A stretch of DNA of 64,000 bases, taken from NCBI GenBank assembly GCA_030446745.1, contig JAUJMS010000009.1:38429-102428 (forward strand), written 5' to 3'. This stretch comes from Egibacteraceae bacterium (GTDB lineage Bacteria > Actinomycetota > Nitriliruptoria > Euzebyales > Egibacteraceae). The position numbers and the translations under genes are program-made. The notes under the pieces were generated by a model, which saw nothing but the letters and a program-made list of their open reading frames with translations, did no database searches and was not told the origin of the DNA. Of the stretch, positions 1 through 64,000 are shown in pieces (position 1 is the stretch's first letter; every line of letters starts with the position of its first letter).

Positions 1-46
1 AGCCGACTACCGCGTCCACTACGCTTGTGACGATCAGACGGAAGCC

Positions 47-690
47 TTGGTGGCTGCGGAATGGAGGCGGGGCGTGTGCCCAGTGAGGCGATCACGACTT
101 TGGCGCATCGTCGCACATACAGTGCGCCTCGTCGTGGCCGGGTTGCTCGCCGGCATCGTCGCGGGTGCTATCGCTGGGCTTGGATCGCGTGTCGTCATGT
201 ACGTGGTGCGATTGATGAACCCTTCCTACAACGGCGTCCCCACGCACGCTGGTGCCGAGGTCGGCCGTATAACCGCTGACGGCACGCTGTCACTCGCCAT
301 CGAGGGCGCCTTTTACGGTGTAGCCGGCGCGATTCTCTACCTCATCGTGCGCCGCTGGATGCCCTGGAACGGCTTCGCGAAAGGACTCGCCTACGGAACC
401 TTCTTGCTGATCATCGCCGGCCCAGTGGTACTCGACGGTCAAAACTACGAGTACTTCCGCTACGTGCCACCACGCGTAAGCGTCGCGCTGTTGCGCTGCT
501 CTACCTGCTCTACGGGCTCGTCATTGCGCCAATGACCGAACGGCTGGGCCGAGGCGCGAGCGGCCGACCGAGCAACACGGCCGTTGCATGGTCGGGCTAC
601 GTCTGCTCGCAAGCGTGCTCGTGTTGTCGCTCACCCGTGACTTCTTCCTGCTTCGCGACACCTTTGATGTCTTCGAATGAGGGGCTGAGA
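47..690 (+). pseudogene. Frameshifted integral membrane protein
   Basis: Hydrophobic N-terminal frame (VRLVVAGLLAGIVAGAIAGLGSRVVMYVVRLMNP...) continues in other frames: ~490 (LLYLLYGLVIAPMTERLGR) and ~590 (MVGLRLLASVLVLSLTRDFFLLRDTFDVFE*). Confidence 0.5.
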
Positions 691-723
691 ACTTTCCCGT
701 TGGCCCAAAGACGATGTTGTTCC

Positions 724-1165
724 ATGGATCACCGCCGCCTGCTCGTCGGTGTATCGGCTGTCCAGCTCGCCGCTGGCCTGGCCGGCATGGCGGTTGCGCT
801 GCGGCGCGGCCACGCCTATGACTTGCCCTGGCTGCGCGGGCGTCGAGACGCGATTGCACGCGACTCGATCATCATGGGAACCGCCCTGTCCGCCCCGGTG
901 ATGATGCTGGTCGGGCAAGGCGTCTCGACGGCCGTCGTTGCCAGGCGACCGAGTCGGAAATCCGCTCAGGGCCTCGGCGTCTTGGGGTGCTCATGGTGGT
1001 CGGGTACGTCGGCGAGCGACTCGTGCGGCAACGGCTCCGTCCATCCGGCTGGAACGCTGTCGAGACGCCGCTGGTCATCGTCGGGCTCGGACTGGCGGCC
1101 GGGATGGCCGCCACCGGTCTAATCGGTCGGGGTCGCCCTGCGACGGTCCCACCCGGTAAGGAGCC
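724..1165 (+). pseudogene. Frameshifted small membrane protein
   Basis: MDHRRLLVGVSAVQLAAGLAGMAVALRRGHAYDLPW...; hydrophobic sequence resumes in another frame near 970-985 (MVVGYVGERLVRQRL...VETPLVIVGLGLAAGMAATG). Confidence 0.4.
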
Positions 1166-1314
1166 GGTCGATCAGCGACCCCGAGGCGATCCTGCCGAAC
1201 ATCGGCGGCAAGGTCGAGCTGCGCACCTACAGCGACGTGCGGCTGGACTGCTACCGGTGGGGCACGCCGCCTGCTGACGTTCTAGGAACGCCCGCCCGCG
1301 CTAGAACGGGGGCG

Positions 1315-2814
1315 ATGCGCACCCATCCCCGGCCGGACCCAGACCCGGCGCGTTTTGAACCAGCAGCGGTCGCCGCGCTCGCGGCGGCCGCCGTGCTGTT
1401 CAGCGTCCTGCTCTACGTCGTGCGCGAGTTCGTCACCGACGACGCCTACATCTCGCTGCGCTACGCGCGGAACTTCGCCGACGGCTTCGGGCCCGTGTGG
1501 AACCCCGGGGGTGACGCGGTTGAGGGCTTCAGCAATCCGCTGTACGTCTTCGCCGAGGCGTTCGTGTACTGGCTGGGCGGCAACGGGCTGCTGTTCGCGC
1601 GGGCAGCCGGGGTGGCGTCGGGGCTCGGGCTGATCGTGACGGTGTGGTGGGCGGGGCGGGCAGTCCTCGGCCGCTTCGCCGCCAGTGCCGCCGCGTTGCT
1701 CGTCGCCGCGTCGCCCGGGCTTGCCTACTGGACCGTCGGCGGGCTCGAGACCCTGCCGATGGCGCTGGTGATCACCGCGTCGGCATTGATCCTCGCCCGC
1801 CCGGGTGGCGGGTCCGCCGTGTGGGTGGGTGTGCTGCTCGCGCTGCTGCCGTGGATCCGGCCGGAGGGCCTCGCGATCGCCGGGGCGCTGGCGTTCTTCT
1901 CCGAGATCGGCGGGCTGCTCGACGCCGCGCGCCGCCGGCGGACGCTGGGTCGTCTGGTCTGGCTTGCCGGACTCCCGCTGCTGTCACAACTGCTGCTGCA
2001 GGCGCTGCGGTGGGCGCTCTACCGGCACATGCTGCCCAACTCGGTGATCTACAAGAGCGGCACGGGCGAGTTCGCCGAGGTGACGATCAAGTTCCTGCTC
2101 GAGACCGCGCCACTGTGGCCGCTGGCGGTGCTCGGCTTCCTGGTGGTGCCGCCGCGCGCGCGGCTGCTGGCGGCGCCTGCAGCGGTCTACCTCGTGGCGT
2201 CACTGACGTTCCTGGACAGCGTGAACCTGTTCAGCCGGCTGCTGCTGCCGATCTTCCCCCCGGTCGCGCTGCTAGCCGGGGCGGGCGCGGCATCACTGCT
2301 CGCGCTGGGTGACGGCAGGGCGGCGTGGCTGCGGCCGGCGGCGACGACGCTCGCCGTCGCGGGCCTCATGGTGGTGGTGATGCCCGGCAACGTCGGCTTC
2401 ACCAACCGCCAGACCCACGAGTACATGTCCTGCAAGCACGTCGCGCGCCAGCAGGGCGGCGAGTGGCTGGCACAGCGCCTGCAGCCCGGTGACGTCTACG
2501 TCATCGGCGACGCCGGCGTTCTGCCGTTCTACGCCGGCGGCTTCGCCCACGACCTGTTCGGCCTGAACGACCCGCGGCTGCAGGAGCTGGGACCGACGCC
2601 GGCGGCGGAGCGCGCGAACCGGGCCCTGGAGATGCAACCGCGGTTCATCGTGCTGTCCAGCAAGAACCCTGACACGGTGAACCCGCACTACACCGTCGAC
2701 CGGCTGGTGCGTCGCGACGATCGGTTCGACGCCTACGAGCGGGTCATGGTCGCAGGACCCGACGATGCCGCCTGCGACTACTACCTGCACATTTTCGAGT
2801 CCCAGACGCCGTAG
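1315..2814 (+). CDS. Multi-spanning GT-C type (arabinofuranosyl)transferase-like membrane protein
   Basis: DDAYISLRYARNFADGFGPVWNPGGDAVEGFSNPLYVF motif and multiple TM segments, AftB-like; ATG at 1315 preferred over upstream start at 1237. Confidence 0.75.
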   Translation: MRTHPRPDPDPARFEPAAVAALAAAAVLFSVLLYVVREFVTDDAYISLRYARNFADGFGPVWNPGGDAVEGFSNPLYVFAEAFVYWLGGNGLLFARAAGVASGLGLIVTVWWAGRAVLGRFAASAAALLVAASPGLAYWTVGGLETLPMALVITASALILARPGGGSAVWVGVLLALLPWIRPEGLAIAGALAFFSEIGGLLDAARRRRTLGRLVWLAGLPLLSQLLLQALRWALYRHMLPNSVIYKSGTGEFAEVTIKFLLETAPLWPLAVLGFLVVPPRARLLAAPAAVYLVASLTFLDSVNLFSRLLLPIFPPVALLAGAGAASLLALGDGRAAWLRPAATTLAVAGLMVVVMPGNVGFTNRQTHEYMSCKHVARQQGGEWLAQRLQPGDVYVIGDAGVLPFYAGGFAHDLFGLNDPRLQELGPTPAAERANRALEMQPRFIVLSSKNPDTVNPHYTVDRLVRRDDRFDAYERVMVAGPDDAACDYYLHIFESQTP

Positions 2815-2861
2815 CTGCTCGGTCACAATGTCCACAACGATCCACCAAGGAGCTCCTCGTC

Positions 2862-3926
2862 GTGAAGGCCCTGGTTCTGTCCGGCGGCGCCGGCACCCGT
2901 CTTCGCCCCATCACCCACACCAGCGCGAAGCAGCTCGTCCCCGTGGCGAACAAGCCGATCCTGGAGTTCGGCCTCGAGGCGATCCGCGACGCCGGCGTGA
3001 CCGACGTGGGGATCATCGTGGGCGAGACCCAGGACGAGATCCGCGCGCACGTCGGCGACGGCAGCCAGTTTGACATCGACGTCACCTACATCCACCAGCC
3101 CGAGCCGCTGGGACTGGCCCACGCCGTGCTCACCGCCGCCGACTACCTGGCCGACGACGACTTCGTCATGTACCTGGGCGACAACCTCATCGCCGGCGGC
3201 ATCACGGACTTCGTCGAGCAGTTCCGACGCGAGCCGTCGGCGGCGCAGATCCTGCTGGCCCGCGTGCGCGATCCGGAGCGCTTCGGCGTCGCCGAGCTCG
3301 ACGACGCCGGGCATGTCGTGCGGCTGGTGGAGAAGCCCAAGGAGCCGGTGTCGGACCTCGCGCTGGTGGGCGTCTACCTGTTCTCGTCGCGCATCCTCGA
3401 CGCGTCGCGCTCCATCGAGCCGAGCGGCCGCGGTGAGCTGGAGATCACCGACGCGATCCAGTGGCTGATCGACGCCGGCGACCCGGTGCAGTCGACGATC
3501 GTCACCGGCTGGTGGAAGGACACCGGCAAGTTGTACGACATGCTCGAGGCGAACCGGATCGTGCTCGACTCGCTCGAGCCGCGGGTGTCGGGGTCATTGG
3601 ACGCCGACAGCGAGGTCCAGGGTCGCGTGGTCGTCGAGGAAGGTGCGGAGCTGATCAACAGCCATGTCCGCGGCCCCGCGATCATTGGGAAGAACACCCG
3701 GCTGGAGAACACCTTCGTCGGGCCGTACACGTCGATCTACCACTCGTGCGAGATCTCCGACACCGAGATCGAGCACTCCATCGTGCTGGAGGAGACCGTC
3801 ATCCGTGACATCAGCCGCATCGAGGACTCCCTGATCGGGAAGCAGGTGACGGTGGGCAGGGAGCCGCGCAAACCCCGCGCGTACCGGCTGATGCTCGGCG
3901 ACCACTCGCGGATCGGCCTCGCGTGA
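2862..3926 (+). CDS. rfbA: Glucose-1-phosphate thymidylyltransferase (long form)
   Basis: MKALVLSGGAGTRLRPITHTSAKQLVPVANKPI nucleotidyltransferase signature; C-terminal hexapeptide repeats; first gene of rfb cluster. Confidence 0.93.
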   Translation: MKALVLSGGAGTRLRPITHTSAKQLVPVANKPILEFGLEAIRDAGVTDVGIIVGETQDEIRAHVGDGSQFDIDVTYIHQPEPLGLAHAVLTAADYLADDDFVMYLGDNLIAGGITDFVEQFRREPSAAQILLARVRDPERFGVAELDDAGHVVRLVEKPKEPVSDLALVGVYLFSSRILDASRSIEPSGRGELEITDAIQWLIDAGDPVQSTIVTGWWKDTGKLYDMLEANRIVLDSLEPRVSGSLDADSEVQGRVVVEEGAELINSHVRGPAIIGKNTRLENTFVGPYTSIYHSCEISDTEIEHSIVLEETVIRDISRIEDSLIGKQVTVGREPRKPRAYRLMLGDHSRIGLA

Positions 3927-4921
3927 TGCGCGTCTTCGTCACCGGCGGGTGCGGGTTCATCGGCACCAACTTCATCCGGCAGGTGCTTGCCGACAACGAC
4001 GACGTCACGGTCACGAACTTCGACCTGCTGGCCTACGCCGGCAACCCCGCGAACCTCGCCGATTTCCACGACGACCCGCGGTACGCGTTCGTCCAGGGCG
4101 ACATCGACGACGCTGCGCTGCTCGCCGACGTCCTGCCGGGTCACGACGCGGTGGTGAACTTCGCCGCCGAGAGCCACGTCGACCGCTCGATCACCGGCAG
4201 CCGCCCGTTCCTGCTGACGAACTTCGTCGGCGCGAACACGCTGTTCGAGGCCGCGATGCGGTCGCAGATCCCGCGCTTTCTGCACATCTCCACCGACGAG
4301 ACGTACGGGTCGATCCGCGAACCCGGCAGCTTCCGCGAAGGCGACAAGCTCGAGCCGAACTCGCCGTACTCGGCGTCCAAGGCCAGTGCTGACCTGCTCG
4401 CGCGCGCCTACGCCGAGACCTACGGCTACCCGATCACCATCACGCGGACGACGAACAACTTCGGGCCGTACCACTTCCCCGAGAAGGTCATCCCGCTGTT
4501 CATCACCAACCTGATGGACGGCGAGCCGGTCCCGCTGTACGGCACGGGCGAGAACGTCCGCGACTGGACGTACGTCATCGACAACGCCGCCGCCCAGTGG
4601 CTGGTGCTGACCGAGGGCGAGCAGGGCTCCATCTACAACGTCGGCGCCGGCAACGAGATGACCAACCGCGACCTGACGATGCGCATCCTGGAGCACTTCG
4701 GCTTCGGCGAGGAGATGATCCGACACGTCGCCGACCGCCCCGGGCATGACCTGCGCTACTCCGTGGACGCCTCCCGCGTCCGCGACCTGGGCTGGAAGCC
4801 GTCGGTGACGTTCGACGAGGCGCTGGAGCGGACCATCTCCTGGTACCGGGGGAACGAGGCGTGGTGGCGCCCGCTGAAGCAGCGGGGGGCGACGCAGCGC
4901 CAGGGACTGCCGGTGAAGTGA
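3926..4921 (+). CDS. rfbB: dTDP-glucose 4,6-dehydratase
   Basis: MRVFVTGGCGFIGTNFIRQ Rossmann motif; STDETYGS and YSASKASAD SDR motifs; overlaps rfbA stop. Confidence 0.95.
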   Translation: MRVFVTGGCGFIGTNFIRQVLADNDDVTVTNFDLLAYAGNPANLADFHDDPRYAFVQGDIDDAALLADVLPGHDAVVNFAAESHVDRSITGSRPFLLTNFVGANTLFEAAMRSQIPRFLHISTDETYGSIREPGSFREGDKLEPNSPYSASKASADLLARAYAETYGYPITITRTTNNFGPYHFPEKVIPLFITNLMDGEPVPLYGTGENVRDWTYVIDNAAAQWLVLTEGEQGSIYNVGAGNEMTNRDLTMRILEHFGFGEEMIRHVADRPGHDLRYSVDASRVRDLGWKPSVTFDEALERTISWYRGNEAWWRPLKQRGATQRQGLPVK

Positions 4922-5772
4922 AGGTCGTCGTCACCGGAGCCGGCGGGCAGCTGGGCCGCGAGGTGTCGGCGGTGTTCAGCGTCGGCGAGGTTGAGCTCGT
5001 CCCGCTGACATCGGCCGACCTGGACATCACCGACGCGCGGACGGTGATGGCGCGCCTGCAAGCCGAGCAGCCGGCGCTGGTCATCAACGCGGCCGCCTAC
5101 ACGGCGGTCGACGCGTGCGAGGACGACCCCGCCCCGGCGTGGGGGGTGAACGCGGCCGGAGCGTGGCACCTCGCGCTGGCGTGCCGGGAGCTCGGCACGA
5201 CGCTGGTGCACATGTCCACCGATTACGTGTTCGACGGGACGCTGTCGCGCCCGTACACCGAGTTCGACGCGACCGCGCCGGCGTCCGTGTACGGACGCAC
5301 GAAGGACGCGGGGGAGCAGCTCGTCCGCGACACGCTGGACCGCCACTACATCGTGCGCACGTCCTGGCTGCACGGGCGCCACGGCGGCAACTTCCTCTCC
5401 ACGATGCTGCGCCTCGGGCGGGAGCGTGATCAGGTGTCCGTGGTCAACGACCAGCGTGGCTGCCCGACGTTCGCCGACGACCTGGCGCAGTCGATCGCGG
5501 AGCTGGTCGGCACCGGCGCCTACGGCACGTACCACCGCACCGGCAGCGGCTCGTGCACCTGGTTCGAGTTCGCCCGCGCCGCATTCGACCGCGCCGACAT
5601 CGCCGTGCAGGTCCTCCCGATCACCACCGAGCAGTTCGGCGCCCCCGCCCCGCGCCCCGCCAACAGCGTGCTGGAGAACACCAAGGCGAACCTGCTCGGG
5701 CTGGACTCTTTGCGCCCGTGGGAGGAGGGCCTCGACCGGTTCCTCGCTCAGCTGGAGGACCAGCGCGGGTGA
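4918..5772 (+). CDS. rfbD: dTDP-4-dehydrorhamnose reductase
   Basis: VKVVVTGAGGQLGREV; STDYVFDG; YGRTKDAGE; GTG start overlapping rfbB stop. Confidence 0.93.
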   Translation: MKVVVTGAGGQLGREVSAVFSVGEVELVPLTSADLDITDARTVMARLQAEQPALVINAAAYTAVDACEDDPAPAWGVNAAGAWHLALACRELGTTLVHMSTDYVFDGTLSRPYTEFDATAPASVYGRTKDAGEQLVRDTLDRHYIVRTSWLHGRHGGNFLSTMLRLGRERDQVSVVNDQRGCPTFADDLAQSIAELVGTGAYGTYHRTGSGSCTWFEFARAAFDRADIAVQVLPITTEQFGAPAPRPANSVLENTKANLLGLDSLRPWEEGLDRFLAQLEDQRG

Positions 5773-6311
5773 TGCGGGAACATCTGGCGCAGCGTCGGGT
5801 TGGCCTGGTCCGCGGCTGACAGCGTCGGGTCCGACACCGGCCACTGGACCGCGAGGTCGGGGTCGTCCCAGGCCACCGAGCGCTTCGTGACGTCCGGACG
5901 CCAGTAGTCGCCGACGTCGTAGAGGTAGTCCGCGACACCGTCTCCCTCGGCCATGAACGAGTTGGCCAGCCCCTCCGTGATGAACAGGCGAATGCGCTCG
6001 CCGGGCGGGTCGCCCAGGTGGAACGACAGCGTCTGCGCAAACGTGCGGGAGTCGGGGCGGATGTCGGCGATCACCGCGAGAACCCGCCCGTTGGCGGCGT
6101 ACACCAGCTTGTCCCACGGCTCGGCGTGAAAGCCGCGAAGCACGCCGGGACCTGACCGCGAGTGGTTGCCCTGGACGAAGTTGATCTGGCGCCCCAGCGC
6201 CTCCTCGATCTCGTGGCGCTGGTAGGTCTGGCGGAAGAAGCCGCGGTCGTCGCCGTGGGTGTCCCAGCGCACGACGAGCAGCCCTTCGATGGCGGTGGTC
6301 TCGACAGGCAT
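5748..6311 (-). CDS. rfbC: dTDP-4-dehydrorhamnose 3,5-epimerase
   Basis: MPVETTAIEGLLVVRWDTHGDDRGFFRQTYQ...GVLRGFHAEPWDKLVYAANGRVLAVIADIR; convergent with rfbD (25-bp 3' overlap). Confidence 0.9.
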   Translation of the reverse strand: MPVETTAIEGLLVVRWDTHGDDRGFFRQTYQRHEIEEALGRQINFVQGNHSRSGPGVLRGFHAEPWDKLVYAANGRVLAVIADIRPDSRTFAQTLSFHLGDPPGERIRLFITEGLANSFMAEGDGVADYLYDVGDYWRPDVTKRSVAWDDPDLAVQWPVSDPTLSAADQANPTLRQMFPHHPRWSSS

Positions 6312-6359
6312 GGCGGGCACCCTATCGGGGCGCCGCAGCACCTGCGTTATCGTGACGCC

Positions 6360-7943
6360 GTGATCAAAGTCAGCGTCGTCGTGCCCGTGTACAACCCGGG
6401 CAACTACATCGACGACTGCATCCGCTCGCTGCTGGATCAGTCCCTGCCCACCGACGAGTACGAGGTCTTCTTCGTCGACGACGGGTCGACGGACGACACG
6501 CCGGCACGGCTCGACAAGCTGGCCGCCGAGCACGACCACGTCAACGTCATCCACATGCCCAACTCCGGGTGGCCGGGGCGCCCGCGCAACGTCGGGATGG
6601 ACGCGGCATCAGGGGAGTACGTCTACTTCGTCGACAACGACGACTACCTGGGCCACGAGGCGCTGGAGCGGCTCTACGCCATGGCCGTCGCCGACGACGC
6701 CGACGTCGTCGTCGGCAAGGTGGTGAGCAACGGCAAGCAGGTTCCGCGTGTGCTGTTCCACATCAACCGCCACGCGGAGAGTCTGGAGCGCTCGCCGTTC
6801 CTGCTGGCCCTGCTCAGTCCCCACAAGCTGTTCCGCCGCTCGTTCCTCGCCGAGCACGACATCCGCTTCCCGGAGGGGCGCCGGCGGCTGGAGGACCACG
6901 TGTTCGTCGTGCACGCGTTCCTGCACACCGAGCGGATCTCCGTGCTGTCGGACTACCCCTGTTACTACTGGATAGTCCGCGACGACAAGACCAACGCGTC
7001 GATCGGCCGGTTCGATCCCGCGGCCTACTACGGCAACGTCCGCGAGGTCCTCGACCTCGTCGAGCGGCACACGGAGCCCGGTGAGTCCCGGCAGCAGCTG
7101 CTGGCGCACTGGTACCGCGGCAAGATCCTCAAGCGCGTCCGCGCGGGCAACTTCCTGCGCCACGACCCCGAGTACCGCCACGAGCTGTACACCGAGATCC
7201 GCAAGATCGCCGTCGAGCGCTACGGCGACTGGGTCGACGACCACCTCGGTTTCGCGCAGCGCATGCGCTCGTATCTGTTGCGCCACAGGGACGAGACCGC
7301 CGTCATCGCGATGGCAGCGTTCGAGCGTCAGCTGCGGCCGGTGGCGACGGGTGCGCTGGTTGAGGACGGCGACAACATCGCGGTGCGCGTCGAGGCGAGG
7401 ATGAGCGCCGACGACACACCGCTGCGGTTCGTACGTCACGGCGAGCGGATCCTGTGGGCGCCGCCGCCCGACCTCGCCAGTTGCCTGCCCGACGACGTGC
7501 GCGATGCCACCGCCGACAACGCCGAGCCGGCGATTCAGGTCCTGCTCCGGTCGCGCAAGGACGGAGCGACGTTCCTGGTCGCGAGCACCACGCAGACGCG
7601 ACTGGACCCCACTGACGATGCGCAGGGGGGACTGACGATGATCGCCTTCACGCAGGTGGCGATTGATCCCGCGAACGCTGCCGCGGGAGCTGCCCTGCGG
7701 CCGGGGGCGTGGGCGGTGACCGCCGTGGTGAACTTCGCCGGCTTCTACGACGAACTGGTCGTCAAGGACGCCGACGGCAGGCGGCTGCGGTTCCGGGTGC
7801 GCCAGGACGCCACCGCGAAGATCTTGCGGCCGGGCAGCGGAATCAACGGTCCGGACCGGCACGAAGAACGCCTTGCGGGGGGCGGCGAGAGCCCCTCGGA
7901 CGCTGATCGGAGCCCCGGCGACGGCGCCGCGAGGCTGACCTAG
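6360..7943 (+). CDS. Glycosyltransferase family 2 protein
   Basis: VIKVSVVVPVYNPGNYIDDCIRSLLDQSL...EVFFVDDGSTDDT; GTG start. Confidence 0.88.
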   Translation: MIKVSVVVPVYNPGNYIDDCIRSLLDQSLPTDEYEVFFVDDGSTDDTPARLDKLAAEHDHVNVIHMPNSGWPGRPRNVGMDAASGEYVYFVDNDDYLGHEALERLYAMAVADDADVVVGKVVSNGKQVPRVLFHINRHAESLERSPFLLALLSPHKLFRRSFLAEHDIRFPEGRRRLEDHVFVVHAFLHTERISVLSDYPCYYWIVRDDKTNASIGRFDPAAYYGNVREVLDLVERHTEPGESRQQLLAHWYRGKILKRVRAGNFLRHDPEYRHELYTEIRKIAVERYGDWVDDHLGFAQRMRSYLLRHRDETAVIAMAAFERQLRPVATGALVEDGDNIAVRVEARMSADDTPLRFVRHGERILWAPPPDLASCLPDDVRDATADNAEPAIQVLLRSRKDGATFLVASTTQTRLDPTDDAQGGLTMIAFTQVAIDPANAAAGAALRPGAWAVTAVVNFAGFYDELVVKDADGRRLRFRVRQDATAKILRPGSGINGPDRHEERLAGGGESPSDADRSPGDGAARLT

Positions 7944-7953
7944 ACTCGGCGAC

Positions 7954-8889
7954 ATGAATTGGAAGCAGGCGGTCAACGGCGTGCTCGTGCGCGCCACGGG
8001 ATATCAGCTCCAGAAGGCCGGCGCACCGACCGGCAAGGGCGCCGCGCCCGCCAACGGCGCCACCAAGGCCGGCTCCCCCGGCCCCAAGACGCAGCGCCCC
8101 CCACGCCGCCGCCCGTCGGGCGAGCGCCTCGTCACCGCGCCGGCGTTCATCCTGTCGACGGTCCGCTCCGGATCCACACTGCTGCGCGTCATCCTCGACA
8201 GCCACTCGCAGATCCACTCGCCGCACGAGCTGCACCTGCGCGACATCACCGTCAGCGTCAAGGAAGGCCACCCCGCCAAGGCGCTCGACGCGATCGGTCT
8301 GGACGACCGGCACCTGGAGTACCTGCTGTGGGACCGTGTGCTGCATCGCGCGCTCGACGCCAGCGGCAAGCAGCACCTGGTGAACAAGACCCCCAGCGAC
8401 GTCTACATCACCGACCGCATCCGCGAGTGCTGGCCCGACGCGCGCTTCATCTTCCTGCTGCGCCACCCGGCTGCCATCGCGGCCTCCCGCGACGACGCGC
8501 GCAAGGGCCAGGACAGCGCGGAGGGCAACATCCGCACCGTCCTGCGCTACGCCGAGGCGCTGGAGCACGCGCGCCACACCTACGACGGCCTGGTCGTGCG
8601 CTACGAGGACCTGACCACCGACCCCGAGGCGGTGACGCAGGAGGTGTGCCGGTTCCTGGAGGTGCCGTGGGAGCGGGACATGCTCGACTACGGCGACCAC
8701 GACCACGGCACGTTCCGCCCTGGGCTGGGCGACTGGAAGGACAAGATCAAGTCCGGGCAGATCCAGCCGCCGGCGCCGCTGCCCAAACCCGAGCAGATCC
8801 CGCCCCAGCTGCACGACCTGAGCCGCGCGTGGGGTTACCTTCCGGCCGAGGGCGAGCACGCCGCACCGGCCTCGGTCGAGGCCACCTGA
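7954..8889 (+). CDS. Sulfotransferase family protein
   Basis: FILSTVRSGSTLLRVILDSHSQIHSPHELHLR (5'-PSB loop) and RFIFLLRHPAAIAASRDD (3'-PB). Confidence 0.85.
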   Translation: MNWKQAVNGVLVRATGYQLQKAGAPTGKGAAPANGATKAGSPGPKTQRPPRRRPSGERLVTAPAFILSTVRSGSTLLRVILDSHSQIHSPHELHLRDITVSVKEGHPAKALDAIGLDDRHLEYLLWDRVLHRALDASGKQHLVNKTPSDVYITDRIRECWPDARFIFLLRHPAAIAASRDDARKGQDSAEGNIRTVLRYAEALEHARHTYDGLVVRYEDLTTDPEAVTQEVCRFLEVPWERDMLDYGDHDHGTFRPGLGDWKDKIKSGQIQPPAPLPKPEQIPPQLHDLSRAWGYLPAEGEHAAPASVEAT

Positions 8890-9292
8890 GCCACGCTCGC
8901 CCCACGCAACCCATGAAGACCGCCGAGCCGACCGCGCCCGACGCTGCCCGGGAGCTTCCCCGAGCGGCTGACCGTCGCGCTGGGACGAGGTCGTCTACCT
9001 GGTGCAGACCCAGCCCGGCGAGATCGCCATGGACTGGGGTCCGCAGCGCGCCCGCGGCATCGTCGTGCTCCTCGCACCCGTGGCGCTGCTCGGCGCGTCC
9101 ACCGAGGTCGTGCCTTGGTAGGTGCCCGCTCAGCCGCGCCCCGATCGCCGAGGAGATCGCGCCGTTGCGCATCGGGCCGCGACTGCCCGACGACAGCACC
9201 CTGCGCTACCGCCAGCGGCGCTTGGAGTTGGGGGAGGAGGCGTAGTGGCCGCTAGCCTTCGCGCTTCCGCCTCTGACAGGACGATCACCCGA

Positions 9293-10096
9293 ATGACCGC
9301 ACGTCTCGCTGCTGTCTGGAGCCGCCGAGAGATTCTGGGGCAGCTCGTCGGCCGGGACATCAGGGTCAAGTACAGCAGCTCCGTGCTCGGCTACTTGTGG
9401 TCCCTGCTCGAACCGCTGATGCTCACCGCGGTCTACTACCTGGTGTTCACGTTCTTGCTGTCGCGGGCACGGTTCGGCATCGAGGACTACGCGCTGTTTC
9501 TCATCCTGGGCGTGCTGCCGTGGCTGTGGGTGAGCTCCACGGTCGGTGCGTCGATGCGCGCGCTGAAGAACCAGGCACGGCTGATCAGCAAGGTGCGGAT
9601 CCCACGCGAGATCTTCCCGCTCGGCGTGGTCGGGGCGAAGACCTTCGATTTCATCATGAGCGCGCTGGTCATCGCGTTCGTCGCCGCCATCGCGCAGGCG
9701 CCACCGAACCCCAACCTGCTCTACGTCCCCGTGGCGTTCTTGCTCGAGATCATGCTGCTGACCGGTCTCGCGTTCTTCCTGTCCGCGGTCAACGTTCTGC
9801 TGCGCGACGTCGAGCGGCTGACGCGGATCATCCTGCGGGTCGGGTTCTACATGTCCGCCGTCGTCTTCCCGGTGTCGCGCATCACCCAGTCCGACCGGCT
9901 GCCGGAATGGGGCAAGCTGCTGTACCAGTCCAACCCGCTGATCGGGATTTTCTCGCTGTACCGCTCGGCGTTCTATCCCAGCGAGTTCCCGTCGACGACG
10001 GCACTGACGGCGTCGGTGGTGGGAGCGGTCGGCATGCTGATCATCGGATACTGGACGTTCATCAAGCTGGAACCGGCGGTGTTGAAGGAGCTATGA
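9293..10096 (+). CDS. ABC-2 type polysaccharide/teichoic-acid-like export permease
   Basis: MTARLAAVWSRREILGQLVGRDIRVKYSSSVLGYLWSLLEPLMLTAVYYLVFTFLLS, TagG/Wzm-like; followed by ATPase gene. Confidence 0.88.
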   Translation: MTARLAAVWSRREILGQLVGRDIRVKYSSSVLGYLWSLLEPLMLTAVYYLVFTFLLSRARFGIEDYALFLILGVLPWLWVSSTVGASMRALKNQARLISKVRIPREIFPLGVVGAKTFDFIMSALVIAFVAAIAQAPPNPNLLYVPVAFLLEIMLLTGLAFFLSAVNVLLRDVERLTRIILRVGFYMSAVVFPVSRITQSDRLPEWGKLLYQSNPLIGIFSLYRSAFYPSEFPSTTALTASVVGAVGMLIIGYWTFIKLEPAVLKEL

Positions 10097-10881
10097 GCGC
10101 GGGACAGGCGACAGCGGCAACCGCGGCAGTGGCGCACGCGCCGGCCGTGGAGGTCGACAACGTCGGCGTGCAGTTCCTGCGCAACCGAAAGCGCAAGGCG
10201 CGGATCCGCGACACCGTCATGCGCCGCCCCAAGCCCGAGCAGGACACGTTCTGGGCGGTGCGCCACGTCACCGCGTCGATCGCCCACGGCGAGACGGTCG
10301 GGCTGGTGGGAGAGAACGGCTCGGGCAAGTCCACGCTGCTCAAGCTCATCTCCGGGGTGCTCATCGCGGACGAGGGCTCGGTGACGGTCAACGGCGAGAT
10401 GGCGCCGCTGCTGGAGCTGGGTGCCGGGTTCTCGCCAGACCTGTCGGGGCGCGAGAACATCTGGCTGGCCGGCGCCATCCACGGCCTGACCCACGAGCAG
10501 ACCGCCGAGCGCTTCGACGCGATCGTGCGCTTCGCCGGCAAGGGGATCCGCAACTTCCTGGACACCCCCGTGCGGCACTACTCGTCGGGGATGAAGGTGC
10601 GGCTCGGGTTCGCCATCACCGCGCAGCTGGACCACCCGATCCTGCTCATCGACGAGGTCCTGGCAGTCGGCGACCGGCGGTTCAAGCGCAAGTGCTACCG
10701 CAAGATCGACCGCCTGCTCGAGGAGGGGCGCACGTTGATCATCGTGTCGCACAGCGAACGCGACGTGACGAGGTTCTGCCAGCGATCGCTGCTGATGCGC
10801 GATGGTGAGCTGGTGATGGACGGCCCCACCGAAGAGGTCTTCGCGGCCTACTACGACGACAGCGAGCTAGACGACGAATGA
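10093..10881 (+). CDS. ABC transporter ATP-binding protein (TagH/Wzt-like, polysaccharide export)
   Basis: GLVGENGSGKSTLLKLISG (Walker A), HYSSGMKVRLGFAI signature, ILLIDEVLAVGD (Walker B). Confidence 0.92.
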   Translation: MSAGQATAATAAVAHAPAVEVDNVGVQFLRNRKRKARIRDTVMRRPKPEQDTFWAVRHVTASIAHGETVGLVGENGSGKSTLLKLISGVLIADEGSVTVNGEMAPLLELGAGFSPDLSGRENIWLAGAIHGLTHEQTAERFDAIVRFAGKGIRNFLDTPVRHYSSGMKVRLGFAITAQLDHPILLIDEVLAVGDRRFKRKCYRKIDRLLEEGRTLIIVSHSERDVTRFCQRSLLMRDGELVMDGPTEEVFAAYYDDSELDDE

Positions 10882-11017
10882 CCGCGACGCCCCGAGTGGA
10901 CGGGCGCGGTGACGGAGAGCCTGCCCGCTGACGTGCCGCGGCGGTGGTGAGCGTCGGGACGCTGGCCGACACGCTGGACGCGCTGGTCGCAATCGCCGAC
11001 GGCGGTACCGGGAGCGC

Positions 11018-11209
11018 GTGACACGCCGGCTGCGCCGGCACCTCACCGACGACGAGCTGCGCTCCGTCGCCCGGTGGGTGGTGCGCACGTACCTCGAGGT
11101 CGAGCGTGGCCACCGGGACGCACGCCCCCTGCGGCCGCTGCTCGCGCCGCACCTCTACTTCGCGCTCGAAGAGGCGGAGCGCTCCCGTGCCGCCCCAACC
11201 GACGAATGA
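11018..11209 (+). CDS. Small Rv3235-like hypothetical protein (possibly truncated)
   Basis: LRRHLTDDELRSVARWVVRTYLEVERGHRDARPLRPLLAPHLY; resemblance recalled from family pattern only. Confidence 0.35.
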   Translation: MTRRLRRHLTDDELRSVARWVVRTYLEVERGHRDARPLRPLLAPHLYFALEEAERSRAAPTDE

Positions 11210-11259
11210 GGCCGTCCCCGCGCCCGGAGGTGGAAAAAGGGTGGAGACAGGAAACGGTG

Positions 11260-11288
11260 AGGGCCGGTCCCCATTCGGTACCGGCCCT
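11260..11288 (-). terminator. Hairpin downstream of tRNA-fMet
   Basis: Inverted repeat agggccggt / accggccct with 11-nt loop; weak T-run. Confidence 0.5.
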
Positions 11289-11306
11289 GACCTGCGGTTT
11301 TGCTAG

Positions 11307-11380
11307 TTGCGAGGGCAGGATTTGAACCTGCGACCTCCGGGTTATGAGCCCGGCGAGCTACCGAACTGCTCCACCTCGCG
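11307..11380 (-). tRNA. tRNA-fMet(CAT), initiator
   Basis: Reverse complement CGCGAGGTGGAGCAGTTCGGTAGCTCGCCGGGCTCATAACCCGGAGGTCGCAGGTTCAAATCCTGCCCTCGCAA: CAT anticodon, GGG/CCC anticodon-stem pairs, C1-A72 mismatch (initiator hallmarks); CCA not encoded. Confidence 0.95.
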
Positions 11381-11445
11381 TGGGCAAGGCTAGCCGCGCC
11401 CCGGCGCGCCCGCAACGCGCCGGGCACCACTTCGGCGCCGGCGGC

Positions 11446-14400
11446 TCACCCCTCGGACGGCGACGGCGACGGCGCCGGCGAGGACGGCGCCCCGCCGCCC
11501 TCGAGCAGCGCCTGGGCCTCGGCGAGCAACTGCTGGGCGCGGGCCGTCAGCTCCTGGTACCGGCCGAGGTCGCCGTCGCGCAGCGCCGTCTCCGCGTCGG
11601 CGAAGGCCTGGAGCGCGTCGGCGATGAGCGTCTCCACGCGCGGGTCGGCGCCGCCCGGGGACGGCGGCGGTGCGCCGTCGCCGTCCGACGGCGGCGCCTC
11701 GGTGGCGCCGTCGTCGTCGGGAGTGCCCACGCCGGCGGGCGCCACGCCGAACAGCGCCTCGAGTGCGTCGGCGAGCGTGTCGCGCATGACGACGCGGTCA
11801 CCGAACACCAACACGACCTTCGTCAGCTCCGGGATCTCGGACTGCTCGGCGCGCAGGAACAACCCCTGGCCGTACAGCAGCGCGCCGTCGATGGGGATCG
11901 TGAGCAGGTTGCCGTAGATCACCGCCGAGCCGCGCTGGTTCAACAGCGACAGCTCGCGGGAGATCTCGCCGTCCTGGTTGATCCGCGCCTGCACCTGCTC
12001 GGGCCCGAAGACCGTCTGGCCTGGCGGCATGAGCAGCGCCTGCAGCTGCCCGTACTGCTCGGGGTCGCTGCGCGCGACGAGGTAGGCGATGAGGTTGTCG
12101 CGGTCCTCCCCGCGCGGGGTGTACGGCTGCAGCAGGGCGAACTCGGGGTCGGTGTCGCCCGGTAGACGCAGCAGCTGGTACAGCGGCCGCAGGACACGGT
12201 TGCGCCGCTGCGCCGGCGGCACGGCGAGCTGGTTACTCGCGAAGGCCGGGTCGTTGGGGAGCTTCCACGCGTCCTCCTTGGTGTAGAACTCGGCCGGGTC
12301 CGGGATGTGGTACGTCCCGTAGACGGCCGCCTGGACGCGGAACATGTCCTCGGGGTAGCGGAAGTGGGCACGCAGCTCCGGGTCGATCTCGTCCGCGGAG
12401 CGGAACACCCCGGGGAACGCCGCGCGCCACGCGCGGATGACCGGGTCGCGCTCGTCGATGACGTACAACGTCACCGTTCCGTCGTAGGCGTCGACCACGG
12501 CCTTGACACTGTTGCGGATGTAGTTCGCGCGACCCTGGATGCCCGGCAGCTCGATGCTGCGCTCCTCGACGACCGGGACTCCGCCCGGTCCCGTCCGCGT
12601 GGACAGGCGGCGCTGCTCGGCCTGGGTCAGCGCGCCGAGCTCCACCCGTTCCGAGTAGGGCACCATGTCGGTCGTCGTGTAACCGTCGACGACCCATTGG
12701 ATGCGCCCGCCGGCGGCGACCGGGTAGGCGTCGTGGTCGAGTTTGAGGAACGGGGCGACCGCGGCCACGCGCTCGCGCACCTGACGGCGGAACAGCACCT
12801 CCGAGTCGGCGGTCAGCAGGTTGGACAGCACCATGTTCGGCTCGGCGAAGCGCAACGCAAACGCCAGACGCCGTCCGAAGGAACCGACGCCGACGCCGTC
12901 GCGGCCGTCGTAGCGGAACTCCTCGGGCGTCCCCTCGGCGCGCACGAAGTCCAACTCGTTCTGCCGCGTACCGACGACCGAGTAGTCCGCTGGGTTCTCG
13001 CCGTCCGGCCGGCTTTCGCCGAAGTACACGCGTGGATTCGCGACCTCCAGGGTCGGCACGCCCTCGGGCGGGATGTCGTCGAGCAGGAACTCCGGCTGAC
13101 CGTCTCGCGAGGCGGTGCTGACCGCCGACGCCACCATGCCGATGCCGTGGGTGAAGCGCAGGTGGCGGTTCTGCCAGGTGGCCGAGGGTAGGTCGCGCGG
13201 CGCGAGCTCGCGGGCGGCGACGAGCACCTGTTGCGGCGCGCCTTCGACGACGTAGCGGTCGGTGTCGACGTCGCGGAACTCGTAGTAGGGACGCAGCTCC
13301 TGCAGCTGCTCGTAGGCGGCCAGCGCCACGGTCGGCTCCCACAGCCGCAGCGACGTCAACGTCTCGGCGTTGTCCTGGACCGCGGCACGGGACAGCTCCG
13401 ACTCTGCGGGGAACTGCTCGACCGCGACCTCGTCGAGGCCGTACGCAAAGCGCGTGGCGGCGAGGTTGTCCGCGATGAACGGGCGCTCGCGTTCGAGCTC
13501 CTGCGGGTCCACACGCAGCCGCTGCACGACGGCGGGAAACACGCCCGCGAGCACGACGCTGGCGACGACGAGGATGCCGACCCCTGCCGTCGGCAGCAGC
13601 CAGCCGCGGAAGCGGATGTTGACCAGGAACAACGCCACGCAGACGACGGCGATGACGAGCAGCAGCCGGTAGGCCGGCAGCTGGGCGTTGACGTCGGTGT
13701 ACGACAGACCGGTGACCTGACCACGCTCCGAGTAGCTGAGCATGAACTGGTCGAGGCGGTAGCCCCAGGCGCGTACCGCGACCAGCGCGCCGAGCAGCAG
13801 GGACAGGTGGACGTTGGCGTGTGGGGTGATGCGCTGGCCCGGCGACTGGGGGCGGATCCCACCGAAGACGTAGTGAGCGGCGGCCGTCGCGACCAGCGTC
13901 ATCAGCAGCGCGGTGAACAGCCACGAGTTCACCAGCGCGTGGAACGGCAGGACGAACACGAAGAAGCCGACGTCGCGCCCAAAGACGGGGTCGACACGCC
14001 CGAACTCCTGCGCGTGACTCCACAGCAGGTAGACCGGCCAGCGCTTCACCATCGACAGGCCCGACAGGACGCCGAGGACGACGGCGACCGCGAGCAACAG
14101 TGACCGCGCGTGTGGCATGAGCGCCTCGCGGTACCGCTCGATCGCCTCCTCCTGCGGCGACGACACGCGCACGGTCGGCGCGAGGCGTCGCGCCAGTAGG
14201 AGGTTGCCGCCGAGGATCGCGGTGACGACGACGCCGGCAACGACGCCGAGGCCCGCCTTCGTCGCGAGCAGCGACCAGTACACGTCGCCGAAGCCGATGC
14301 TGCGGTACCACAGCACGTCGGTGTAGAAGGTCGCGATACGCGCCGCGAACAACACCGCGAGCAGGGCGGTGAGGCCCGCGACGAGCGGCCAACGTCGGCG

Positions 14401-14448
14401 CAGCTCGTCGCGCACCCTCGGGCGCGGACGCGCCCCCGGTGGGGTCAT
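11446..14448 (-). CDS. UPF0182 family large membrane protein
   Basis: ~1000 aa with N-terminal TM block (TFYTDVLWYRSIGFGDVYWSLL), large conserved extracytoplasmic region and acidic/proline-rich tail, COG1615-like. Confidence 0.9.
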   Translation of the reverse strand: MTPPGARPRPRVRDELRRRWPLVAGLTALLAVLFAARIATFYTDVLWYRSIGFGDVYWSLLATKAGLGVVAGVVVTAILGGNLLLARRLAPTVRVSSPQEEAIERYREALMPHARSLLLAVAVVLGVLSGLSMVKRWPVYLLWSHAQEFGRVDPVFGRDVGFFVFVLPFHALVNSWLFTALLMTLVATAAAHYVFGGIRPQSPGQRITPHANVHLSLLLGALVAVRAWGYRLDQFMLSYSERGQVTGLSYTDVNAQLPAYRLLLVIAVVCVALFLVNIRFRGWLLPTAGVGILVVASVVLAGVFPAVVQRLRVDPQELERERPFIADNLAATRFAYGLDEVAVEQFPAESELSRAAVQDNAETLTSLRLWEPTVALAAYEQLQELRPYYEFRDVDTDRYVVEGAPQQVLVAARELAPRDLPSATWQNRHLRFTHGIGMVASAVSTASRDGQPEFLLDDIPPEGVPTLEVANPRVYFGESRPDGENPADYSVVGTRQNELDFVRAEGTPEEFRYDGRDGVGVGSFGRRLAFALRFAEPNMVLSNLLTADSEVLFRRQVRERVAAVAPFLKLDHDAYPVAAGGRIQWVVDGYTTTDMVPYSERVELGALTQAEQRRLSTRTGPGGVPVVEERSIELPGIQGRANYIRNSVKAVVDAYDGTVTLYVIDERDPVIRAWRAAFPGVFRSADEIDPELRAHFRYPEDMFRVQAAVYGTYHIPDPAEFYTKEDAWKLPNDPAFASNQLAVPPAQRRNRVLRPLYQLLRLPGDTDPEFALLQPYTPRGEDRDNLIAYLVARSDPEQYGQLQALLMPPGQTVFGPEQVQARINQDGEISRELSLLNQRGSAVIYGNLLTIPIDGALLYGQGLFLRAEQSEIPELTKVVLVFGDRVVMRDTLADALEALFGVAPAGVGTPDDDGATEAPPSDGDGAPPPSPGGADPRVETLIADALQAFADAETALRDGDLGRYQELTARAQQLLAEAQALLEGGGAPSSPAPSPSPSEG

Positions 14449-16082
14449 TCCGAGGGCTCGGTCACGGGCACCGTCGTGCACGTGCAGCCGACGTGCACGG
14501 GAGGGACGTCGTGCCCGCTGGGGAACGGCTGGTCGAGGCCGAGCGCGCCGCTCTGGTCGTTGCTGCGACAGCGTGCTTCCGGGCAGCGCGGCTCGCGGCC
14601 GAGGACCCAGCGGCGTGCGGTCACGCCGCCCGCGCGCCAGGCGCGCAGCATGCCCAGCTCGTACGCGCGGATCAGGTGCGTCGCCGCCAGCTCCTCGGCC
14701 GAGGTGCCCTTGAGCTCCCCGAACACCGCGCCGATGCGGTCCGCCAGCGACGAGGCGTCCTCCGACGCCGACACGCCCATGCGCAGCGTCGCCGCGAGGC
14801 TGGCACGGACGCGTTCGGCGGCGTCGTCGGCGAACGTGCCAGCAAGGTCGGGCGTCGCCGCCGGCTCACCGAGGTCGCGCTCGGCGAGCGTCGCGGCCGC
14901 CGCACCGCCGGCGCGGTACGCCTGGTCCAGGTACTCCCCCGCTCCCGCGCCGAGGCGGGCCGCCTCGTCGGGCTGCGGCAGGAACGCGTCCGCGTCGCCT
15001 TTGCCCTTGGCGCGGCGCACCCGGTCCAACGCGATGTTCTGCATCTCCTGCAGCTCGCGTTTGACCTTGCGCACGAGCTTGGGATGCAGCGGCGACAACG
15101 CCGCCGCGCGCAGCCCCTGAGGCTCGCGCCGGGCGCCGTCGCGCCCTCCCGCCGGCGGGCTCAGCCGCGTCGCGGCCTGCGGCGCGGCTGGGCGTTCGCC
15201 GGGCGCCGTGGGGGTGGCGGCGGGGCTTTCGTCGGGCGCCGGCGCCCCGTCGGCGGCGGGCTCCGGCTCCGGTGCCGACGCGGCGGCACCAACCTCCACC
15301 GCCGGTGCGGCAGCGTTGGTCTCGGGCTCGGGCTCGTGCTCCGGCTGCGCCGCGTCGGTGGCGGGCTCGGGCCGGGGCGCTGGCTGGTCCTCGTTGCTCA
15401 CCAGCGCCGAATCGGACGCCGGTTGCACCTCGTCGGTCGCCACCGCCGGATCGGCTGCCGGTTGGACCTCGTCGGTCTCCAACGCCGGCTCGGGCGCCGG
15501 CGGCGCCGCGTCGATGGCGGGCTGCCGACCAGTCGTGGCGTCGCTCCGCACCTGCGCCGTGAGGGCGTCGCGCACGCTGGCCGCCGGCCGACCCGGCGCG
15601 AGGTCGCGCAACGTCTGTTCGAGGGTGCGTCCCACCGCACGCAGCTGCTCGGACAGCGCGTCACGGGCCTGTTCGAGCGCCTCGACGGTGCGCTCCATGC
15701 GCTCCCGCCGCCGCTCGCCCTCGGCGATCACCTTCGCGGCCTGCCCGCGCGCCGCCTGAAGCTCCCGGTCGGCCTCGTGGCGTGCTTTGCGCTGAATCTG
15801 CGCCCCGGCCTCCTGCGCCGCCTCGAGGATGCGCTGGGTCTCCTTGCCGATTTCGGCGAACATCGCGGCGGGCTGCGCCTCGGGCGTCACCGCCGGCGCG
15901 GCCGGTGCGGTGACCTGGTCGGCACGCAAGCGCTGGACCCGACGCTCGCCCTCGTCGGCACGGGCTTCGCTGGCGGCGACCTGCTCCGCAACCCTGGCGA
16001 GAAACGCGTGGACCTCGTCGCGGTCATAGCCCCGCACGGACACGAGGAACTCGCGCGCGGCAATCTCGTCGGGCGTGAGCAC
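14445..16082 (-). CDS. DivIVA-domain protein with phage minor-head (SPP1 gp7/Mu F)-like C-terminus
   Basis: N-terminus MLTPDEIAAREFLVSVRGYDRDEVHAFLARVAEQV is DivIVA-like; C-terminus ...RCPEARCRSNDQSGALGLDQPFPSGHDVPPVHVGCTCTTVPV resembles phage head morphogenesis C-termini. Confidence 0.7.
   Translation of the reverse strand: MLTPDEIAAREFLVSVRGYDRDEVHAFLARVAEQVAASEARADEGERRVQRLRADQVTAPAAPAVTPEAQPAAMFAEIGKETQRILEAAQEAGAQIQRKARHEADRELQAARGQAAKVIAEGERRRERMERTVEALEQARDALSEQLRAVGRTLEQTLRDLAPGRPAASVRDALTAQVRSDATTGRQPAIDAAPPAPEPALETDEVQPAADPAVATDEVQPASDSALVSNEDQPAPRPEPATDAAQPEHEPEPETNAAAPAVEVGAAASAPEPEPAADGAPAPDESPAATPTAPGERPAAPQAATRLSPPAGGRDGARREPQGLRAAALSPLHPKLVRKVKRELQEMQNIALDRVRRAKGKGDADAFLPQPDEAARLGAGAGEYLDQAYRAGGAAAATLAERDLGEPAATPDLAGTFADDAAERVRASLAATLRMGVSASEDASSLADRIGAVFGELKGTSAEELAATHLIRAYELGMLRAWRAGGVTARRWVLGREPRCPEARCRSNDQSGALGLDQPFPSGHDVPPVHVGCTCTTVPVTEPSE
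15340..15500 (-). repeat. Degenerate 39-bp (13-aa) tandem repeats inside the DivIVA-domain gene
   Basis: Encoded TDEVQPAADPAVA / TDEVQPASDSALV / SNEDQPAPRPEPA / TDAAQPEHEPEPE. Confidence 0.7.
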
Positions 16083-16160
16083 GGCGGATCCTCCAGTGAC
16101 GGCAGCCTCGAGGGCGACAGTCTATGCGGGGGACACCTGCGGCCCGCCCCGTGCCAGCCG

Positions 16161-17729
<1,569 letters not shown>

Positions 17730-17740
17730 GACACTCCATG

Positions 17741-20485
17741 CTATGCACCCGCCCGCTGCTGGGGAAGCCTTTCGCGGACGAGCGAGCCGTTGCTCCTGAT
17801 GACTGTGTCGGCAACCGGCAGCAGCAAGTGAAACGTCGATCCGCGCCCCAGCCGCGACTCGACGGCGACGTCGCCCTCGAGCCCGTCGACGATACGGCGC
17901 ACCAACGCCAGCCCCAGGCCGAGGCCGCCGTACAACCGGGTTTCGCTGGCGTCGCCCTGGTAGAAGTCGCTGAAGACGCGCGCCGCCGTGGTTGGCTCGA
18001 TGCCGACGCCGCGGTCGCGCACCGACAGGCGGACCATCGGCTTGCCGTCGGCGTGCTCGAGCGTCGCGGCGACGCTGATCGGCTCACCGCCCGGCGAGAA
18101 CTTCACGGCGTTGTCGATGAGCTCGTCGAGGCAGCGTTGGAGCATCGCACGGTCCGCGAGCACCGCCGGCAGCGACTTCGCGACGCGCCGGCGGAAGTCT
18201 CGGTCCGGTATCCGCCGGCGCCACTGCGCGAGGACCTCCCCCACGACCGACGACAGGTCGACCGCCTCAAGGCGCGGCTGGACACGCCCGCTGTCGAGCG
18301 CCGCGAAGTCGACGATCATCCCGACGATGCGCTCCAGCCGACCGGTCGACGACAAAATCTGGCCCGCGAACTTGCGGGTCTCCTCGGGTCCGACGTCGCG
18401 CCGGGCGAGCACCTCGGCGTAGCCCTTGATCGGCGTCAGCGGCGTGCGCAGCTCGTGGCTGACGTTGGACAAGAACTCCGTCTTCATCCGTTCGATCTCG
18501 GTCTCGCGGGTGACGTCGCGCAGGACGAGCACGCGGCCGAGGAACTGCCCGTCGGTGGTGTCGTGCACCGGCGCGGCACTCGCCGCCGTCGGCACGCGAC
18601 GGCCGTCGCTGCGTTCGAGCAGCAGCTGCACGGCGGTGACCTGCTCGCTGTCGGACGCGCCGAGGGCGGCGGCGGCGGGCACACCGCCCGGCCCCCGACC
18701 GACGAGCACCTGCTCGAGCGGCAGACCGACCACCTCGGGGACCGCACGCCCGACGAGCCGCTCGGCGGCCGGGTTGAAGGTCGCCACCTTTCCGTCGGGG
18801 TCGACCGCAACGAGCGCGTCACTCATGGACGTCGTGAGCGCCTCCAGCCGCGCACGCAGCCGCGACTGCACCGTGGCGGCGTCGCGCAGCTGCGCCGACT
18901 GCGCGGCCAGCGACGTCGTCATCTCGTCGAACGTGCGACCCAGGACCCCGACCTCATCCCGGCTCGCGACGTCGGCGTTGACGTCGAGGTCGCCCTCCCT
19001 GACCGCGGCGGCAGCCGTGGTCAGCCGCCGGATCGGGGCGACGAGCCGGCGGGTGACCAGGGCCGCGACCGCCCCGGCGAGCAGCGCGCCGACGAGGGCG
19101 AGCAGGAACAGCCGGCGCGCCTGATCCTGTTCGAGGTCGGCCAGCGTCGCCGCCTCGCTGACCGCGACGACGCGCCCCACGACCGTGCCGGTGCCGGGGT
19201 CCTCGATCGGCGCGGCCGCCGCGTACAGCGGGCGCCCGGGGATCGGCACGGCGTCGCGGCCGTCGTCGCGCACCGCCGCGACGACGTCGGTGGCGATGTC
19301 GCGTACCCCAGGAGAGGCAACCGTCGACGCGTTGCCGGTCGCGAGGATGACGTTGCTGGCGACGTCGTCGCCGGTCGCCGCGACCCGCGTCGCGTCGGCG
19401 ATCCGCCCGGTCAGCACGACGCCGAGCGGCGGCGTCTCGGCGCGTGCGCCGGGGGCGTCGAGCGCCACCGCGCCGACGCCGACGAACTGCCCGCCGATCG
19501 TCAGCAACTCGCCGGCGTCGTTGGCCTCGCTCGACAGCAGCCGGTCCACCAGCGTCGTGCCGCTGAGCTGCAGCAGGAAGCTGTCGTCGAGCGGCCCGGT
19601 CGGGGCGTAGGACCCGGCGACCATCCCGTCCTCGTCCAGCACGACGAGGAAGTCTTGGTCCTGCCCGCGGAAGAACGCCTCGTACACCGGCTCGAGCGAC
19701 TCGTTCCCGCGGTCGGCGAGGTTGCGCAGCAGCGACGAACCCTGTCCGCGCAGGATCGCCGCGGCGTTGATCGCGTCGACGAGCCAGTCACTCTCGATCT
19801 GCGTCGCGATGCCGGCGCTGAGGCCGTCGAGGCGGTCGAGCTCGTCGTCGACGAGGTCGCGCGACCCTTGGTCGCTCAGGGCGCCCGCGATGAGCACCAC
19901 GACGGCGAGCAGGATCGCCACCGACGCGGTGACGAACTTGGCGAGCAGCGCCCGTGCGCTCGCCTGCCACAGCCACCACCCGATCGCGGCGGCGCCGGCC
20001 ACGGTCAGCGCCGCACCGGCGGTCAGCGACAGGCGCTCGACCGGCTCCGCCGCGCCCCACGCGAGCAGGCCGACGCCGACGAGGATCGTGCGGCGGCCGC
20101 CGACGAGGCCGCGCACACCGCCCAACAGGCCCGCCGCCGCCGCGACCGCCGCGGCAACGGGAACGGCGGGCACCGGCAGCAGCACCGCCGGCCCGGCGAG
20201 GCGACGCAGCCCACGCGGGGACAGGCCGACCGCGACGAGTGCGAGCCCGCCGGCGTGCAGCCACGCCACCGCGACGACGCTGCCGGAAACCAGCGCCCCC
20301 GACAGCCCGTGGCCGACGGCGATCGCCATGGCCCCCGTGGCGAGCAGCAGGTCCAGAGCGCCGCGGCGGGCGGCGCCTGCGGCGCCGGGGCGCGTCACGA
20401 CGACGATGGCCAGGCCGACCGCGGCGAACAGGGCAAGCAGGCTCGCGGCCAGATGCAGCGGCGTCGACAAGCCGGCTTCGGCCAT
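17741..20485 (-). CDS. Membrane sensor histidine kinase (HAMP, PAS, HisKA, HATPase)
   Basis: FLSNVSHELRTPLTPIKGYAEVL (H box), DRGVGIEPTTAARVFSDFYQGDASETRLYGGLGLGLALVRRIV (N/G boxes). Confidence 0.93.
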   Translation of the reverse strand: MAEAGLSTPLHLAASLLALFAAVGLAIVVVTRPGAAGAARRGALDLLLATGAMAIAVGHGLSGALVSGSVVAVAWLHAGGLALVAVGLSPRGLRRLAGPAVLLPVPAVPVAAAVAAAAGLLGGVRGLVGGRRTILVGVGLLAWGAAEPVERLSLTAGAALTVAGAAAIGWWLWQASARALLAKFVTASVAILLAVVVLIAGALSDQGSRDLVDDELDRLDGLSAGIATQIESDWLVDAINAAAILRGQGSSLLRNLADRGNESLEPVYEAFFRGQDQDFLVVLDEDGMVAGSYAPTGPLDDSFLLQLSGTTLVDRLLSSEANDAGELLTIGGQFVGVGAVALDAPGARAETPPLGVVLTGRIADATRVAATGDDVASNVILATGNASTVASPGVRDIATDVVAAVRDDGRDAVPIPGRPLYAAAAPIEDPGTGTVVGRVVAVSEAATLADLEQDQARRLFLLALVGALLAGAVAALVTRRLVAPIRRLTTAAAAVREGDLDVNADVASRDEVGVLGRTFDEMTTSLAAQSAQLRDAATVQSRLRARLEALTTSMSDALVAVDPDGKVATFNPAAERLVGRAVPEVVGLPLEQVLVGRGPGGVPAAAALGASDSEQVTAVQLLLERSDGRRVPTAASAAPVHDTTDGQFLGRVLVLRDVTRETEIERMKTEFLSNVSHELRTPLTPIKGYAEVLARRDVGPEETRKFAGQILSSTGRLERIVGMIVDFAALDSGRVQPRLEAVDLSSVVGEVLAQWRRRIPDRDFRRRVAKSLPAVLADRAMLQRCLDELIDNAVKFSPGGEPISVAATLEHADGKPMVRLSVRDRGVGIEPTTAARVFSDFYQGDASETRLYGGLGLGLALVRRIVDGLEGDVAVESRLGRGSTFHLLLPVADTVIRSNGSLVRERLPQQRAGA

Positions 20486-20597
20486 GCGCCGAGTGTATTC
20501 GTGGGCTTGCGCGCTCAGCCGGGTTGCGCGGTCAGCCGCCGTGGGCGGCGCTGCCGCGCACCCGTGAAACCCCCTTCAGCGCCGGGAGGGCGGTCGG

Positions 20598-21065
20598 TCA
20601 GCTGCGCGAGAACAGGCGACGCCCCGCCTGCTCGGACGGCTCGTGGTCCAGCGCTGACACCGTCGCGACCAGCGGCGGGCGGGGCGCCTCGGGCTCGGAG
20701 GCGCTGACGGCCGGCGCCTCGGCGGGCGCGTCGCCGGGCGCTCCCGCGGCGGGGCGCAGCTCGACGCGGTAGTAGGTCTTGAACTCGATGGGGATCTCCT
20801 GCATGCGGTACACCCGCACCTCGGAGGCCTCCTCGTTGTTGCGCAGGCGCTCGACGAAGCGCAACGCGTCGTCGAGCGCGCCGGCGACGTGCTGGGCCTC
20901 ACGGCCCTCCGGGGTGAGAAACCGCACGAGGTGCTCCACGTTGCGCCTGCCTTCCAGCTTCGGCGTCGCCTCTTCCGGCGCCGCTCCATGCTGCGAGAAA
21001 TCGGCGCGCGCGGCGCCAACCTTTACCGGCGGCCGCGCAGTTCCGACGCCGCCGTGCCGGGTCAT
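20598..21065 (-). CDS. Hypothetical protein following mreB
   Basis: MTRHGGVGTARPPVK...RNVEHLVRFLTPEGREAQHVAGALDDALRFVERLRNNEEASEVRVYRMQEIPIEFKTYYRVEL; start overlaps mreB stop. Confidence 0.65.
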   Translation of the reverse strand: MTRHGGVGTARPPVKVGAARADFSQHGAAPEEATPKLEGRRNVEHLVRFLTPEGREAQHVAGALDDALRFVERLRNNEEASEVRVYRMQEIPIEFKTYYRVELRPAAGAPGDAPAEAPAVSASEPEAPRPPLVATVSALDHEPSEQAGRRLFSRS

Positions 21066-22060
21066 GTCCCCGCGAAGAGGTGGCGCAGGTCGTCGAAGGC
21101 CTCGATCGTCGTGCCGGCGCCGGTGACGACCGACGCCAACGGCTGGTCGACGACGTTGACCTTGATCTGCGTCTCCTGCGCGATGCGCGCGTCGAGTCCG
21201 CGCAACAGCGCCCCGCCGCCCACCAGCCACATCCCCTGCTCGAGGACGTCCTGCGTCAGCTCCGGCGGGCAGTTCGCGAGCGCGTCCGTAGCGGCGGACA
21301 CGATTGCGCTGACGCAGTCGTCGATCGCGGTGCGGACCTCCTCCGCGCCGACGAGCACGACCTTCGGCAGGCCGGTGGCCAGTTCGCGACCGCGGATCTC
21401 CGCCTTCGGTTCGTGTGCCTGGGGGTAGGCGGACCCGATCGCGAGCTTGAGCTCCTCCGCGGTCCGCTCGCCGATCGCGACCGCGTACTCGCGGCGGATG
21501 TAGGACTGGATCGACGCGTCGATGTCGAACCCGCCGGTGCGCACCGCCTTGCACGACACGATCCCGCCGAGGCTGATCACCGCGACCTCGGAGGTGCCGC
21601 CGCCGACGTCGACGACCATGTTGCCCAGCGGCTCCTGCACGGGCAGGCCGGCGCCGATCGCGGCCGCCATCGGCTCCTCCATGAGGAAGGCGTGGGCCGC
21701 GCCGGCCTGCTCCGCCGCCTCGACGACCGCGCGGCGTTCCACTGCGGTGATGGCGCTCGGAACACAGATCAGCACGCGCGGGCGCGACAGGCGCCCGACA
21801 CCGACGCGCTGGAGCACCAGCTTGAGCAGCCGAGCCGTCGTCTCGAAATCGGTGATCGCACCGCCGCGCAGGGGCCGCTCCGCGACGATGTGGCCGGGCG
21901 TGCGCCCGATCATCGAGTAGGCCTGCGTGCCCATCGCGAGGATGTCGCCGTTGCGCTGGTTCAGCGCGATGACCGTCGGCTCGTTGAGCACGATGCCGCG
22001 GCGCTTGCTCCACACCAGCGTGTTCGCCGTCCCCAGGTCGATGGCGAGGTCACGCGGCAC
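21062..22060 (-). CDS. mreB: Rod shape-determining protein MreB family
   Basis: MPRDLAIDLGTANTLVWSKRRGIVLNEPTVIAL; VVDVGGGTSEVAVISLGGIV; LVGGGALLRGLD. Confidence 0.92.
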   Translation of the reverse strand: MPRDLAIDLGTANTLVWSKRRGIVLNEPTVIALNQRNGDILAMGTQAYSMIGRTPGHIVAERPLRGGAITDFETTARLLKLVLQRVGVGRLSRPRVLICVPSAITAVERRAVVEAAEQAGAAHAFLMEEPMAAAIGAGLPVQEPLGNMVVDVGGGTSEVAVISLGGIVSCKAVRTGGFDIDASIQSYIRREYAVAIGERTAEELKLAIGSAYPQAHEPKAEIRGRELATGLPKVVLVGAEEVRTAIDDCVSAIVSAATDALANCPPELTQDVLEQGMWLVGGGALLRGLDARIAQETQIKVNVVDQPLASVVTGAGTTIEAFDDLRHLFAGT

Positions 22061-22147
22061 GCGCGGCTCCTTGCCTCGCGCCGACGGGGCGGCACGGCGG
22101 TCGCAGGCGCCCGGCGCCGTGGCGTCCGCCGGACTGCTGGCGCGCGG

Positions 22148-22576
22148 TCACGTGGGCGTCCCCGGCCAGTGGGCGCCGCCGTCGGTCCAGTGCTCCTGCT
22201 TCCAGACCGCCACCGTGGCCTTCAGCTCGTCGATGGCCCAGCGTGCCGCCTCGAACGCCTCCGGCCGGTGCGCGCTGGAGACGGCCACGACGACGGACGC
22301 TTCGCCGATGGCGAGCGCGCCGGTGCGGTGCTCGAGCCACACCGCCGTCGCGGGCCAGCACCGGGCGACCTCGGCGGCGAGCGCGTCGAGCTGCGCCCCG
22401 GCGCGCTCCGCGTACGCCTCGTAGGTCAGCCCGCTGACCCGCCGGTCGTCGCTGGTGTCACGCACCGTGCCGGTGAACACCACGATCGCGCCGGCAGCCG
22501 GGTCAGCCGCGAAGGCGTGGGCGGCGTCGACCGATAACGGGTCGGCGGTCAGCGCGGCGTGGAGACGGGCGGTCAT
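22148..22576 (-). CDS. moaE: Molybdopterin synthase catalytic subunit
   Basis: AGAIVVFTGTVRD...LTYEAY...WLEHRTGALAIGEASVVVAVSSAHRPEAFEAARWAIDELKATVAVWKQEHWTDGGAHW. Confidence 0.93.
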   Translation of the reverse strand: MTARLHAALTADPLSVDAAHAFAADPAAGAIVVFTGTVRDTSDDRRVSGLTYEAYAERAGAQLDALAAEVARCWPATAVWLEHRTGALAIGEASVVVAVSSAHRPEAFEAARWAIDELKATVAVWKQEHWTDGGAHWPGTPT

Positions 22577-22619
22577 CGCCCGTACCTTTACCATGAGGCC
22601 CACCGAACGCGGAGTGTCC

Positions 22620-23693
22620 ATGCCCAGCAAGACCGTCGGTCGCGTCGTGCTCGACGAGGTCGACCAGCGGCTGCTCAACACGATCCAGACGGCGTTCCCG
22701 TTGGTGCCGCGACCGTTCGCGGCGCTCGGCGACGCGCTGGGCATCGACGAGGACGCGGTGCTGCGGCGCTACCAGCGGCTGAAAGACGAGCGGATCATCC
22801 GCCAGGTGTCAGCGATCTTCGACACCCGCAAGCTCGGCTACCGCAGCTCGCTGGTGGCCACCGCGGTCGACGAGTCCCGCGTCGACGCCGCCGCCGAGAT
22901 CATCAACGGCCATCCCGGGGTCAGCCACAACTACCGGCGCGACCACGAGTTCAACCTGTGGTGGACCATCGCCGTGCCGCCCGACGAGGACCTGCAGACC
23001 CACGTCAACGCCGTCCACCGGCTGTGCGCGGGGCGCTCGACACGGGTCCTGCCGACGCTGAAGCTGTACAAGATCGGCGTCGACCTCGACGTCAGCGACA
23101 CCCGCTCGATGGCCGCGACGACGACGCTGCCGGCGCACCGCGAGACCGCACGCACCGCCGCCGACCTCAGCCCCGAGGAGGTCGGCTACGTCCGCGAGCT
23201 GCAAGAGGACCTCACCGTCGACCCGACGCCGTTCGCCGCGATGGCGGCGCGGCTGGGCACCAGCGAGGACGCGCTGGTCAAGGCGGCGCACGCGCTGATC
23301 GACGAGGGGTTGATGCGCCGCTACGCGGCGGTGCTCAACCACCGCCGCGCCGGCTTCGGGGCGAACGCGATGAGCGTGTGGAACGTCCCCGACGAGCGGA
23401 CCGACGAGTACGGCTTCCGGCTCGCGGGCTACGCCGCGGTCAGCCACTGCTACCGGCGCCCGACCTACCCCGACTGGCCGTACGCGCTGTTCGGGATGAT
23501 CCACGCCACCTCGAAGGAGCGCGTCGAGGAAGCGGTCGCCGACATCCGCGCCACGACCGGCCTGCACGACTACCGCCTGCTGTACTCGACCAAGGAGTAC
23601 AAGAAGGTCCGCGTGCGCTACTTCGACCCCGCCTACGCCGCGTGGGCGCAGGCACACGTCGTCGGGGCGGACGCGGACGCCGCGACCGGCTGA
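22620..23693 (+). CDS. Fused AhbA/AhbB-like siroheme decarboxylase (Lrp/AsnC-like fold, two tandem modules)
   Basis: Two wHTH + AsnC-like modules with GVSHNYRRDHEFNLWWTI and AVSHCYRRPTYPDWPYALFGMIH motifs typical of AhbA/NirD and AhbB/NirL proteins. Confidence 0.75.
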   Translation: MPSKTVGRVVLDEVDQRLLNTIQTAFPLVPRPFAALGDALGIDEDAVLRRYQRLKDERIIRQVSAIFDTRKLGYRSSLVATAVDESRVDAAAEIINGHPGVSHNYRRDHEFNLWWTIAVPPDEDLQTHVNAVHRLCAGRSTRVLPTLKLYKIGVDLDVSDTRSMAATTTLPAHRETARTAADLSPEEVGYVRELQEDLTVDPTPFAAMAARLGTSEDALVKAAHALIDEGLMRRYAAVLNHRRAGFGANAMSVWNVPDERTDEYGFRLAGYAAVSHCYRRPTYPDWPYALFGMIHATSKERVEEAVADIRATTGLHDYRLLYSTKEYKKVRVRYFDPAYAAWAQAHVVGADADAATG

Positions 23694-23706
23694 CCGACGG
23701 GGCGGC

Positions 23707-24087
23707 TCAGCCGGTCGGGGTCTCCTGCAGCTCCTGCTGGCGCTGGATCTCCCGCTGCACCTCCGGGTTGTTGAACAGCGCCACGCCGAACAGCGTGATC
23801 GCAACCGCGAGCGCAAGACCGAGCAAGCCGCTCACGATGCCGGTGATCGCCATGCCCTTGCCGCTGCCAGCCATCTGGTTGGCCTTCTTCACGCCGACGA
23901 AGCCGAGGATGATCGCGAGCAGGCCCAGCAAGCCGCCGATCACGAAGAGTCCGAGCGGCACCGACAGCAGGCCGAGGACGAGCGCGCCGATCGCGACCCC
24001 GTTGGTGCCGCGGTTCGCGGGTGCGTGGCCGTAGCCGCCGGGCGGGGGTTCTGCGCTGGGTGGGACGTTGGACCGTTCGTCTGCCAT
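23707..24087 (-). CDS. DUF4190-type small membrane protein
   Basis: NGVAIGALVLGLLSVPLGLFVIGGLLGLLAIILGFVGVKKA...GMAITGIVSGLLGLALAVAI. Confidence 0.75.
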   Translation of the reverse strand: MADERSNVPPSAEPPPGGYGHAPANRGTNGVAIGALVLGLLSVPLGLFVIGGLLGLLAIILGFVGVKKANQMAGSGKGMAITGIVSGLLGLALAVAITLFGVALFNNPEVQREIQRQQELQETPTG

Positions 24088-24152
24088 GGCTGCCTCCTGG
24101 GGCGCGCGGATTTGGCGGCGCGACGGTACACCCAACAGCGCCGCAACCGGCG

Positions 24153-25256
24153 TCAGCGCCGCCGCGACCCCCGCCCGGCCAGCAAGAGGCCGGCGACCGC
24201 GCCGAGCGTGGCGAACACCGCGACGTACACGTCGCGCCGCCGTACGCGCGCGCGTCCCAGCGACACGTAGCCGGCATGCTCGGCGACGAACTCGCGGACG
24301 ATCTCGCGATGCGATCGCGTCGGCGCCCACCCGGTCGCGCGCAGCCGTTCGGTCGACAACACCCACGGGTGCATGAGGTAGTGCAGCGCCCCCGCCGGTG
24401 CGGTCAAAACCCCGCGGGCCCACAGGCGTCGCGCCGCGCCGAACGCGACGGCCTCGGGCACCTCGACGACGTGCTTGCCCAGCAGGCGCGCGAGGTCGGC
24501 TGCCGGCAGCCAGCCCTCGGCCGCGACGTTGTACGCGCCGCGAAGGTCGCCGGTGACCGCGAGTTGCACCGCGGTCGCGAGGTCGTCGACGTGGAGCAGC
24601 TGCAGCGGGGGCGCGTGGCCGCGCACGACCGGCAGCCGGGGCTGCTCAAGGTGGCGCGCCGCGAAGCCGTCGACGCCCGGTCCGAGCGTCGTCGCCGGGC
24701 GCAGGATCGTCACCGTCACGTCGGGGTTGGCGTCGGCCCAGGCCTGGACGTGCTCCTCGGCGAGCCGGTGTTGGTACGCCCAGCCGAAGTCCGGGTTCGC
24801 GCGCAGCGGCGCGTCCTCGGTCAGCGGCACGGTGTTGCCGGGGTGCGCGCCGTACACCGCGCCGGTCGAGACGTGGACGAACCGGCGCACCCCCACGCGC
24901 GCGGCTGCGACCAGGACGTTGCGCGTGCCGTTGACGTTCACGGCGAACATCGTGTCCTCGTCGTGCTGCGGCCCCGGCGTGGTTCCCAGGTGCACCACGA
25001 CGTCGGCGCCGTCCAGCGCGAGGGGTAGCAGGGGGTCGCGCACGTCGGCGGTGCGCGCGACCAGCTTGGCGACCGGCATCTGCGGCTCGTCGCAGTCGAC
25101 CGCGAGGATGCGCGCGACCGCCTGGTCGGCGTCGAGCCGTTCGAGGACGGCGGCGGCGACCGGGCTGCTGGAACCGGTCACCGCGACCGTCAGCCCGCCG
25201 CCGTGCGTGTCGCCGGTGCCGGCCGCGGCCGGCGCGAGACCGGCGTCGTCGATCAT
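24153..25256 (-). CDS. NAD-dependent epimerase/dehydratase (extended SDR)
   Basis: LTVAVTGSSSPVAAAVLERL...FVHVSTGAVYGAHPGNT...YQHRLAEEH. Confidence 0.8.
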   Translation of the reverse strand: MIDDAGLAPAAAGTGDTHGGGLTVAVTGSSSPVAAAVLERLDADQAVARILAVDCDEPQMPVAKLVARTADVRDPLLPLALDGADVVVHLGTTPGPQHDEDTMFAVNVNGTRNVLVAAARVGVRRFVHVSTGAVYGAHPGNTVPLTEDAPLRANPDFGWAYQHRLAEEHVQAWADANPDVTVTILRPATTLGPGVDGFAARHLEQPRLPVVRGHAPPLQLLHVDDLATAVQLAVTGDLRGAYNVAAEGWLPAADLARLLGKHVVEVPEAVAFGAARRLWARGVLTAPAGALHYLMHPWVLSTERLRATGWAPTRSHREIVREFVAEHAGYVSLGRARVRRRDVYVAVFATLGAVAGLLLAGRGSRRR

Positions 25257-25323
25257 CTCGCTCCCCCTGGCTGACGGCTGTGGGCGAGGCTACTACGGCC
25301 GCCACCGGTCCTAGCATGGAACC

Positions 25324-26556
25324 ATGAGCGACCCCTTCGGCGGCGGCTTCGACCCCCGGTTGTTCCAGAACGTCCCGCTCTTCCGCGAGTTCGCGAAGGT
25401 GCTCGCCTGGACGGGGGGGCCGGTGAACTGGGACCTCGCCACGGACACGGCGCTGTCGCTCACCGCCCCGCCCGACGCGCTACCGTCGACCGCACCGGCC
25501 ACAGACGACGACGACTTCCGCCAGGCTGTCGGCGCCGCCGAGCTGTGGCTGAGCGCGGTCACGACGCTGCCCCCCGTCGACGGACCCGCACGCGCTCTGA
25601 CGACCGCCGAGTGGACCCGCGCCGCGGCGTCGTCGGCGGGACTCGGCGTCTACGTCGAGCCCGTGGCGCGCGGGATGAGCGCGGCGCTGGCCAAAGGTCT
25701 GGGTGCCGAGCTCGGTGCCACGTTGCCCGGCGGTCACATGGCCCAGATGATGAACGCCATGGGCGCGATGCTCTACGGCGTCCAGGCCGGCATGGTCGCC
25801 GGACGGTTGGCCGGCCAGCTGCTCGCCGCCTACGACCTCGGCGTCCCGACGCTGGACCCCCGCACCGTCGCCATTGTCGGCGACGGCGCCGCGCGGTTCG
25901 CCGCCGAGTACGGCTTCGATCCGACCGAGCTCGGTTACTGGCTGGCCCTGCGCGAGGCGGCGCACCGGCGCCTGTTCGCGGGCGTCGGCTGGCTTCGCCC
26001 CCACGTCGCCGACCTGATCGGCCGCTTCGCCGCCGAGGCCGAGTTCGATCCGGCTGCGATGCTCGAAGGCATGGGCGGGATGGGGTTCGACCCGTCGGAC
26101 GCCGACTCGCTGCGCGACGCTCTGGCGGCCGCCGACACCTTCCACATCGAGCCGACGACAGCGCAACGCGCGACGCTGCGGCGTCTCCAGGCGGTGGTCG
26201 CCTTCGTCGACGGCTGGAGCGACACGGTCGTGACCGCCGCCGCGGACGGCAAGTTCCCAGCGTTGGCGCGCATCACGGAGGCGGTGCGCCGCCGGCGCGC
26301 CGAGAAAGGCCCCGGCGAGCGCGCGTTCGAACAGCTGCTCGGGCTCGACCTCAAGCCGGCCGACGTCCGTGTCGGCCCCGCCTTCTGTGCCGCCGTCGTG
26401 GCGGCTCGGGGCCACGAGGGACTCGACCGCGCGTGGAGCGACCCGGCGATGCTGCCCAGCGCCGAAGAGCTCGCCGAGCCGAGCCGATGGCTGCTGCGCC
26501 TAGCCGCCGCGGAGCTCGAGGCCGACCTGGGCCCGCTGCCGGGCGACCAGCCGTAG
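25324..26556 (+). CDS. Zinc-dependent metalloprotease-like DUF2342 / F420-biosynthesis-associated family protein
   Basis: VNWDLATDTALS; HMAQMMNAMGAMLYGVQAG; LREAAHRRLFAGVGWLRPHV (HEXXH-region homologue reads LREAAHRRLF). Confidence 0.82.
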   Translation: MSDPFGGGFDPRLFQNVPLFREFAKVLAWTGGPVNWDLATDTALSLTAPPDALPSTAPATDDDDFRQAVGAAELWLSAVTTLPPVDGPARALTTAEWTRAAASSAGLGVYVEPVARGMSAALAKGLGAELGATLPGGHMAQMMNAMGAMLYGVQAGMVAGRLAGQLLAAYDLGVPTLDPRTVAIVGDGAARFAAEYGFDPTELGYWLALREAAHRRLFAGVGWLRPHVADLIGRFAAEAEFDPAAMLEGMGGMGFDPSDADSLRDALAAADTFHIEPTTAQRATLRRLQAVVAFVDGWSDTVVTAAADGKFPALARITEAVRRRRAEKGPGERAFEQLLGLDLKPADVRVGPAFCAAVVAARGHEGLDRAWSDPAMLPSAEELAEPSRWLLRLAAAELEADLGPLPGDQP

Positions 26557-26774
26557 CGCGTCCAGCGGCCGTGTGCGCGAGGCGCACGGGGCGGCGGGGC
26601 CGCCCGAAAAAATCTGCAATCCACACCCTTGACCAGCGCAAAGCCGCGTGACGGTGGGACGGACGGCGCCCCACCGCAGTGCGTCCACAGACGCTGTCCA
26701 CAGCGGTGCATCGCGTTGTCGCAGGTCTTCGCACCGCTGTCCCCAGGGGTGTGGAACGGCTGTGGACGGCGCGG

Positions 26775-26803
26775 TTGACCCCCCTCGGCGGCGTGCCTAT
26801 CGT
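26775..26803 (+). promoter_or_regulatory. Candidate promoter TTGACC-17-TATCGT
   Basis: -35-like ttgacc (26775-26780), 17-nt spacer, -10-like tatcgt (26798-26803), just upstream of a long hairpin. Confidence 0.4.
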
Positions 26804-26821
26804 CGCCTCGTCAATCGGCCT

Positions 26822-26880
26822 CCGGCGGTGACCGGGACCGTCCTCCAAGGGGAAGGGAGGACGGCTCCGTGATCCGCCGG
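26822..26880 (+). other. Strong nested intergenic hairpin (possible structured RNA)
   Basis: Outer ccggcgg / ccgccgg and inner ccgtcctcc / ggaggacgg stems; loop aaggggaag complementary to downstream tttcccc (~26892-26898). Confidence 0.4.
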
Positions 26881-27269
26881 GGGCCGTTTGCGTTTCCCCG
26901 GCCGGCCGACCCAACGCCTTGCCAGCCACCGTCAGCGCGGCCGGATCGCCGACCTCGCCGACCAGGCCGTCGGCGACGCCCAGCCGGCCGGCGTCGTCCA
27001 GTCGCGCCAGCCGTCGCGGATCACGGCGCGCACGCCGGCGTCGTCCAGCGCCGCAAGCGCGTGGAGGACGGCGTCGACCGCGTCGCCGCTGCCGTGGCCG
27101 CCGCGATCTGTCGCCGTACTCGGACTCACGTTCTGGTATCCGACGGCTGTGACAGAAAGCCGTCGTTCCACGCTTCCCGCCGGGCAGCGCGATACGGCAG
27201 CCACGATGTGAGCCGACGACCCGCCAGCCGTTAGCCTGCGCGCGCCGACTTCTCGCATCGAGGACTGCC

Positions 27270-28628
27270 ATGACCGACACCCTGCGCACGCTGCTCGACG
27301 CCGCGCTGTCGTCCGAGGCCGACCCAGGCGACATCGCCGCGCTGCCGCTGCCCGCGACGATGCGCGCCGCGGTGGTGCGCAAGGACGAGGTCGGGATGTT
27401 CGACGGCATGACGTCGGACGAGAAGGACCCGCGAAAGTCGTTGCACGTCGACGAGGTCGCCGTCCCGGAGCTCGGGCCGAACGAGGTGCTGATCGCGCCG
27501 ATGGCCTCGGCGCTGAACTTCAACACCGTGTGGACGTCGATCTTCGAGCCGCTGTCGACCTTCGGGTTCCTGGAGCGCTACGGCCGCGAATCGGCGCTCG
27601 CCAAGCGCCACGACCTCGACTACCACATCGTCGGCTCCGACGCCGCCGGCGTCGTCGTGCGGGTCGGACCGGGCGTCACGCGCTGGCGCCCCGGCGACCG
27701 GGTGACCGTGCACTGCAACAGCGTCGACCTGGAAGGTCCGGAGGGCCACGACGACTCGATGATCGACACGCGGCAGCGGATCTGGGGCTTCGAGACCAAC
27801 TTCGGCGCGATGGCGCAGCTGTCGCTGGTCAAGGCCAACCAGCTCATGCCGATGCCGACGCACCTGACGTGGGAGGAGGCGGCGTCGCTGTCGCTGACGC
27901 TCGCGACGTCGTACCGGATGCTCGTCAGCGCCAACGGCGCGCGGATGAAGCAGGGCGACGTCGTGCTGGTCTGGGGAGCGACCGGGGGGCTCGGCGGGTT
28001 CGCGACGCAGCTTGTCCGCAACGGCGGCGGCATCCCGGTGTGCGTCGTCGGCGGCGCGGAAAAGGTCGCGTTGCTGCGCTCGCTCGGCGTCGAGCACGTC
28101 ATCGACCGCAAGGCCGAGGGCTACGCGTTCTGGTCGGACGACGCGACGCCGGTGCCGCAGCCGTCCGAGTGGCGGCGGTTCGGCAAGCGGATCCGTGAGC
28201 TGACGGGCGGTGAGGACCCCGACATCGTCTTCGAGCATCCCGGCCGGCAGACCTTCGGCGCGAGCGTGTTCGTGGTGAAGCGGGGCGGCACCGTCGTCAC
28301 CTGCGCGTCGACGTCGGGCTACAGCCACGAGTACGACAACCGTTACCTGTGGATGCACCTCAAGCGCATCGTCGGGTCGCACTTCGCCAACTACAAGGAG
28401 GCGTGGGAGGCCAACCGCCTCGTCGACCGCGGGATGATCCACCCGATCCTGACGCAGACCTATCCCCTCGACGCGGTCGCCGACGCCGCCCACGCGATCC
28501 ACACCAACGCCCACACCGGCAAGCTCGGCGTCCTGGTCAATGCCCGCAGCGAAGGGCTCGGGGTGGCCGACCCCGAGAAGCGCCAGCGGTACGCCGGCGA
28601 CTTGGAGGCCTGGCGCCGGCTCACCTGA
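27270..28628 (+). CDS. ccrA: Crotonyl-CoA carboxylase/reductase
   Basis: MDR family; LNFNTVWTSIFEPLSTF...HDLDYHIVGSDAAGVVVRVG...ANQLMPMPTHLTWEEAAS...SGYSHEYDNRYLWMHLKRIVGSHFANYKEAWEANRL typical of Ccr. Confidence 0.92.
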   Translation: MTDTLRTLLDAALSSEADPGDIAALPLPATMRAAVVRKDEVGMFDGMTSDEKDPRKSLHVDEVAVPELGPNEVLIAPMASALNFNTVWTSIFEPLSTFGFLERYGRESALAKRHDLDYHIVGSDAAGVVVRVGPGVTRWRPGDRVTVHCNSVDLEGPEGHDDSMIDTRQRIWGFETNFGAMAQLSLVKANQLMPMPTHLTWEEAASLSLTLATSYRMLVSANGARMKQGDVVLVWGATGGLGGFATQLVRNGGGIPVCVVGGAEKVALLRSLGVEHVIDRKAEGYAFWSDDATPVPQPSEWRRFGKRIRELTGGEDPDIVFEHPGRQTFGASVFVVKRGGTVVTCASTSGYSHEYDNRYLWMHLKRIVGSHFANYKEAWEANRLVDRGMIHPILTQTYPLDAVADAAHAIHTNAHTGKLGVLVNARSEGLGVADPEKRQRYAGDLEAWRRLT

Positions 28629-28643
28629 GGGGCGTCAGGGAGG

Positions 28644-29309
28644 CTAGGCGCCGCCCTCGCCGCCGGAAGGACGCAGGCAGCCATTCGCGACGGGCGCACC
28701 GGTGACCGGGTCGACGGTCGCCCCCGCGCCGCGCTGGTCGCGCAACGTCGCCTTCCACGTCGGCGGCATCGTCCACGCACTGCCGTCCCAGGTCACCGGC
28801 GCCCCCGTGGCGTACAGGACGTCGCGCACCGGTGCCGTGACGCCGCACTCAGCGAGCGCCTCACCGGCGGCGCTCGCTAGCGCGCCAGGGTTGCGCACGC
28901 GCCCGGGTAGGCGCGGCAGCGACGCGACGCCAGCCTCGGTCACCGGGCGCAAGCCGAGTGTCGCCAGCGTCGGGCGCTGCTGCGCGACGCCGTCACCGCT
29001 GGCGCGCAGCGACAGGAACCGGTCGGCGTCCGCGGCGACGTACAGCGCCCGCGCCTCGCGCCAGCGGCCGTCGGCGCCGAGCTTCACGGCGACCTCGGCC
29101 AGCCGCGGCTCGTCCTGCCACTCGATCGCCGCGGCATCGGTGCGGTCGAGCAGCGCCGCCAGCGCCTGCGGCATCCCGGCCACCGGCGCACCGCGGCGGG
29201 GCGACGCCACGACCGTCGGTGTGGGGTCCGCGGCCTCGTCGGGCGGACCGCCGAACGGCTGGCACGCCGCGACCGCGAGCGCGAGCAGCGCTCCCACCGC
29301 ACGCCTCAC
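28644..29309 (-). CDS. Hypothetical lipoprotein
   Basis: Signal/lipobox MRRAVGALLALAVAACQ. Confidence 0.65.
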   Translation of the reverse strand: MRRAVGALLALAVAACQPFGGPPDEAADPTPTVVASPRRGAPVAGMPQALAALLDRTDAAAIEWQDEPRLAEVAVKLGADGRWREARALYVAADADRFLSLRASGDGVAQQRPTLATLGLRPVTEAGVASLPRLPGRVRNPGALASAAGEALAECGVTAPVRDVLYATGAPVTWDGSAWTMPPTWKATLRDQRGAGATVDPVTGAPVANGCLRPSGGEGGA

Positions 29310-29337
29310 GCCGCCGCTCCCCCACGCCCCCGTTGCG

Positions 29338-30636
29338 TCATGCCGTCACCGCCGCGGGCAGCAGCAAGGACACGACCGCTCCGCGCTCGGGACGCTCGAC
29401 GAGCAGGCGCCCACCTTCCGCCTCGACCAGCGACCGCGCCAACGGCAGGCCGCGACCGCCGGCGCTCGGCGCGGGCGCCGGCGCGTCGTCCGGCGGGAAG
29501 CCGGGCCCCTCGTCCGCCACGGCGAGGCGGACCCCCGGACCCGGGACCGGATGCACCGACACGGTGATGGTGCCGGCACCGTGCTCCAACGCGTTGTCGA
29601 GCAGCACCTGCAGGCACTGGCCCAGCGCGGCGGCCCGCGCACGCACCGGGGCGGCAGGTGCCGCGTCGAGCAGCACGCGACGGCCCTGTGACCGGGCGAG
29701 GGACTGCCAGGCGTCCAACCGCGCGGCCGCCAGGCGGCCGAGGTCGACGAGCTCCTCGCCGCGCGGTGGCTCGGCCAGCGTCAGCAACTCGTCGATCGTC
29801 GCCTCGAGCCGGTCGGTCTCGGCCATCGCCGCCGCCACGAGCGGCGGGTCCGCGCCGGCGACCTCGAGAGCTTCGAGGTCCAGACGCAACGCGGTCAGCG
29901 GCGTCCGCAGCTGGTGCGAGGCGTCCGCGCCGAACGAGCGGCTACGTTCCAGCATCGCGCCGAGCCGCGCCGCCGTCGTGTCGAGCGCCGCGGCGACCTC
30001 GTCGGCTTCCGGCAGCCCGCTGCGCGGCGCGCGGGCGGAGAAGTCACCGTCGCCCAGCCGGCGCGCCGAGCCGGCGAGTTCCTCGAGCGGCGACGCGAGG
30101 CGCCGGCCCTGCCACAACGCCAGCAGCGCCGCCGCCCCGAGCGCACTGACGGCCAGCCCGGCGATCGCCAGCCACGCCTGGCGCACCTGGCGGTCCAGCG
30201 CCGCGTCGGAGTCGGCGACGCGAAGGATGAGCCCCGCCCCACCCACAGCGACCGGCATCGCGACCGCAAGCGTCGTGGGCCCCCGGTGCGCGGCCGCCGA
30301 GAGCCGGCTGCGCGACAGCTCGACGTCAGGGGTCAGCGCCGTCGCGCCGGGGGGCGCCGGTTGCGCGCCGGTGTCGACGACGACCCGCCCCGCACGGTCG
30401 AGCAGCGTGTAGCGCCTGCCCCCGCGCTCGGCAAGAAACTCGAGGATCGCAGCCGTCGCCGCCGGCGACGACGCCTCCTGGGCGAGCACCGCCTCGGTCT
30501 GCTCGACCTCGGCCTGCAACACGTCGAGCGCGCTACGCGTCAGCGATGCCCGCACCGCCACGGCCAGCGGCAGGCCGAGCAGCACCAGCGCCACACCGAC
30601 CGCGGCGAGGGTCGACCCGAGCAGCCGTCGCCGCAC
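29338..30636 (-). CDS. Sensor histidine kinase (partner of 30640-31368)
   Basis: FGADASHQLRTPLTALRLDLEAL (H box); VADEGPGFPPDD; GGRGLPLARSLVEAEGG. Confidence 0.92.
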   Translation of the reverse strand: MRRRLLGSTLAAVGVALVLLGLPLAVAVRASLTRSALDVLQAEVEQTEAVLAQEASSPAATAAILEFLAERGGRRYTLLDRAGRVVVDTGAQPAPPGATALTPDVELSRSRLSAAAHRGPTTLAVAMPVAVGGAGLILRVADSDAALDRQVRQAWLAIAGLAVSALGAAALLALWQGRRLASPLEELAGSARRLGDGDFSARAPRSGLPEADEVAAALDTTAARLGAMLERSRSFGADASHQLRTPLTALRLDLEALEVAGADPPLVAAAMAETDRLEATIDELLTLAEPPRGEELVDLGRLAAARLDAWQSLARSQGRRVLLDAAPAAPVRARAAALGQCLQVLLDNALEHGAGTITVSVHPVPGPGVRLAVADEGPGFPPDDAPAPAPSAGGRGLPLARSLVEAEGGRLLVERPERGAVVSLLLPAAVTA

Positions 30637-30639
30637 CCG

Positions 30640-31368
30640 TCACGCCCCGGGGGGCGACGGCTCGAAGCGGAAGCCGACGCCGCGCACCGTCGTGACGTAG
30701 CGCGGGTCGGCCGCGTCGTCACGCAGCTTGCGCCGCAGCCACGACACGTGCATGTCGAGCGTCTTGGTCGAGCCGAACCAGTTGGTGTCCCACACCTCGG
30801 TCATGATGCGCTCGCGGTCCACGACCGTGCCGGCCTCGGCGACGAGCAGCCGCAGCAGGTCGAACTCCTTGGGCGACAGCTCCAGCTCCTCGTCGCCGCG
30901 CCACGCCCGCCGCGCATCGACGTCGACGCGCACGTCCTGAGCGGTGACGGTGCGGTGAGCCCGCGCCCCGGCGGCCGGCGGATCGGTCGCGGCGGCGCGG
31001 CGCAGCAGGGCGCGCAGGCGCGCGAGCAGCTCCGCCAGGCGGAACGGCTTGGTGACGTAGTCGTCGGCGCCGGCGTCGAGGCCGACGACGACGTCGGCCT
31101 CGGAGGTGCGAGCGGTCAGCATGAGCACCGGCGTGCCGGGGGCGGTCGCGCGCAGCCGGCGGCACACCTCGACGCCGTCGACGTCCGGCAGGCCGAGGTC
31201 GAGCACCACCGCGCCGACCCCTTCGGCCGCGCGTGCCAGCGCGTCGGCGCCCGTCGCGACGCGCACGACGTCGTGGCCGTCGCTGCGCAGGGCGGCGGCC
31301 AGCGGCGTCGCGATGCCGTCGTCGTCCTCGACGAGCAGGACGGGCAGCGCCGGCGTGGTCGTGGTCAC
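30640..31368 (-). CDS. OmpR-family response regulator
   Basis: PVLLVEDDDGIATPLAAAL; GAVVLDLGLPDVDG; GADDYVTKPF; C-terminal wHTH (KEFDLLRLLVAEAGTVVDRERIMTEVWD). Confidence 0.94.
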   Translation of the reverse strand: MTTTTPALPVLLVEDDDGIATPLAAALRSDGHDVVRVATGADALARAAEGVGAVVLDLGLPDVDGVEVCRRLRATAPGTPVLMLTARTSEADVVVGLDAGADDYVTKPFRLAELLARLRALLRRAAATDPPAAGARAHRTVTAQDVRVDVDARRAWRGDEELELSPKEFDLLRLLVAEAGTVVDRERIMTEVWDTNWFGSTKTLDMHVSWLRRKLRDDAADPRYVTTVRGVGFRFEPSPPGA

Positions 31369-31502
31369 GGCGTGTTCCTGCCCGCGGAGGCGCGGCGGCG
31401 CACCGGCTTTGGGCAGATCTTTGCCCCACGGCGACCGGAGCTTGGTACAGCGCCTCCTAGCGTGGCCGTCGAGCTGTTCCATACGTTGCGAAGGAGACTG
31501 CG

Positions 31503-32735
31503 ATGCCCACGCTGCACCCCACGGTCAACCCGGACGTCGACGCCAGGCCCGCGACGGACCCGACCGGCGGCGCCGTCACGGGCCTGGGTTCCTCCCTCCC
31601 CCCGCCGGCGGCACCGGCTGTTGAGGCGCCCGCCGCTGCCCGCGCCGACTGGAAGGCCGCCGCCGTCGCGGCCGTCGTCGCCGCGGTCGTGGCCGCCGGC
31701 GTCAGCGCGCCGCTCGCCGGGCTGATGGTCGAGCAGGCCGAGCGTGCCCGCCCCGCCGCGACGGCTGACGCCGCCCCGCAGAACACGGCCGCTGCGCCGG
31801 CGACCGCGGCCGGCGCCACGGTCGTCGACGTCGCGGAGGTCGCCGCCGCGGTGTCCCCGTCGGTCGCACGCATCGACGTCACCGGCAACGGCGGCCAAGG
31901 CTCTGGGTCTGGGTTCGTGCTGCGGGCGGACGGTCACATCCTCACCAACGCCCACGTCGTCGAGGGCGCCGAACAGATCCGCGTGACGCTGCCCGACGGC
32001 GAGTCGCGCCCCGCGGAGCTGGTCGGCGCCGACGCGTTCAGCGACCTCGCCGTCGTGCGGGTCACGGGCGCCACGGACCTTCCGGTGCCGTCCTTCGCGA
32101 CCGGTACGCCGCGCGTCGGCGAGGTCGCGGTCGCGATCGGCTCGCCGTTCGGGCTGCAGGGGTCGGTCACCGCCGGCGTGGTCAGCGCGCTCAACCGCAG
32201 CCTGCCGAACCCCGACGCCCCGCTGGTCGACCTGATCCAGACCGATGCGGCCATCAACCCCGGCAACTCCGGTGGCGCGCTGGTCAACAGCCGCGGCGAG
32301 GTCATCGGCGTGAACACGGCGATCATCTCGCGCGGCGGCGCAAACGACGGGATCGGGTTCGCGATCCCGATCGCCTCGGCGCTGCCGATCGCCGAGCAGC
32401 TCGTCGAGAAGGGTTTCGTCGAGCACGCGCAGCTCGGCATCCAGGGCCAGAACGTCGACCCGACCGTCGCCGAGCTCTACGGCCTCGGCGTCCGCGAGGG
32501 TGCCCTCGTCGTGGCCGTCGCGCCCGACAGCGCCGCCGCGGAGGCCGGCCTGCAGCGCGGCGACATCATCACGGCCATCGACGGCAAGCCGGTCACGTCG
32601 ATGGGCGAGCTGGCGGGGCGCATCCGCTCCTACGCGCCGGGTGACGCCGTGTCGCTGGACATCGTGCGCGGCGGCGAGGAACAGTCCCTCGACGTCACGC
32701 TCGACTCGGCACCCGCGGCCCGTCCGCAGGGCTGA
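31503..32735 (+). CDS. HtrA/DegQ/PepD-like trypsin-fold serine protease with PDZ domain
   Basis: GFVLRADGHILTNAHVV; AFSDLAVVRV; QTDAAINPGNSGGALVN; C-terminal PDZ; N-terminal proline-rich segment then TM. Confidence 0.93.
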   Translation: MPTLHPTVNPDVDARPATDPTGGAVTGLGSSLPPPAAPAVEAPAAARADWKAAAVAAVVAAVVAAGVSAPLAGLMVEQAERARPAATADAAPQNTAAAPATAAGATVVDVAEVAAAVSPSVARIDVTGNGGQGSGSGFVLRADGHILTNAHVVEGAEQIRVTLPDGESRPAELVGADAFSDLAVVRVTGATDLPVPSFATGTPRVGEVAVAIGSPFGLQGSVTAGVVSALNRSLPNPDAPLVDLIQTDAAINPGNSGGALVNSRGEVIGVNTAIISRGGANDGIGFAIPIASALPIAEQLVEKGFVEHAQLGIQGQNVDPTVAELYGLGVREGALVVAVAPDSAAAEAGLQRGDIITAIDGKPVTSMGELAGRIRSYAPGDAVSLDIVRGGEEQSLDVTLDSAPAARPQG

Positions 32736-33180
32736 CCTCCGGCGTCGCGCCAGGCTCCGCTGCGACGGGGCGCAGCTCGACCGGGGCCGGCTCGGCCGGT
32801 TCGCCGGCGCGGGCGAGCGCGCCGCGCAGGAGGCGGCGCAGCGCCCCATCGCCGCTGCGGCCTTCCTGCGCCGCCGCCTCGTCCCACGCGACGATGAGGC
32901 GGTTGAGGTCGCGGCTGGACAGCTCCGGCAGCAGCTCGAGGACGCGCAGGTCGAGTGTGAGATCGCTGTCGGTCGGCGCGTCGCCGCTCAGCGACCGGAC
33001 GACGTTGGCGACCAGACACCCACCCGAGTCGGTCGCCCACGAGCCGGCGACCAGCGGCAGGTCCTCACGGTCGGCGACCTGTGCGAGCGCCCGGCGGGCC
33101 GAGGCAGGAAGCTGCGCGATCGCGTTGCCGAGCCGCTCCTCGGGACCGGTCTCGCTGAACAGCCGAACCGTCTTGCGCAT
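32695..33180 (-). CDS. Hypothetical protein
   Basis: MRKTVRLFSETGPEERLGNAIAQLPASARRALAQVADREDLPLVAGSWATDSGGCLVANVV; convergent overlap with HtrA gene. Confidence 0.6.
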   Translation of the reverse strand: MRKTVRLFSETGPEERLGNAIAQLPASARRALAQVADREDLPLVAGSWATDSGGCLVANVVRSLSGDAPTDSDLTLDLRVLELLPELSSRDLNRLIVAWDEAAAQEGRSGDGALRRLLRGALARAGEPAEPAPVELRPVAAEPGATPEVSPADGPRVPSRA

Positions 33181-33284
33181 CGGGGGACCTCCCAGCCGCA
33201 TGCCGCACTGCTGGCACGAGGGTACCCAGCCGGGGCGGGTGGCGCCGCCGCTCACCACCGCAGCAAGGCGGGTGGCGCCGCCGG

Positions 33285-34040
33285 TCACCACAGCAGCCGG
33301 CCCTCCATGCCGCCGGCGACGGTCACGACCTCACCGGTGACGTGGCCGGCGGCCAGCGACGACGACAGCCACACGATCGCCCGCGCGACGTCGTCGGCGG
33401 TGGCGACCTTGCGCAGCGGCATCGTCGCGGTCACCCGCGCGACGGTGTCCTCGTCGAGGTCGCGGGCGGTCATCGGCGAGACCGTCCAGCCAGGGGCGAC
33501 GACGTTGACGCGGGCCGGAGGCGCGCTGCGCACGACCTCGTTCTTCAGCGACCGCAGCAGCCCCGTCGCGATGGCGCCCTTCGCCGCCGCGTAGTCGGCG
33601 TGGCCCGCCTCACCAAAGACGCCGGCGGTCGAGCCGACCATCACCAGCGACCCGCCCCCGGCCGCCGCGACGTGCCGCAGGTACGCCCGCGCGGTGAGGA
33701 ACGTCGCGGTGAGGTTTGCGTCGACGGTGGCGCGCCAGCGCTCCAGCGCGAGTTCGGCAACGGGCGTTTCCTCGCGCGGCCACACGCCCGCGTTCGCGAC
33801 ACAGGCGTCGAGCCGCCCCAGCGCGGCGACCGCTGCGGGCACGGCCGACACGTCGCGCAGGTCGGCCTGCAGCGCGACGCCGCCCAGCGCCGCGGCGAGC
33901 GCCTCGGCCTCGTCGCGCCGGGCGTGGTAGTGGACCGCGACGCGGGCACCCTCGGCGGCGAACGCGCGCGCCGTCGCCGACCCGATGCCGCCCGACGCCC
34001 CGGTGACGAGCACGCCGGCGCCGTCCAGTCCCAAGTCCAT
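33285..34040 (-). CDS. SDR-family oxidoreductase
   Basis: VLVTGASGGIGSATARAFAAEGARV (TGxxxGIG); DYAAAKGAI (YxxxK). Confidence 0.88.
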   Translation of the reverse strand: MDLGLDGAGVLVTGASGGIGSATARAFAAEGARVAVHYHARRDEAEALAAALGGVALQADLRDVSAVPAAVAALGRLDACVANAGVWPREETPVAELALERWRATVDANLTATFLTARAYLRHVAAAGGGSLVMVGSTAGVFGEAGHADYAAAKGAIATGLLRSLKNEVVRSAPPARVNVVAPGWTVSPMTARDLDEDTVARVTATMPLRKVATADDVARAIVWLSSSLAAGHVTGEVVTVAGGMEGRLLW

Positions 34041-34123
34041 GCGCCGCAGAATGCCAGCGGTGTCGGCACATCGTCGGCGCCGCCCGCGGGTAGGAGTCGC
34101 GCCCGACCGAGAGGAGGCGCCCC

Positions 34124-34360
34124 GTGCAGGTGCGCATCGAGTACTGCAACGTCTGAGGCTACGTGGACCAGGCCGCCGGTCTGGCGGCCGAGCTGCTCCG
34201 CGAGCACGGCTACGACATCGACGAGCTGACCCTGGTCCCGTCCGGCGGCGGGGTCTTCGAGGTCGACGTCGACGGCGAGCGGATCTACTCGAAGCGCGCG
34301 ACGGGGCGCCACGCCGAGCCGGGCGAGGTCCTGACCGCACTGCGGGCACGGCTCCCCTGA
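34124..34360 (+). CDS. Candidate SelW/Rdx-family selenoprotein (CxxU) with UGA readthrough
   Basis: RBS gaggagg, GTG 34124; VQVRIEYCNV-U-GYVDQAAGLAAELLREHGYDIDELTLVPSGGGVFEVDVDGERIYSKRATGRHAEPGEVLTALRARLP*; TGA at 34154-34156 aligns with the CxxU/CxxC position of the Rdx fold. ORF track shows only the part after the TGA. Confidence 0.85.
34171..34189 (+). promoter_or_regulatory. Candidate bacterial SECIS hairpin
   Basis: ggccgcc-ggtct-ggcggcc: perfect 7-bp stem, GGUCU loop, 14 nt after TGA. Confidence 0.75.
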
Positions 34361-34403
34361 CCCGGCTGGCGGCTGCGCTGTTCCGCCGGCCGGCTGCGCT
34401 ACG

Positions 34404-35108
34404 GTGACGGCCATGCTGCCCGCGAGCCAGCGCCGCAACATCGTCTACAAGCACGGCCGGCGGCGGCGGTTGCCCGACGTCCCCGGCTTGCGCCACGAGC
34501 GGCGCTGGTGGGACGACGGGGCGGTCGTCGCGGGCGTCGACGAGGTGGGCCGCGGGGCGTGGGCGGGCCCGGTCACCTACGCCGCAGTGGTCCTGCCCAG
34601 CGACCGGCGGATGTACAAGCTGCGCGACTCGAAGGTTCTCGACGCCCAGCGCCGCAGCGAGCTCGCCGAGCGCATCCGTGACTTCGCGCTCGGCGTCGGC
34701 ATCGGGTCGGCGAGCAACGCCGAGATCGACGCCCTCGGCATGACCGCCGCGATCCTGCTGGCTGCCCGCCGCGCCGTCGACGCCCTCCCCGTACGCCCCG
34801 ACGTGTGCCTGCTCGACGGGGCGTGGGACTTCTTGGCGGGCTACGGCACCTCCAACGAGCGCATCGTCGGGGGCGACGCCCGCTCGGCGTCGATCGCCGC
34901 CGCCTCGATCGTCGCGAAGGTCTTCCGCGACGCGCGCATGACCGAGCACTGCCCCGACTTCCCCGCCTACCGCTTCTCGTCGAACAAGGGCTACCCGTCG
35001 CCGGAACACAAGGCGACGCTGGCGAGCCTCGGCCCCTGCCCGCTGCACCGCCAGACGTGGGCGCCGGTCGTGGCGGCCGCCCGGGGGGCCACAAACCACC
35101 CGGAATGA
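34404..35108 (+). CDS. rnhB: Ribonuclease HII
   Basis: VVAGVDEVGRGAWAGPVTYAAVVLP; ARSASIAAASIVAKVFRD; NKGYPSPEH. Confidence 0.93.
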   Translation: MTAMLPASQRRNIVYKHGRRRRLPDVPGLRHERRWWDDGAVVAGVDEVGRGAWAGPVTYAAVVLPSDRRMYKLRDSKVLDAQRRSELAERIRDFALGVGIGSASNAEIDALGMTAAILLAARRAVDALPVRPDVCLLDGAWDFLAGYGTSNERIVGGDARSASIAAASIVAKVFRDARMTEHCPDFPAYRFSSNKGYPSPEHKATLASLGPCPLHRQTWAPVVAAARGATNHPE

Positions 35109-35175
35109 CTATGCTGTTCGCCACCGCGCGGCCGATCACCAAGAGGCCGGTGCTTCAGGGCGCTCCGGCCGGCTC

Positions 35176-35202
35176 GGCCGCCTGGTGACTGCGCAGGCGG
35201 CC
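35176..35202 (+). terminator. Hairpin downstream of rnhB
   Basis: ggccgcctg / caggcggcc perfect inverted repeat followed by gggccttt. Confidence 0.5.
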
Positions 35203-35439
35203 GGGCCTTTCGCTCATTCCCACACGTTTAGAGCCGGCACCGTGCGCCACTGGGACAACGAGATCCTGGCCTACTGCGCCACCCGCGCCTCGAACGTGCT
35301 CACCCGCTCGCGCGCTGGCACGCCGGCCAGCGATCGCGGCGCTGCGGTAGCAACGCGCGCAGCGTCGCTGCGCACCAGTACCGCTGTTGGAGTCAGCCAT
35401 GCGGCGACGGGACTGACGCCGCCGGAAAGGAGCACATCC

Positions 35440-35946
35440 GTGACCACGTGGTTCACATCGTCGTGGGCGACGGTCGGTTTCGTCGCCGCGAGCACCGCCG
35501 CGATCTATCTCACAACGCTTGTCGCCGTGAGGATCGCCGGGCGGCGGACGGTGTCGCAGATGTCGGCGTTTGACGTCGTCGTCACGATCGCGCTCGGGAC
35601 ACTGCTGTCGTCCACGGCCGTGTCGCCGACGCCGTCCTACGCGCACGGCGTGACCGCCCTCGTCACGTTGCTCATGCTGCAGATCGGCGTAGCAGCGATC
35701 CGTCAGCGCGTGCCGCGCCTGCGCCGGATCGTCGACTTCGCTCCTCGCGTCCTGCTACGCGACGGCCAGCCCCAGCTCGGGATGAGCCCGTTCGGTCCGC
35801 AGCTGACGCACGACGAGCTGCTCAGTCGACTGCGCCAGCGCGGCGTCCTGTCGCTGGACGACGCCGCCGTTGTGATCCTCGAGCCGAACGGCAAGGTGTC
35901 GGTCGTGCGCGCTGGCCAGGTGCCCGGAGACACATCACCGCGGTGA
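35440..35946 (+). CDS. DUF421 (YetF-like) membrane protein
   Basis: RBS ggaaaggag, GTG; VRIAGRRTVSQMSAFDVVVTIALGTLLSSTAVSP; DDAAVVILEPNGKVSV. Confidence 0.82.
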   Translation: MTTWFTSSWATVGFVAASTAAIYLTTLVAVRIAGRRTVSQMSAFDVVVTIALGTLLSSTAVSPTPSYAHGVTALVTLLMLQIGVAAIRQRVPRLRRIVDFAPRVLLRDGQPQLGMSPFGPQLTHDELLSRLRQRGVLSLDDAAVVILEPNGKVSVVRAGQVPGDTSPR

Positions 35947-35999
35947 CCTAGCGGCAGCGATGCGGCGGAAACGCGGCAGATGAGGACCTGACGCGTGTA

Positions 36000-36464
36000 G
36001 TGGCTGAAGATGAAGGCCAAAGCCCGCGGTCACCGGCGCCCACCGCGCATCGCCGCGCCTCCGGCTTCCTTGACGTGACTTTCCGCATCTTCCATGGCGT
36101 CGTCGTCGCCCACGGGCGCGGAAGCAGTACGTCGGAGCTGCTCCGGGACGTACGGGCGGATCCCTCGAAGCTCGTCCCGGACGCCAAACGAAAACTCCAG
36201 GCGTTCGGTCTGGCGCGTCACACCGCCATGGGGGCCAAACGAGGCGAAGGTCGCGGCGCCTTCGTCACGTCCGTTCTCGATGCGTTGGACGGCTTCTACG
36301 GCGACGTGGTCCAGAAATTGCGTCCGTGGTCGGCGAAGCCGCCGAAGCTCCGGCAGCCCGAACCCGAGCAAGTGGCTGAGCCGTCGGTTCCGAAGGACAT
36401 CCCTTCCACGTCGCTGTCCTCGCAAGACGGCGTTGACTTGCGGGACGCCGAGCGTCCGACCTAA
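36000..36464 (+). CDS. Hypothetical protein
   Basis: ORF MAEDEGQSPRSPAPTAHRRASGFLDVTFRIFHGVVVAHGRG...; unopposed by a better candidate. Confidence 0.5.
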   Translation: MAEDEGQSPRSPAPTAHRRASGFLDVTFRIFHGVVVAHGRGSSTSELLRDVRADPSKLVPDAKRKLQAFGLARHTAMGAKRGEGRGAFVTSVLDALDGFYGDVVQKLRPWSAKPPKLRQPEPEQVAEPSVPKDIPSTSLSSQDGVDLRDAERPT

Positions 36465-36514
36465 GGGACCGGCCGGCGTGGAATACGCGTCCGGCGGCTA
36501 GGGTTCGTCCCGAG

Positions 36515-37660
36515 ATGCAGCTGCGGCTCTACGACACCCGCACGCGGGCGGTGCGCGACTTCGTGGCCGGGCGCACCGTCCGGCTGTACGTCTGCGGGAT
36601 CACGCCGTACGACGCGGCGCACCTCGGCCACGCGTTCACCTACGTGACGTTCGACGCGCTGACCCGCTACCTCGAACACCGCGGCCATCGGGTGGTGTCG
36701 GTTCGCAACGTCACCGACGTCGACGACGACATTTTGCGCCGGGCCCGCGAACTGGGTGAGGACTACCTCGAGTTGGGACGCCGTGAGGTCGCCCGGTTCG
36801 ACCGCGACCTCGACGGGTTGGGCGTCCGCCGGCCTGACGCCGTGCCGTTGGCCACCGCGACGGTGCCGGCCATCGTCCACGCCGTGCGCGGGCTGGTCGC
36901 CGGCGGCCACGCGTACGCGCTCGACGACGGGCGGGTCTACTTCGACACGGCCGCGTCGGGACGCTTCGCCGAGCTGTCGCGCCTCGACGACGCCGAGCTG
37001 CGCACGCGGTTCGCCGCGAACGGCGGCGACCTCGACGCCCCGGGCAAGCGCGCGCGGCTGGACTTTCTGCTGTGGCAGCCGTCGGCGGACGGCGAACCGC
37101 GCTGGGACAGCGACTGGGGTCCGGGCCGTCCCGGCTGGCACATCGAGTGCTCGGTCATGGTCTCCGAGGAGCTCGGTTCGGTCGTCGACATCCACGGTGG
37201 CGGGACGGACCTCGTGTTTCCGCACCACTCCGCCGAGATGCTGCAAGCCGAGGCGCTCACCGGCCAGGGCCCGTTCGCGCGGGTGTGGATGCACGTCGCG
37301 ATGGTGGCGCTCGATGGTGTCAAGATGTCGAAGTCGCTGGGCAACCTCGTGTTCGTCGCGGACCTGCTCGAGCGGTACGAGGCCGGGGCAGTGCGGCGCT
37401 ACCTGCTCGAGCACCACTACCGCCAAGGCTGGTCGTATTCGGACGTCGCGCTGGACGAGGCGGCCGCGGGCTTCAAGCGCTGGCAGGACGCGGCCGGCGG
37501 CGACGGGGCGCGCAACGACCTCGCCGCGTCGTTCCACGCCGCGCTGTGTGACGACCTGGACACGCCGACGGCGATCGCCGTCCTCGACGCAGCGGCGGAC
37601 GCGGGAGCGGGCGCGACCGTGCGAGAGCTGGCCGCGATTCTCGGTTTCGCGGTGCGCTGA
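36515..37660 (+). CDS. MshC-like cysteine ligase / CysRS paralogue
   Basis: LYVCGITPYDAAHLGHAFTYVTFDAL (MshC-type ITPYD rather than CysRS GPTVYD); GWHIECSVMVSEELGSVVDIHGGGTDLVFPHHSAE; KMSKSLGNLV; 381 aa. Confidence 0.8.
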   Translation: MQLRLYDTRTRAVRDFVAGRTVRLYVCGITPYDAAHLGHAFTYVTFDALTRYLEHRGHRVVSVRNVTDVDDDILRRARELGEDYLELGRREVARFDRDLDGLGVRRPDAVPLATATVPAIVHAVRGLVAGGHAYALDDGRVYFDTAASGRFAELSRLDDAELRTRFAANGGDLDAPGKRARLDFLLWQPSADGEPRWDSDWGPGRPGWHIECSVMVSEELGSVVDIHGGGTDLVFPHHSAEMLQAEALTGQGPFARVWMHVAMVALDGVKMSKSLGNLVFVADLLERYEAGAVRRYLLEHHYRQGWSYSDVALDEAAAGFKRWQDAAGGDGARNDLAASFHAALCDDLDTPTAIAVLDAAADAGAGATVRELAAILGFAVR

Positions 37661-37763
37661 AAAAATTTTCTCGGGGGGAGGTGTGAGTCCCCGCGCCGCG
37701 GGCATACCTTGGGTCAACAGCAAGCGCCAGACGGACCCGCCCGCAAGCCGTCGACGTGCGCTC

Positions 37764-37791
37764 GAGGCCCCCGCCCGACCACGGGGGCCTC
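37764..37791 (+). terminator. Rho-independent-like terminator
   Basis: gaggcccccg-cccgacca-cgggggcctc followed by gtcatttct. Confidence 0.65.
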
Positions 37792-37815
37792 GTCATTTCT
37801 GGATATCGCATGGCA

Positions 37816-38292
37816 GGGTGGCCACCCCGCCGGCCAGCGTCGACGCGGTCGACCTGCGACGAGTCGAGTTGGCGCCGGTGCTCGACGCGGAGGGCAACCC
37901 GACCGCGTTCACGGTGACGACGACGCTGACCGCGCCGCCCGCCAGCGGCTACGCCTACTTCGTGTCAGCGTCGGGCGCCGGCTGCGACGGGTTGATCGTC
38001 GACCACTACCGCTTCAGCAACGGGACCGCCCGTACCCAGCTGCGCCAGTCGTGCCGTGGCGAACGCGTCACCAGCCAGCGGCTGGCCGACGCCACGGTGC
38101 GAGGCGCCACGATCACCGTGATCGTCCCGCTGGCGCTGCTGCCGGCGTCGTTGCGGCTGACGGGTGCTGGACAACGTCTACGCCTACACGCGCGGCAACA
38201 TCGGCGATGGTCCGTCGCTGTTCCCGGCGCCGCTGACGCCGGTGCAGTTCGACTCGAAAGGGGCCAGCCAGCCGTTCGCCTTCCGCGGCTGA
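37816..38292 (+). pseudogene. Frameshifted fragment of a secreted-type protein
   Basis: VDAVDLRRVELAPVLDAEGNPTAFTVTTTLTAPPASGYAYFVSASGAGCDGLIVDHYRF...LLPASLRLTG then shifts at ~38165 to VLDNVYAYTRGNIGDGPSLFPAPLTPVQFDSKGASQPFAFRG*. Confidence 0.5.
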
Positions 38293-38325
38293 CCGCGATC
38301 CCGCGCCGGCGCGGACCGCGCCACC

Positions 38326-38380
38326 AAGGGGCCTGTCACCGGCGTTGCGCTTTCGGTGCCGTCGCTGACAAGGCCGGGGG
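38326..38380. repeat. Intergenic palindromic repeat, copy 1
   Basis: gtcaccggcgttgcgctttcggtgccgtcgctgacaaggcc; 35/41 identity by eye to copy at 53693-53749. Confidence 0.7.
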
Positions 38381-38389
38381 TTTCGGGCG

Positions 38390-40064
<1,675 letters not shown>

Positions 40065-40066
<2 letters not shown>

Positions 40067-40125
40067 GCGGCATCCTCCGCAGGGTCGGTTGGAGGTCATC
40101 GTAGGCGCGGCCGGCGGCCGTGCCG
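40065..40125. repeat. Direct repeat A (with 42245-42304)
   Basis: 61 bp matching repeat B except one 1-nt indel and one substitution; contains ettA RBS region. Confidence 0.85.
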
Positions 40126-40507
40126 GGGCAGCGTCTGCCGGGCGGTTCGACGCGCGGACGATCCCGGATCGTGTTCCTCTCCTCGCGGACGACTGCCCCG
40201 AGCGTCGACCTGTCGCGGTTCGTGATCGAGTGGCGCGACGGGGAGACGACCGCCGGCGACGCGCTCGTGGCCGACGCGCCGTAGAAGCCGCGCCGTTGGC
40301 GGGCCGGCGATAACTCCCGGCGTGCCCGGCCAGCAGCACCTACTCGACCGTGGACACGCGACCGACCAGCACCTCCGGGCGCTCGACGCCGACGTCTACC
40401 GGGCGGTCAGCCCGCTGGTGTCGTGGTCGGCCTTCAACGCGGGGATCGCCCGCGGCGACAACGTCGTGGCGCTGCAGATCGTCGACCTGCCGACCGGCGC
40501 TAGCGGA

Positions 40508-42157
40508 TCACGTTCCGGCGACGCGCTTGGTCGCCAACGGGCTGACGTTGCCGGCGTCGTCGATCGCGTACACCCACACGACCAGGTCTCGCGTCGCGGA
40601 AAGGCCTCTGATCGACGTCTTGGTACGGGTCGACCCTTGCGCGAAGCGCCCGCTGTTGGGAGCGCGGCCGACGACGTCGCCCTGCGCGTACCGCACGATC
40701 GTGGCCTGGTAGTCCGTCGCGCCGGGGTTGGTCCAGCTGACCGTGGCCCTGCCGCCGCTGCGCTGCACCACCAGGTTCGACGGCGCGGCCGGCGGCGTCA
40801 CGTCGCCGACGGGCAGGCGGTACTCGAGGGTGCCGCGCAGCGCAGGCGTCGCCCCCTCGCAGTGCTGCTCGAAGTCGACAGCGAACGACCGCACGCCGCC
40901 GTTGGGATAGAAGCGCGCATGCGTCACCGTGAACTTGCCAGTCAGGGTGTTGCAGCCACGACCGTTGCCGGAGATGTCCAACCCCGCCCCGGTGCCGTTG
41001 AACGGATAGCGCGTGGCCTTGTCGTACGTCCCCGGCGCCAGGATGTCCCCACTCGGCGCGTCGAAGGAGAAGTACCACCAGTCGCCGTTCGCGCCGTCGA
41101 TGCCGCCGCCGACGTACGTGCGGGAGCCCGCGACGCCGATCGTGGAATCGGTCGGCGTGTAGGTGTAGCTCCCGCCGGCGCCGATGTAGTCGCCGGCGTC
41201 GCTCTTCATGGTGAAGCGGGTGCGGCCAGGTACGCCGAACGCGTCGAGCTGCGTGGTGCGCACGGCGCCGGTCGAGTCGACCAGCTTCAGCACAGCGACA
41301 TGCGGTCCAGCGGTGATCGGCAACGACCGGACCCAAATCTCACACGCATCTCCCGGCGCCAGCGTCACGCCGGTGCAGTCGTCGACGCGTTTGACGAAGT
41401 CGGCAGCATCAAGCCCAACGATCTGTGCACTGGTAACGGTCAGGCTGCTCTCGCCGCCCGCCCACACGGTGATCGGCACAACGGTCGCAACCCCGCCGAC
41501 GTCACGGTCGGGCCACCACACCGCCTTCGTGCTCGTGCGGAAGGTGCCGGCTGGGCGCGGCATGTTGATGCGGATTTCGCCCCAGGTGGCGGGGATGCCA
41601 CCCTCACAGTGCTGCTCATAGGTGAGCCACAGGCGCGTGATGACCCCGTCGCGCTGGCGCAGCTCCTTGATGTCGAACGAGCCGGTGATCTCGTTGCACC
41701 CGCGTCCATCGCCGGAGATGTCGATACCCGGCTGGCCCTCGTCGCGGAAGACGGCGCGTTGCGCTCCTGTGTAGAGCCCAGTGCCGAGCTTCTCGCCGGC
41801 GGGAGGCGCGAACTCGAACTCGAACCCGCCGCCTGCAGTGCCGCCGGACGCCCCCACGCTGAAGCCCCGCCGAGACCCGGACAGACGCACCAAGCCGTTG
41901 CCCGGGTACCACGTCCGCGCGCGCCCACCGCCGATGTAGTCACCGGGGTCGCTGTACATCGTCACCGACGATTCCGTCGCCGTGGCTGCCGAGGCGGTCG
42001 GCAAAACGGAGGGCGAGATGCCCAGCGTCATCAACACCGCCCCGAACGCCGCGATCCAGGATCGGCTTGCCCGCCGTCGCGCCATCCCCCACCCCCCGCA
42101 CCTGCCGCCTGGGCGCGCACAAGGTACGCGTAAGGAGAACAGGAGGTCAAGAGGCAA
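40508..42157 (-). CDS. Secreted protein with two tandem homologous domains and C-terminal fibronectin-III-like domain
   Basis: Signal peptide MARRRASRSWIAAFGAVLMTLGISPSVLPTASA; two copies of SDPGDYIGGG...ISG.GRGCN..TG.F...EQHCEGG.PA; FN3-like TPPAAPSNLVVQRSGGRATVSWTNP. Confidence 0.72.
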   Translation of the reverse strand: MPLDLLFSLRVPCARPGGRCGGWGMARRRASRSWIAAFGAVLMTLGISPSVLPTASAATATESSVTMYSDPGDYIGGGRARTWYPGNGLVRLSGSRRGFSVGASGGTAGGGFEFEFAPPAGEKLGTGLYTGAQRAVFRDEGQPGIDISGDGRGCNEITGSFDIKELRQRDGVITRLWLTYEQHCEGGIPATWGEIRINMPRPAGTFRTSTKAVWWPDRDVGGVATVVPITVWAGGESSLTVTSAQIVGLDAADFVKRVDDCTGVTLAPGDACEIWVRSLPITAGPHVAVLKLVDSTGAVRTTQLDAFGVPGRTRFTMKSDAGDYIGAGGSYTYTPTDSTIGVAGSRTYVGGGIDGANGDWWYFSFDAPSGDILAPGTYDKATRYPFNGTGAGLDISGNGRGCNTLTGKFTVTHARFYPNGGVRSFAVDFEQHCEGATPALRGTLEYRLPVGDVTPPAAPSNLVVQRSGGRATVSWTNPGATDYQATIVRYAQGDVVGRAPNSGRFAQGSTRTKTSIRGLSATRDLVVWVYAIDDAGNVSPLATKRVAGT

Positions 42158-42244
42158 CGCCCACGGCCGCTGAGTCTTTTAAGGTGACGTAGTGGTCGGC
42201 TGCGGGCGCCGGGATGCGTGGCGCCTGGCCGCGGCGGACGTGCG

Positions 42245-42304
42245 ACGCGGCATCCTCCGCAGGGTCGTTGGAGGTCATCGTAGGCGCGGCCGGCGGCGGT
42301 GCCG
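42245..42304. repeat. Direct repeat B (with 40065-40125)
   Basis: acgcggcatcctccgcagggtcgttggaggtcatcgtaggcgcggccggcggcggtgccg. Confidence 0.85.
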
Positions 42305-42311
42305 CAGGCGG

Positions 42312-43124
42312 TCAGCCGGGTGGTTCGACGCGCAGCCGGCGCAGGACGCGCCAGTCCTGCGGGCGCGTCGTGTGCAGGTCGTACAGGCCCGCGCCGAGGA
42401 CCCGCGCGTCGGCGACCGCGCGCAGGAACGCGCCGAGCTCGGGCAGGTCGTCGGCGATCCCGCCGGCGAGATGGACCGGCAGCGCCGAGTCGCCGGCGCG
42501 GCGGCGCATCTCGACGACGTTGGCGAGGTTCCAGCGGTACGTCGTCGTCGCGTCGGTGCCGCGAAACGAGCTGTAACTCATCGGGATGTAGACGTCGTAG
42601 CTGTCGCGCAGCGCCGCGTAGGGGAAGTTCGGCCACCAGTCGGGGCGCAGGTCGAGCTGCAACGGCGGCAGCACGATCGCGGCGAGCGGGTAGTCGGGGC
42701 CGGCCCACTGCCGCAACGCCTTGGACAGCGCGAGCAGGCGACGGCTGCGCTCGGCAGGGTCGGCGACGTCCTCCAGTTCGATGTCCAGGCCGAACGCGTC
42801 GGCGCGGTCGCCGCGGGGCGTGGTGAACGCGATGGCGGCGCGCGCGGCGTCGTAGTCGCGCTGCAGATCGACGAAGTCGGGGACGTACCAGACCATGACG
42901 GTCATGCCGCGGTCGTGGGCGCCGTCGATGACCCGCGCCAACCGCCGTGGCGCGGCGATCGCCGCGGTGTCGTACTTGCCGCTCTGGACGAACAGCGTCT
43001 GCACCCCCGCGGCGGCCGCGGTCGCGACCTGGTCCTCGGGGGTGCGGTCGGTGTCGTACACGTCGATCCAAGTGGACAACCCGACGAAGGGCGACAGGCG
43101 CGGATCGATCGGGGCGCGGGCCAC
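42312..43124 (-). CDS. Glycoside-hydrolase-like (TIM-barrel) hypothetical protein
   Basis: VGLSTWIDVYDTDRTPEDQVATAAAAGVQTLFVQSGKYDTAAI...RADAFGLDIELEDV...YDVYIPMSYSSFRG; N-terminus uncertain (G-homopolymers upstream). Confidence 0.65.
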   Translation of the reverse strand: MARAPIDPRLSPFVGLSTWIDVYDTDRTPEDQVATAAAAGVQTLFVQSGKYDTAAIAAPRRLARVIDGAHDRGMTVMVWYVPDFVDLQRDYDAARAAIAFTTPRGDRADAFGLDIELEDVADPAERSRRLLALSKALRQWAGPDYPLAAIVLPPLQLDLRPDWWPNFPYAALRDSYDVYIPMSYSSFRGTDATTTYRWNLANVVEMRRRAGDSALPVHLAGGIADDLPELGAFLRAVADARVLGAGLYDLHTTRPQDWRVLRRLRVEPPG

Positions 43125-43562
43125 CGCGCGGCGGTCCGGCGCGGGGTTGGGGGGGGGGCTCGGCGGGGGGCGCGCGGGGGTCGCCGCGGGGTGGCGGCGC
43201 GGGCGGGGCGGGGGTCCGCTAGGCCGGACGATCGCGCCGCGCCGGTCGCCGTTTGCGGGCGGGTGACGCCGGCTCCGACGGCGGCGCGACGGATGGCGGG
43301 GCCGCGACGGGCGACGGCGACGCCGCTGGGGCCGCGGGCGGCGAGGCCGGCGCGATCGCCGGGTCTCGCGCCGGCGGTCCCTTCGGCAGGCCGGTCGGGG
43401 GGGCGGGCGGCGGGGCGGCGTTGGGCGCCACCGTCACGGCGGTGCTGCCCCGCACCACCGCGACCGCGGTGCTGCCGGTCGTCACCGCGCGCATCGCCAA
43501 CGCCGCGCCGTCGACGGCGAGCAGCACGGCGATCGCCACGGCAACCGCCGCGCGCGCGCCGC

Positions 43563-44435
43563 TCACAGCCCGCTGAACGCGGCGATGGCCAGCGCGAGCC
43601 CGAGCGGGCCCCACGCGGAACGCCGCGCCTCGACGAAGGCCGCGACCACCAGGCCGATGCCCGCGAGCAGTGCCGCAGTCCAAATCCCGCTGACGAAGCT
43701 CACCGCGTTCAGCGTCAGCGCGAACGGTCCGAGGGCGAGCAGCACGACCGGCGTCAGCAGGATCGCCCGGGTCGTCAGCTGCCCCGGCGTCAAGCCGCGG
43801 TAGGTCAAGGCCACCGCCGCGGCCACCGCGAGTGGCAGGATCACCAGCGGGGCGACGACCCGCGCCGGACCGCCGTTGACCGTGCTCGAGAGCGCGAGCA
43901 GCACGCTCGCGATCGCGGCGATCACGGCGAGCACCCGGGCGATCTCGACGACGGCGGGACGAAGGTAGCGGGGGTCGGAGCGGAACGCGTCGCGGGCCTT
44001 GACCGCCCCGTAGACCGCGAGCAGCGCCAGTCCGACCCACGAGGCGAGACGCTGCAAGAATCCGACGACGGTCCCGCCCCGGGCCAAGCCGACCACCGGC
44101 AACCCGGTCGTGTCTTCGGCGAGCAAGAACGTGACGAGCAGCGACGCCGCGACGATGGGCGCCGCGACGAGCAGCCCCTGCGCCACGACCGGCGACGGTC
44201 GGCCCAGGCCGTAGTCGAGCAGCCGTTCCCTGCGGTAGCGGATCAGCAGCCACGGCACCAGCACCGTGGTCGCCAACGGCAGCAGGACGGTGACCAGGTC
44301 GCCGAGCCCCGGGATACGCGTCAGCGGCACGATGCGCAGGACCACGCCGAGCAGCAAGGGTCCGAACAGGTACGCCGCCGCCGACAGGAACAGGTCGGAG
44401 CGGGCCTCGTCGGACATGGCGAGCATGGCGGCCAT
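43563..44435 (-). CDS. Multi-spanning membrane protein
   Basis: MAAMLAMSDEARSDLFLSAAAYLFGPLLLGVVLRIVPL...; many TM helices. Confidence 0.65.
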   Translation of the reverse strand: MAAMLAMSDEARSDLFLSAAAYLFGPLLLGVVLRIVPLTRIPGLGDLVTVLLPLATTVLVPWLLIRYRRERLLDYGLGRPSPVVAQGLLVAAPIVAASLLVTFLLAEDTTGLPVVGLARGGTVVGFLQRLASWVGLALLAVYGAVKARDAFRSDPRYLRPAVVEIARVLAVIAAIASVLLALSSTVNGGPARVVAPLVILPLAVAAAVALTYRGLTPGQLTTRAILLTPVVLLALGPFALTLNAVSFVSGIWTAALLAGIGLVVAAFVEARRSAWGPLGLALAIAAFSGL

Positions 44436-44486
44436 GGTAGTGGCGGGCAAGGGGAGCGCCGGGGCCGCCGCTATCCTGCGACGCCG

Positions 44487-45344
44487 ATGACGCCGACGCT
44501 GCGCGCCTCGATCATCGTCATCGGCGACGAGATCCTCGGCGGCTTCGTGGTGGACACGAACTCCGGGTGGCTGGCGGGGCGTTTCCACGCCGAGGGCGTG
44601 CCGCTCGACCGCGTCACGACCGTGCCCGACGACGCGACGGCGATCGACGAGGCGCTGCGCGCCGAGCTCGCGCGCACCCGGCCCCGCCTGGTCGTCACCT
44701 CCGGCGGAATCGGCTCGACGCCCGACGACCTGACGCTGGCCGCGGTCGCCGCGAGCCTCGGGCGTCCCACGACGGTCCAGCCCGAAATCGACGCCCGCAT
44801 CACGCGCGCCCTGGAGTGGACCGCCGCCCGCGGCATCGCGGTGACGCCGGCGCACGAGCGCTCGATGCGCCGCATGGCGCTGGTGCCGCAGGGCGCCTAC
44901 CTGCTCGCAGGCGCCAACGGCGTCGTCCCGGGCGTGGCGCTCGACGTCGACGGTGGCGCGAACGAGCACGCCGGCGCCACCGTCGTCATCTTGCCGGGCG
45001 TCCCGTCCGAGCTGCGCGCGATTTTCGACGGCGGCGTCGCCCCGGCGCTGGTCGCCGGTCGGGGCGTCCCCCAGCACGTCGCCGAGATCAGCCACGACTA
45101 CCCCGAGTCGACCCTGAACCCGGTGCTCGACCGGATCGTCGCGGAGTATCCCGACGTGTCGTGCGGCTCGTACCCCGGGCGCGAATGCGTCATCCGGCTC
45201 AAGGGCGACCGCGACCGCGTGGTGGCGGCGATGCGCCTGGTCGAGGACTACCTCGGCGAACTCGCCCTGCAGCCCGGCAGCACGGCGATGCGCGACCGCT
45301 GGCGCGCCTACTGGGCGCGGGACACCCAGCCCGGCGGTTCCTGA
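44487..45344 (+). CDS. CinA-like / molybdopterin-binding domain protein
   Basis: ASIIVIGDEILGGFVVDTNSGWLAGRF...RLVVTSGGIGSTPDDLTLAAVA; VVILPGVPSELRAIF. Confidence 0.88.
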   Translation: MTPTLRASIIVIGDEILGGFVVDTNSGWLAGRFHAEGVPLDRVTTVPDDATAIDEALRAELARTRPRLVVTSGGIGSTPDDLTLAAVAASLGRPTTVQPEIDARITRALEWTAARGIAVTPAHERSMRRMALVPQGAYLLAGANGVVPGVALDVDGGANEHAGATVVILPGVPSELRAIFDGGVAPALVAGRGVPQHVAEISHDYPESTLNPVLDRIVAEYPDVSCGSYPGRECVIRLKGDRDRVVAAMRLVEDYLGELALQPGSTAMRDRWRAYWARDTQPGGS

Positions 45345-45415
45345 GCGGCGACCACCATCCCAGCACCGCCGTCGCGACGGTCTGCGCGCGGAACCCGACG
45401 CTACGCTTGCGGGCG

Positions 45416-46279
45416 ATGCCCGACCTGCATGCGATGTTCGTCCACGCCCACCCCGACGACGAGTCGTCAAAGGGTGCGGCGACGATGGCCCGCTACGCCA
45501 AGGAGGGCTACCGCGTTTCGGTGGTGACCTGCACCGACGGCTGTGCCGGCGACATCCTCAACCCGGCGATGGACCGTCCCGGGATCCGCGAGCGCATGGC
45601 CGAGATCCGCCGCGAGGAGCTCGAGCGGGCGTTGGAAATTCTCGGCGTCACCGATTCCTTCGAGTTCGGCTACGCCGACTCGGGCTACGTCGAGGACTTC
45701 GCCGGCGACGGCGCGTGCCTGTCGCCGGACTGCTTCTACAACGCCGACCCCGCCGAGGTCACCGGCCGACTGGTGCGGATCATCCGGGCAGAGCGGCCGC
45801 ACGTGCTGGTGACCTATCCCGAGGGCGGCGGCTACCCCCACCCCGACCACATCCGCACCCACGACGTGTGCGTCGCGGCGTTCGACGCCGCCGCGGACCC
45901 CGACGCGTATCCCGACGCCGGTCCGCCATGGGAGATCGCCAAGCTGTACTACGTCGGGGCGTTCAGCCGCCGCAAGCTCGAGCGGCTGCACCGCGCCTGC
46001 GAGGAGCGAGGGATCGAGTCGCCGTTCGCGGCGTGGCTGGACCGCTTCGACCCGGACGAGCAGGACCCGACGACCACGACGGTCGAGGTCGGCGACTACC
46101 TCGGCCAGCGCAGCGCGGCGCTGCTCGCGCACGCTACGCAGATCGACCCCGCCGGGCTGTGGTTCCGCGTGCCCGACGAGGTGGTGCGCGAGGTCTACCC
46201 CTGGGAGGACTTCGAGCTCGCGCGCAGCCGGGTGCCGACCGAGCTGCCCGAGTCGTCGCTGTTCGCGGGCCTGGAGTGA
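45416..46279 (+). CDS. mca: Mycothiol S-conjugate amidase-like (MshB/Mca, LmbE family)
   Basis: MFVHAHPDDESSKGAATMARYAKEGYRVSVVTCTDGCAGDILNP; YPHPDHIRTHDV; 287 aa, Mca-like. Confidence 0.85.
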   Translation: MPDLHAMFVHAHPDDESSKGAATMARYAKEGYRVSVVTCTDGCAGDILNPAMDRPGIRERMAEIRREELERALEILGVTDSFEFGYADSGYVEDFAGDGACLSPDCFYNADPAEVTGRLVRIIRAERPHVLVTYPEGGGYPHPDHIRTHDVCVAAFDAAADPDAYPDAGPPWEIAKLYYVGAFSRRKLERLHRACEERGIESPFAAWLDRFDPDEQDPTTTTVEVGDYLGQRSAALLAHATQIDPAGLWFRVPDEVVREVYPWEDFELARSRVPTELPESSLFAGLE

Positions 46280-46854
46280 GCGGCGCGGGCGCGGTGGTCG
46301 CGGTCGTCGTGGCGCTCGCGGCCTGCACGCCCGGCGGGCAGACGGCGGCGCCGCAACCCGGGGCGGCCACGACCGCGGGACCACCGGCAGCCTCCGCCGC
46401 CCCGTCGGCGGCGCCGCCCGCCACCCCGTCCGAGCGTGCGTCCGCACCACCGTCGGAGGCGGCGGCCTCGGAGGCGCCCCCGACGGGTGACGCGACGGCC
46501 TGCCCGCCAGCGGTTCTCGCCGAGATCGACGCGACGATCGACGGCCAGCTGGCCGCCTTCCGCGACGGCGACTTCGCCCGTGCGCTGGACTTCGCGACGG
46601 CCGGGTTCCGCTCGGGCTTCACGCCCGAGCGCTTCGAGGAGGTCATCACCGGCAGCTTCCCGGCGGCGCGCCGGGCGACCGGGCACACCTCACGGCAGTG
46701 CGTCACCGACGGCAGCGAGGCGTCGGTGCTCGTCGAGGTCAGCGGCGACGCCGGGTCGCAGGAGCTCGTCTACCAGCTGTCGCTCGAGGACGGTCGCTGG
46801 CGCATCGGCGGCGCTGTGCCGCACGGCGGGGACAGCGACAGCTCGACGGTGTGA
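46276..46854 (+). CDS. Lipoprotein with DUF4864-like domain
   Basis: VVAVVVALAACTPGG lipobox; ACPPAVLAEIDATIDGQLAAFRDGDFARALDFATAGFRSGFTPERFEEVI. Confidence 0.65.
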   Translation: MSGAGAVVAVVVALAACTPGGQTAAPQPGAATTAGPPAASAAPSAAPPATPSERASAPPSEAAASEAPPTGDATACPPAVLAEIDATIDGQLAAFRDGDFARALDFATAGFRSGFTPERFEEVITGSFPAARRATGHTSRQCVTDGSEASVLVEVSGDAGSQELVYQLSLEDGRWRIGGAVPHGGDSDSSTV

Positions 46855-46861
46855 CCGCGGG

Positions 46862-47905
46862 TCACAGCCGGCGGCGGGCGAAGTAGCACAGGCAGTCGCG
46901 GCGGGTCTGCTGCACGGTCGTCGTCCACATCACCGGGGTGACGTCCTCGGTCACGACCAGCGCCCCGTCGCGGCGAACGTCGAAGAACCGGCCGCTGGTG
47001 TCGCGTCCGCGCATGTCCGTGGCGAGCAGCGGCATGGCGGCGCCCGGGTGCACCCGGCCGAGCGTCGTGCCGGCCAGCAGCATCCCGAAGTTGTGCGCGT
47101 CGAGCCCGACGTTGAGCACGAGGTCCAGCTCGTCGGCGAGCGCCCCGCCGAACGCGAAACGCACCTCCGGTCGCACGACGACGCGGTGTTGCATCTCGAA
47201 CATCTGCTGCGGTCCCGGGCCGGTCTCGTGCACCGCGGCGAGGGCGAGGAAGCGCCGCAGCGCCTCCGCCGCGTAGGCGTGGTTGACGGGCAGGCCCGGC
47301 AGGCCGCACTCGATCGACACCGCGGGACAGACGGGCGACAGGGCCTCCATGAGCGTGTGCGCCCGCAGCGGCCAGCGCAAGACGGTGTCCGCCACGACCG
47401 CGGCGAGCGCGAGTGCTTCGTCGGTGGGGTCCGGGACGATCGCGTAGTACGGGTTCACGCCGGTGTTGTTGTGGATGTCGACCGCGGCGTCGAGGTCAGT
47501 CTCCGACAGGACGTCGAGCACGGCGTCGGCGCAGCGACGCATCCGCGTCGTCGGCGCGTTCAGCGCCCAGGTGCGGTTGAAGTCCTCCTGGCCGTCGAGG
47601 TAGCGGTGCGCGAACCAGCCGTCGTGCGAGGCGGCGCGGACGTTGCCGATGAACACCCACAGGTCGAACGGGTAATGCCCGCCGGCGCGCAGCACGTCGA
47701 GCACCGCCCGGTACCCCGAGTCCTCGTTGCCGTGAAGCAGCGCGGAGACGAGCCGCGCGCGCGGCCGCGGGTCGGTGCCGGGGATGCGGACGAGGGTCGG
47801 CTTGCCCAGCGTGACAAGCACGTCCTCGTCCGAGCCGTCGAGCAGCGGCTTGAGGTCGTCGTACCCGTCGAAGCGCTGGTACAGATCGAGGTCGGCGCGC
47901 ACCAC
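46862..47905 (-). CDS. Succinylglutamate desuccinylase/aspartoacylase (M14-like) family protein
   Basis: LVSALLHGNEDSGYRAVLDVL...AAVDIHNNTGVNPYYAI...AVSIECGLPG. Confidence 0.8.
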   Translation of the reverse strand: MVRADLDLYQRFDGYDDLKPLLDGSDEDVLVTLGKPTLVRIPGTDPRPRARLVSALLHGNEDSGYRAVLDVLRAGGHYPFDLWVFIGNVRAASHDGWFAHRYLDGQEDFNRTWALNAPTTRMRRCADAVLDVLSETDLDAAVDIHNNTGVNPYYAIVPDPTDEALALAAVVADTVLRWPLRAHTLMEALSPVCPAVSIECGLPGLPVNHAYAAEALRRFLALAAVHETGPGPQQMFEMQHRVVVRPEVRFAFGGALADELDLVLNVGLDAHNFGMLLAGTTLGRVHPGAAMPLLATDMRGRDTSGRFFDVRRDGALVVTEDVTPVMWTTTVQQTRRDCLCYFARRRL

Positions 47906-47908
47906 CCG

Positions 47909-49396
47909 TCAGCTCTCGAGCGGCCAGGTGTGCACCGGCGTCCCCTCGAACGACAGCTTCTGGTAGCGCCGGACCAGCTCGCGCGCGGCCTCGGGTCGGT
48001 CGAGGTCGTGCTCCTCGACGAGCCGGCGCCAGGTCCAGATCTGCCAGGTCGCGCCGTTCTGCCCGGTCAGTGCCCGCTGTTCGATGATGCCGAGGTAGGT
48101 GTCGATCTCCGCCTCGTCGACGCCCCAGTCCAGCAGTCCGTCGCGCGCGAGCGGCAACAGGTGCCGGAGCAGCAGCTCGGTGGCTGGCACCTCGCGGCTG
48201 ACGCGCGGCCAGTAGAACTTGGCGCCGAGACCGTGACGGGAGGCGGCGAAGAAGTTGTCGCGCGCCGTCTCGAAGCTCATCTCGTCCCACGCGTGCGGGC
48301 GACGCGACGCGAGACCGTTGAGCAGGCCGTAGTACAGGGCGGTGTTCGCGACCGAGTCGGGCACCGTCGGTCCCGCCGGCAGGACGCGGTTCTCGATGCG
48401 CATGTGCGGCCGCCCGCGCGACACCTCGTAGACGGGACGGTTCCAGCGATAGATCGTCCCGTTGTGCAGCGTGAGCTCGGGCAGGCGGGGGACGTTGCCG
48501 GCGCGCAGCTCCTGGAAGGGGTCCTCCTCGTCGCACAGCGGCAGCAGCGCGGGGAAGTAGCGCACGTTCTCGTCGAACAGCTCGAACATCCCCTCGCGCA
48601 GCCACTTCTCGCCGAACCACACCCGGGGGCGCACGCCCTGGGTGGCGAGCTCCTCGGTGCGGGTGTCGGTGGCCTGCTCGAACAGCGCGATGCGCGTCTC
48701 GTGGTGCAGCTGCTTGCCGAGGAAGAACGGCGAGTTCGCCGCCGCGGCGACCAGCGGCGCGGACAGCACCTGGGCGGCGTTCCAGTACATCGCGAACTCG
48801 TGCGGGTCGACCTGCAGGTGCAGTTGCATGGACGTGCACGCCGCCTCGAACACGATCGAGTTGGCGGTGGTCTCCAAGACCTCGTCGCCCTCGATGCGGA
48901 TCAGGATGTCCTCGCCGCGCTGCGCCAGGATCGTGTCGTTGAGCCCCTTGGAGCGCGGGTTGGCCGACAGGTTCTGCTCGGTGACGTCGAAGTCGGTCAG
49001 CGTCGGCAGGATGCCGATGATCATGACGCGGGCGTCGAGCGTCTCGGCCCGCTCGTGGGCGTAGTCCAGCGAACGGCGCAGCTCGTCCTCGATGCCGGAG
49101 AAGCAGCGGCCCGCCAGCCGCCGCGGCTTGAGGTCGAACTCGATGTTGAACTGGGCCAGCTCGGTCTGGAAGTCCGCGGAGGCGATGCGGTCGAGCAGTT
49201 TCGCGTTGATCGGTGCGGCGTTGCCGTCCGGGTCGGTGACGTAGACCTCCATCTCGACGCCGACCATGCGCCGGCCCGTCTCGAAGCGCCCGGACTCCAC
49301 GAGCTGGCGCAGCGCCGCGAGGTTGGCCTTGACCTTCTCCCGATAGCGGGTCCGGTCCTCGCGCGTGAACTCCGTGACGTCGATGTCACGCCCCAT
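47909..49396 (-). CDS. Glutamate-cysteine ligase family 2 (GCS2) protein
   Basis: VGVEMEVYVTDPDGNAAPINAKLLDRI...AQFNIEFDLKPR...HLQVDPHEFAMYWNAAQV. Confidence 0.85.
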   Translation of the reverse strand: MGRDIDVTEFTREDRTRYREKVKANLAALRQLVESGRFETGRRMVGVEMEVYVTDPDGNAAPINAKLLDRIASADFQTELAQFNIEFDLKPRRLAGRCFSGIEDELRRSLDYAHERAETLDARVMIIGILPTLTDFDVTEQNLSANPRSKGLNDTILAQRGEDILIRIEGDEVLETTANSIVFEAACTSMQLHLQVDPHEFAMYWNAAQVLSAPLVAAAANSPFFLGKQLHHETRIALFEQATDTRTEELATQGVRPRVWFGEKWLREGMFELFDENVRYFPALLPLCDEEDPFQELRAGNVPRLPELTLHNGTIYRWNRPVYEVSRGRPHMRIENRVLPAGPTVPDSVANTALYYGLLNGLASRRPHAWDEMSFETARDNFFAASRHGLGAKFYWPRVSREVPATELLLRHLLPLARDGLLDWGVDEAEIDTYLGIIEQRALTGQNGATWQIWTWRRLVEEHDLDRPEAARELVRRYQKLSFEGTPVHTWPLES

Positions 49397-49475
49397 GGGC
49401 GGCCTCCCGTTCGCTGTGGGGAGTCTACGCAGCCGCCTTGTCGCCCAACCGCCGTGGTTCGCGGTCCGCGGTGCG

Positions 49476-50996
49476 CTACAGCAGGCGCAGCTGCGCCGGC
49501 TCGGGCGGCGTCCGGCCGGCGCGCGCTTCCGGCCGCGGCCCCCGCGGTGAGGCCGACGGCTGGGCTGGGCGACCATGGCGCTTCCAGGCGTCGCGGCGAC
49601 GTTGTGCCACAAAGGCGCACACCTCGTTGCGGTACTCGGCCGACGCCTCACTGCGCCGGTACAACGCCTCGTAGCGCGCAACGAGCTCCGGGTGGCGGGC
49701 GACCAGCCACGGCCAGAACACCTCGCGGACGCCCGGGCGCAGATGCAGCACGATCGGCGTGATGTGCGTCGCGCCTGCCGCGGCCGCACGGTCGACGAGC
49801 TCGGCGAGTTGGCCGGGGTCGTCGTTGAGCCCCGGCATGATCGGCGCGAGCATCACGCCGGTCGGGATCCCGGCGTCGTTGAGCGCGCGCACCGCCGCCA
49901 GCCGCGCGAGCGGCGACGGTGTGCCTGGCTCGGCGTCACGCCACAGCGCCTCGTCGAGCATCCCGATGGTGAACGCCGCGCTGACCGGGGCGAGCTCGGC
50001 GGCGGCGCGCAGCGCGTCGAGGTCACGGGTGATCAGCGTGCCCTTGGTCAGGATCGAGAACGGCGTGCGCGCGTCGGCCAGCGCCCCGACGATGTCGGGC
50101 ATCAGCCGGTAGCGACCTTCGGCGCGCTGGTACGGGTCGGTGTTGGTGCCCATCGCGACGTGCTCACCACGCCACGTCCGGCGCGCCAGCTCGCGGCGCA
50201 GCACCTCGGCGACGTTGGTCTTGACGACGATGGTCCGCTCGAAGTCGCCGAGCGGCGACAGGTTGAGGTACGCGTGGGTGGGGCGCGCGAAGCAGTTGTG
50301 GCTGACGACGCCGTTCGCGATGTAGTCGCCGGTCCCCGTGGTGATGTCGTACAGCGGCAGCTCGACCGCGAGCGGTTCGATCGCGGCGACACGCAGCGTG
50401 GCCTTGCCGTTCACGGCCGCCCCCGCGACCGCCGACGCGAGCGCGAAGCGGCCAGGGCCGAGCAGACGGTCGCCGGCTGACAACCGTGGTCGCCGACAAC
50501 TCGCCGCTCCGCCGGCGACGTGCGCCCAGCCACGCTCGCTCAACAAACGGTGGTCCCCGCTGGTGACCAGCTCGCTGCCGTCCGCGAGCGTGACCCGGTA
50601 CGCCGGCTTGGACACCGACCAGTGGTCGAGCACGCGCGTGACGGTGTAGCGCCGAGCCGCCCCTTCGCCGACGGTGCCGATCACCGCGTCGCCGGGGCGC
50701 ACATCGGCCAGCGTTGTGGTAGCGCCGTCGGCCATGAGGATCGGCGTCTCACCCCCTGCGCAGTAGGAACAGGCATGGGAGCAGCCCCGATACGGGTTGA
50801 TGCTCCAGGAGAAGCCCATGCCGCGCACACGGTTCAGCGCGGTCTTCGCGTCGACCTCGAGGAACGTCATGCCGCGGAACTCGGGCGTGTCGAAGGTGCG
50901 CACCCGTTCGACGGCGAGCGGCAGCCGGGCCGGGGCGGTGGTCGGCGGTGCCTGCGGTGAGCGCTGGAGATCGGCGAAGTCCACGAGACCCAGCAT
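49476..50996 (-). CDS. Intein-containing Rv2578c-family radical SAM protein
   Basis: Exteins INPYRGCSHACSY + CFARPTHAYLNLSPLGDFERTIVVKTN (radical SAM CxxxCxxC) interrupted by intein; GTLITRDLDAL, GVMLAPIMPGLND. Confidence 0.92.
   Translation of the reverse strand: MLGLVDFADLQRSPQAPPTTAPARLPLAVERVRTFDTPEFRGMTFLEVDAKTALNRVRGMGFSWSINPYRGCSHACSYCAGGETPILMADGATTTLADVRPGDAVIGTVGEGAARRYTVTRVLDHWSVSKPAYRVTLADGSELVTSGDHRLLSERGWAHVAGGAASCRRPRLSAGDRLLGPGRFALASAVAGAAVNGKATLRVAAIEPLAVELPLYDITTGTGDYIANGVVSHNCFARPTHAYLNLSPLGDFERTIVVKTNVAEVLRRELARRTWRGEHVAMGTNTDPYQRAEGRYRLMPDIVGALADARTPFSILTKGTLITRDLDALRAAAELAPVSAAFTIGMLDEALWRDAEPGTPSPLARLAAVRALNDAGIPTGVMLAPIMPGLNDDPGQLAELVDRAAAAGATHITPIVLHLRPGVREVFWPWLVARHPELVARYEALYRRSEASAEYRNEVCAFVAQRRRDAWKRHGRPAQPSASPRGPRPEARAGRTPPEPAQLRLL
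50295..50762 (-). other. Mini-intein (~156 aa, no homing endonuclease)
   Basis: Starts CAGGETPILMADG (block A), GSELVTSGDHRLLSERGW (block B), ends YDITTGTGDYIANGVVSHN | C (blocks F/G). Confidence 0.92.
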
Positions 50997-51059
50997 CGAA
51001 CGCCAGTTCGTCTACGTCAAGACCGCGTCAGAGGGGGGACGACGTGCCCGACGGCGCCG

Positions 51060-51560
51060 TCACCGCCCTGGATCGACGAGGTCCGACGGGTAGGTGACGT
51101 CGATCTCGACGATCGTCTTCGGGAAATCGGACGTGTTGTTGGTGAGGAAGCGATCGGCCCCTGCCGCAACCGCGGTGGCGAGATGGACGGCGTCGAGGGC
51201 GCGCAGCCCATGGGCCGCGCCGAGCGCGGTTGCCAGCTCAGCCGTGCGTCGAACGCGTCGACGTGCCGGCCTATCGGCGTGCTCGCGCGGCGCGCACCTC
51301 GGCGACCAGCACGTCGGCGCGGTCCTCGTCAACGACCGGGCGCCCGAGCTTCCGCCGGCGGCCGTTGGCCAGCACGCCGTGCAGCGTAGCCGCGTCTGCC
51401 AAGCCGGCGTCCGCTCGGCGTGCTCTGCCGGTCGGGTCGGATGACGACCGCGACGGGCTCGCCATGGCGCGTCAGGATCACCCTCGTCGCCGGCGAGGAC
51501 GTGCTGGAGCATCTCCGAAAGTGCTGCCCGCGCCCCGCTGAAAGTCATCGTCCTCGCCAT
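51060..51560 (-). pseudogene. Decayed VapBC-type toxin-antitoxin remnant
   Basis: Antitoxin MARTMTFSGARAALSEMLQHVLAGDE then shifted GVILTRHGEPVAVVIRPDR; PIN-domain end AELATALGAAHGLRALDAVHLATAVAAGADRFLTNNTSDFP, N-terminal PIN missing. Confidence 0.75.
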
Positions 51561-51621
51561 GCCCGGATCGTCCCGCCGCCGCTGCTAGCGTCGGCCACCC
51601 CACTTCGGAGACGTCGCCCGC

Positions 51622-53691
<2,070 letters not shown>

Positions 53692-53692
53692 C

Positions 53693-53749
53693 CCCCGGGC
53701 CTTGTCGCCGGCGTCGCGGTATCGGTGGCGTCGGTGACAAGGCCCGGGG
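53693..53749. repeat. Intergenic palindromic repeat, copy 2
   Basis: ccccgggccttgtc / gacaaggcccgggg 14-bp perfect inverted ends; homologous to 38326-38380. Confidence 0.75.
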
Positions 53750-53764
53750 TTAGGCTCGGGCGGG

Positions 53765-55900
53765 ATGGAGGCGACGGACGCGGGGCGGGTGCTGGCTGGG
53801 CTCAACCCGTCGCAGCGGGAGGCGGCGACGGCGGTGCGCGGCCCGGTGTGCATCCTCGCCGGCGCCGGGACCGGCAAGACCCGCACGATCACCCACCGGA
53901 TCGCCCAGCAGGTCGTCAGCGGCGTCGCCGAGCCGGGTCAGATCCTGGCGGTGACCTTCACCGACAAGGCCGCCGCCGAGTTGCGCGCACGCCTGCAGGC
54001 GCTCGGGCTGCCGGCGCCGGTGCGTGCCGCGACGTTTCACGCGGCCGCGTGGGCGCAGCTGCGCTGGTTCTGGCCGCGGTTGGACGCGGGACCGTTGCCG
54101 GAAGTGGCGCCGTCGAAGCTGCGGCTGCTCGCACCGCTGGCCCGGCGCGCCGGCGTGTCGCCTCAGGACCTCGCCGCCGAGATCGAGTGGGCGAAGGCGC
54201 GCCGCCTGACGCCCGAGACGTACGCCGACGCGGCGGGCGACCGTGCCGCGCCGCTGCCGTCGGGGCGCATGGCCGCGGTCTACGCCGACTACGAGCAAGC
54301 GAAGACGGCCGCCGGCCAGATCGACTACGAGGACATGCTGCTGCGGATGACCGCCGCCGTCACCGACCATCCCGACGTCGCGGCGGAGGTGCGCGACCGC
54401 TATCGCTTCTTCACGGTCGACGAGTTCCAGGACGTGAACCCGGCGCAGTTCGCGCTGCTGCGGGCGTGGCTCGGCGACCGCGACGAGGTGTGCGTCGTCG
54501 GCGACGACGACCAGACGATCTACTCGTTCACCGGCGCCACCGCCGCGTACCTCCAGCGAGTTCGAGCGGCACTTCCCCGGGGCGCGACGGGTGACGCTGA
54601 CGCGCAACTACCGCTCCACGCCCGAGGTGCTCGAGCTCGCCAACGCGGTGTTGTGGACCAAGCCAGCAGGGCGCCGCAAGCGTCTGACCGCCACGCTCGG
54701 CAGCGGGCCGGCACCGGCGTTCCGCGAGTTCGACGATGACGAGGCCGAGGTCCGCGGCGTCGTGAAGCGCATCGCCGAGTTGCTCGACGATGGCGTCGCC
54801 CCGGGCGACATCGCGGTGTGCTACCGGGTCAACAGCCAGTCCCGAGCCGTACGAGGTGGCCCTGCGCGACGCGGGCGTGCCCTACATCGTGCGCGGGGCG
54901 GGCAGCTTCTACGAGCGCCGCGAGGTCCGTCAGGCGCTGCTCGTCCTGCGCGGGGCGGCGGCGAACCCGCCGGCGGCGCCGCTGGGCCTGGAGGACACGG
55001 TGCCCGCCCATCCCCGCGCGCCGACGAGCAGGTGCGTCGCGTCCTGCGTGAGCAGCTTCGCTTCGACGACCGCCATGAGCCGGACGGTGACGCGGCGCGG
55101 GAACGCTGGCGCAACCTGCGCGCGGTCGTCGAGGTCGCGGTCCGCGCGGTCGCCGAGCGTCCCGACGCGACACTGGCGGACGTCGTCGCGCTGCTGATGC
55201 GCCGCGCGGCCGAGGGCGGAGGCGGCGAGTGACGACGGCGCGGTGACGCTGCTCACGCTGCACAAGGCGAAGGGGCTGGAGTTCGACGCGGTGTTCCTCG
55301 TCGCGCTCGAGGAGGGCTGCTGCCGATCTCGCACGCGCGCACCGACGCGGAGGTCGAGGAGGAGCGCCGGCTGTTCTACGTCGGGGTCACGCGCGCACGC
55401 CGGCACCTGTGGCTGTCGTGGGCGCGCCAGCGGACCGGCTTCGGCGACCGCGTCGTCAGCCGGCGGCCGTCGCGCCTGCTCTACAACCTCGGCGCCGGCG
55501 CTCCGCGCAGCGGCGGTGGCCAGCGCACCAGCGCGGCCGGGCGCAACGGCGGGGTTGCGCGTAAAGGCGGCGCGGCGCGCGCACCAGCGGGGTGGCGACG
55601 GCGTGCGCCTGCGGCCAGAGGTTGGCCAGCCCGGCCGATCGTCGCCGCCGGGCGTGCTGGACTTGCTTCAGTGACGGGGCGAACCGCAGCTGACCGAGCA
55701 GCTGCGCCGCTGGCAGTGAACGCGCGCGCAGCGACGCCGTGCCTGCGTTCGTCGTGTTCGACGATCGGACACTCGTCGCGCTCGCCCGCTCGCGCCCCGC
55801 GACCGTCTCCGAGCTGCTCGCTGTGCCGGGAGTCGGCCCGGCCAAGGCCGACCGCTACGGCAACGAGCTGCTGGCGCTGCTCGCGGAGTGCGGCGCGTGA
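53765..55900 (+). pseudogene. UvrD/UvrD2-like SF1 helicase with HRDC domain, multiple frameshifts
   Basis: LNPSQREAATAVRGPVCILAGAGTGKTRTITHRIA; DEFQDVNPAQ; shifts to RVTLTRNYRSTPEVLELAN, PYEVALRDAGVPYIVRGAGSFYER, TLLTLHKAKGLEFD, LLPISHARTDAEVEEERRLFYVGVTRAR and HRDC-like PAFVVFDDRTLVALARSRPATVSELLAVPGVGPAKADRYG. Confidence 0.85.
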
Positions 55901-56619
55901 GCCCGCTGCCCGCGGCGTCGCACCGCGTCGCCGTCGACGTCGTCGTCATCGCGCTCGACGACGCGGGCAGCGCCACCCGCGGTGGCGGCACCGCCGGCAG
56001 CCCGGGCGAGACGACACGCGCCACCGACACGCCGGTGGCGCTGGCCGTCCGCCGGCCGCGACCGCCGTTCGCCGGCGACTGGGCACTGCCGGGGACGCTG
56101 GTCCGCGACGGCGAGCACCTCGAGGCTGCCGCCCTGCGCGTACTGGCCGAGCGCGCCGGCTTGGGGCCGCCCCGCCACCTCGAGCAGCTCGCGACCTTCG
56201 GCGCGCCGGCCCGCGACCCGCGCGGCCGCGTCGTGTCCGTCAGCTACCTCGCGTTGTCGCCGCGGCCCTGCGGTGTGGCGCAGCGGGCGCGCTGGTGGCC
56301 GGTCGCGGCGTGCCCCCACCTCGCGTTCGACCACGCCGAGATTCTCACCAGCGCCGTCGAGCGACTGCGCGGCAAGCTGTCGTACTCCAACGTCGCCTAC
56401 GGCCTGCTGCCCGACACGTTCACGCTGTCGGAGCTGCAGGCGGTCTACGAGGCGGTACTCGACCGCAGCGTCGACAAGCGCAACTTCCGCAAGAAGGTCC
56501 TGTCGCTGGGGATGCTGGCCGAAGCGCCAGGGCAGCGGCGCGGCCCGCACCGGCCCGCGCAGCTGTACCGCTTCACCGACACAGAACTCGTCGTCATCGA
56601 CGACGCCATCACCGCGTGA
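55897..56619 (+). CDS. NUDIX-wHTH regulator, NrtR-like
   Basis: N-terminal NUDIX-like and C-terminal winged helix (YSNVAYGLLPDTFTLSELQAVYEAVLDRSVDKRNFRKKVLSLGML); directly upstream of pncB-like gene. Confidence 0.8.
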   Translation: MSPLPAASHRVAVDVVVIALDDAGSATRGGGTAGSPGETTRATDTPVALAVRRPRPPFAGDWALPGTLVRDGEHLEAAALRVLAERAGLGPPRHLEQLATFGAPARDPRGRVVSVSYLALSPRPCGVAQRARWWPVAACPHLAFDHAEILTSAVERLRGKLSYSNVAYGLLPDTFTLSELQAVYEAVLDRSVDKRNFRKKVLSLGMLAEAPGQRRGPHRPAQLYRFTDTELVVIDDAITA

Positions 56620-56629
56620 GCCGGCGGTC

Positions 56630-57946
56630 GTGAGCGACGCGCTGCTGGCCGACCTGTACGAGCTCACGATGGCGGCCGGCTACCACGCCGCCGGCCGCGC
56701 CGACGAGCCGGCGACCTTCGAGCTGTACTTCCGCCGTCCCCCCGACGGCGTCGACGTCGTCGTCGCGTGCGGCCTCGACCCCGTCCTCGACTACCTCGAG
56801 GCGCTGCGCTTCGACGGCGACGACCTTGCCTACCTGGACGGGCTCGGCGCGTTCGACGCTGCCTTTCTCGCCTGGCTGGAGCAGCTGCGCTTCGGCGGCG
56901 ACGTCTGGGCCGTGCCCGAGGGGACGGTGGTCTTTCCCGAGCAGCCCCTGCTGCGGGTGAGCGCCCCGCTGGCGCAGGGGCAGCTGGTCGAGACGTTCCT
57001 GCTCAACCGGATCTGCTACTCGTCGTTGGTCGCGAGCCATGCGGCGACGGTCGTGGCGGCTGCCGGCGACACGCCGGTCCTCGAGTTCGGCGCCCGCCGC
57101 GCGCACGGCCCGGACGGGGCGCTCACCGGCTCGCGGGCGGCGCTGGTCGGCGGCTGCGCCGCGACGTCGAACGTGGCGGCCGGTCGGCGCTACGGCGTGC
57201 CGGTGGCGGGCACGCAGGCGCACGCCTGGATCATGGCGTTCCCCAGCGAGCTCGAGGCCTTCCGGACGTACGCGCGCGCCTTCCCGGACGGCTGCGTGCT
57301 GCTCGTCGACACCTACGACACGCTGGGCAGCGGCGTGCCCAACGCCATCACCGTGGCCTCCGAGCTGGCGGCCGCCGGGTCGCAGGTCTCGGGAGTGCGC
57401 CTGGACTCGGGCGATCTCGCGGTGCTGGCTCCGGCGGTGCGCCGGCAACTGGACGAGGCCGGCCTGCACGCCGTCGAGATCCTCGCCTCAGGCGACCTCG
57501 ACGCGCCGAGGATCGCCGCGCTGGCAGCGGCCGGGGCGCCGATCGACGGATACGGGGTCGGCAGCGCCATCGTGCCCGGCCGCGCCGACCCGGTGCTCGG
57601 TGGGGTCTACAAGCTCGTCGAGATCGACGGCCAGCCGGTGGCCAAGCGCAGCGACGACCCTGCGAAGGCGACGCTGCCGGGCAGCAAGCAGGTCTGGCGC
57701 CACCCGCGCGGCGACGTCGTCGGTCTGGCCGACGAGGCGCTCGACGGGCAGCCGCTGCTCGTCGAAGTGCTGCGCGCCGGTCGGCGGCGCCGTCCGGCGG
57801 TCCCCGTCCCGGCGTTGCGCGAGCAGTGCCGCGCCGCCGTCGCCGCCGTCCGCCCCGCGGTGCTGCGCGGCGAGTGGACGGTCCGCCGCAGCGACGGCCT
57901 CACGGCACTCGCGGCCGCGGCAGGCGCGGGCAGCGCACCCGGCTGA
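56630..57946 (+). CDS. pncB: Nicotinate phosphoribosyltransferase
   Basis: LLADLYELTMAAGYHAAGRADEPATFELYFRRPP; EFGARRAHGPDGAL; VLLVDTYDTLGSGVPNAI; GVRLDSGDLAVLA. Confidence 0.93.
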   Translation: MSDALLADLYELTMAAGYHAAGRADEPATFELYFRRPPDGVDVVVACGLDPVLDYLEALRFDGDDLAYLDGLGAFDAAFLAWLEQLRFGGDVWAVPEGTVVFPEQPLLRVSAPLAQGQLVETFLLNRICYSSLVASHAATVVAAAGDTPVLEFGARRAHGPDGALTGSRAALVGGCAATSNVAAGRRYGVPVAGTQAHAWIMAFPSELEAFRTYARAFPDGCVLLVDTYDTLGSGVPNAITVASELAAAGSQVSGVRLDSGDLAVLAPAVRRQLDEAGLHAVEILASGDLDAPRIAALAAAGAPIDGYGVGSAIVPGRADPVLGGVYKLVEIDGQPVAKRSDDPAKATLPGSKQVWRHPRGDVVGLADEALDGQPLLVEVLRAGRRRRPAVPVPALREQCRAAVAAVRPAVLRGEWTVRRSDGLTALAAAAGAGSAPG

Positions 57947-57970
57947 GGCGACACCGGCCCGAACACGCAC

Positions 57971-58002
57971 GCGGGCCGCGCCCCGATTCAGGCGCGGCCC
58001 GC
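57971..58002. terminator. Bidirectional-type terminator hairpin
   Basis: gcgggccgcgcc-ccgattca-ggcgcggcccgc, between convergent pncB and small lipoprotein. Confidence 0.7.
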
Positions 58003-58022
58003 AGCGCAAACGCAGGGAGCGG

Positions 58023-58157
58023 TTAGCTGGCGGCCTCGGTCGGGGTCGTGCCGCCGGCGGGCTCGCTCGCGCCGGGAGTGGCGGCTCCGCCGCCGCACGC
58101 GGCTGCCGACAGCGCCAGGACGCCCGCAAGCAGCGCGGTGAGCAGGGTCTTCTTCAT
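58023..58157 (-). CDS. Small (44 aa) lipoprotein
   Basis: MKKTLLTALLAGVLALSAAACGGGAATPGASEPAGGTTPTEAAS; clear signal and lipobox. Confidence 0.65.
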   Translation of the reverse strand: MKKTLLTALLAGVLALSAAACGGGAATPGASEPAGGTTPTEAAS

Positions 58158-58291
58158 GGACGTGTCCTTCGTGACGATGTGGGCGCCGCTGCAGTCCGCA
58201 GCAGCGCGGGGCGCTCCTACCCGTGTAGGAGGTCGGGGAATCCTCGCACAACGATTGCCGTTGACGCCAACGCCTCGGTGCGACACCGCGA

Positions 58292-59404
58292 TCACACGCG
58301 CCGGTAGCGCATCCCGCGGGTGCCGGGCTCCCGACGCAGCGCCCCCACGGCCACCAGAGCGCGCAGCTGCGCCCACGCCGTCTCGCGCGTCGCGCCGATG
58401 CGCGCGGCGTAGTCGGTGACCGTCACCGCCCGGCCCGCAGGCAGCGACGCGACCGCCTCGCGCGCCGTCGCCGGCGGGGCGGCCGCCGGCTCCGGCGCGA
58501 CCGCGTCGGCGGCAGCCTCGAGCGCGTCGACGAGTGCCTCGGTGTGGCGTTCCACCCACAGGCCGAGGTCGCCGCGGCGCCGCTGCGTCGCCGCAACCTC
58601 GCCGTAGTACGCGGCGGGATTCTCGGCGAGCGGTCGTTCCAGCACCGCCACGCCGTGCGGGTCAACGCCGCGCGCGCGCAGCACCAGCCGTGCCGCGGCC
58701 CGCGCGACACGCCCGTTGCCGGCCTCGAACGGCTGCCACTCGAGCAGCCGCTCGTGGACGACGGCGGCGACGACCACGGCCGGCAGGCCGGCACTGCCGG
58801 GGTGGGCGCCGGCGCGCAGCCGCGCCGAGTCAGGCTGCGCCGGCGCGGCGAGCCAGGCGGCGAGGTCGGAGAGCAGCCCGGGGACGGCCTCCGGGTCGGG
58901 CGCGTTGTAGACGACCGTGCCCTGCCCGCCGTCGTGGACGGCCTGCGCCGTTCGACGCGGTCGCCCGATGACCGCGGGATCGACCAGGCCCTGGCAGATG
59001 AGCCCGTGCAGCGTCCCGATCGCGGCCAGCGGCCGCTCGAAGAACGTCGGCGCGAGCTGCGCCTCGGCGTCGTGGCAGGCGAGCAGGTTCGCGTACTCGA
59101 CGGCCGCAACGTCCTGCGTGTCCATGCGGTCCAGCCGTAGCGCCGCTGCCCACCCCGCGACCGCCGCCGTCGACGGCGGGCTCGGTGCCGCACCGGTCCA
59201 CTCGCCGGCGTCGATCGCGTCGGCGGTGGCGTCGTCCAGCGGACTTGCGTCCAACCGGGCCGACAGTCGCGCAGCGGCCCGGCGTGACAAGGCTGCGAGG
59301 TCGGCGAGCCGCCGTGGGTCGGCAAAGCGCAACCGCGCGACGGCGGCGGCGGCCTCGCCGACGAGCGCCACCAGGTGGTCGCTGTAGTGGATGCGGATCC
59401 CCAT
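58292..59404 (-). CDS. Fic/DOC family protein with altered motif
   Basis: EWQPFEAGNGRVARAAARLVLRARG (canonical HPFxxGNGRxxR); N-terminal Fic-type helical region; C-terminal wHTH-like (VTDYAARIGATRETAWAQLRALVAVGALRREPGTRGMRY). Confidence 0.8.
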   Translation of the reverse strand: MGIRIHYSDHLVALVGEAAAAVARLRFADPRRLADLAALSRRAAARLSARLDASPLDDATADAIDAGEWTGAAPSPPSTAAVAGWAAALRLDRMDTQDVAAVEYANLLACHDAEAQLAPTFFERPLAAIGTLHGLICQGLVDPAVIGRPRRTAQAVHDGGQGTVVYNAPDPEAVPGLLSDLAAWLAAPAQPDSARLRAGAHPGSAGLPAVVVAAVVHERLLEWQPFEAGNGRVARAAARLVLRARGVDPHGVAVLERPLAENPAAYYGEVAATQRRRGDLGLWVERHTEALVDALEAAADAVAPEPAAAPPATAREAVASLPAGRAVTVTDYAARIGATRETAWAQLRALVAVGALRREPGTRGMRYRRV

Positions 59405-59451
59405 GCCGGCGCGGGTTGCGATGCCCGCGCCGGTCCCCATGCCGGCGCGGT

Positions 59452-60264
59452 TCACCGCAGCGCGAGGCGCAGACGTCGCCGCGCGGCGGCGGCCTCCGCC
59501 AGCGCGCGACGTTCGTGGCGCACGCCGAGCAGCCACCCCCCGACCGCTCCTGCGACCGCCACGCCGCCCGCCGCGCCCACCTTCGCGACCTGCTTCGCCT
59601 GGCGGTTGAACTCGACGACCGGCCAGCCGCGCCGGTGCGCGACCGCGGTCATCGAGCGGTCGGGGTTGACCGCGACGGGGTGGCCGACGAGCTGCATCAT
59701 CGGCAGGTCGCTCGCGGAGTCCGAGTACGAGTAGCACTGCGCGAGGTCGTAGCCGCGCTCGGCGGCGAGCTTGCGGATGTGCTCCGCCTTGCCCTCGCCG
59801 TAGCAGAACGGCGCCGCCAGGCGGCCGGTGTAGACGCCGTCGACGATCTCGCTCTCGGTGCCCATCCCGCCCTCGATCTCCAGCGCCCTGGCGAGCTCGC
59901 CGACGATCTCGATCGGGCTTGCGGAGATGATGTAGACGTCGCGGCCCGCTTCGTGGTGCATGTCGAGCAGTGCCTGCGCCTCGGGCCGGATGCGCCCGAG
60001 CAGCTCCTCGACCACCGCGGGGGCAAGGCGTCGCAGCGTCGCGGCCTCGGTGCCGGCGACGCTCGCGAGGATGCGGTCACGCACCGCGGCGGACTGCTCG
60101 TCGGACGCGCCGAACAGCTTGAAGGTCAGGCTCGACGCGCCGTCGGCGAGCAGCCGTGGCAACGGAAGCAGGCCCTCGCGGTAGGCCGCCTTGCCGAAGT
60201 AGTAGGCGCTGGTGCCCGACATCAGCGTGCGGTCGAGGTCGAAGAAGGCGGCCGAGACGGTCAT
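59452..60264 (-). CDS. HAD-IB family hydrolase (SerB-like)
   Basis: AAFFDLDRTLMSG; VYIISASPIEIV; CYSYSDSASDLPMMQLVGHPVAVNPD. Confidence 0.92.
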   Translation of the reverse strand: MTVSAAFFDLDRTLMSGTSAYYFGKAAYREGLLPLPRLLADGASSLTFKLFGASDEQSAAVRDRILASVAGTEAATLRRLAPAVVEELLGRIRPEAQALLDMHHEAGRDVYIISASPIEIVGELARALEIEGGMGTESEIVDGVYTGRLAAPFCYGEGKAEHIRKLAAERGYDLAQCYSYSDSASDLPMMQLVGHPVAVNPDRSMTAVAHRRGWPVVEFNRQAKQVAKVGAAGGVAVAGAVGGWLLGVRHERRALAEAAAARRRLRLALR

Positions 60265-60354
60265 GGGCGCCGAGTATGGGCAGCCGGCGCGGAGCGTGTC
60301 GAACCGTCAGCACCGCGGGGCGCCGCCGGTGGCCGCGGCAGCGCCGCGGGCGCC

Positions 60355-60873
60355 TTACTCGCCGGCCGCCTCGCCGCGCCGGTTGCGCTCGATCTTGACC
60401 ACCTCGACGTCGACGGGGTCGGCGCTCCGGTCGGCCGGCGGCCGGACGACCCGCGGCCTGCGCCGGTCGGACGTCGCCGCGCCGAGCAGTCCTCCGCCGA
60501 GCAACCCCCGGCCGAGCGCCCAGCGGAAGCGCGCCCGCACCGCACGGTTGACGAGCGCACGCGACGGCGGCGCGATCAGGGCGAGTCCGACCGCGTCGGT
60601 GATGAACCCCGGCGTCACGAGCAGCGTCCCGCCGACCAGCACCAGCGCCCCGTCGACGACCTCGGCGGCGGGCATGCGCCCCGAGCCCAGCGCCGCGCGG
60701 AAGCGACGCCACGCGCCGCGGCCCTCGCGCTTGAGCAGCCATGCCCCGCCGACCGACACCCCCAGCAGGATCACGATCGTCGGGAACACGCCGATCGCGT
60801 CGCCGACGCGGAGGATGACGGCGAGCTCGAGCAGCGGGACGACGATGAACGCCAGGACCAGCAACAGCGGCAC
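60355..60873 (-). CDS. FxsA family membrane protein
   Basis: PLLLVLAFIVVPLLELAVILRVGDAIGVFPTIVILLGVSVGGAWLLKREG; LLVTPGFITDAVGLAL. Confidence 0.9.
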   Translation of the reverse strand: MPLLLVLAFIVVPLLELAVILRVGDAIGVFPTIVILLGVSVGGAWLLKREGRGAWRRFRAALGSGRMPAAEVVDGALVLVGGTLLVTPGFITDAVGLALIAPPSRALVNRAVRARFRWALGRGLLGGGLLGAATSDRRRPRVVRPPADRSADPVDVEVVKIERNRRGEAAGE

Positions 60874-61736
60874 TACGACGCCTTGCTGCGCGGCGACTTG
60901 CGCTTCGGCTTGTCCTGCGCCGCATCGTCCTCGACGTCGGCGGCGCCGTCGGACGCCTCACGCTTGCGGGACGACTCGACGGACTGGCGCAGCGCCTCCA
61001 TGAGGTCGACGACGGCCGCCGGCTCGCCGGTCTGGTCGACGACGGTGATCTCCTGGCCCTCGACCTTGGCCTGCACCGCCGCCATGACCTTCTGGCGGTA
61101 CTCGTCGGTGTAGGCGGTCGGGTCGAAGTCCTCGGTGAGGTTCTCGATGAGCGTCTCCGCCATCTGCACCTCTTGCTTGCGCGGCTCGGGCAGCTCGCCG
61201 ATGTCGAGGTCTTCCAGCGACAGCGCGCGGATCTCGTCGGGCCAGAACATCGTCTCGAGCACGAAGATCTCGTCGCGCAGCCGCAGCGTCGCGAGGTGTT
61301 CCTTGTCGCGCAGGGTGATCTTGCACACCGCGACGGTGGACCGGTCGCGCATCGCGCGCGACAGCAGGCCGTAGGCCTTGGCGCCGGCGGGGTCGGGGGC
61401 GAGGTAGTACGAGCGCTGGAAGTAGATCGGGTCGATCTGCTCCAGCGGCACGAACTGCAGGATGTCGACGGTGCGGCTCGACGGGGGACGCAGCGCCTCG
61501 AGCTCGTCGGGCTCGAACACGACGTAGCGGTCAGGCTCGTACTCGTAGCCCTTGACGATGTCGTCGTAGGCGACCTCCGCGCCGTCGGCCTTGGCGACGC
61601 GCTGGTAGCCGATGCGGCTGTGGTCCGACGCGCGCAGCTGGTTGAACGACACCGACTTGTCGTCGGTGGCCGGGTACAGGCGCACCGGAATCGTGACCAG
61701 GCCGAACGACAGCGAGCCCTTCCACAGCGTGCGCAT
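60873..61736 (-). CDS. ku: Non-homologous end-joining protein Ku
   Basis: MRTLWKGSLSFGLVTIPVRLYPATDDKSVSFNQLRASDHSRIGYQRVAKADGAEV; KGYEYEPDRYVVFEPDEL. Confidence 0.96.
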   Translation of the reverse strand: MRTLWKGSLSFGLVTIPVRLYPATDDKSVSFNQLRASDHSRIGYQRVAKADGAEVAYDDIVKGYEYEPDRYVVFEPDELEALRPPSSRTVDILQFVPLEQIDPIYFQRSYYLAPDPAGAKAYGLLSRAMRDRSTVAVCKITLRDKEHLATLRLRDEIFVLETMFWPDEIRALSLEDLDIGELPEPRKQEVQMAETLIENLTEDFDPTAYTDEYRQKVMAAVQAKVEGQEITVVDQTGEPAAVVDLMEALRQSVESSRKREASDGAADVEDDAAQDKPKRKSPRSKAS

Positions 61737-61797
61737 CGGGAATCGGCCTCCTCATGGCGCCCGGGGGAAGCGGCCTGTGGCCGTCGGCGCTGTCTGC

Positions 61798-61826
61798 GGT
61801 GTACCCCCGCGCCGCCCCTTGGTCAA
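61798..61826 (-). promoter_or_regulatory. Candidate ku promoter
   Basis: On minus strand TTGACC-17-TACACC. Confidence 0.5.
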
Positions 61827-61849
61827 CCAGCATGGCTTAGGGTCTCGCC

Positions 61850-64000
61850 GTGCGCGACGACGTGCCGGTGACCGTCGAGTTCCCCCAGCCGCTGCCGGCG
61901 CGTCGGGAAGGCAAGGCGTGGGTCGTCGACGTCGACGGCGTGACCGTGAAGGTCTCCAACCTCGACAAGCTCTACTGGGCGCCCGAGGGCTACACCAAGG
62001 CTGACCTGCTCGCCTACTGGTACAACGCCGCGCCGTGGGCGCTGCCGTACCTGGCGGGGCGGGCGCTGACGCTCAAGCGCATGCCCGACGGGGCGGACGG
62101 GGCGCACTTCTACGCCAAGCAGGCGCCGGCGTACACGCCCCCGTGGATCGCGACGGCACCGGTGACCTCGCGCGACACCGGCAAGACCGTGGACTACCTA
62201 CTGGCACGCGACCGCGCGAGCCTGGTGTGGCTGGCCAACCTCGGCTGCATCGAGCTGCACCCATGGCACAGCCGCGTCGACCTGATCGCCCGGCCGGATT
62301 ACGCGTTCTTCGACCTCGACCCGATGGGCGACGCCACCTTCGCGATGGTCCGCGAGACGGCGCTGCTCGTGCGCACGGTGCTGGACCGGCTCGACCTGCG
62401 CGGCTACCCGCGGACGTCGGGCGCGACGGGGATGCAGGTCTTCGTGCCGATCGACCGGGTGCACTCCGCGGCGCAGGTGCGCGAGTGGGTCGGGCGGGTG
62501 TGCCGCCTGATCAACCGTGCCGACCCCGAGCGCACGACGATGGAGTGGGCGGTCGAACGCCGGGGCGGCCAGGTGTTCCTCGACCACAACATGAACACCG
62601 AGGGCAAGAACATCGCGGCGACGTACTCGCCGCGCCCCGAGCGCGGCGCGCCGGTCGCCACGCCGCTGCGCTGGGAGGAGGTCGGCAGCGACGTTGAGCC
62701 GCGCGACTTCTCCATCGCGTCGGTGTGGGACCGCCTCGACGCGGTCGGCGACCTGTTCGCCCCGGTGCTCGCCGGCGGACAGGACCTGCGGGCTGCGATG
62801 GCGACGCTCGGCATGGATCCCGACGCGGAACCCGGTCCGGGCAGCCACACCGCCGTCGCGCCACCACCGGCCGACGCCCCGCCGGCACAGCGGCTGTCGA
62901 CCTACCAGCGCAAGCGCGACTTCTCCAAGACGCCGGAGCCCGGAACCGACGGGGGCGGCGATGCGGCGGCGGGCGACGCGCCGCGGTTCGTGCTCCAGCA
63001 CCACCTCGCGCGCCGCCTGCACCACGACCTGCGCCTGGAGCGCGACGGCACCGCTCCGTCGTGGGCGCTGCCCAAGGGGCTGCCCGACGTCCCTGGCGTG
63101 CGCCACCTGGCGGTGCAGACCGAGGACCACCCGCTGGAGTACATGACGTTCTCCGGCGAGATCCCGGCCGGCGAGTACGGCGCCGGCCCGGTCCGCATCT
63201 GGGACAGCGGCAGCTACGACGCCCTGGAGTGGACCGCCGACAAGGTGACGTTCCGCCTGCACGGTCGCCGTCACTCCGGCGAGTACCACCTGTTCCGCAC
63301 CGACCGTGACGACGCGTCGCAGTGGCTGGTCGTGCGCCGCGACGACGACCCGGGCGACCTCGTCGACGAGCCGCCGGCGTTCACTCCGATGCTCGCCGTC
63401 GACGGCGGCGAGGCCTTCGACGACCCGGCGTGGCTGTTCGAGGTCAAGTGGGACGGCGTCCGTGCGGTCGCCACGGCGCGCCGGCCGGGCACGGGGGGCG
63501 ACGGGAGCACCGTGCTCGCCAGCCGCCACGGCAACGACGTCACCGCCGCCTACCCGGAGCTCGCGGCCCTGTGGGAGCGGGTGCTCGCGCGCAACGCGGT
63601 GCTCGACGGTGAGGTCGTCGCCTTCGACCGCGACGGTCGCCCGTCGTTCCAACGCCTGCAACAGCGGATGCACGCGCGTGACGCCGCGGCCGTCGCCCGC
63701 GGGCGCGAGCGCATTCCCGTCGTCTACGTCGTGTTCGACCTGCTCGCCGTCGACGGCGAGGCCCTGGTCGACCTGCCGCTGACCGAGCGGCTGCGGCGCC
63801 TGGACGACGTGCTCGTGCCGGGCGGGCCGTTCCTGCGCAGCGAGGCGATCCCCCGCGACGGCGTTGCGCTGTTCGCGGCGGCCGAGCAACGCGGCCTGGA
63901 GGGGCTGATCGCCAAACGCGCCGCGTCGCTGTACCGCCCGGGGCGGCGCAGCCCGGACTGGCGCAAGCTGAAGGTGCGCCGGCGCATCGACGCGGTCATC
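61850..64000 (+). CDS. ligD: DNA ligase D (Pol-PE-Lig order), truncated by window end
   Basis: VRDDVPVTVEFPQPLP...VKVSNLDKLYWAPEGYTKADLLAYWY (Pol); FVLQHHLARRLHHDLRLERDG (PE); FEVKWDGVRAVA (ligase KxDG). No stop before 64000, hence absent from ORF track. Confidence 0.95.
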   Translation, partial: MRDDVPVTVEFPQPLPARREGKAWVVDVDGVTVKVSNLDKLYWAPEGYTKADLLAYWYNAAPWALPYLAGRALTLKRMPDGADGAHFYAKQAPAYTPPWIATAPVTSRDTGKTVDYLLARDRASLVWLANLGCIELHPWHSRVDLIARPDYAFFDLDPMGDATFAMVRETALLVRTVLDRLDLRGYPRTSGATGMQVFVPIDRVHSAAQVREWVGRVCRLINRADPERTTMEWAVERRGGQVFLDHNMNTEGKNIAATYSPRPERGAPVATPLRWEEVGSDVEPRDFSIASVWDRLDAVGDLFAPVLAGGQDLRAAMATLGMDPDAEPGPGSHTAVAPPPADAPPAQRLSTYQRKRDFSKTPEPGTDGGGDAAAGDAPRFVLQHHLARRLHHDLRLERDGTAPSWALPKGLPDVPGVRHLAVQTEDHPLEYMTFSGEIPAGEYGAGPVRIWDSGSYDALEWTADKVTFRLHGRRHSGEYHLFRTDRDDASQWLVVRRDDDPGDLVDEPPAFTPMLAVDGGEAFDDPAWLFEVKWDGVRAVATARRPGTGGDGSTVLASRHGNDVTAAYPELAALWERVLARNAVLDGEVVAFDRDGRPSFQRLQQRMHARDAAAVARGRERIPVVYVVFDLLAVDGEALVDLPLTERLRRLDDVLVPGGPFLRSEAIPRDGVALFAAAEQRGLEGLIAKRAASLYRPGRRSPDWRKLKVRRRIDAVI

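Follow-up and report, generated by a model that had tools for sequence, protein, structure and literature searches.

A Conserved Actinobacterial Protein Joining DivIVA to a Predicted Phage MuF Domain, Encoded Next to UPF0182

The DivIVA-MuF Gene and Its Locus

The window analysed here, a stretch of 64,000 nucleotides from the genome of an Egibacteraceae bacterium (contig JAUJMS010000009.1), encodes a protein of 545 amino acids with a GTG start codon (positions 14445..16082), for which orthologues were found; this and all the window features given below with coordinates lie on the (-) strand. An initial annotation, made from the sequence itself, had divided this reading frame into a DivIVA-like N-terminus, a coiled coil, a long Pro/Glu linker and a helical C-terminal region, all of which are present as described. 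The DivIVA domain occupies residues 1-56 (15915..16082), inside the first 60 residues where it had been placed, and is recognised by PF05103 of Pfam (E = 2.7e-13, 50.4 bits against a cut-off of 28) and by TIGR03544 (3.9e-9, above its cut-off). When the N-terminal profile of the family was compared with crystal structures, it matched DivIVA of Bacillus subtilis (2wuj, 6e-9) and also GpsB. As in other members of the DivIVA family, a coiled coil follows at residues 73-165 (15588..15866), which is conserved (54% mean identity) and forms a single long helix, from about residue 70 to 160, in the AlphaFold2 model. The low-complexity linker of residues 166-322 (15117..15587; Ala 26%, Pro 19%, Glu 10%) is poorly conserved, with a mean identity of 23% among relatives, and it leads to a helical bundle ending in a Cys/His motif (residues 324-545, 14448..15113), the predicted MuF domain. 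No transmembrane stretch was found in the protein. The N-terminal domain and the coiled coil are thus like those of DivIVA, Wag31 and GpsB (PF05103), whereas the long linker and the C-terminal MuF domain set DivIVA-MuF apart from them. The same genome carries a second, canonical DivIVA, so DivIVA-MuF can be regarded as a specialised paralogue that exists beside it.

The stop codon of the gene overlaps, as ATGA, the start codon of the next one (11446..14448), which encodes a 7-TM membrane protein of the UPF0182 family (PF03699, 3.2e-269) that has hydrophobic segments among its first 311 residues. On the upstream side there are a gene without a Pfam match that looks FecR-like by eye and is conserved in 11 loci (16161..17729), a sensor histidine kinase with HAMP and PAS domains identified by domain search (17741..20485), and a gene for an MreB-like cell-shape protein (21065..22147; PF06723, 1.5e-127). 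Positions 20598-21230, which separate the histidine kinase gene from MreB, hold a small gene that Pfam does not recognise, and a similar sequence (EHLV-F--EGRE) also occurs near MreB in another locus (L239).

This arrangement recurs in the 56 loci for which flanking sequence was compared. UPF0182 is the next gene on the same strand in 55 of them, and in the 56th the contig ends at the DivIVA-MuF gene; outside the window, the nearest UPF0182 start codon usually lies within about 100 nt of DivIVA-MuF. A gene for a PDZ-Lon protease is found upstream in 42 of the 56 loci, and an MreB-like gene lies nearby in 32. Other actinobacteria have a comparable UPF0182 (PF03699) locus, such as that of Rv3193c of Mycobacterium tuberculosis, which we take to be a member of the family. 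A PDZ-Lon or MreB gene is near UPF0182 in both cases, and the difference lies in the DivIVA-MuF gene directly before UPF0182. Among 25 examined genomes without a MuF match, UPF0182 is retained in 23, indicating that it does not need the MuF protein; in the MuF-less genomes that we read, it is preceded by various genes, a PDZ-Lon-like gene or MreB among them, or, in one family (f3), by a gene for DivIVA and a coiled coil. Two genomes that are 96% and 95% complete (G141 and G157) have neither the MuF gene nor UPF0182, and a joint loss of both is possible.

A Predicted MuF Domain at the C-Terminus

Residues 324-545 are conserved among relatives and their end reads WVLGREPRCPEARCRSND...FPSGHDVPPVHVGCTC, within a family motif of the form W...CPxxxC..N..G...FPSG..VPPxHxGCxC. 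The MuF profile of Pfam, PF04233, scored 14.6 bits on the window protein (E = 0.055), below its curated cut-off of 29.6 bits, so routine annotation would miss the domain; relatives came closer and still remained under the cut-off (best scores of 24.2 and 28.4 bits, with E = 5.9e-5 among them). Among profiles built from phage proteins, the window protein matched PHROG 2662 (portal, 1e-15) and PHROG 2468 (head morphogenesis, 2e-5), and the match to the C-terminal 200 positions of the portal protein of PHROG 2662 was obtained with all 14 family members tested (best 9e-16). Moreover, tblastn with DivIVA-MuF reached genes annotated as phage portal, MuF-like and capsid genes (best 5e-5), and relatives are encoded on 99 viral contigs, with 79 viral ORFs matching the family HMM. 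With hhalign against the single Mu gpF sequence, only the PPxxxxCxC end was aligned.

Structure provided an independent test: an AlphaFold2 model of the domain, based on an alignment of six cellular sequences only, reached a pLDDT of 87.3 and a pTM of 0.86. A Foldseek comparison with viral proteins, in which the structures on both sides are predictions, gave 55 matches at E<=1e-3 with a query TM of up to 0.78, the top ones being portal proteins of phages and gene transfer agents (GTA), minor capsid proteins and head-morphogenesis proteins. Solved structures searched by sequence and by fold yielded no MuF relative, and the fold match rests therefore on predicted viral structures. The initial annotation had considered the C-terminal pattern typical of SPP1 gp7 and Mu gpF and had proposed structure prediction as a check on the gp7/MuF fold; the PHROG 2662, tblastn and structural matches to viral MuF proteins all agree with that reading, and we regard the C-terminus as a MuF domain as judged from profiles and models. 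A chance motif is ruled out by the PHROG profile and Foldseek matches, together with the recurrence of the whole arrangement in hundreds of genomes.

In its predicted fold and in the motif C..C..N..G..PPxHxxCxC, the domain is the same as that of phage MuF proteins (Mu gpF, SPP1 gp7 and portal-MuF fusions; PF04233, PHROG 2662), but DivIVA-MuF is chromosomal, fused to DivIVA and set in a fixed cellular context, with neither portal, terminase or capsid neighbours nor a toxin domain. MuF polymorphic toxins (Jamet et al. 2017, PMC5576092) likewise hold MuF in a multidomain protein of a bacterial genome; they are prophage-borne and have MuF at the N-terminus followed by the toxin, whereas in DivIVA-MuF it is C-terminal and neither toxin nor prophage accompanies it. 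A function as a MuF toxin was rejected, as no toxin domain is present and the protein terminates immediately behind its MuF motif.

Distribution and Evolutionary Origin

Genes with this MuF domain occur in 205 of 296 genomes (165 of the 210 good ones), nearly always as a single copy, of the class to which genome G094 belongs, which we take to be Acidimicrobiia, with Acidimicrobium ferrooxidans DSM 10331 and Ilumatobacter coccineus as presumed members. They are also present in 58 of 397 genomes sampled evenly across the phylum and in 18 of 101 relatives, with many Nitriliruptoria among the carriers. Among the listed genomes that gave no MuF match, many are of about 1 Mb and belong to one family (f31). 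The initial annotation, which knew one locus, had suggested a domesticated phage module with no other phage genes nearby and had pointed to phylogenetic distribution as a test. The gene recurs across two classes and hundreds of genomes in a fixed cellular neighbourhood, which supports the suggestion.

The neighbours tested in the window (ABC transporter, UPF0182, histidine kinase, MreB, MoaE and epimerase genes) are all cellular, no phage genes, portal or terminase included, were found among the conserved neighbours of the 56 loci, and the terminase profile PF03354 had no match in the window's genome, which is 85% complete. A prophage remnant is ruled out by the shared cellular context of the 56 loci and by the failure to find a terminase in that 85% complete genome.

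In a tree of about 140 columns, a single branch (SH-aLRT 98) separates the MuF cores of 48 cellular proteins from those of 61 viral ones, the viral sample having been picked by sequence pattern and covering part of MuF diversity. The cellular group stays together when seven further phage references are added (94/86), and the tree is consistent with a single origin of the cellular MuF domains. Rooting with Mu gpF and the MuF proteins of Salgado, HJTV-4 and prophages leaves the direction of transfer undecided. This blindness of the tree, with the two sets flanking a single branch, gives room to the reverse history, where MuF would be anciently cellular, phages would have taken it from cells and nothing would have been domesticated. 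However, MuF is common across the tailed phages, while its bacterial copies are almost all in prophages (PMC5576092), which makes transfer from phage to cell the simpler interpretation; moreover, in the genomes searched, the cellular set does not extend beyond parts of a single phylum. We consider a cellular origin quite improbable, and passage from phage to cell the more parsimonious hypothesis, although one that the tree itself does not prove.

A Possible Envelope or Division Scaffold

We propose, with a probability of about 0.6, that a phage MuF domain was domesticated and now forms the interaction head of a scaffold, anchored through DivIVA, that would work with UPF0182 in the envelope or in division. 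An early actinobacterium would have acquired a MuF domain, in phages a minor capsid and portal-binding module, on a single occasion and joined it to a DivIVA paralogue. The DivIVA domain, from which anchoring at the membrane or the division site can be read, would hold the protein on curved membrane at the poles or septa; the coiled coil would oligomerise it, and the long, flexible linker would allow the MuF domain to extend outward. The MuF head could then dock UPF0182, its most likely partner, in the way that gp7 of phage SPP1 binds the portal protein gp6 (PMC6316719), and UPF0182, perhaps also with the linked PDZ-Lon protease and MreB, would be positioned for envelope growth or division. 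Of this model, the fusion of the two domains, its conservation as a single-copy gene and its linkage to the neighbouring genes are observed, and the membrane site, the docking by MuF, the partnership with UPF0182 and the direction of transfer are inferred from them. Observations in mycobacteria lend the idea outside support: the 7-TM protein Rv3193c was a TnSeq interaction hit, being more needed without the division protein Rv0954 (PMC8093794), and a ClpC1 interactome list includes a UPF0182 protein and Wag31 (PMC10433963). Counting against the scaffold are the aforementioned persistence of UPF0182 in most of the MuF-less genomes and the variant forms, described below, in which MuF, DivIVA or the Cys/His motif is missing.

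Other functions can be conceived for the same architecture. DivIVA is a partner in the anchoring of chromosomes at the cell pole, and the fusion could accordingly be a chromosome tether, in which DivIVA holds the pole and MuF binds DNA, as a one-protein counterpart of the RacA-DivIVA pair. The title of a reference listed in PMC6316719 does in fact describe SPP1 gp7 as a protein that binds DNA and is targeted to the portal. However, the acidic character of the MuF domain in the cellular proteins (median net charge -8, pI 5.25) makes DNA binding less likely, and the neighbouring gene codes for a membrane protein and not for one of chromosome segregation, so we hold a tether to be unlikely. The portal binding of gp7, together with the existence of defences that block assembly (PMC10884400), would also suit an anti-phage decoy, where MuF held at the membrane traps the portal rings of incoming phages and prevents virion assembly. 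Defence genes tend to be mobile and patchily distributed, whereas this gene is single-copy, present in most genomes of the class and fixed beside UPF0182, which makes the decoy very unlikely.

Both domains were already known, and what seems new is that they are combined in a conserved host gene next to UPF0182: our literature search for a DivIVA-MuF fusion found no published description, and nothing relevant came up for DivIVA in connection with Acidimicrobiia or head morphogenesis. We lean slightly towards regarding this phage portal-binding domain as an ancient and near-universal part of the envelope or division apparatus of Acidimicrobiia and of many Nitriliruptoria, anchored through DivIVA and associated with UPF0182. 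If so, it would be, to our knowledge, the first MuF domain with a job in the host cell. It would be a clear example of how a structural domain of the virion can become part of the core machinery of the cell, here in actinobacterial classes whose division and growth have been little studied. It would also offer a functional lead for UPF0182, a large family of membrane proteins that mycobacteria and corynebacteria possess as well, and the binding partners of the MuF fold, still a question in phages, could then be sought in a cellular setting.

Variant Forms of the Locus

A DivIVA match in the same frame as MuF was obtained for 47 family ORFs (56 loci with flanks), and several of the ORFs lacking it correspond to contig ends or split frames. 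Of the 56 members, 52 retain the Cys/His motif and four lack it; L181, L182, L185 and L205 keep the helical part of MuF with a Cys/His end that is lost or altered. Two members of another family (L206 and L207, f90) keep the coiled coil, the linker and MuF, with no detectable DivIVA N-terminus. In the Euzebya-like family f3 (L243, L248 and L249), a short DivIVA-coiled-coil gene without MuF, a frame of 229 amino acids in two of the three, lies directly upstream of UPF0182, which indicates that the DivIVA-coiled-coil gene belongs to the locus and that MuF is an optional module of it. Taken with the two DivIVA-less members and the four without the Cys/His motif, this version implies that neither end of the protein is indispensable everywhere.

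Two MuF matches each were reported for some genomes of family f37 (G112, G291 and G300). Finally, positions 9771-10277 of locus L029 hold an open frame of 169 amino acids where DivIVA is fused straight to the end of MuF, without coiled coil or linker, for which deletion, decay or misassembly are candidate readings.
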